Below, piece by piece: positions 1-25,089 of a DNA stretch of 25,089 nucleotides. A model generated the notes under the pieces. It did no database searches. It was given only the letters and a program-made list of their open reading frames with translations, and was not told the origin of the DNA. This DNA comes from a virus: positions 1 through 25,089 of IMG/VR virus record IMGVR_UViG_3300048116_000006. One strand, given 5' to 3'. The position numbers and the translations under genes are program-made. Every line of letters starts with the position of its first letter. The first letter of the stretch is position 1.

Positions 1-377
1 TCATCGTCCTGAATAACCGAGTCACCATCTGCGTCATACTCTACGCCATCGCTGAGTATGTCTTGCAATTCCTCGCCATACCGAGACTTGTAAAAATCAA
101 TCATGCTGGTAAATCTGTCGCCGTCAACCCAGTTTGTAAGCTGAGGCAGTGCATAGCGCCACAGCACAAGGTAAGACGCGCAACGAGTAAACTGGCTATC
201 CGTCAGCTTGCTATCGTCCATCTCACCGGCAATCCCTTTTCTGGGCCACCACTTAATGCGCAATTCGCGCTCAATGTCTGCTTGCGCTTTTGGATGCTCA
301 TCGGTAAATGCAGTAATGCCCAACTGTAAGATGTCTGGTACCAAATCTACTAAATCTGCGTCTGTGCTAAATGCCAT
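1..377 (-). CDS. Head-tail connector-like protein, 3' part cut by window edge
   Basis: An open frame starts at the ATG at 377 and runs off the left edge without a stop, giving about 125 residues. It begins MAFSTDADLVDLVPDILQLG and continues with an acidic, Trp-rich segment (KWWPRKGI, then YLVLWRYALPQLTNW). Its position directly after the capsid gene and a small basic protein is where phages of this layout keep the head completion or neck protein that joins the capsid to the tail. The connector role is inferred from position and a general resemblance to phage proteins found next to N4 gp56-type capsids; no catalytic motif is visible. Only five bases separate it from the upstream gene, so it is probably in the same operon. 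Confidence 0.7.
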   Translation of the reverse strand, partial: MAFSTDADLVDLVPDILQLGITAFTDEHPKAQADIERELRIKWWPRKGIAGEMDDSKLTDSQFTRCASYLVLWRYALPQLTNWVDGDRFTSMIDFYKSRYGEELQDILSDGVEYDADGDSVIQDD

Positions 378-382
378 CTATA

Positions 383-670
383 TCACCACTTCACCAAGTC
401 TGACCAATATGCCGCCGATGCGGTCTTGTCTTTTCGGCCTCTCGCAATATCTTTTGCGAAACGCGCCTTAAATGCTCTACGCTTTGCTTTGTCTGCTTCT
501 GTTTCGTTCTTTCGTGGCGGCTTATTGTCTGCGCCTTGCTGTCCGAAACGAATCAATCGTACCTTGTCGCCTTCTTTGGCGAGTACGGCATGGCTTTTGT
601 CTGGATGTTTAGCTGTTCGCTTTGGCTTGTTGTAGCCCTCGAACCTTTCACCGCGATACGTTATTGCCAT
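383..670 (-). CDS. Small basic conserved phage protein next to the capsid gene
   Basis: A 95-residue, strongly basic protein beginning MAITYRGERFEGYNKPKR. It has two recognisable blocks: HPDKSHAVLAKEGDKVRLIR, then a Lys/Arg-rich helix (KAKRRAFKARFAKDIARGR) ending SAAYWSDLVKW. I recognise this as a recurring phage family found in head gene clusters, but I know of no assigned function. The high positive charge would suit contact with DNA or with the acidic inner capsid surface, which is inference. It follows the capsid gene after a stem-loop at 689-706. Its ATG is preceded by AGAGG on the minus strand. Confidence 0.8.
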   Translation of the reverse strand: MAITYRGERFEGYNKPKRTAKHPDKSHAVLAKEGDKVRLIRFGQQGADNKPPRKNETEADKAKRRAFKARFAKDIARGRKDKTASAAYWSDLVKW

Positions 671-688
671 ATAAACCTCTTAAGATAA

Positions 689-706
689 CCCCCTCCGAGA
701 AGGGGG
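689..706 (-). terminator. Stem-loop after the capsid gene (weak terminator or attenuator)
   Basis: Read on the minus strand, CCCCCT and AGGGGG form a perfect 6-bp stem around a 6-base loop, 18 bases after the capsid stop codon. The tail that follows is TTATCTT, which is poor in consecutive T, so termination should be partial. Such hairpins after capsid genes lower expression of downstream genes or protect the capsid mRNA end. Confidence 0.5.
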
Positions 707-723
707 CATCTATTGTCACTTGC

Positions 724-1557
724 TTACAGTACAGCGTCAGAAAGCATTTCAACGCCGAAGCTGTCGTCCAACTCGCCTACACCGTAGATTGCGGTAGCAT
801 TCAACTCAAACGCACGGTTTGAAGCGTCGCGCTGTGGCTCGATGTTGAAGTCACGCTTAATAGCAATTGCAAGAGCTTCTGGAGCGAATACCGCACCTTT
901 TGCATCGCCATCGCCGTCAATCTCGACGTTCGCAGACTCGTAAACATTGATGCCAGCGATAGTTCCAACGTAACCATTGCGCATTGCTTCGTTCTGCAAG
1001 TCGCCACCATTAGGGTTAGCAAAGGTGTTGGTCAGGTTAGCTTTCAAAGCGTACGCCTGATAAGGGTGGACTACAGCGTTAATCACGCCAGTAACTTTGT
1101 TGGCGCGCAGAGTAGCGGCGGCCTTAAACAAGTCAGCAACTGTGATTTCAGCACCAGCAGTACCGATAGAGCCTGAGAAGCCGTCAAACAGTGCGATAAG
1201 GTCTTTGTCGATCTTAGTAGCGATAGCGTTACCAAGAACAGTACCCAACTCATCAGCAGGGTTTCCAGCGCCCATAGCGGCAAGGTCAGTCAGCAGAACC
1301 TGTGCGCCTACTTCGCCAACAGTTACAGAAACTGAAGAAGTAGAAACAGTGGTGCTAGACATATCTGTGCCTTCAGTCAAATCAGCGGCGGCGATTGCAG
1401 GATACTTAGGAACCTGAATTGTTTTGCCAGCCTGTGCGCCGATGTTGTACTGAGTCACAAGACCCATCATTAGAGATTGCTCTTCGGCGGTAAAACGAGC
1501 CTGAGCGATAATATTGACAAACAAGTCGTCAAGAGTAGTTGAAGTTGTAGCGGCCAT
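724..1557 (-). CDS. Major capsid protein (N4 gp56-type, HK97 fold)
   Basis: A 277-residue protein matching the N4 gp56 family of major capsid proteins, which take the HK97 fold. Visible features are a hydrophilic, Thr-rich N-arm (TTSTTLDDLFVNIIAQARF), a beta-rich E-loop-like region (VQVPKYPA-like segment, then the SSTTVSTSSVSVTVGEVGAQ run) and a C-terminal A-domain ending AFELNATAIYGVGELDDSFG. It has no N-terminal delta domain, in keeping with a separate scaffold gene just upstream. The ATG at 1557 has GAGGA about seven bases before it. It follows scaffold and precedes connector genes, the usual head operon order. Confidence 0.92.
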   Translation of the reverse strand: MAATTSTTLDDLFVNIIAQARFTAEEQSLMMGLVTQYNIGAQAGKTIQVPKYPAIAAADLTEGTDMSSTTVSTSSVSVTVGEVGAQVLLTDLAAMGAGNPADELGTVLGNAIATKIDKDLIALFDGFSGSIGTAGAEITVADLFKAAATLRANKVTGVINAVVHPYQAYALKANLTNTFANPNGGDLQNEAMRNGYVGTIAGINVYESANVEIDGDGDAKGAVFAPEALAIAIKRDFNIEPQRDASNRAFELNATAIYGVGELDDSFGVEMLSDAVL

Positions 1558-1595
1558 GATAAATCCTCAAAATAAAATTAAATAGTGGTTTGTGG

Positions 1596-2255
1596 TTACT
1601 TTCGCTTCATAGCGGCAAATGCTTCTTTGCCACCCTGACCCCAGTTTGCAACCATATCTGCCACAGATTGAGGCTTCTGTGTAGAGCCACCTGCGTTGCC
1701 CTGAGAGCCAGTGCCACCCTGGGAGGCTCTGACAAAATGCGGGTTAGCAGTTAAAAATTCCGATACCATCTCGTTGACTGATAACAGATCACCGCTGTCA
1801 TTGTAGCGCGGCGTACCGTTTCCGTCTAGCACCTCAACCGTGCCATCCTCTGACAATCGAGTGTTGCTTTTTAGTAGAGATGAAACCTGTTCCGGCGAAA
1901 CAGCGTTATTATTAGATGCCGCTCCCAGTATCGCCCCATCAACTAGGGTCTGCTGTAGCTTGCTCTTGTAACTCTGTATCTCCATGTCTTTCTTTTCGAC
2001 AGTCTTTTTCAGGATAGAATCAAAGTCACCTCGCTCTTTCTGTCGCTCAAGTTCTGCGGCTTCTTTCTGTGCCATCAGATCTCTTGCTTCGTCAAGGTCA
2101 ACGCCTGACAGTCGCTTCTCAAACTTTCTTTGCTCTCTTGCGACTCGATCAGCAACAATTCGGTCGAGTTCTTCCTGTGTAAATGTCTTAGTTTCCTGAC
2201 TTTCTACTGCCGCAGTTTCAGTCTCTGCTTGTGTTTCCATGATGTCGTCGCTCAT
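1596..2255 (-). CDS. Capsid scaffolding protein
   Basis: A 219-residue, highly charged protein predicted to be mostly coiled coil. The N-terminus is acidic and Glu/Thr-rich (METQAETETAAVESQETK). Residues about 27-110 form a long helical heptad region rich in Glu, Lys and Gln. A Gly/Ser/Gln linker (GGTGSQGNAGGSTQ) leads to a short basic C-terminal helix ending AFAAMKRK. Scaffolds of this gp20-like type direct capsid assembly and bind the coat through such a basic C-terminal helix. The gene sits just upstream of the capsid gene. AGAGG lies before the ATG at 2255. Confidence 0.85.
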   Translation of the reverse strand: MSDDIMETQAETETAAVESQETKTFTQEELDRIVADRVAREQRKFEKRLSGVDLDEARDLMAQKEAAELERQKERGDFDSILKKTVEKKDMEIQSYKSKLQQTLVDGAILGAASNNNAVSPEQVSSLLKSNTRLSEDGTVEVLDGNGTPRYNDSGDLLSVNEMVSEFLTANPHFVRASQGGTGSQGNAGGSTQKPQSVADMVANWGQGGKEAFAAMKRK

Positions 2256-2272
2256 GTTACGGCCTCTTAAAG

Positions 2273-2301
2273 AGTATTGGTGAAAATTAAGTTTATCACA
2301 A
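2273..2301 (-). promoter_or_regulatory. Candidate promoter upstream of the scaffold and capsid genes
   Basis: On the minus strand TTGTGA (2296-2301) and AATACT (2273-2278) are separated by 17 bases, each matching four of six positions of the sigma70 -35 and -10 consensus. It would give extra scaffold and capsid mRNA. The match is weak and could be chance. Confidence 0.25.
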
Positions 2302-2305
2302 TTGG

Positions 2306-2362
2306 TTATTTTTTAACCGTTTTCTTCTTTTTCTTCTTTTTGCTTTTGTCATGATAAGGCAT
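2306..2362 (-). CDS. Lysine-rich 18-residue micro-protein
   Basis: The reading frame encodes MPYHDKSKKKKKKKTVKK and a TAA stop. Its ATG lies one base after the TAA of the head morphogenesis gene, and GAGGGA sits five to eight bases upstream, a good ribosome site. Ten of the 18 residues are lysine, seven in a row, encoded by a mix of AAA and AAG rather than a pure A tract. That argues against a simple homopolymer accident. Short Lys-rich ORFs occur in head operons of some phages. A role in binding DNA or the acidic scaffold is inference. Confidence 0.55.
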   Translation of the reverse strand: MPYHDKSKKKKKKKTVKK

Positions 2363-2365
2363 TAT

Positions 2366-3115
2366 TTATCCCTCGAATATTGCTTGCCAATGATGACGGC
2401 AGTTGTAGCCGCCCCTGTCTGCGAATGCGTTGCTGGATTTCTTACCAGCCCACGAACCCTGCCAAATCTCTTCTATCTCTTCTTTGTTGTACGTCTTGCC
2501 AACGTGCCTATCACAAAACTCGCGGGTAGATTCGTCGTCAGCGCCAAAGTATTTCCACTCAGTGGCCCCAGCATCAAGGGCAATCTTGGTGTTTATGTTT
2601 GAATAAAAACCCATCAGGCCATCATGCAGGGCCACGCTTGCATATCTCCCTAAGTCTTTAGAGACAGATGCTTTGATTATATTTAGGCTGTCGGCAAACG
2701 ATACTCCAACAAGGGTTGATTCATATATCTGCTTCGACACTGCGTCCAGAAACTCTTGGCCTAAATCCTCAAACCCTTTAAAAGATAAGGTTTGAAGTTG
2801 CCTGATTATGTTCTGATCTATCTTGGCTAGGTCACTGGAGGCGCTAACAACAGCCAGAGCGGTATCGGCCACCTCCTGATAATCCCTGATGATCTGATCA
2901 ATTTCTGTCAAGTATTCCTGCTCTATTGCCTGTCGCAATTCAACCCTAGCATTCACCGCCCACTCAAGATCGAACAGGTTGCCGTCATCCAGCGGTGCGC
3001 CAGCCATGATTTCATTTATTCGACTTTCCAAAGTAACCAAAGCGCGCGCCAGTCTCTCTTGATGCTGGTCTGCTTGCTTTAAAACCTCATTGAGTGCGTC
3101 AACGTCTATAGACAT
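2366..3115 (-). CDS. Head morphogenesis protein (minor head protein, SPP1 gp7 / Mu gpF-like)
   Basis: A 249-residue protein, largely helical in its first 160 residues, with the C-terminal signature of the SPP1 gp7/Mu gpF minor head family: an ST-REFC-RH segment near residue 195, then W-G-W-GK and finally GGYNCRHHWQAIF. Members are minor capsid proteins that associate with the portal and help head assembly or DNA ejection. Its ATG shares one base with the portal stop (TAATG), indicating translational coupling. The portal, minor head protein, scaffold, capsid order is typical. Confidence 0.85.
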   Translation of the reverse strand: MSIDVDALNEVLKQADQHQERLARALVTLESRINEIMAGAPLDDGNLFDLEWAVNARVELRQAIEQEYLTEIDQIIRDYQEVADTALAVVSASSDLAKIDQNIIRQLQTLSFKGFEDLGQEFLDAVSKQIYESTLVGVSFADSLNIIKASVSKDLGRYASVALHDGLMGFYSNINTKIALDAGATEWKYFGADDESTREFCDRHVGKTYNKEEIEEIWQGSWAGKKSSNAFADRGGYNCRHHWQAIFEG

Positions 3116-4491
3116 TACAGTTCCGTATCGCCTTCAAAGTCGCCAAGAACTAAAGAACTAGATTCAATATCTGCATGGGCTTTAGCAAGCTGTTCGTCAT
3201 CAAGAATAAGGTCGCTGATCTTTTTGTCTATCTCTTGCATCAGGGTCTGTGACTTTACGCCTGTAGATCGCATCTGCTGTAAGAAAATAAGCTCTTTTTC
3301 GTAGTCCCTTAGATCGAATGCGTCAGGGTAGAAAACATCAACGTCAGGGGTAATGTCTTGCCAGTTACAAAATAAAACCCACAACTGCTCTTCTGCCAAT
3401 TCCAGAATATCAGCCTTCTCTGCCAGCTTTGCATTCAGCATCTGAAACTCTGTCTGCATAGCAACGCCTGACTGAGTCATCGCCTGAGTGCCTCTAACTG
3501 CACCCATATGGGACATCCGGTTTATTGCCTCTACCTTGTCTTTGATGGAGTTTCTAACAGCGTCTAGGTTTTGACCGCTCGGCTGTATCTGGTATGGCTT
3601 GAGGCTGGCATCCATATCGTCTGGCATATTAATGACAGCGCCAGCACCAGCACTAGCATCCGTACCGAATGACTTTACCAAAGTAGGGTGATTACTAATG
3701 CGAATCAATTGCTCTATTTCTGACAACTCCTGATAGACAGCGCGTTGCATGTAGGAAGCATCCGCAATATCGCTAATACCAATGCCTCTAATCACTGACC
3801 TCTGAGCGGGCAAAAACACAGCAGGGATTTTACCAAGCGGGTTGTCTTCGCTTTCTACCATGCGCTCCGACTCGTTGACTTCATGCCATAACTCTACCGA
3901 GTCTTTTTTCCAGATTCTGTAAAAAGATTCTGTGGTCGTATCGTCAACTCGGATGACTGATTCGCGTAGCTTTAAATAGCAAAGTTCAAAGCGGCCAGAT
4001 GGGGTTCTTTCGTATTCCCAGTCCAGAACGTTTTCTGGGGTGAACATTGTTACATAGGGGCGAATGTCCTGCTCCAGTTCTTCTGCTTTTGTGCCCGCTT
4101 GTGATTTGGGCTTATCCATCATCAACCAAACGTGGCCATATACGCTAGACCAAATCTGCGCCTGTCTCATAAAAGTATTAAAGCTACGACCGTCTAGGTC
4201 TGCATCTTTCATAAAAGGCTGTAGAGCAACATTGCCAGCGGCTGAGTTGAAGCCGCGCGTTGGAGGAACTCGCCAGAGAAAGCTACTATAAATATGGACG
4301 ATGTTCTTGCAGTGATTGTCTAGCGGGGTTAAATCTAACCTGCGCTGATATTCTGTCTTATCCTCATTGACGTAACGAGTCAAATATTCGCCGTCAATGT
4401 AATCCTCTCCCCCCATATAACTACGCAAATAAAATTCCCAGCGCGACTTGTTGTTGTCATATTCTGGGTGAGTTGTTTCTATAGTCTTCAT
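3115..4491 (-). CDS. Portal protein (DUF4055-type)
   Basis: A 458-residue portal protein that would form the dodecameric DNA gate at one capsid vertex. The N-terminus has the family pattern TTHPEY...W...RSYMGGEDYI, and a long helical C-terminal part begins near SIKDKVEAINRM. I chose the ATG at 4491 rather than the in-frame GTG at 4500. The ATG has AAGGTGG five bases upstream and overlaps the terminase stop as ATGA. The protein is a little shorter than many portals but intact. It lies between the large terminase and the minor head gene, the canonical place. Confidence 0.9.
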   Translation of the reverse strand: MKTIETTHPEYDNNKSRWEFYLRSYMGGEDYIDGEYLTRYVNEDKTEYQRRLDLTPLDNHCKNIVHIYSSFLWRVPPTRGFNSAAGNVALQPFMKDADLDGRSFNTFMRQAQIWSSVYGHVWLMMDKPKSQAGTKAEELEQDIRPYVTMFTPENVLDWEYERTPSGRFELCYLKLRESVIRVDDTTTESFYRIWKKDSVELWHEVNESERMVESEDNPLGKIPAVFLPAQRSVIRGIGISDIADASYMQRAVYQELSEIEQLIRISNHPTLVKSFGTDASAGAGAVINMPDDMDASLKPYQIQPSGQNLDAVRNSIKDKVEAINRMSHMGAVRGTQAMTQSGVAMQTEFQMLNAKLAEKADILELAEEQLWVLFCNWQDITPDVDVFYPDAFDLRDYEKELIFLQQMRSTGVKSQTLMQEIDKKISDLILDDEQLAKAHADIESSSLVLGDFEGDTEL

Positions 4492-5711
4492 CAAGTCCAC
4501 CTTGTGGGTTGCGGTGTGTCGTATTCTGTGCGAACAGGGAACAAGTATTCTACCAAATAACCGAGGGCATCATTCATATGATCAAAACCATCATCTTTAT
4601 TTGGTATGCTAGTCCCTTCTTTGTAGGTCTGTCTTTCCAGAGACTTAATTGTCTGCTTACATTTCGGGCTGACAAACAAATGCCGCTCACCATCTGCTGA
4701 CAGTAAACGACTATTCACAGCGTTGATTCTATCCCTAACCATTGCGTGTGACTTTTTTGCCTTAACGCTAAATCCTGCGTTCTGTAAGATCGACAAATCA
4801 GTGCGACCACCTGCGGAAGTTTTCCGCTGTCTTGATGCAGGGTCTGGATAAATAATAATATTGCGATTAGGGTAGCGGTCAACAATCTCCGCAACCATCT
4901 CGTCAGTATTCGACCCATACATGACTATCTCGTCAACTGCATACAGCGTCCCGCCTTTACGAATGCAGATTACGGCAGACATGGGGTCAAGGTTAAAATC
5001 CATCCCTATGTGTAGTGTACCATTATCGTCATTCATATCAAATACGCTATGCTCTCGACTAAACCCATAGTAAATTAAACCTGCATATGTAACGAACTCA
5101 GCGCAATATTCTTGGTTGAATGTTCTGGCATCAAGGTCTAGCTTTGCTTGCTCTATTTCGCTCGAAGGAACATTCCCTCCCTGCAATGTCGTGTACTGGA
5201 ATGACTCCCACCCTTCAAGGCCATTGATACCGGAAGCCCAGAGGTCATAGAAATGATTCCTTCCTTTCGGTGTACCGATGAATAGCGCAGAGCCTAACCT
5301 GTCAGATAGGGATGGTCTTATTACCTCATACCAAGTCTCTGGCCTCATGTCAGCAAACTCGTCAAGGACAACGAAGTCCAAAGCTCGTCCGCGCAGATTG
5401 TTCGGCTTTTCTGCTCCCTTCAAAGATATTGATGAACCATTGATCAGCTTCACGTTCAAGGCTGATTCGTTTGTTCGGGCGATGTATTCTTCGGGTACGC
5501 ATTCCATCAACATATCCCACGCAATCTCTTTAGCAGAGCCATAGGTTGGGGCTACATACCAGACGTTCTTATTATTGCCTTGTGTGGCGAACCTGAGTAT
5601 CTCGCCTGTGGACAGGAATGTCTTTCCAAACCTTCTTCCAGCGACAACAGATCGGAATCTAGCATTGGAGCAGAATATTTCACTCTGCGGGAGCGTTAGT
5701 TGCACGACCAT
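4491..5711 (-). CDS. terL: Terminase large subunit
   Basis: The 406-residue DNA packaging motor and nuclease. The ATPase domain shows Walker A GRRFGKT (residues 25-31), Walker B with catalytic Glu in VVLDE (114-118), and the coupling motif IGTPKG (145-150). The RNase H-like nuclease domain has acidic residues at D238 (GMDFNLDP), D290 (IIYPDPAS) and D377 (GFDHMNDALGY). All key residues are present, so the enzyme should be active. The start at 5711 lies 32 bases inside the small subunit gene; a GTG at 5705 is an alternative. If the virion DNA is hypermodified by the upstream cassette, this motor handles that DNA. Confidence 0.96.
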   Translation of the reverse strand: MVVQLTLPQSEIFCSNARFRSVVAGRRFGKTFLSTGEILRFATQGNNKNVWYVAPTYGSAKEIAWDMLMECVPEEYIARTNESALNVKLINGSSISLKGAEKPNNLRGRALDFVVLDEFADMRPETWYEVIRPSLSDRLGSALFIGTPKGRNHFYDLWASGINGLEGWESFQYTTLQGGNVPSSEIEQAKLDLDARTFNQEYCAEFVTYAGLIYYGFSREHSVFDMNDDNGTLHIGMDFNLDPMSAVICIRKGGTLYAVDEIVMYGSNTDEMVAEIVDRYPNRNIIIYPDPASRQRKTSAGGRTDLSILQNAGFSVKAKKSHAMVRDRINAVNSRLLSADGERHLFVSPKCKQTIKSLERQTYKEGTSIPNKDDGFDHMNDALGYLVEYLFPVRTEYDTPQPTRWT

Positions 5712-6051
5712 CCACCACTATGTTGATTTGAGGTATTTCTTGAGGCTCAGCTTCCTGCTCTTTCCAACCTGCCTGAGTCTTGAGATAGAATATAGCGGCT
5801 GTAACATTACCAGCCATAGCCATCTTGACTAGGTTCTGTGCCATTCTTACAGTCTGCTTCGCCCTTCCCTTTTTATAAGCCTCAGAAACCTCCGGCTGTC
5901 GCTCCTCTACTGCGCGGAAAGTATTCTCGCTTATCCCATAATAATCAGCCAACTGGCCTTTGGTGAGATAGGAAGCCAACTGCTCAAGGTTAGATATCTG
6001 ATCTTGCTCAAATACGAACGCAGGTCTGCCACCCTTGTCTTTTTCACTCAT
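5680..6051 (-). CDS. terS: Terminase small subunit
   Basis: A 123-residue protein with an N-terminal helix-turn-helix (about residues 22-55, LASYLTKGQLADYYGISENTF), a central oligomerisation helix containing the recurring VKMAMAGNVTAAIFYLKTQAGW segment, and an acidic C-terminal tail. This is the phage terminase small subunit family, which recognises the packaging site and loads the large subunit. The start codon overlaps the end of the TET dioxygenase gene by eight bases, so packaging genes are translated from the same message as the modification cassette. Confidence 0.9.
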   Translation of the reverse strand: MSEKDKGGRPAFVFEQDQISNLEQLASYLTKGQLADYYGISENTFRAVEERQPEVSEAYKKGRAKQTVRMAQNLVKMAMAGNVTAAIFYLKTQAGWKEQEAEPQEIPQINIVVDGRATNAPAE

Positions 6052-6853
6052 TTAGAAAACCTTTTAGCGCATAGAAAACCAAGCTGTTCCTGTACCCGCC
6101 GTCATGGGTTGGAACGATAGGGGTCACTGCGTGGACATTCCTCCATGCAGGATATAGCAATAGACTACCTGTCGGCATATCAAAGCAAGCGTCATAATCT
6201 GGGACATATAGACACCCACCTTTTGCGTTGTGTCTGTGCGTGTATATACAGTTCAGCGTCTGCTTCACATTCGCTCTATCCCTATGGAATGGCGCGGATA
6301 TGTTGAAATTACTGATGCTAGAGGTAAACAGGTCCCCGAACTTATACTTGTTATCAATACTAGAAACGGCGACAGAATGCTCCTTGTGCTGTTCTGGCAT
6401 ATAGTCAGCCATAACCTTTCCCATCTCCCTAGAAGCCATGAGCATCGCTTTCAGGAATGGCTTTGCGCTTTCAACAGCATGTACTCGACTTCTGTTGTGA
6501 TAGTCCCGCCTCATATGCGGTTTTTTGACTATTGAGCCGATAATGGTGCTTTGCTGAACAGTTCCCAGCTTCTTTGCCTGTGCTCGCGTTATATTCAGTT
6601 GCTTCTGTATCTTCATAACATCGGAACGCTCAAGCAGGTCTTTAGGAACTCTGTCTGATAGGAACTCCCTGTTAGCCAAAGCCATCAGGTTTTTGAGTTT
6701 TGAGTATTTTTCTGGGACACTTTGCAAATAGAGGCCAACCAGTTCATCTCCATCGTAAAGATATGCTGATTCGCAGACATTAGGCTCTATGTATTCACAT
6801 CTTGAGCCAGTTTGCCTTTCATGCTCTACCATCTCCATCTGTAACTTTTTCAA
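6044..6853 (-). CDS. TET/JBP-family Fe(II)/2-oxoglutarate dioxygenase acting on DNA bases
   Basis: A 269-residue protein whose C-terminal 90 residues show the TET/JBP double-stranded beta-helix core. The iron ligands are H190-x-D192 in APFHRDRANV and the distal H241 in WRNVHAV. The 2-oxoglutarate-binding Arg is R255 in GGYRNSLVFYAL. Between them, GGCLYVPDYD and GSLLLYP match the family. Enzymes of this family hydroxylate the 5-methyl group of 5-methylcytosine (TET) or thymine (JBP). About 180 N-terminal residues, basic and helical, lie outside the core and may bind DNA. The start is a TTG overlapping the upstream stop as TTGA, with GAGGAAA eight bases before it; an ATG at 6838 is an alternative. 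Substrate, 5mC or T, cannot be told from sequence. Confidence 0.88.
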   Translation of the reverse strand: MKKLQMEMVEHERQTGSRCEYIEPNVCESAYLYDGDELVGLYLQSVPEKYSKLKNLMALANREFLSDRVPKDLLERSDVMKIQKQLNITRAQAKKLGTVQQSTIIGSIVKKPHMRRDYHNRSRVHAVESAKPFLKAMLMASREMGKVMADYMPEQHKEHSVAVSSIDNKYKFGDLFTSSISNFNISAPFHRDRANVKQTLNCIYTHRHNAKGGCLYVPDYDACFDMPTGSLLLYPAWRNVHAVTPIVPTHDGGYRNSLVFYALKGFLNE

Positions 6854-7578
6854 AGCACTTTCCTCATACAGTGTTTAGCGTAGCCCTTGATATCTGCCTT
6901 GATATCTAACCTGTCCGGCTTCTGCTTCAGTGTTACCCATGGGCTCCAAGTCATAGCCATTTTCCTCGCCGCGTCATGGTCTTTATTCGTCTTGTACCAA
7001 TCATGCAAACCACCTGCATTGCTACCTATCTTGGGAGTATTGAACCAATAGTGATTAAACCGCAATACACCATTACCTTTTTCAATAGACTGCAATAAGA
7101 AGTCCCTATCCTCTTTCGTGTTTTCCCTGTAGTTCCAATGTATCTTAGATATGTGGAGCAGAACGCAACCTTCCGCGAACTTGCTGTTGATACTATGACG
7201 TTTCTTTTCAGTCCACGCGAACTGGGCGAAACTCATGCCTACGATCTCAAAAGGAAGCTTCATCGCCTTCTTTTCAATTTCCTTGAGAATGCTACCATCT
7301 TTGCGAACAGTCTTTCCGTTGTATATGCCGAACGCGGTGATATCGTCATCACACACCCACGCCCATTCGTGGTTCTGCTGGCGACACCAATCAAGCATGA
7401 AGTTTCTAACGAACGTCATACCCATATCATCCTTGCCGATATTGACTCTATTTGTTACAGCATCGTAGCTTTCATAGTCCTGCGGCTCAACAAAATGATA
7501 GACATCATAACCAGCATCTTCGAATATCTTGTGGGTCTTTGTCTTAGGCCTCCCCTTGCTAGGGATACAGACTATCAC
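6850..7578 (-). CDS. TET-associated glycosyltransferase (GT-A fold)
   Basis: A 242-residue GT-A-like glycosyltransferase beginning IVCIPSKGRP, the nucleotide-sugar binding strand, with a triple-Asp metal-binding motif VCDDDI at residues 77-79. A RNFMLDW helix precedes it and SINSKFAEGCVLLHISK and KEDRDFL follow. This matches the family repeatedly found beside phage TET/JBP enzymes, which transfers sugar to the new 5-hydroxymethyl base. The gene starts with GTG at 7578, overlapping the ParB-like stop as GTGA, and has only a weak ribosome site. It is therefore likely to depend on translational coupling, and it ends in a TTGA overlap with the dioxygenase. Confidence 0.82.
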   Translation of the reverse strand: MIVCIPSKGRPKTKTHKIFEDAGYDVYHFVEPQDYESYDAVTNRVNIGKDDMGMTFVRNFMLDWCRQQNHEWAWVCDDDITAFGIYNGKTVRKDGSILKEIEKKAMKLPFEIVGMSFAQFAWTEKKRHSINSKFAEGCVLLHISKIHWNYRENTKEDRDFLLQSIEKGNGVLRFNHYWFNTPKIGSNAGGLHDWYKTNKDHDAARKMAMTWSPWVTLKQKPDRLDIKADIKGYAKHCMRKVL

Positions 7579-8180
7579 AGTTTGTTCATTTCTTTTCTAA
7601 GGTAATCAAGGATAATGCCTCCGACATATGCGTCTTTCTGCCTCCAGAATTTGATAACCTCCTGCGCTTCCTCAAAATCATCAGAGTTGAACTCTATCTG
7701 TATAGCCTTCTTCACATCCCTTGTCATTTCATTAAGTTCAGCGTCATCGTCGTCGTCATCAAGAATAGAGTAGTCAAGATCACCAGCGAAGTCAGGTATG
7801 ACATCCCAGCCCAATATGTCTAGGTCTAACCCTTCTAGCTTGATAGCTTCTATTTCTTGCTCTAGTACGACATCATCCCAGCTAGAGTTTAGGCTGAGTT
7901 TATTGTCGGCTATGATGTAGGCTTTCTTTTCTGCCTCAGATAACCCTTCTACTGTCACCACTGGCACCTCGTCTAACTCAAGCAACTGCGCGGCATACAT
8001 TCGACCATGACCAGATAGAATCATTCCTTTTTCATCAACCTGTATCGGATTATTGAACCCGAACTTATCAATGCTGTTGGCTATCTGCTGTATCTGCTTC
8101 TCGCTATGGAATCTTGAGTTATTTTCATATGGGTGTATATCTTCTATGGGTGTAATCTTAAAATCTTCATCAGCTATCAT
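7575..8180 (-). CDS. ParB/sulfiredoxin-fold protein of the DNA modification cassette
   Basis: A 201-residue protein. Residues 8-95 form a ParB N-terminal domain: ITPIEDIHPYENNSR, IQQIANSIDKFGFNNPIQVD, then the GHGR motif at 57-60, where ParB proteins bind nucleotide. A strongly acidic stretch with six consecutive Asp lies near residue 145, and the rest is helical. ParB-fold proteins without the usual DNA-binding domain are common in phage base-modification clusters, sometimes fused to methyltransferases; none is fused here. The ATG at 8180 overlaps the upstream stop (ATGA). Its exact role, perhaps nucleotide-dependent targeting of the modifying enzymes, is inference. Confidence 0.82.
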   Translation of the reverse strand: MIADEDFKITPIEDIHPYENNSRFHSEKQIQQIANSIDKFGFNNPIQVDEKGMILSGHGRMYAAQLLELDEVPVVTVEGLSEAEKKAYIIADNKLSLNSSWDDVVLEQEIEAIKLEGLDLDILGWDVIPDFAGDLDYSILDDDDDDAELNEMTRDVKKAIQIEFNSDDFEEAQEVIKFWRQKDAYVGGIILDYLRKEMNKL

Positions 8181-8839
8181 TTCACTACCTTTTTGTCGTG
8201 GTCTATCCAAGTGTTGGCTTTAAAGTCTTCGATGTAATATTGCTCTGTGCCATCCTTGCTCCACTTCGTGTGGGCGATGTGCATGGGCTTATATGATGGT
8301 GCTACTTTCTTGATAAATCTTGACAGAAACCTCGGACCTGTAGTTTGCAGAACAAATCGGCCTTTCCAAATATCGTAGATATCTATAGATTCTTTTTCTT
8401 TGTAATTCTTCACGCATTCTTTCATTGCGGATTCCCAGAGCCTTGAGCCCTGAACAGAACCGATGAAGTCGTTTTCTATCCAAGACCATCTTTCTTTAAC
8501 GTGACGTATATTGTGGAATACAAACTCTTTCCCCCGCAAAGCGTCTAGCGGCTTCAAGATAAACATATCCATATCTATGTAAAACCCTCCATGGCGGTGC
8601 AATATACAGAACCTGACAAAATCAATCTTCTGTATCTCATAGCGGAACGCGTCATAGAAATCTAGGTAACTAGGGTAGTGTTCAGATATCAGGTTTCTGC
8701 AACTTTCTTCATTCCATAGAGTGTATTCATAGTCGCTGTAACCCTGACATATCTCCTTGCTTTTCAAGAACATAGGGAACTGCTCTATTTCTTTGCCTGT
8801 CAGGTTGAAATAGATTTGGTGTATTTTCTTTGGAATCAT
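8177..8839 (-). CDS. GT32-type sugar transferase (DXD-containing glycosyltransferase)
   Basis: A 220-residue glycosyltransferase of the Gly_transf_sug/Och1-like type. It opens with IPKKIHQIYF, carries the KIDFVRFCILHRHGGFYIDM segment and has the metal-binding DXD at residues 89-91 (IDMDMF). Later blocks are FVFHN, a GP motif in TTGPRFLSRF, and HTKWS. The sugar and acceptor are not readable from sequence. Because it is translationally coupled to the ParB-like gene and lies in one operon with a TET-associated glycosyltransferase, I infer that it acts on DNA-linked sugar or on the hydroxymethyl base. A virion or cell-surface target is the alternative. ATGA overlap with the upstream gene. Confidence 0.85.
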   Translation of the reverse strand: MIPKKIHQIYFNLTGKEIEQFPMFLKSKEICQGYSDYEYTLWNEESCRNLISEHYPSYLDFYDAFRYEIQKIDFVRFCILHRHGGFYIDMDMFILKPLDALRGKEFVFHNIRHVKERWSWIENDFIGSVQGSRLWESAMKECVKNYKEKESIDIYDIWKGRFVLQTTGPRFLSRFIKKVAPSYKPMHIAHTKWSKDGTEQYYIEDFKANTWIDHDKKVVK

Positions 8840-9087
8840 TGCTCAGTCCCAAATACTTCTTCAGTATTGGGAAGTGAAGCGAGTTTCTGGCGCACAGATT
8901 CTTCCGTGACCTGCTCTACTTTCTGTTTAACCTTTTCGCACCACTCAGCCATTACCCTGCGGGTCTGTTCGGCAGGGGCATCTTCTTTTAGAAAAGAATT
9001 TATTATCCCCGAAAGTTCTGCTTTTTCTGGGATAAGCTCTAGATCATAGCAGTCAAGAATTAGCTTACAGAAGTTGATTTCGCTCAT
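8836..9087 (-). CDS. Small helical protein heading the DNA modification operon
   Basis: An 83-residue, acidic, all-helical protein starting MSEINFCKLILDCYDLELIP with a Glu/Lys-rich second half (EWCEKVKQKVEQVTEESVRQ). I do not recognise a family. I prefer the ATG at 9087 because GAGGG lies seven bases upstream; the in-frame ATG at 9093 is too close to that site. It is the first gene after the promoter-like sequence at 9119-9148 and overlaps the GT32 gene by ATGA, so it should be expressed with the cassette. It might be an accessory or adaptor subunit, which is a guess from position only. Confidence 0.7.
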   Translation of the reverse strand: MSEINFCKLILDCYDLELIPEKAELSGIINSFLKEDAPAEQTRRVMAEWCEKVKQKVEQVTEESVRQKLASLPNTEEVFGTEQ

Positions 9088-9118
9088 TTCCATACCCTCT
9101 ACGTGGATAGTAAAGGGT

Positions 9119-9148
9119 ATTGTATATCTTTTGTTACGGAATTGTAAA
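9119..9148 (-). promoter_or_regulatory. Sigma70-like promoter for the DNA modification and packaging operon
   Basis: On the minus strand TTTACA (9143-9148, five of six to consensus) is followed by TATACA after 16 bases (9121-9126) or TACAAT after 18 (9119-9124). The predicted start near 9112 leaves a leader of about 25 bases before the ATG at 9087. It lacks the palindrome found in the four repeated promoter units of this window, so this operon may be regulated separately. Confidence 0.45.
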
Positions 9149-9217
9149 TTATTTGAGGTCGTCTACCGCCACAGCAGTTAGAGATATGAGGGTAAAAATT
9201 ATCATGTAAATAAGCAC
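9149..9217 (-). CDS. 22-residue single-span membrane micro-protein
   Basis: A GTG at 9217 preceded by a perfect AGGAGG six bases upstream opens a 22-residue frame ending in TAA. The peptide starts MLIYMIIFTLISLTAVAV and closes with an acidic DDLK, consistent with one short transmembrane helix. The strong ribosome site in an otherwise gene-poor stretch is the main support. No family is recognisable at this length; small phage membrane peptides of this kind include lysis inhibitors and superinfection-exclusion factors, but nothing here selects one. Confidence 0.4.
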   Translation of the reverse strand: MLIYMIIFTLISLTAVAVDDLK

Positions 9218-9261
9218 AGTTGCCTCCTAGTTGGTTAGGGCGGCATTGTAATGATAATCAC

Positions 9262-9342
9262 CTACGATCGGAAATGAATCTTAATCATCAGTTTCATACC
9301 GATAATGATATATGACTGCGCCACTGGCGTACCTAGTTGCAT
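9262..9342 (-). CDS. Possible 26-residue micro-protein
   Basis: An ATG at 9342 with GGGGA eight bases upstream opens a frame ending in TAG. The peptide starts MQLGTPVAQSYIIIG and has a basic C-terminus (MIKIHF then Arg). It lies in the 400-base interval 9094-9497 that otherwise holds only the 22-residue frame and the modification promoter. Support is limited to the ribosome site and position. The remainder of that interval (9343-9497) shows no convincing gene or RNA. Confidence 0.25.
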   Translation of the reverse strand: MQLGTPVAQSYIIIGMKLMIKIHFRS

Positions 9343-9497
9343 AGAAAATCCCCTACAGAGCAAATCTAGCAGGGGAGGGGAGGAATAGAGAGCGCAGAAA
9401 ACGGTCAAACACTCTCTCAGGATTAGTAGCCCGTTTCAGCTCCCCAGTGGGCTATTCTGGGTCAAAAGGTCAAAGTAACCTCGGCCTTTGGGGGAAA

Positions 9498-9671
9498 TTA
9501 GAATATCAGGCCAGCAATCAGAAAGCTAATTGATAAGAACACTACGTGACCATAACTAAGATTGGCTTTTCTTTTATGCCAGCCTTTCAAACCTTGCGCT
9601 TCGGCAATAAGTCTATCAGCTAACTGATTCACTTCTTTAATTGCCTCTTTCACTTTATTGTCCTCTGGCAT
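9498..9671 (-). CDS. Small tail-anchored membrane protein
   Basis: A 57-residue protein starting MPEDNKVKEAIKEVNQLADR, an amphipathic helix, followed by a basic linker (KGWHKRKANLSYG) and a C-terminal hydrophobic span VVFLSISFLIAGLIF. It is probably anchored by its C-terminus with the helix in the cytoplasm. The ATG at 9671 has GGAG ten bases upstream and lies inside the end of the previous gene (17-base overlap). No family recognised. Confidence 0.6.
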   Translation of the reverse strand: MPEDNKVKEAIKEVNQLADRLIAEAQGLKGWHKRKANLSYGHVVFLSISFLIAGLIF

Positions 9672-10014
9672 AACCGGCAAACTCCTCTGGTTGAATATTG
9701 TAGGCCACATCATACGCTTCCTGCACAAGCTCGCGCAAGGTAGACTCTAGGCTCAGGTATATGTCCTCTCGAAGCATACATGATATCTGCGTTTGCATTG
9801 AGTTCCAGTAGAGCTCGTCTAAGAACTCGGCCTGATTGATTGTTACAGGCGGGAGGTAGTCGTCCCACCAGCTCGGCATATTCAGTAGAAAATAATAACA
9901 GAACGCATCCTTGTGCGTATCGTTCAGGTCGATTAAGTCACCTTCCCAGGTTCTGTACTCAGGTTCTAGCCCTAAGACTATTTCTTGAAACTTTACTTCT
10001 ATTGCTTTTTTCAT
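9655..10014 (-). CDS. Hypothetical acidic phage protein
   Basis: A 119-residue acidic protein beginning MKKAIEVKFQEIVLGLEPEY and containing many Trp and Tyr residues (FCYYFLLNMPSWWDDYLPP, ELYWNSMQTQ). No motif or family is recognised. It lies downstream of a GC-rich stem-loop and upstream of a small membrane protein that overlaps its end. AGGGG precedes the ATG at 10014 by nine bases, so the start looks sound. By location it is an accessory gene at the end of an operator-controlled operon. Confidence 0.7.
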   Translation of the reverse strand: MKKAIEVKFQEIVLGLEPEYRTWEGDLIDLNDTHKDAFCYYFLLNMPSWWDDYLPPVTINQAEFLDELYWNSMQTQISCMLREDIYLSLESTLRELVQEAYDVAYNIQPEEFAGYARGQ

Positions 10015-10034
10015 ATTAGATTCCCCTATGGAAA

Positions 10035-10048
10035 GCCCCCGAAGGGGC
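10035..10048 (-). terminator. Weak terminator-like stem-loop between small genes
   Basis: A 5-bp stem of GCCCC and GGGGC around a CGAA-type loop lies between genes 10059-10445 and 9655-10014. On the minus strand it is followed only by TTTCC. The stem sequence is nearly the same as the terminator at 17106-17127, but without the long T tract, so read-through into the next gene is likely. Confidence 0.4.
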
Positions 10049-10058
10049 AGTTGATTGA

Positions 10059-10445
10059 TTAAAATGAAGGGTCGCGGTATGACTCTCTGCGGCCAATGAA
10101 CGCGCCACCATTACCTTGGACGTAGCGGCCAGTTTCAGGATTCTTGTAAACAGGTTTTAGTGAGCCGTCAACGATTCGGAAGGTTGACTCTGAGCCATCA
10201 GGGTCACGACTATATTCGTAGACTTCATCACCGTAACCAGTTCCACCAACCACTTCGGCGTGATCTGCTTGAATGACCACGTATTGGTATTTTCCTTTAG
10301 TGAATAGACCAGAAACTGTAGCGGCATGACGATCAGTCCAGCCAGTGAGTGTAGCTGGGTCGCCAACATTGATCTCGATTTCTTCGTTGTTGTAACGTGA
10401 GTAGAGGTAGTTGACGAGAGAGCCTGTATTAATTCCTAGTTTCAT
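10059..10445 (-). CDS. Conserved phage protein of unknown function (GWTDRHAATV-type)
   Basis: A 128-residue protein beginning MKLGINTGSLVNYLYSR, with GWTDRHAATV near residue 35 and a C-terminal GRRESYRDPSF. I recognise this combination from recurring early-region phage proteins, but no function is known to me. It is predicted to be beta-rich and soluble. It is the first gene after a copy of the repeated promoter/operator unit (10479-10521), with AAAGG nine bases before the ATG, so it is probably well expressed when that operator is free. Confidence 0.8.
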   Translation of the reverse strand: MKLGINTGSLVNYLYSRYNNEEIEINVGDPATLTGWTDRHAATVSGLFTKGKYQYVVIQADHAEVVGGTGYGDEVYEYSRDPDGSESTFRIVDGSLKPVYKNPETGRYVQGNGGAFIGRRESYRDPSF

Positions 10446-10478
10446 AATTTATTACCTTTATTTATTGATTGAGGTGTA

Positions 10479-10521
10479 ACCATGCGCTCAATAATCATAA
10501 AAGTAAACCTTTTTGTTAAAA
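10479..10521 (-). promoter_or_regulatory. Repeated promoter/operator unit A
   Basis: On the minus strand the block AACAAAAAGGTTTACTTT contains a TTTACT -35 box (10502-10507). A weak -10 box CATGGT follows after 17 bases (10479-10484). The -35 box sits in an imperfect palindrome (TAAAC and GTTA arms around CTTTTT). The leader ACCTCAATCAAT...AAAGG up to the ATG at 10445 is shared with units B and C. Likely target of a dimeric repressor. Confidence 0.55.
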
Positions 10522-10535
10522 AAAGATAAAAAAGA

Positions 10536-10967
10536 TTATGCTTCTCCTATCCTCCATTCTTCCTCTTTTATTTGCTCTTTGAGGTTTCTTGAAAACTGAA
10601 GGACATCATCCCTTTCAAACTTAGGTGACGCTCTCCAAGCTAGACGCTCCATTGCTTTGATTCTGCGTTCCCCGTATGTATCTACCATGTACTCCCTGTA
10701 TTTCAAGACATAGTGGGCTTGCTTCATTCCCCAGCAATTACAGTGGGGACATTGGGGGTGAATGTTTTCTTCAAAGAGTTTGAATACAGTTCGGCCTCTA
10801 GGCATGAAGTGCCCTCCCTGCATATTCTTATAATGATCGACTTTCCCGCAGGTCACGCAGGAACAATACCCATTGTCATCTGACGCTTTCAGTCTTACCA
10901 GTCTTTGGAGTAGCTTGGCGGCTTTTTCAACCTCTTGGGCTACGGTAGACTTCTTCCTCTTGGCCAT
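10536..10967 (-). CDS. ninG: NinG/Rap-type recombination protein
   Basis: A 143-residue protein matching lambda NinG (Rap), a structure-specific nuclease that promotes RecA/RecBCD-independent recombination. It has a basic N-terminus (AKRKKS), then a zinc-finger-like HNH-related core with C35, C37 and C40, GGHFMPRG near residue 53, and C73, C76 and C78 (HPQCPHCNCWG). The C-terminal third is helical and charged. It overlaps the DUF3310 gene by 41 bases. Its presence with NinB reproduces a lambda nin-like region, here joined to an exonuclease/annealing pair upstream. Confidence 0.92.
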   Translation of the reverse strand: MAKRKKSTVAQEVEKAAKLLQRLVRLKASDDNGYCSCVTCGKVDHYKNMQGGHFMPRGRTVFKLFEENIHPQCPHCNCWGMKQAHYVLKYREYMVDTYGERRIKAMERLAWRASPKFERDDVLQFSRNLKEQIKEEEWRIGEA

Positions 10968-11169
10968 CCTTTTCCCCCTCTATCAAGAAATCACAATATT
11001 CTTTAATCTTCTGCAAATCTAGCACCCCACCTTTTTCTTTCCATCTGGTGATGTATTTGACAATATTGCCTTCGCAGAAAGGTAATTTATTAGCCATGAT
11101 GTATTCAATCGGCTGTATCTTCTTGTTGGCGTAATGATGCCCGCCAACCTGAGTTCGTGGTATTTCCAT
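10927..11169 (-). CDS. DUF3310 family protein
   Basis: An 80-residue protein with the DUF3310 pattern: QVGGHHYANKKIQPIEYIMA, LPFCEGNIVKYITRWKEKGG, then DLQKIKEYCDFLI. The family is widespread in phages and is sometimes labelled as nucleotide-kinase-like, but its biochemical role is not established. The ATG at 11169 has AAGG seven bases upstream; the TTG one codon earlier is less likely. It overlaps both neighbours (65 bases with the membrane protein upstream, 41 with NinG), a sign of tight packing and coupled translation. Confidence 0.85.
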   Translation of the reverse strand: MEIPRTQVGGHHYANKKIQPIEYIMANKLPFCEGNIVKYITRWKEKGGVLDLQKIKEYCDFLIEGEKDGQEEEVYRSPRG

Positions 11170-11341
11170 CAATGAACCTTTTTAGTTGTGAGGATAATTT
11201 GGTCAGGCTGATGAAGATCGCAAGTGTGACATAGGCCATAAGAATCCCCGTCATCAGAAACCCAATACTCAAGAGGGCTATTGCAGTCATCACAATAAAG
11301 ACGAATAAGTTTGATACCGCTTTCAGGAAATCTAAAAACAT
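11105..11341 (-). CDS. Small two-span membrane protein
   Basis: A 78-residue protein. Residues about 8-50 are almost entirely hydrophobic (LFVFIVMTAIALLSIGFLMT, then ILMAYVTLAIFISL) and would make two closely spaced membrane helices. A hydrophilic tail (SQLKRFIDGN onwards) follows. Its last 65 bases overlap the DUF3310 gene in another frame. No family recognised. It might be an early host-membrane-modifying protein, but that is only suggested by topology. Confidence 0.6.
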   Translation of the reverse strand: MFLDFLKAVSNLFVFIVMTAIALLSIGFLMTGILMAYVTLAIFISLTKLSSQLKRFIDGNTTNSGWRASLRQQEDTAD

Positions 11342-11347
11342 TGCTCA

Positions 11348-12517
11348 TTATCCAACCTTCACTTTGACTCGGGAATCTTCACCGCTATCTTTATGGTAAA
11401 CAACAGCAGTCATTGATCTCTCTGCCCCATACCCTGAATCACTATGCCATTGGTCTGTAGCTGTCAGGCTACCCCAGTGTTCAAAGTGCATAGAACCTAC
11501 TTCCCTCGCGGTATGGTGGTGGATATGCCCTAGGTGGCAATATCTATTTTTGCTTTGACCCCATTCATCATCAAGGTTCTTAATTACCGCTTGAAGTATC
11601 TGTTCGTGTTTTATTCTATCACCATGATGGAATACAAACAGATTATTTTCCCATTGGTAGCTAATGAACTTAGAATAGTTAGGTAACACCTCAACCCTGC
11701 TTTCTTTTCTGTATAGAAGGTCGATACAGCTAGAAAGGTGACAGGCCATATCACTATCATGGTTGCCTCTGACGTTAATTACCACGACTTTGCTATGAGT
11801 CATAAGCATTCGATCAATAAGAATCTGAAACAATCTTCCAGCAAGCCTGAATGTCTTTCCTATCCTAGTATCAACATCAACCATCGTGCCAGCTGTTGTT
11901 GTATTTTTGCTAGAATCAGCGTGAAAGAAATCACCCACGTTCAGCAGAACGCCTATTTCCGCAGGACCTACCCTGTCAGAAAGATTGCTAGTCGCGTCCA
12001 GAAGAATCTGTGTAGCTATTTTCACATCCCAGTCATCATCATCCATCTTGGTTTCTGAGTCTGCCAGCATCCCGAAATGGTGGTCGCCTATCATATACAT
12101 AGCCAAGTGATCAGAATCTACCATTTTAGGTAGTTTTGCGGGTTTCTTGAGACTAGAAAGATTATCGGTTAGGCCTTCAGCAATAGCGTCGACCTTGGCT
12201 TTTAAGCTTCTTTTCTCAGGCTCTTGGATAACCCACTGCAAAGCTACAGAGCCATCTTCTTTGTACGCGGTAGATATGCGTTTTGCTTGAAACCCTTCCG
12301 CTGTCTGATGTGTCAAGTCTCTATGAGGTGCGACCCCCTGAGTTGCCGCCGATAACTCAAGATTCTTGACCATCCTATCTACGACCTGTCGGCTACAGTT
12401 CGCTACTTTCCCTGCCTTTATATGAGAGCCTTCAGATATTACAGCGTTCAGAACTTCTTTCTGTCTGTCTGTTCTGGCAAACTCAAGAAGTATTCTAGGG
12501 TCAACTTTTGACATCAT
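11348..12517 (-). CDS. Metallophosphoesterase with N-terminal helix-turn-helix (Mre11/SbcD-like)
   Basis: A 389-residue protein. Residues 10-55 resemble a winged or simple helix-turn-helix (RTDRQKEVLNAVISEGSHIK, CSRQVVDRMVKNL). Residues 135-385 are a calcineurin-like phosphoesterase with all metal ligands visible: GDHHFG (144-149), GDFFHADS (195-202), RGNHDSD (250-256), HHGD (297-300) and GHIHHH (330-335). The GDFFHAD and GNHDSD blocks resemble the Mre11/SbcD nuclease group more than lambda protein phosphatase, so a DNA end-processing nuclease is likely. The start overlaps the NinB stop (ATGA). It lies between NinB and NinG, in the position where lambda carries several nin genes. Confidence 0.88.
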   Translation of the reverse strand: MMSKVDPRILLEFARTDRQKEVLNAVISEGSHIKAGKVANCSRQVVDRMVKNLELSAATQGVAPHRDLTHQTAEGFQAKRISTAYKEDGSVALQWVIQEPEKRSLKAKVDAIAEGLTDNLSSLKKPAKLPKMVDSDHLAMYMIGDHHFGMLADSETKMDDDDWDVKIATQILLDATSNLSDRVGPAEIGVLLNVGDFFHADSSKNTTTAGTMVDVDTRIGKTFRLAGRLFQILIDRMLMTHSKVVVINVRGNHDSDMACHLSSCIDLLYRKESRVEVLPNYSKFISYQWENNLFVFHHGDRIKHEQILQAVIKNLDDEWGQSKNRYCHLGHIHHHTAREVGSMHFEHWGSLTATDQWHSDSGYGAERSMTAVVYHKDSGEDSRVKVKVG

Positions 12518-12960
12518 TCATCCTGTTGTCTTTTCAGCTTCTGGTATTCACTGTCAGCGTCTGACTCCAGAATCAAATCATGGTTGTGCGCCCAATGATA
12601 CACGTTATCAAGAAAGTGTACCATCTCGCCTTTGGTGAGCGATGAACTGTGCTTGACCTGACCTTTTATGATTTCTTTCCCGACCTTTATATCTTCTGTG
12701 CCCAAGAATCTATTCTTCATCATTAGCTTCATATTTTCAGGTGTCGCTGTCGGTATCTTTTCTATGAAATGTTTAGACATTGTTCTACACCAGACATGAA
12801 ACAGAGCGTTCTGCGATATACTTCTAGGGTTCTGGTATCGCTCAATCTTGATAACAAGTCCGCTTGAAAAGTCCCAGCCATTTATGGCCTTCATAATGAA
12901 CGGGAGTTTTGCCTCTAGTTCCTGCGGGTTGAATACAGAATAGTGATCTCCCTGACTCAT
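12514..12960 (-). CDS. ninB: NinB-type recombination mediator
   Basis: A 148-residue protein matching lambda NinB (Orf), which binds single-stranded DNA and SSB and loads recombinases. The signature is NPRSISQNALFHVWCRTMSKH at about residues 45-65, with a basic central part (MKLMMKNRF) and an HH-type C-terminal helix (LDNVYHWAHNHDL). I chose the ATG at 12960: AGGAG lies six bases upstream and the codon overlaps the previous stop as ATGA. An SSB-like protein encoded at 15066-15377 is its natural partner. Confidence 0.88.
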   Translation of the reverse strand: MSQGDHYSVFNPQELEAKLPFIMKAINGWDFSSGLVIKIERYQNPRSISQNALFHVWCRTMSKHFIEKIPTATPENMKLMMKNRFLGTEDIKVGKEIIKGQVKHSSSLTKGEMVHFLDNVYHWAHNHDLILESDADSEYQKLKRQQDE

Positions 12961-13337
12961 AGCTTTCTCCTCAACCAATCAGCCGACAATCTTTCTTTCT
13001 TGTTTTCAAGTCTTGGCTGGAACTGTATTCTTTCGCGCCGCTCTTTGGTGAATCCTTTTCCTCCGAAACCTGGGAGTTGCCCGCACATTCTAACTGGGCG
13101 CAAATGCTCAGGAGTACAGAACGGACTGCCATACAGCCTTCCTTTGACAGTTGCAGGCTTGACAGTGGGCTTCACATCTTCAACATTAATTCTAAAATCA
13201 TCAGCAATGCTCTGAATGTTTTCTTTATTGAAACGGGTAGCGCCTTCTGCGTACTGAACGTAGTTGTATTCCTTTCCGCTTTCAAAGTGAGGGTGATCGC
13301 CTCTAAACTCAACATATCTGGTTGCGTTCTTATGCAT
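12957..13337 (-). CDS. Hypothetical basic phage protein in the replication region
   Basis: A 126-residue basic protein starting MHKNATRYVEFRGDHPHFES and ending in a Lys/Arg-rich helix (ENKKERLSADWLRRKL). The middle holds an ADDFRINVEDVKPTVKPATV segment and a Gly-rich PGFGGKGF stretch. No family recognised; the charge suggests nucleic acid or protein binding. I placed the start at 13337, where GGGGAGA lies upstream and the ATG overlaps the end of the preceding gene by eight bases, instead of the ATGs at 13355 and 13352. Confidence 0.65.
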   Translation of the reverse strand: MHKNATRYVEFRGDHPHFESGKEYNYVQYAEGATRFNKENIQSIADDFRINVEDVKPTVKPATVKGRLYGSPFCTPEHLRPVRMCGQLPGFGGKGFTKERRERIQFQPRLENKKERLSADWLRRKL

Positions 13338-13701
13338 TCTTGATCTCCCCATCATAATAAAAACCGAACTTTGATAAGTAATGTTGCTTCATCATTAGGT
13401 ATTGGTCACCGGATAACCAGCTAATGTCAGCCATCTGCATATCTACAGTCTTAGAGCGGAGGGAATCTGTTTTTCCAGAGCGCAAATGCTGTGGGGAACC
13501 GCCACGATCTTGAGCGCGAGTTAACCAAGCATTGACGAATCGCTTGATACCCTTGGCTGTCTTGCGTTTGGATGGATTTGCGTCACACCATGATTCCATA
13601 GCGGATAATTCTTGATGAACATCTATCTTAGGAAATGCACGCTCCCAAGCAATGATATCTTTCTGTTCTGGTTGCCAGTTGGTTTTGTCGTTGAGTATCA
13701 T
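13330..13701 (-). CDS. Stand-alone replication-protein-associated domain (O/DnaT-like C-terminal type)
   Basis: A 123-residue protein built around IAWERAFPKIDVHQELSAME, then CDANPSKRKTAKGIKRFVNA and WLTRAQDRGG. This W-FP-DV-EL-W-NP-KRKT-RFVNAWL-R-Q pattern is familiar as the C-terminal part of many phage replication initiators and helicase-loading proteins. Here the usual N-terminal DNA-binding domain is absent, and no partner gene for it is present in the window. It may work as a helicase loader or adaptor; that is inference. GGAGG is seven bases before the ATG at 13701. Confidence 0.65.
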   Translation of the reverse strand: MILNDKTNWQPEQKDIIAWERAFPKIDVHQELSAMESWCDANPSKRKTAKGIKRFVNAWLTRAQDRGGSPQHLRSGKTDSLRSKTVDMQMADISWLSGDQYLMMKQHYLSKFGFYYDGEIKNA

Positions 13702-13710
13702 AAATTCCTC

Positions 13711-14217
13711 CTATTGGAATCTGTGTTGTTGTAATCTAGCCCACAAGTTTTCTATCGGTAACAGCTCGTCATGTTGCAAGTAGAGCCTATTACCATAGCC
13801 GAAGTCTTTAGAATGACAAGCTTTCTGGAAGTTGGTTCTGTCCATCCAGCCATTAACTCGCATGACGTTGGGGTCTGATGTTTTACCGACTAGGATACCT
13901 ATCTGTGATTTGAACTTTTCCATATTGTCGAATATCAGCTTTCCATATTCATCATTCGTGAATTTGACGTCGATAGTGAAGTCATCAAACCAAAGGTCAA
14001 CACCGCCATCAGTTGCCACGTTAATTGTCGGCAGTTCCATGTGGAACAATCTAGCGACAGCGAACTCAGCCTTGAATCCGTAGACATTGGCCTCTACTCT
14101 GGACTGTCTTTTGTTTTCGAGCCTAGGGGCAAAGCCCTGCATCTCACAAAGTTTGACAGTATCTGCTCCCATTAGTTGGCAGGTATGAGCGTCCTGTTTA
14201 CTTAGACGTATTTTCAA
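13711..14217 (-). CDS. PD-(D/E)XK-like nuclease, TTG start
   Basis: A 168-residue protein with a likely PD-(D/E)XK nuclease core: helix with E51 (YGFKAEFAVARLF), strand with D74 (GGVDLWFDD) and D83-V84-K85 (TIDVKF). Spacing and order fit small phage or restriction-like nucleases and some Holliday-junction resolvases. The N-terminal 45 residues are helical and basic. The first codon is TTG at 14217 with GGAGGA six bases upstream; no ATG fits as well. It overlaps the upstream gene by 20 bases. The biological substrate is unknown; recombination intermediates or host DNA are possible. Confidence 0.65.
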   Translation of the reverse strand: MKIRLSKQDAHTCQLMGADTVKLCEMQGFAPRLENKRQSRVEANVYGFKAEFAVARLFHMELPTINVATDGGVDLWFDDFTIDVKFTNDEYGKLIFDNMEKFKSQIGILVGKTSDPNVMRVNGWMDRTNFQKACHSKDFGYGNRLYLQHDELLPIENLWARLQQHRFQ

Positions 14218-14458
14218 TGTACTCCTCCCCTAGAAACCCTCTAGCATCTTCGTCACCCATTTCGCCTATAGGACTCGCGTGACAATGATAAAGACTATCC
14301 TCAGTTCCATAATAAAGATGGTAAGTTGATATGTTAGCCTTTTCCTGACCATTTGAATTTAACACTCTGTCACAAGCTTCTTGTTCGCTATTAGCCTGAA
14401 CTATGTATTCTCGAGTTTCAGCAATAACAGCAGTACATTTGATAATGTAGTTTTTCAT
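14198..14458 (-). CDS. Hypothetical small phage protein
   Basis: An 86-residue protein beginning MKNYIIKCTAVIAETREYIV, a beta-strand and helix pattern (NSEQEACDRVLN) that suggests a small alpha/beta fold, with an acidic C-terminal half. No family recognised. It is the first gene of the operon behind promoter unit D, but separated from that promoter by a leader of roughly 260 bases. AGGAA lies seven to eight bases before the ATG at 14458. Confidence 0.7.
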   Translation of the reverse strand: MKNYIIKCTAVIAETREYIVQANSEQEACDRVLNSNGQEKANISTYHLYYGTEDSLYHCHASPIGEMGDEDARGFLGEEYIENTSK

Positions 14459-14463
14459 AATGT

Positions 14464-14726
14464 ATTCCTATGGTTCGGCAAGCCTCACCTGTTGATTGAT
14501 AAATTATATTTTTTATATTTTTTTGAGTTGAACGTAACCCTTTCACATGAGTGAAATAAAATACTGAGGGTTTGAACGACTCAGCGGTAAATTCGTGACT
14601 GTATCGGATATCCAACCTATTCTTTGATAACTACCGAGTTATCGCAGAGGCCATGTCTGGAGGGTCAACCACGCTCTGACGTTTTATCTAAGGAGTTCGT
14701 CAGCCCCAAGCCCAATCACTTTTTAA
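14464..14726 (-). other. Long untranslated leader with two short perfect hairpins
   Basis: About 260 bases lie between promoter unit D and the gene at 14458 with no convincing reading frame. Two perfect inverted repeats are visible: GATAACT/AGTTATC with a 4-base centre (14626-14643) and TTTCAC/GTGAAA with a 4-base centre (14541-14556). An AT-rich run (14502-14524) and a TTGATTGAT motif (14492-14500), shared with the leaders of the other promoter units, lie near the 3' end. It may be a regulatory leader, or the hairpins may be operators for a second regulator. Confidence 0.4.
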
Positions 14727-14769
14727 ATGATGCCTGTCTTATTCACAGAAGTAAACTTTTTTGTTTATC
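14727..14769 (-). promoter_or_regulatory. Repeated promoter/operator unit D
   Basis: Minus-strand TTTACT (14750-14755) lies in a palindrome of TAAAC and GTTTA arms around TTTTTT (14750-14769). A weak CATCAT -10 box lies after 17 bases (14727-14732). It begins just four bases past the end of the HTH gene and borders the plus-strand promoter candidate at 14773-14800, so a protein bound here could affect both directions. Confidence 0.5.
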
Positions 14770-14772
14770 TGT

Positions 14773-14800
14773 TTTACAGGGAAATGAATTCTTCTATAGT
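14773..14800 (+). promoter_or_regulatory. Plus-strand promoter candidate firing antisense to the HTH gene
   Basis: TTTACA (14773-14778) and TATAGT (14795-14800) match the sigma70 -35 and -10 boxes at five of six positions each, with a 16-base spacer. It points opposite to all genes, lies in the 3' end of the HTH gene, and directly abuts operator unit D. The boxes also encode the last codons of the HTH gene, so a chance match is possible. Confidence 0.4.
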
Positions 14801-14980
14801 CATATCTAACGACAAGCATATTACCTGCAAGGTATGTAGCTTGATATTGGCGTTAGACCTCCACCGAATGACTTGCTGTGGAGATGTATTAGCTATTCTA
14901 GCAAGTTCCCTGCTAGTCACTGATTTGTTTCTTTGCGCTTTTTTAAGGCAATCGCCTGCATGAATTAATTCCATCGTCAT
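14774..14980 (-). CDS. Small XRE-type helix-turn-helix regulator (Cro/CI-like)
   Basis: A 68-residue protein, essentially a single lambda-repressor-type DNA-binding domain. It opens MTMELIHAGDCLKKAQR, carries the helix-turn-helix VTSRELARIANTSPQQVIRW, and closes with a final helix ICLSLDMTIEEFI. It lacks any C-terminal cleavage or oligomerisation domain, so it is Cro-like in size. AGGAA is five bases before the ATG at 14980; a second ATG at 14974 is possible. It lies after the recombination operon and next to operator unit D. I infer it binds the palindrome repeated in units A to D. No integrase is seen, so it may control timing rather than lysogeny. Confidence 0.75.
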   Translation of the reverse strand: MTMELIHAGDCLKKAQRNKSVTSRELARIANTSPQQVIRWRSNANIKLHTLQVICLSLDMTIEEFISL

Positions 14981-15065
14981 AGTTTCCTGTGCTATATTGG
15001 CTTGGCGGGTTCCCCCGATCCGCAACCTCCTATGGTTTGCCCCTCGAAAGAGGGGCTTTTTATTT
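14807..15065 (+). ncRNA. Putative antisense RNA covering the HTH gene
   Basis: If the promoter at 14773-14800 is active, a transcript of about 255 bases would start near 14807. It would run antisense through nearly all of the HTH gene, including its ribosome site and start, and end at the strong plus-strand terminator at 15039-15065. No plus-strand reading frame with a ribosome site is seen in it; the best frame, a hydrophobic 31-residue stretch from an ATG near 14868, has none. The isolated terminator is the main evidence. Confidence 0.35.
15039..15065 (+). terminator. Plus-strand intrinsic terminator with GAAA tetraloop
   Basis: A perfect 7-bp stem, GCCCCTC with GAGGGGC, closes a GAAA (GNRA) loop and is followed by TTTTTATTT on the plus strand. 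On the minus strand the hairpin is followed by AAACC, so it would not terminate the leftward genes. It lies immediately beyond the SSB-like stop codon and is the only clear signal in the window serving rightward transcription. Confidence 0.75.
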
Positions 15066-15377
15066 CTAAAACGGAATATCTTCATCGAAGTTAATTGGCT
15101 CGTCTGCTTGCTTTGCAGGAGCCTGAGACTGCGCTGGTGCAGAAGCCTGACCATCGGTATAGAATACCTTGACGTTACCTAGAATCGGGGTCTGAACATT
15201 AGCTTCCCTTTCCTCTTTGGTTGTCGCCTGACTGATGAACCCGTTATTCTCATATTGATCTTGCTGATCGGTATCCACGAAAGTAGTCAGGTCAAGGTAA
15301 GTACCCTTGGCTCCCTTATACAGTCTAGACTTGTCGATCTTTGTGACATCCACACGAACATTGATTCCTACTTTCAT
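15066..15377 (-). CDS. Single-stranded DNA-binding protein-like
   Basis: A 103-residue protein. Residues 1-75 are beta-rich (MKVGINVRVDVTKIDKSRLY, YLDLTTFVDTDQQDQY, TPILGNVKVFYTDG), consistent with an OB-fold. A flexible Ala/Gln/Pro linker (APAQSQAPAKQ) leads to an acidic tail ending DEDIPF, the hallmark by which bacterial SSBs recruit repair proteins. It overlaps the exonuclease stop (ATGA), and GGAGA precedes the start. It would coat the single strands produced by the exonuclease and assist the annealing protein and NinB. Confidence 0.82.
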   Translation of the reverse strand: MKVGINVRVDVTKIDKSRLYKGAKGTYLDLTTFVDTDQQDQYENNGFISQATTKEEREANVQTPILGNVKVFYTDGQASAPAQSQAPAKQADEPINFDEDIPF

Positions 15378-15973
15378 TTTAGCTTCTCCACTTGGTTTGC
15401 TATTTCTTCAACCGCCGAGTTAACTTCAGCGGCCAGTTTGGCGATGTATTCATCATCGCGTTCAACCCGCACTAGAACATGCGGCATCTCTGGGTGATAA
15501 GCAAAGAAGTCCCACCATTGCCTATCGGTAATCCACATACAGCCTTGAATCTGTTGCCAATATCTTTTCACCCCTTCCTGCGGGTTCATCATATATTCGG
15601 CGTGAGTTGTGGGCGCAGGGCATTTGATTTCAAGACCTCCTTCATCAGATATCAGCCCATCAGGAGAACACCCATATGCGAACTCTGGGGTAACAATGAA
15701 TCCAGTCTCTATGACTTCATTCCCAGATATGTATTCATAGGCTTCGCGCGCTTCAGGCTCTAGGTCATTACCCCTTTGCATCCACTCATTCACATAGACA
15801 GGCTCACCACAGCCGCGAATAGTTTCCGCTACCAACTGCGCTATGTATTTACGAGACTGAGTAGACGGCTTTCCTGTTTGAGTGATAAGACGGCCAAAGC
15901 CACTGGCTGAAGGCTTGCCCAGTCTAGCGGCAAACCATTCATCAGTGCCCTGTTCATGCTCTAAGATAATCAT
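15374..15973 (-). CDS. YqaJ/lambda-type 5'-3' exonuclease
   Basis: A 199-residue nuclease of the YqaJ/lambda exonuclease family (PD-(D/E)XK fold). Visible motifs are QGTDEWFAARLGKPSASGFG at the N-terminus, an RGNDLEPEAREAY helix with E72, D105 in YGCSPDG, the E115-I-K117 catalytic pair in GLEIKCPAP, and the YWQQIQGCMW helix with Q142. It degrades the 5' strand of duplex ends, giving 3' single strands for the annealing protein encoded just upstream. It is coupled to both neighbours by ATGA overlaps. All catalytic residues are present. Confidence 0.93.
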   Translation of the reverse strand: MIILEHEQGTDEWFAARLGKPSASGFGRLITQTGKPSTQSRKYIAQLVAETIRGCGEPVYVNEWMQRGNDLEPEAREAYEYISGNEVIETGFIVTPEFAYGCSPDGLISDEGGLEIKCPAPTTHAEYMMNPQEGVKRYWQQIQGCMWITDRQWWDFFAYHPEMPHVLVRVERDDEYIAKLAAEVNSAVEEIANQVEKLK

Positions 15974-16548
15974 GCTTCAGTCCTTCGCTTGTTACGCAAA
16001 GCGTGCATAGCCCTGTCAAATTGCGAGGCTAGAAGCTTGTTAGGATTTTCGCATTTGAAGTGAGTACAGAATGCCCCAACGTCAGCATCGCACTCATGGA
16101 GCATTTCCTTGAGTTCTTTTGCTTGGAAGTCATTGATTATCGCGTTGGCTACCACTGGGTTGATATCCTCACCAGCATATATGTGATGCCCGAGGCCGAA
16201 CATTGCGAAGCACTTAACCAAGCAACGCATTTTGCTAGAATTGATTGCAAACTTGTCAGGGTTGGGTATTGCCTTGTTTCTATGGTCCATGACAGGTAGC
16301 CACATATGGCGCATCATCACCTGATCTTGCTCGCCGCCAGTGTGAATGTGAACTACGCAACTGACTTCTACAGTCCCAGTGTCGGCGCACTTGTCAATTT
16401 CAAAAGAATAATGCAGTTCAGGGTAATGCTCCATCATAGTGCCGTAAGCCCAAGCCCACGACAGGTATGACAAGCTCCCTTTCTTTTCTATGTGATCGGA
16501 AACATCAATAGCAGATAGAGTCTGCCAGACTTCTTTACTCAGGTTCAT
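15970..16548 (-). CDS. Single-strand annealing protein (DUF1071, Sak3-type)
   Basis: A 192-residue protein matching the DUF1071 family of phage single-strand annealing recombinases: the SLSYLSWAWAYGTMMEHYPE block near residue 24, then beta strands (VEVSCVVHIH), MRHMWLPVMD, and SSKMRCLVKCFAMFGLGHHI near residue 110, where the family keeps its conserved K-R-KA--GLG pattern. The C-terminal 60 residues are helical and basic. With the exonuclease and SSB-like gene it makes a Red-like recombination system. The ATG at 16548 follows AGGAGG and overlaps the preceding gene by 14 bases. Confidence 0.85.
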   Translation of the reverse strand: MNLSKEVWQTLSAIDVSDHIEKKGSLSYLSWAWAYGTMMEHYPELHYSFEIDKCADTGTVEVSCVVHIHTGGEQDQVMMRHMWLPVMDHRNKAIPNPDKFAINSSKMRCLVKCFAMFGLGHHIYAGEDINPVVANAIINDFQAKELKEMLHECDADVGAFCTHFKCENPNKLLASQFDRAMHALRNKRRTEA

Positions 16549-16705
16549 TTGTTTGACCTCCTACGGTCTGTTCTATTGCATATTGCTTACCATATCCATC
16601 ATAGTAAGACTGTGATTGATCTTGCAGTGAACTGTAACCGTAAAGACAGTCAAGTTCACCACGATCAAAATCATTAAGATCATTTATCGTTGACGGGTCA
16701 ATCAT
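16535..16705 (-). CDS. Small acidic hypothetical protein
   Basis: A 56-residue acidic protein starting MIDPSTINDLNDFDRGELDC with a Tyr/Gln-rich centre (YGYSSLQDQSQSYYDGYGKQ). No family recognised. The ATG at 16705 shares a base with the upstream stop (TAATG); upstream in-frame starts would run into the neighbouring gene. It lies between the first gene of operon B and the annealing protein, and so is expressed early with the recombination genes. Confidence 0.6.
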   Translation of the reverse strand: MIDPSTINDLNDFDRGELDCLYGYSSLQDQSQSYYDGYGKQYAIEQTVGGQTNEPE

Positions 16706-16962
16706 TAAGAAGCCTCCCCATAGAAAACTTCTAAACAATGATGTTCCCATATTTCGCCCCAGTTGATTCCATCGAAGTCCACAAAATCACGAAGCATCAA
16801 AGAGCATAACTTGATTTCTTCATAGATGATGTCCATGACCATGCCTTCTAGCATTTCTGCCGAAGTCGCGGCATCTTCTTCTAACTGTTCGCGAATCATG
16901 TCACCGAACCAAAGGTTAATGAGCCAAGTATTCCTATTTGTCCAGCCATTGTAATCTGTCAT
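16705..16962 (-). CDS. Small conserved phage protein (NGWTNRNTWLI-type)
   Basis: An 85-residue, acidic, Trp-rich protein starting MTDYNGWTNRNTWLINLWFG, a sequence start I recognise from many phage early-region proteins of unknown function. The remainder is helical and acidic (REQLEEDAATSAEMLEGMVM). It is the first gene of the recombination operon, reading from promoter unit B, with AAAGG before the ATG. Function unknown; a small inhibitor or host-takeover factor is possible from its size and timing only. Confidence 0.78.
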   Translation of the reverse strand: MTDYNGWTNRNTWLINLWFGDMIREQLEEDAATSAEMLEGMVMDIIYEEIKLCSLMLRDFVDFDGINWGEIWEHHCLEVFYGEAS

Positions 16963-16994
16963 AACTAATACCTTTTTTTATTGATTGAGGTGTA

Positions 16995-17037
16995 ACGATA
17001 CATCCAATTCACTATAAAGTAAACCTTTTTGTTTATT
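16995..17037 (-). promoter_or_regulatory. Repeated promoter/operator unit B
   Basis: Minus-strand TTTACT (17018-17023) and TATCGT (16995-17000) are spaced by 17 bases. The -35 box is embedded in the palindrome AGTAAAC-CTTTTT-GTTTATT (17018-17037). The leader to the ATG at 16962 (ACCTCAATCAAT, then AAAGGTATTAGTT) is nearly identical to that of unit C. It drives the recombination operon. Confidence 0.65.
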
Positions 17038-17041
17038 TATT

Positions 17042-17113
17042 TATTGGAATCGTTGATAAATCGGCGATCAAAAAAAATATTGGAATCGTTGATAAATCGG
17101 CGATCAAAAAAAA
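17042..17113 (-). repeat. Two exact tandem copies of a 36-base repeat
   Basis: Positions 17042-17077 and 17078-17113 are identical. Each unit, read on the plus strand, begins TATTGGAATCG and ends in CGGCGATC plus eight A. Within it, ATCGCCGAT (minus strand) is a small palindrome. The A8 of the second copy serves as the T tract of the adjacent leftward terminator, so the duplicated block lies exactly between that terminator and promoter unit B. Confidence 0.9.
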
Positions 17114-17127
17114 GCCCCCGAAGGGGC
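17106..17127 (-). terminator. Intrinsic terminator before promoter unit B
   Basis: On the minus strand GCCCC-TTCG-GGGGC is followed by eight T (17113-17106). It closes the operon of small genes 17678-17138, ten bases after the last stop codon, and isolates it from the recombination operon. Confidence 0.85.
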
Positions 17128-17137
17128 AATATTGCGA

Positions 17138-17320
17138 CTAGAGGTATCTGGTGTATCTGATAGGGCTGGAGGAGTCCTCCTTTTCTATGCGTTCCATTTC
17201 AATTTTATTTTCGGGAAATGCGATATGCAAAGTCTTGGCGGCATCCATTGCTTTTTCCCATGTTGGGTAGTCAGCGACTAATCGGCCATTATTCCAAACC
17301 GTGAAGTAATCTAAACTCAT
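17138..17320 (-). CDS. Small hypothetical protein
   Basis: A 60-residue protein starting MSLDYFTVWNNGRLVADYPT, with a helix (WEKAMDAAKTL) followed by a strand and a charged C-terminus. The strand-turn-helix pattern suggests a small alpha/beta domain, but I recognise no family. The ATG at 17320 overlaps the upstream stop as TAATG with GGGGG nine bases before; the TTG two codons earlier is less likely. Last gene of the short early operon C, followed by a terminator. Confidence 0.65.
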   Translation of the reverse strand: MSLDYFTVWNNGRLVADYPTWEKAMDAAKTLHIAFPENKIEMERIEKEDSSSPIRYTRYL

Positions 17321-17487
17321 TAGCAAATCCCCCTTTCTATGCAGTCAACGTAAATCATTTCCCCGGTGAATAACAGGATTCCGAGCAGAAACATTGCCAG
17401 AAGGAACTCTTTTCTAGCAAGCGCGATTTCCTCACGCTTTTCTAGGTTTCTATCAAGACTTTTAAGACAGCATTGATTAATTTTCAT
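17320..17487 (-). CDS. Small single-span membrane protein
   Basis: A 55-residue protein: a basic N-terminal half (KSLDRNLEKREEIALARKEF), then a hydrophobic span LLAMFLLGILLFTGEMIYV and a short tail ending ERGIC. One membrane helix, probably with the basic half in the cytoplasm. The ATG at 17487 overlaps the upstream stop as ATGA, with GGGGAT before it. Family unknown. Membrane-bound early proteins often act on host envelope functions or superinfection, but nothing here specifies one. Confidence 0.6.
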   Translation of the reverse strand: MKINQCCLKSLDRNLEKREEIALARKEFLLAMFLLGILLFTGEMIYVDCIERGIC

Positions 17488-17678
17488 TTGTATATCCCCA
17501 CTACTGTCCACAAACCTTCATTCGCCAAAGCTTCTTCGAAACAGCCGACAGCACTAGCACGCATATGTGACTTGACAAATTCGCGGACAGTCTCTTCTTG
17601 AATTAAATTCCGCTTCTGCATATATAGTTCAACTTGATGTTCATCAACTTCCACTGAAAAATTTATTGCGACTTTCAT
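17484..17678 (-). CDS. Small early protein (MKVAINFSVEVD-type)
   Basis: A 64-residue protein starting MKVAINFSVEVDEHQVELYM, one beta strand followed by helices (EETVREFVKSHMRASAVGCF). The strand-helix-helix order is reminiscent of short ribbon-helix-helix proteins, but the pattern is too loose to claim a DNA-binding role. It is the first gene after promoter unit C, with AAAGG nine bases before the ATG. Confidence 0.65.
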   Translation of the reverse strand: MKVAINFSVEVDEHQVELYMQKRNLIQEETVREFVKSHMRASAVGCFEEALANEGLWTVVGIYK

Positions 17679-17710
17679 AACTAATACCTTTATTCATTGA
17701 TTGAGGTAAT

Positions 17711-17753
17711 ACGATACCCCCAATCTACAATAAAGTAAACCTTTTTGTTTATT
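17711..17753 (-). promoter_or_regulatory. Repeated promoter/operator unit C
   Basis: Minus-strand TTTACT (17734-17739) and TATCGT (17711-17716) lie 17 bases apart. The palindrome AGTAAAC-CTTTTT-GTTTATT (17734-17753) is identical to that of unit B over all 20 bases. The leader to the ATG at 17678 also matches unit B. It lies directly after the lysis-operon terminator. Confidence 0.65.
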
Positions 17754-17760
17754 ATTATGC

Positions 17761-17785
17761 AATAAAAAGCCCCAATCAAGGGGCT
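17761..17785 (-). terminator. Intrinsic terminator closing the tail/lysis operon
   Basis: On the minus strand AGCCCC-TTGATT-GGGGCT forms a 6-bp stem followed by TTTTATT. It lies 28 bases beyond the endolysin stop codon and just before promoter unit C. Confidence 0.85.
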
Positions 17786-17813
17786 CCGGACAAAAGATAG
17801 TAGTTTGTGTCCG

Positions 17814-18221
17814 CTAATATGACCATATCGCAGGGCAAGGGAAGCCATCTTCTTCAGTGCAAGCATCTAAGTGTATGAATCTACCACCACCTTTCTGCTG
17901 TATCCCTATTCTTTGTATTCCATGCTTCTGAGCCACTCTAACGATTTCTAAGGCCTTTTCTCCGCTGGCTAGTATATCTACCGCTTTCCCGGTCGAATGC
18001 GCGCCTGGGACCTCTTTACGAGCCTCTATGGGGTGCTGTGGACTCCTGTAAGCGGAAGACAGCGCAAAGCTAAACCCGCACTCTTCTCGGATAGCATTCA
18101 GCTTGGCCAGAAACTCTAAGTCAAAGCCATGCTCGCCGGTATACTTGCAAGCCAGTTCTTTAGGCTTAAAATAGTTCTTTGGTTCTTCTGAGTCTTCTTT
18201 TTTCTTCACAGCTTTAGCCAT
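17814..18221 (-). CDS. Endolysin, M15-family peptidoglycan peptidase
   Basis: A 135-residue zinc peptidase of the M15 (D-Ala-D-Ala carboxypeptidase or L-Ala-D-Glu endopeptidase) type that would cut peptide links of the cell wall. Zinc ligands H75 and D82 lie in GAHSTGKAVDI, and H117 lies in RFIHLDA. The SSAYRSPQHP block at 55-64 is the conserved substrate loop. The N-terminus is a short Lys/Glu-rich segment with no signal peptide, so export depends on the holin just upstream. I chose the ATG at 18221, preceded by GAGGAA; a longer frame to 18308 would overlap the holin gene heavily. Confidence 0.9.
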   Translation of the reverse strand: MAKAVKKKEDSEEPKNYFKPKELACKYTGEHGFDLEFLAKLNAIREECGFSFALSSAYRSPQHPIEARKEVPGAHSTGKAVDILASGEKALEIVRVAQKHGIQRIGIQQKGGGRFIHLDACTEEDGFPCPAIWSY

Positions 18222-18223
18222 TT

Positions 18224-18595
18224 CTATTTCCTCATGTTCATTAGTTTGCTTGCGCCTTTGATGCCAAAGCTGGCTGAGATGGCCACAAACAAAAGATATT
18301 GATACCACTCTGGCAGATCATTAAGAGCCGCAAATGCTTCTTTAACTCTATCCACTACAGTCATGTCACCAACTACTATCGCATACCCAACCATAAAGAT
18401 TGGCACCGCTAACACAATAGTCCAGAACTCATCTTTCCAGCTATTAGCAGAAGCGTCAGCCATCTTAGCTTCCCAGTCAGCATCATTCTGAATCACGTTC
18501 ATTTTGGCTTCGTGCTTTGCTTTCGCCTGATCAGCCTTGTTCTTTAGGAACCCACCCGCTAATTCTGCAATAGGGCCAAGTAATAGCTTAAGCAT
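18224..18595 (-). CDS. Holin-like protein (3TM-holin type)
   Basis: A 123-residue protein. It opens with a hydrophobic, probably amphipathic segment (MLKLLLGPIAELAGGFL), then a charged helix (KADQAKAKHEAKMNVIQNDA). Two clear membrane spans follow: FWTIVLAVPIFMVGYAIVVG, and YLLFVAISASFGIKGASKL after EWYQ. This fits the holin family with three spans described for phages and gene-transfer agents. It would make the membrane holes that release the M15 endolysin encoded two bases downstream. The start at 18595 overlaps the upstream stop as TAATG. Confidence 0.78.
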   Translation of the reverse strand: MLKLLLGPIAELAGGFLKNKADQAKAKHEAKMNVIQNDADWEAKMADASANSWKDEFWTIVLAVPIFMVGYAIVVGDMTVVDRVKEAFAALNDLPEWYQYLLFVAISASFGIKGASKLMNMRK

Positions 18596-18798
18596 TAGTA
18601 TATTTTCTCCATACAATATAGGCCGATAATCAAGACATACATGCCTCTAGCCACCAAATCAAAACGGTCAAACTTAGCAGAGCCATCATCAAGTCGCTTT
18701 TCGATACGGGCAAACTTTTCCTCAATAGCATGCATTCTTACTGAGCATTCACGCTCATGGGCCTCCAGCTTCAAAAGTGCTTCCTTAACCGTTGCCAT
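18595..18798 (-). CDS. Small tail-anchored coiled-coil protein of the lysis region (XhlA-like)
   Basis: A 67-residue protein. The first 45 residues are a charged coiled coil (LLKLEAHERECSVRMHAIEE, then IEKRLDDGSAKFDRFD) and the last 18 a hydrophobic anchor (YVLIIGLYCMEKIY). The arrangement resembles XhlA-type phage proteins that assist holins. It is tightly packed between an overlapping upstream gene (14 bases) and the holin start (TAATG). AGGAG precedes the ATG at 18798. It may be a holin regulator or an inner-membrane spanin part; sequence does not decide. Confidence 0.65.
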   Translation of the reverse strand: MATVKEALLKLEAHERECSVRMHAIEEKFARIEKRLDDGSAKFDRFDLVARGMYVLIIGLYCMEKIY

Positions 18799-19270
18799 TT
18801 ATGGCTCCTAATATTAGTGCAAATAAAAAATAAACAGCATATCCAAGTACAGCTATTCCTGCGATCTGAATGCTATTCCAGAAGAATGCCTTGCGCTTCC
18901 TAGCCTGTAGATAAACAGTCTTCTCTCTCTGGTCTTTGATCTTGCGTCTGAGTGCCACCAGTTCTTTATAGCCGTCTGGGCCATAGGTGTACATCAGCAG
19001 TTCTCTGAGTTCTGCTTCCTGTTGCTTGATCTTTTTTTCGTGCGCGTATATCTCCATTGCTTCCTGCTCAACACTTTTAGAAGCAATAATTCGTTTGAAG
19101 AGAGGCGGGTTTTCTGCCCTGCGCTTATGCTCATTGAGATCAGCAACGGCTCCGTACCACCGACCCAACTGAGAGAGAGTATCTTCTACTCCCTTCCCAG
19201 CCTTAACCATGCGCTGTATAGTGCCAAAAGCATTGGTCGCTATACTAATCGCTGTTATCGGGTCGATCAT
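18785..19270 (-). CDS. Coiled-coil membrane protein of the lysis region, unknown function
   Basis: A 161-residue protein starting MIDPITAISIATNAFGTIQR, with a QLGRWYGAVADLNEHKRRAE block, a long charged coiled coil (about residues 65-125, containing MYTYGPDGYKEL) and a C-terminal membrane span IQIAGIAVLGYAVYFLFALI. I recognise it as a family common in marine phages beside holin and endolysin genes, with no demonstrated role. Since no canonical Rz pair is seen, a spanin-like function with the lipoprotein encoded just upstream is conceivable, but this is inference. AAGGG lies before the ATG at 19270. Confidence 0.72.
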   Translation of the reverse strand: MIDPITAISIATNAFGTIQRMVKAGKGVEDTLSQLGRWYGAVADLNEHKRRAENPPLFKRIIASKSVEQEAMEIYAHEKKIKQQEAELRELLMYTYGPDGYKELVALRRKIKDQREKTVYLQARKRKAFFWNSIQIAGIAVLGYAVYFLFALILGAINGNG

Positions 19271-19286
19271 TCAGAAGCCCTTCTAT

Positions 19287-19490
19287 TCACTCAGATGCTG
19301 ATCGGATGTCTTTAGCAATTCCTTCGACAGCAGTTGCAGAGCCTTTGCCTATACCCTTAGCGGTATCGGTAACCATAGTCTGTGCTGAGTCTACAGTGCT
19401 GGTGACAATCTCTTGCGACCCATCAATAGCGCCGTTGAAGGTGTTACAGCCAGCTAGGGCCAATAAAACGATTGGAAATAAAATTTTCAT
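19287..19490 (-). CDS. Small lipoprotein
   Basis: A 67-residue protein with a classical lipoprotein signal: MKILFPIVLLALAGC, lipobox LAGC with Cys at residue 15. The mature part is about 53 residues, rich in Ser, Thr, Ala and Asp, with repeating VDSAQTMVTDTAKGIGKGSA-like helical segments reminiscent of entericidin-type small lipoproteins. In a lysis cluster it might be an outer-membrane spanin subunit, but it lacks the Pro-rich character of Rz1. An alternative is a virion-linked or superinfection-blocking lipoprotein. GGAG is seven bases before the ATG. Confidence 0.75.
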   Translation of the reverse strand: MKILFPIVLLALAGCNTFNGAIDGSQEIVTSTVDSAQTMVTDTAKGIGKGSATAVEGIAKDIRSASE

Positions 19491-19502
19491 TTGTTGCTCC
19501 AG

Positions 19503-19694
19503 TTATTGTAAGTCAGAATCTATTGATTCTTGGATAGTAAGTTTAGTTCTTGATTCGGTGGTTACCAAATCCATTGCCTCGCCATTATAAACAATAGGGC
19601 AACTAAAGTCGCCTGACCCTGAGTCATGGGAATAAGTGCCAGATATTCTAAGCTGGCCATCAGAGGGGGTGTCGTATGTTAGGGTAATAGCCAT
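19503..19694 (-). CDS. Small hypothetical protein after the tail tip gene
   Basis: A 63-residue acidic, beta-rich protein beginning MAITLTYDTPSDGQLRISGT, with a central SHDSGSGDFSCP turn and a C-terminal helix ending SIDSDLQ. No family recognised. It starts four bases after the stop of the large tail gene and precedes the lipoprotein gene. It could be a small tail-fibre accessory or chaperone, judged from position only. Confidence 0.6.
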   Translation of the reverse strand: MAITLTYDTPSDGQLRISGTYSHDSGSGDFSCPIVYNGEAMDLVTTESRTKLTIQESIDSDLQ

Positions 19695-19698
19695 ATCT

Positions 19699-22600
19699 CT
19701 ACTCGTTTATTGTTACGCCTGAGGTTCCAGAACCATCCCACTTAGACGCAAAGTTTGTTAAATCTCCAGAAGAAAAGTCATCCGAGAACCAGCGCCATTC
19801 TTTGCGGCCACTAGACCCTGTCCCTGTGGAAAAGATAGTAGCGGAAGATTGAGTCAAATTTACTGTGCCGCCCGTGATATCAACGTCTAAAGAGGTAAAC
19901 CAATCGTCAGCAGGAACTGTGCCATCTGATGCGTTGTAAATAATAAACCAGAATGCAGAAGTAGAGTCATCATCTACGCCACCGCTTCTGTCGCATCGAC
20001 GGTAAGCATCGCGGATAGGATGTGATTTACTATCTACTGTAAGGCTGGTAGGCGATACAGAGCCAACATCTGGGTTGCGCTCTTCACGGAAACCGTAGTA
20101 GGCGGCAGAAGTAAACAGATCACTGCCTTCAGTCACCGTAAAGGTACTCTGTGCAGTAATTTGGCTATAGGCTCCAGTCGTATCTATTTTTGCAACATTT
20201 GTCCCGTTATATGCAAAAACAAGATTGTCTGAGCCATCTACCGACATCTGCCAGGCATTAGTGCCGCTTGTGCTTGTAATGGTTGGAGACTCTAGCGTCT
20301 TATTCGTCAGGGTCTGCGTTCCAGTTAAAGTTGCAACAGTAGAGTCTATGTTCAGGGTGGCAGAGCCGCTGGTAGCGCCACCTGATAGACCTGTACCTGC
20401 AACCACAGCAGTAATATCGCCGGTGTTAGTGGTATACCCAGAATCGTTAGTCCACTGCGAGATGTTGCCTGATTTGTTGGTCAGGGTCGCTGTGCTAGAG
20501 GCTGTCAAATACGTTGATAGATCAGGCGGGGTATAAGTAAACACGCCATTAGTATTATTGTAAGCTAGGTTAGCTGTGCCAGCAGATGCAACTGTAGCAG
20601 AAAGATCAGTTAAGGATATTCCTCCACCACCGCCAGACTGTGCTACCCAAGAGAACGACCCATCGCCATCAGACGCTAACACCTGACCAGACGTTCCGTC
20701 ACCTGATACATTGAGCTGTGTCGCGCCAATGCCATTATCGGTTACATTAAGAGTTGCAGAGCCGCTAGTAGCACCACCTGACAGGGCAGTCCCAGCTACA
20801 ACCGCAGTGATGTCGCCTGTGTTTGCTGTAAAGCCATCAGGGTTGCTTGCAGGATAATAACCAGCAGTAGCGTGATTTCCCCAACTATAGGCTGTATTCC
20901 AGTTAGTAGAGTTCCCACCAGTTGCGGTGACTGTTCCAGTAACGTCTATTCCAGTAGATGTGACCTCTAGCTTTTCTGAGCCTGAATGGAATAGCTGAAC
21001 ACCGCCGTTGCTTTCAAACTTGGCCATGTCATTGTTGCCAGCCCCGCCACGAAGGTTAATGTGCGTCCCGTTGGTCTCAATGTTTAGCGAGCCAGTGCCT
21101 GTGTCTTGGATATAAGACAGAGTGCCACTGTGAAAAATCTTTAGATCATTACTATCACCAAATTGCGCGATATCATCATCATCAAAACTTATATTGTTCC
21201 CGCCGGTAGTGTTACCAATAGCTAAAGTTTGGGCTAATGATTCATTGCCGCCACCTGAAGCAGTGCTTGAAATAGTACCATCAGAGGCAATCGTTATATT
21301 GGTTCCTGCGGTTAAAGAGGCTACTACATTAGTTGTGTCAGTCACATCTGCGCTGGCTTCTATGCTATCTAGTTTGGCTCCATCAGTGGCTACGTCTCGC
21401 CCATCAAACGTGCTATTAGTGGTTATAGGCCCAGTCATAGCACCCCCCGCTTTAGGGAGTGCCGCATCAGCAGTTGTGCCTTGTGCAACAGTAGCGTAGT
21501 CAGCAGAGTCAAAGGCTTTAACTTGTGCTAGGTTAGTAACCTCACTGTCCATCAAAGCACCAGCGGCTGTAACATTAGTAGTATCTGTTACATCTGCATT
21601 AGCTTCTATACCGTCTAGCTTAGTGCCGTCAGTGGCTACGTCACGACCATCAATTGTGCTGGTAGTGGTGAGCGCACCTGACAGGCTAAGTGATGGAATC
21701 GTTACCGCGTGGCTAAAGTCAAACTCATCGTTTGTCGCGTCCCACAAGATCGTCGCGTCAGTTGTAGAATTTACCGCGTCTTGAATGGTAATACCTGCGC
21801 CATTAGCAGAAGCAGAAGTATCGCCCGCGCCAAAGTTTAGGGTAATGTTTTTATCTTTAACGTCCAGCGTAGTTGTGTTGATAGTGGTGGTAGTTCCGTT
21901 AACCGTCAGGTCGCCAGAGATAATCAGGTTATTACTAAACGTATGGTTGCCGGATATAGTGCTGTCTAGGTTAAGCGTAACGTCCCCAGAAGTGCCGCCA
22001 CCCGTTAGGTTAGTTCCGGCATTGACCGCCGTTATATCGCCTTCTGGTATGCCTTGTGAGCCTGTACCGTTTTCTACATAAAACCTAGTTCCAGCAGAGG
22101 TGATAGATATTATTCTCTGAGCGTTAGAGTCAACGTGATTGTCGTTGGTATTGTAGCTTGTGTCTGTAGTGCTTATCTCTGTTTTAAATAGATAGGTTGT
22201 CCCAGACACAGAGCCTGCAAGATCGTCAAGGGTTGCAGTCAGAATGGTAAATCCATCAGCATCAACGCTACCAAGTGATCTAGTTATGTAAGCGTATGCG
22301 TTTAACTCTGACCCAAACTCAAACACAGAAGTGTCAGCCTGATACTGAGTAGACGTAGGCGTTCCGGTTGTTCTGGTATAAGCCTGGCTTGCTAACTGCG
22401 TATAGCTTCCTGCGCTTTGCTCTTTGTAGAGAATCTTTATAGTAAAATTCTCAGGAATATCTGAAAGAGCGTCAGCACCAGATACTGTAGAACTTCCAAA
22501 AAAGGCGCTGTTCAGTTTTGCTTTTACGGTTAGATCGGTCTCATCAACTAAAACAATAGTCTCAACGTCGGCATCATTATCTAAAGTATCTGCAATAGTT

Positions 22601-24519
22601 GTGACAGATGTTCCGGTCACGCTAGATATCTGCGTTAGAGCCTCATCGGTAAAGCCATCTGAAGAACTAAAGAAAACGCTCCCATCATTCCTATAAATGG
22701 TGATGTTTCTTGCGGTAACGTGGCCTTCTCCGTCAACGGTAAACCCTGCGGCACCTTCGTTTTCATTACCTGCAAATATTCTGATATCTGTTGCGCTTCT
22801 TGCCGGTATAGCAACATCTGCGGCATTCACTATCGCGCTGGGGGAGTTTGCATTATTTACAGATCGAACATAAACATTGTAAGTTTTTGCGCTTGTGTTT
22901 TTAATCCCCTGAATGTCAAAGGATGTGCCGGTAGTTGTTGCAGTTTTGTAATTGCTATCTGTTGATTGTTTCCAGCCTACAATATAATGATCAACAAAAG
23001 CGTCGGCAGAAGCTATCCAGCTAACGCCAATCTGCGGCATCGGCATGCCGTCGCCGTTTATGTATGTTTCGGCAGATGCTTGTACAGAGGTTGGAGGAAC
23101 CGCTTTCCCATCGTATATATCAACTTCACCGCCGCCAAGATATACAGATTCTTCTTCTTTCTCCCAGTCGTATATTGTTGAAGATGTCTCAATTGCGTCT
23201 ACGTTTACAACTAGCCCACCAGTGGGGGATATGTCTAGGTTGTAGCCGGTTACCTCAAATATTTTTGATGACCAGCCGATTTTCTGGTTAGTTACCATAA
23301 TCGTATCACCAGCTTTAAACTTTAAAGCGGCGAGATTGCACGGCACAATAATCTGCGCTTGCTGGCGAGACTGCAACAAGACGCGCTTGGCTATCCTTTG
23401 CGCCCTTACATGGTTTGTGGTAAATGCTAACGGCATATCCAGATATATCGGGTCGCCATCCTCAACGCTATAACTGCTTGATATTACAGGCGGGTAATCT
23501 GCTGTCTGGTATTTATCGTCCTCGCTGTTAAATACTCCCTTCACGCCGTTATACAAAGAACGCCTACTCTGCTTTGTCTTTATCTGCATAGCCCCAACCA
23601 TCACAGATTCATCAATAGTCACTGTCGGCGCAACATACTTAGAAGCCGATATAAAATATTCCCCGCCTGAATGTATTAGCCTTCCTGCCATCGAAGTCAA
23701 CAACCCTTCGATATTGGCTTGCCGTGAAGTTCCGGTATCAATGACTCCATCGCAAGTAAATTGCTTTTGCGTTCCACCTGCCTCAAGGTCTACGTCTTCA
23801 TCGCAAACTTCCTGTGCTAATTCCAGAGCGTCAGAGTTAATATTAGAAGCTGACTCTGCTAGGCCGTATTTTGAGTCGAGCAGGTAATCACGCACAATTA
23901 GGGCTGGGTTTTGCGACCACTCAGTTGTGCTGTTTGATGGGTTGTAAACTTTCTTGCCTCTGACTAGTGCAGAGATATTAGGGAGGCCGTTTGAATACTG
24001 CTCATTATCCCACTCTAGTTTGGCGTAAATGTAGGCCGTATCTAATAGCTTATGATCTGCAGTCCATTTTGTAGAATCAGAAACCAAAGTCGAATCTGCT
24101 TCAGTCTGCGACCCATCGTGAAGCCCAAAGTGAATATAATTTGACCACGGCGAGACAAAGTTTCCGTTGTCCCAGACCTTCTCATCGTTGAAATATATTT
24201 CCTCAAACGCATCAATCTCATGACCAGCGATTGCGATAACAAGGTGGACATATTCGTTATCGTCTCCGGTCGTATCTATAAAGACAATAGTACCGCCAAC
24301 CCTTGCCCGTCCATAAATTATTTTTCTGCTAGCCGCAGGGTCTCTAACGGTAGTTGAAAGCCCAGAAAGTTGGCTACCCACATCTAAGGAAGGGGCCAAC
24401 GCCCTTGAAACCATAGACAGACCAGCGCCTATAGCAAACGCAACAAATAGGTTTATACTTGATTGGGCAATAACTGCCCCAGCAACGGAAGCTAAACCTG
24501 CTATTAATGCTACTGCCAT
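19699..24519 (-). CDS. Tail tip / central fibre protein (lambda J-like N-terminus) with repeat-rich fibre
   Basis: A 1606-residue tail protein. Residues 1-45 are hydrophobic (two likely membrane-active helices). About 50-450 resemble the lambda J baseplate hub (DPAASRKIIYGRARVGGTIV, HEIDAFEEIYFND, NPALIVRDYLLD, RIAKRVLLQSRQQAQIIVPC). About 475-575 are a fibronectin type III-like domain. The next part, to about 800, is mixed beta structure. The rest is a repeat-rich fibre: GDITAV-AG--LSGG-TSGSATLN occurs three times and DGRDVATDG-KLD-IEA-ADVTDTTNV twice. The C-terminal 200 residues are probably the receptor-binding or host-specific end. AGGAA precedes the ATG. Confidence 0.88.
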   Translation of the reverse strand: MAVALIAGLASVAGAVIAQSSINLFVAFAIGAGLSMVSRALAPSLDVGSQLSGLSTTVRDPAASRKIIYGRARVGGTIVFIDTTGDDNEYVHLVIAIAGHEIDAFEEIYFNDEKVWDNGNFVSPWSNYIHFGLHDGSQTEADSTLVSDSTKWTADHKLLDTAYIYAKLEWDNEQYSNGLPNISALVRGKKVYNPSNSTTEWSQNPALIVRDYLLDSKYGLAESASNINSDALELAQEVCDEDVDLEAGGTQKQFTCDGVIDTGTSRQANIEGLLTSMAGRLIHSGGEYFISASKYVAPTVTIDESVMVGAMQIKTKQSRRSLYNGVKGVFNSEDDKYQTADYPPVISSSYSVEDGDPIYLDMPLAFTTNHVRAQRIAKRVLLQSRQQAQIIVPCNLAALKFKAGDTIMVTNQKIGWSSKIFEVTGYNLDISPTGGLVVNVDAIETSSTIYDWEKEEESVYLGGGEVDIYDGKAVPPTSVQASAETYINGDGMPMPQIGVSWIASADAFVDHYIVGWKQSTDSNYKTATTTGTSFDIQGIKNTSAKTYNVYVRSVNNANSPSAIVNAADVAIPARSATDIRIFAGNENEGAAGFTVDGEGHVTARNITIYRNDGSVFFSSSDGFTDEALTQISSVTGTSVTTIADTLDNDADVETIVLVDETDLTVKAKLNSAFFGSSTVSGADALSDIPENFTIKILYKEQSAGSYTQLASQAYTRTTGTPTSTQYQADTSVFEFGSELNAYAYITRSLGSVDADGFTILTATLDDLAGSVSGTTYLFKTEISTTDTSYNTNDNHVDSNAQRIISITSAGTRFYVENGTGSQGIPEGDITAVNAGTNLTGGGTSGDVTLNLDSTISGNHTFSNNLIISGDLTVNGTTTTINTTTLDVKDKNITLNFGAGDTSASANGAGITIQDAVNSTTDATILWDATNDEFDFSHAVTIPSLSLSGALTTTSTIDGRDVATDGTKLDGIEANADVTDTTNVTAAGALMDSEVTNLAQVKAFDSADYATVAQGTTADAALPKAGGAMTGPITTNSTFDGRDVATDGAKLDSIEASADVTDTTNVVASLTAGTNITIASDGTISSTASGGGNESLAQTLAIGNTTGGNNISFDDDDIAQFGDSNDLKIFHSGTLSYIQDTGTGSLNIETNGTHINLRGGAGNNDMAKFESNGGVQLFHSGSEKLEVTSTGIDVTGTVTATGGNSTNWNTAYSWGNHATAGYYPASNPDGFTANTGDITAVVAGTALSGGATSGSATLNVTDNGIGATQLNVSGDGTSGQVLASDGDGSFSWVAQSGGGGGISLTDLSATVASAGTANLAYNNTNGVFTYTPPDLSTYLTASSTATLTNKSGNISQWTNDSGYTTNTGDITAVVAGTGLSGGATSGSATLNIDSTVATLTGTQTLTNKTLESPTITSTSGTNAWQMSVDGSDNLVFAYNGTNVAKIDTTGAYSQITAQSTFTVTEGSDLFTSAAYYGFREERNPDVGSVSPTSLTVDSKSHPIRDAYRRCDRSGGVDDDSTSAFWFIIYNASDGTVPADDWFTSLDVDITGGTVNLTQSSATIFSTGTGSSGRKEWRWFSDDFSSGDLTNFASKWDGSGTSGVTINE
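20361..20824 (-). repeat. Diverged direct repeats in the fibre-coding region (GDITAV unit)
   Basis: The segment 20361-20427 recurs in diverged form at 20756-20824, both coding for NTGDITAVVAGT and GGATSGSATLN. A more distant third copy lies near 21970-22045. Base changes are mostly at third codon positions, so the repeats have been kept for protein structure (a fibre repeat) rather than by recent duplication. Confidence 0.7.
21371..21660 (-). repeat. Diverged direct repeats in the fibre-coding region (DGRDVATDG unit)
   Basis: Segments 21371-21413 and 21620-21660 share the bases CAGTGGCTACGTC and code for DGRDVATDG-KLD-IEA-ADVTDTTNV. They flank an AALPKAGGAMTGPITT-type motif commonly seen in phage fibres. 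About 250 bases separate the copies, a place where recombination could shorten or lengthen the fibre. Confidence 0.65.
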
Positions 24520-24520
24520 T

Positions 24521-24976
24521 TTACTTTCCTAAAAATTTTGAATAGACGCGCTCTATTAAATCAAAGCCCATGCCTAGCATAAGTTTATCAAAGGGAATGT
24601 GTACCTTTGTATTTATCATCATCAAAGAAACGCCAGACTCTCGACAATATTCTTCTGCATACTTGATTAATTTATAACCAGTTGCACCGGCCCTGCTATC
24701 AGGCAAAACAAACACAACATCATTTACCGCAAAAAAGTGATCTTGATAGTGAATACTTTTATTGATTACCAAGACAAAATAACCAACCAACTTACCATTA
24801 TCTCGTGCAGTGAATATCTTTAATATCCCTGCCGTATCCAACCTAGAGTATTCCTTCCAATCAGGGTTTAATTTTATCTTGCCCTGATTTAACGCAACAA
24901 GCCGCCAGTGTTCCTCAAGTAGCGGCTTTATATCTTGCTTAACATTTAACAGACTTTCGTGCTGTATCTTTATCAC
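24521..24976 (-). CDS. GNAT-family N-acetyltransferase inside the tail cluster
   Basis: A 151-residue GNAT-fold protein: strands around LKIFTARDNGKLVGYFVLVI, HFFAVNDVVFVLPDSRAGAT containing the acetyl-CoA pyrophosphate loop (R95-x-G-A-T-G100), then the KLIKYAEEYCRESG helix and MGFDLIERVYSKFLG. Such acetyltransferases occur in many phage tail or head clusters; targets are usually unknown. The start is GTG at 24976, overlapping the upstream stop as GTGA. It might modify a host protein or a tail component; sequence does not tell. Confidence 0.8.
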   Translation of the reverse strand: MIKIQHESLLNVKQDIKPLLEEHWRLVALNQGKIKLNPDWKEYSRLDTAGILKIFTARDNGKLVGYFVLVINKSIHYQDHFFAVNDVVFVLPDSRAGATGYKLIKYAEEYCRESGVSLMMINTKVHIPFDKLMLGMGFDLIERVYSKFLGK

Positions 24977-25089
24977 ATTTGCGGCCTTATATCCGGTCTC
25001 TGCCCGTCACCCGCGCCAGTTCCTTGCGATGTTGGGGAAGGTCTGCCCCAGAAGATTTGCAGTTCTTGAATAGCAGTTACAAATTCAAA
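24973..25089 (-). CDS. 3' end of a phage tail-region gene, cut by window edge
   Basis: An open frame enters from the right edge and ends at TGA (24975-24973). The 38 visible residues begin FEFVTAIQELQIFWGRP and continue with a Gly/Pro-rich, flexible tail ending RPDIRPQM. Too little remains to assign a family. The GTGA overlap with the acetyltransferase shows one operon with the tail genes, so a structural or tail assembly protein is likely. Confidence 0.5.
   Translation of the reverse strand, partial: FEFVTAIQELQIFWGRPSPTSQGTGAGDGQRPDIRPQM

Follow-up and report, generated by a model that had tools for sequence, protein, structure and literature searches.

A ParB-linked TET/JBP dioxygenase and two glycosyltransferases in a phage operon: a candidate base-J-like pathway of DNA modification

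Base modification of phage DNA is a known kind of anti-restriction armour. Operons that combine a TET/JBP-type dioxygenase with a TET-associated glycosyltransferase (TAGT) were reportedly predicted computationally by Iyer in 2013. Glycosylated 5hmC is reportedly the product of phage TET clusters in the work of Burke (2021) and Pyle (2024), and Pyle et al. reportedly describe multi-sugar TET clusters as well. We know of no phage in which the base-J-like form of DNA glycosylation has been shown. Thymine-derived bases are found in phages ViI and M6, where they derive from 5-hydroxymethyl-deoxyuridine (5hmdU); in M6-type phages 5hmdU enters DNA from the nucleotide pool, as the authors infer (PMC6449724). 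The actinophage Tonitrus has ParB, TET, amino-acid:DNA transferase (AADT) and kinase genes, which its authors read as thymidine hypermodification (PMC11955845). T6-type phages pair an alpha-glucosyltransferase with an enzyme of family PF20691 (PMC13216743, PMC13390438).

The locus considered here combines a TET/JBP-type enzyme, a TAGT, a further glycosyltransferase and a ParB-like protein. It belongs to a marine phage and lies in the 25,089-base virus record IMGVR_UViG_3300048116_000006, taken whole and probably a genome fragment; this entire stretch is termed the window. The genes are as follows.

9093-8836, minus strand: leader gene, 85 aa from the first ATG (83 aa if counted from the third codon)
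8839-8177, minus strand: GT32-type glycosyltransferase, 220 aa, DXD at 89-91, PF04488
8180-7575, minus strand: ParB-like protein, 201 aa, phrog_620, N-domain fold and helical tail
7578-6850, minus strand: TAGT, 242 aa, GTG start, PF20691
6853-6044, minus strand: TET/JBP-type 2OG-Fe(II) dioxygenase, 269 aa, TTG start, PF12851
6051-5680, minus strand: terminase small subunit TerS, phrog_309 (4e-16)
5711-4491, minus strand: terminase large subunit TerL, PF03237 (2e-15) and PF17289 (9e-11)

The cassette and its proteins

A first-pass annotation had described five genes with an overlap at each junction that lead straight into the terminase genes, and this layout holds. The five minus-strand genes (9093-6044) are joined by ATGA, ATGA, GTGA and TTGA overlaps and continue into TerS-TerL; TET and TerS overlap by 8 bases, and TerS in turn overlaps TerL. 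The ParB-like gene is taken to start at the junction ATG (8180), with a listed TTG 30 bases further upstream. All five cassette genes are under purifying selection (dN/dS 0.01-0.14 against loci L002 and L003) and thus are not chance open reading frames.

The TET/JBP protein matches PF12851 (Tet_JBP) at 3e-9, with 36.6 bits against a cut-off of 34.9. The catalytic residues, an HxD motif (H190, D192), H241 and R255, are all present as the annotation had listed them and are invariant in 52 aligned relatives. Is the beta-helix core, on which that reading depended, intact? Structure prediction returns an intact TET fold (pLDDT 92.5), with Z of 19.2 to TET2 and 18.8 to NgTet1. The best matches of the model are TET2, NgTet1, CcTet and CMD1 at Z 16-19, all of the TET type of double-stranded beta-helix, and scores are clearly lower against FTO (Z 14-15) and AlkB-type enzymes (Z 13-14). 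Membership of the TET/JBP family is confirmed by the Pfam match and the model, and oxidation of a 5-methylpyrimidine in DNA is the predicted activity. The name 'queuine tRNA-ribosyltransferase', attached to phrog_6059 and found also in cyanophage records (NC_020847, NC_020857, NC_023701, NC_047987), is a misannotation of TET.

The TAGT matches PF20691 (5e-15, 56.3 bits against a cut-off of 27.5) and phrog_842, beta-glucosyl-HMC-alpha-glucosyltransferase (2e-22). The motif proposed at D77-D79 reads DDD, with D78 and D79 conserved in the family (79 homologues), and that proposed at D89-D91 of the GT32-type enzyme reads DMD. The latter enzyme matches the DXD sugar-binding region PF04488 (5e-16, 59.5 bits against a cut-off of 23), and its PDB match is an Och1-type alpha-1,6-mannosyltransferase (9n3s, 5e-7). 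The GT32 gene is restricted to one phage lineage and is present in nine loci (the window, L002-L008 and L181), accompanied by a TAGT-type gene in 9/9 and by an AADT gene in none. As it is found only next to a TAGT-type gene, the sequential addition of two sugars is plausible. Most glycosyl-type loci have a TAGT without GT32, and hence TAGT is probably the enzyme that adds the first sugar. To call the TAGT and GT32-type pairing unrecognised, as the annotation did, was too strong, since this type of cassette is known. A TAGT-type enzyme teamed with a second glycosyltransferase has precedents in the T6-type phages and, reportedly, in the multi-sugar TET clusters of Pyle et al.

Of interest is the mosaic cassette of L181 (5001-9332), where GT32 is 73% and TerL 70% identical to the window proteins, whereas ParB, TAGT and TET are only 40-47% identical. 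These differences in identity (40-47% versus about 70%) indicate separate histories in L181 for the ParB-TAGT-TET block on the one side and the GT32/terminase genes on the other. The pattern fits a GT32 enzyme that acts after any version of TAGT; an unrelated moron could give it as well.

The ParB-like protein shows a clear match to phrog_620 (2e-46) and a marginal one to Pfam ParB_N (1e-5; 25.5 bits, just under the cut-off of 26.3). Its AlphaFold model (pLDDT 87.6) aligns over residues 4-97 with the CTP-binding N-domains of ParB and Noc at Z of about 15; weaker matches are to sulfiredoxin (Z about 9-11) and free serine kinase (Z about 9). The best structural matches end at residues 95-132, with no recognisable parS-binding domain, and gene calls with general Pfam and PHROGs matching name no HTH or ParA-like gene beside it. 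A partition role is unlikely. In the records of Prochlorococcus phages MED4-184 and MED4-117, the ParB-like neighbour of TET/JBP carries the label DNA methylase; the MED4-184 protein is 47% identical to that of the window and is no methyltransferase.

The leader protein belongs to no Pfam or PHROGs family and has only weak Pfam matches below cut-off. It is encoded upstream of ParB or GT32 in phages of the window's lineage, with dN/dS of 0.03-0.13, and its profile matches 16 loci, among them the AADT-type cassettes L028, L030 and L032. The leader singled out by the annotation is therefore a genuine conserved gene, although one without a family, and it has no specific link to glycosylation, as it is conserved with both TAGT- and AADT-type cassettes in the lineage. 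Its function is perhaps regulatory.

Neighbourhoods of related TET loci

The survey covers 173 TET loci, made up of the window and the loci found by scanning viral contigs twice and cultured phages once. Every locus with more than 2.5 kb of upstream sequence (110/110) has a ParB-like gene no further than 4 kb from TET, and this gene usually adjoins TET directly or adjoins the single enzyme between the two. Most marine relatives have the order ParB - decorator - TET - TerS - TerL, actinophage-type relatives have ParB - TET - decorators, and among the loci surveyed the cassette commonly adjoins TerS-TerL. Across these phage loci a ParB-TET pair by the terminase is nothing unusual: it forms the constant core, and it is the decorating enzymes that vary. 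Because ParB accompanies TET whatever the decorator, the ParB-like protein probably acts in oxidation, DNA loading or packaging, and not in one finishing step.

A TAGT-type transferase is present in 78 of the 173 loci, eight of these with GT32, six with a PIG-L deacetylase and four with a sulfotransferase. An AADT and/or a P-loop kinase is present in 60 loci, one of which also has a TAGT. The remaining decorators are glycosyltransferases without TAGT (16 loci) and an FkbM methyltransferase (seven), and none is recognised in 13. Length limits were applied to the AADT and kinase profiles, the protein of L053 (6413-7921) being a single 502-aa fusion of AADT to a P-loop kinase. On the tree of the 173 TETs, a quick tree with SH-aLRT support only, whose sample contains no proven 5mC-type phage TET, at least 10 exchanges between TAGT and AADT/kinase decorators are seen.

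L044 (6112-9888) and L045 have the order ParB - TAGT-like - sulfotransferase (PF03567) - TET - APS kinase (PF01583) - 149-aa protein, the last with a nucleotidyltransferase-like GRYQPYHYGH motif seen by eye; this gene content points to a DNA base that bears a sulfated sugar, for which the phage supplies its own activated sulfate. A sulfotransferase is present in L062 and L067 too. In L011 (15790-17914), L012, L080, L084, L087 and L094 the enzyme between ParB and TET is a methyltransferase of the FkbM type (PF05050), and an O-methylated hydroxymethyl base could be the product; cultured Prochlorococcus phages share the arrangement, MED4-184 and MED4-117 having the order ParB-FkbM-TET. The succession TET - TAGT-type transferase - PIG-L deacetylase occurs in L014, L016, L018, L096, L136 and L169, suggesting that N-acetylglucosamine is attached and then deacetylated to an amino sugar. 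In L048 and L063 the TAGT is preceded by two proteins that perhaps form a sugar-activation pair: one of 175 aa, whose start looks NTP-transferase-like by eye, and one of 314 aa, which begins in a HAD-like manner and matches RIO kinase below threshold. Elsewhere in the window (13711-14217), a 168-aa protein shows by eye a D...DVK pattern resembling PD-(D/E)XK nucleases; it has only a weak PHROGs match, to a family without an assigned function.

Thymine or cytosine as the oxidised base

Which pyrimidine does the dioxygenase oxidise? The annotation left the choice between C and T open. Taken together, the AADT relatives and the lack of a C5-methyltransferase match now favour T, with 5mC as the lesser possibility.

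L031 belongs to the same lineage as the window (TerL 88%, portal 78% and TET 60% identical), yet the place of TAGT and GT32 is taken there by an AADT and a P-loop kinase; L028, L030 and L032 are similar. The AADT is PF18724, 'amino acid:DNA transferase', in L028, and phrog_3271 in L030 and L028. AADT is part of the 5-hydroxymethyl-uracil (thymidine) pathway, and its homologues include gp51 of phage M6 (1e-18) and, at E of about 1e-25, proteins from Salmonella phages of the ViI-like group. The P-loop kinase beside it has no detectable sequence similarity to M6 gp54. Within the 25-kb window itself, Pfam and PHROGs matching reveals no AADT or other described 5hmU-modifying enzyme.

Cytosine C5-methyltransferase (PF00145) gives no match in the window or in eight related records, which include relatives of 32.8 and 35.1 kb and the 38-kb phages MED4-184 and MED4-117, and none is seen inside the ParB-TET cassette. 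Matches are sporadic in other relatives (6/50 and 9/50 records, partial matches included) and fall within about 4 kb of TET in a few loci (L070, L087, L122, L142). A thymidylate-synthase/hydroxymethylase homologue is found in none of 20 records, which leaves TET as the sole visible source of the hydroxymethyl group. The AADT swaps within the lineage, the Tonitrus precedent, the interchange of decorators on the tree, the sporadic occurrence of C5-methyltransferase and the lack of a hydroxymethylase together make thymine more likely than cytosine as the oxidised base, as judged from gene content.

Counting against thymine, Burke et al. in 2021 reportedly showed phage TETs to be active in vitro on 5mC, the product of a C5-methyltransferase encoded alongside. 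To our knowledge, all phage TETs shown active in vitro so far act on 5mC. A methyltransferase could also sit outside the 25-kb fragment. T-even relatives of TAGT use glucosylated hydroxymethylcytosine as substrate (PMC13216743), and a TAGT-linked TET could accordingly have another substrate than an AADT-linked TET. The active site does not discriminate between C and T: Asn195 is invariant and aligns with an Asn of TET2. Position 263, Leu in nearly all loci and His in TET2, does not separate them either; the Leu and the catalytic residues are identical in the TAGT- and AADT/kinase-linked groups.

Proposed pathway and known systems

The phage very probably uses the cassette to oxidise a base in its own DNA and to attach one or two sugars. 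Oxidation followed by glycosylation, as the first-pass annotation proposed, is well supported by the protein families, the predicted TET fold, motifs, selection and neighbourhoods. A more specific reading, held to be rather probable, is a post-replicative cassette in which a JBP-like thymine hydroxylase and sequential glycosylation would produce an O-glycosylated thymine resembling base J. The ParB-like protein would cooperate with the dioxygenase on phage DNA, in DNA loading or in coupling to packaging. TET/JBP would hydroxylate thymine within DNA at its 5-methyl group, yielding 5-hydroxymethyluracil, TAGT would place a sugar on the hydroxymethyl group to give the base-J-like product, and the GT32-type enzyme may add a second sugar or a variant. 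The terminase encoded directly downstream would package the modified DNA, and host nucleases would thereby be kept off. In its broadest form, the proposal is of a viral base-J-like pathway from TET/JBP and 5-hydroxymethyluracil in DNA, through TAGT and then GT32, to a mono- or disaccharide, with ParB-TET generally a portable thymine-oxidising core beside the terminase and with interchangeable finishers (sugar, amino acid, methyl, amino sugar, sulfate); the chances of this being correct are about even.

Could the same cassette act instead on 5-methylcytosine, made by a host or phage C5-methyltransferase encoded outside the fragment, to give glycosylated 5hmC? Phage TET/TAGT precedents on cytosine, reportedly those of Burke 2021 and Pyle 2024, speak for it. 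So do the T-even TAGT (PMC13216743), the PF00145 genes in a minority of relatives and the fragmentary state of the record. Nevertheless, no C5-methyltransferase is seen in the closest long records, in the 38-kb Prochlorococcus phages or within the ParB-TET cassette, and the thymidine-pathway AADT sits with the same TET class in near relatives; the cytosine route is considered unlikely. Quite improbable is a division of labour in which TET and TAGT modify DNA and the GT32-type enzyme is an unrelated moron for host surface glycans or a virion protein. Its nearest solved structure, an Och1-type mannosyltransferase of glycan synthesis, is consistent with such a role, as are its confinement to one lineage and its retention in L181 beside a distant ParB-TAGT-TET version. 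The gene is, however, translationally coupled in the operon between leader and ParB, is kept in nine loci, and is always with TAGT and never with AADT. That the cassette is degenerate, or its enzymes no longer DNA-acting, is very improbable indeed: the Pfam TET match barely exceeds its cut-off, but the catalytic residues are invariant, the TET fold is predicted with high confidence and purifying selection is strong.

If thymine is the substrate of the proposed base-J-like pathway, phages produce a counterpart of trypanosome base J, a glycosylated thymine, and the large ParB-linked phage TET family is JBP-type, not 5mC-type. This would bear on the proposal that TET/JBP enzymes arose in phages. 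It would also add a set of DNA-modifying enzymes with products directly testable by LC-MS.

The cassette type as such is already established; of interest is the variant form, in which no C5-methyltransferase is visible and thymine is the likely substrate. The phage TET/C5-methyltransferase/glycosyltransferase clusters reportedly described in Burke 2021 and Pyle 2024 resemble the window in having TET/JBP and TAGT, and sometimes further glycosyltransferases, in one operon. The window differs in that no C5-methyltransferase is found in the fragment, a ParB-like protein is the constant partner and the evidence points towards thymine. With thymidine hypermodification (M6, ViI, phi W-14, Tonitrus), the connection is that pathway's AADT and P-loop kinase, found beside the same TET class in the window's lineage; unlike in the M6-type phages, the window's TET would form 5hmdU in DNA, and sugars would take the place of the amino-acid-derived group. 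The two-step glucosylation of T-even phages, by an alpha-glucosyltransferase and a PF20691 enzyme, likewise employs two glycosyltransferases, one of them PF20691, and ends in a disaccharide on a hydroxymethylpyrimidine. There, however, hydroxymethylation takes place on dCMP, ahead of its incorporation, and the other enzyme is not GT32. The product of the window is possibly of the base-J-like form: as in kinetoplastids (JBP1/2 and JGT), a hydroxylase of the TET/JBP family would be followed by a glycosyltransferase, here in a virus, with enzymes of the TAGT and GT32 families, and for genome protection rather than as an epigenetic mark.
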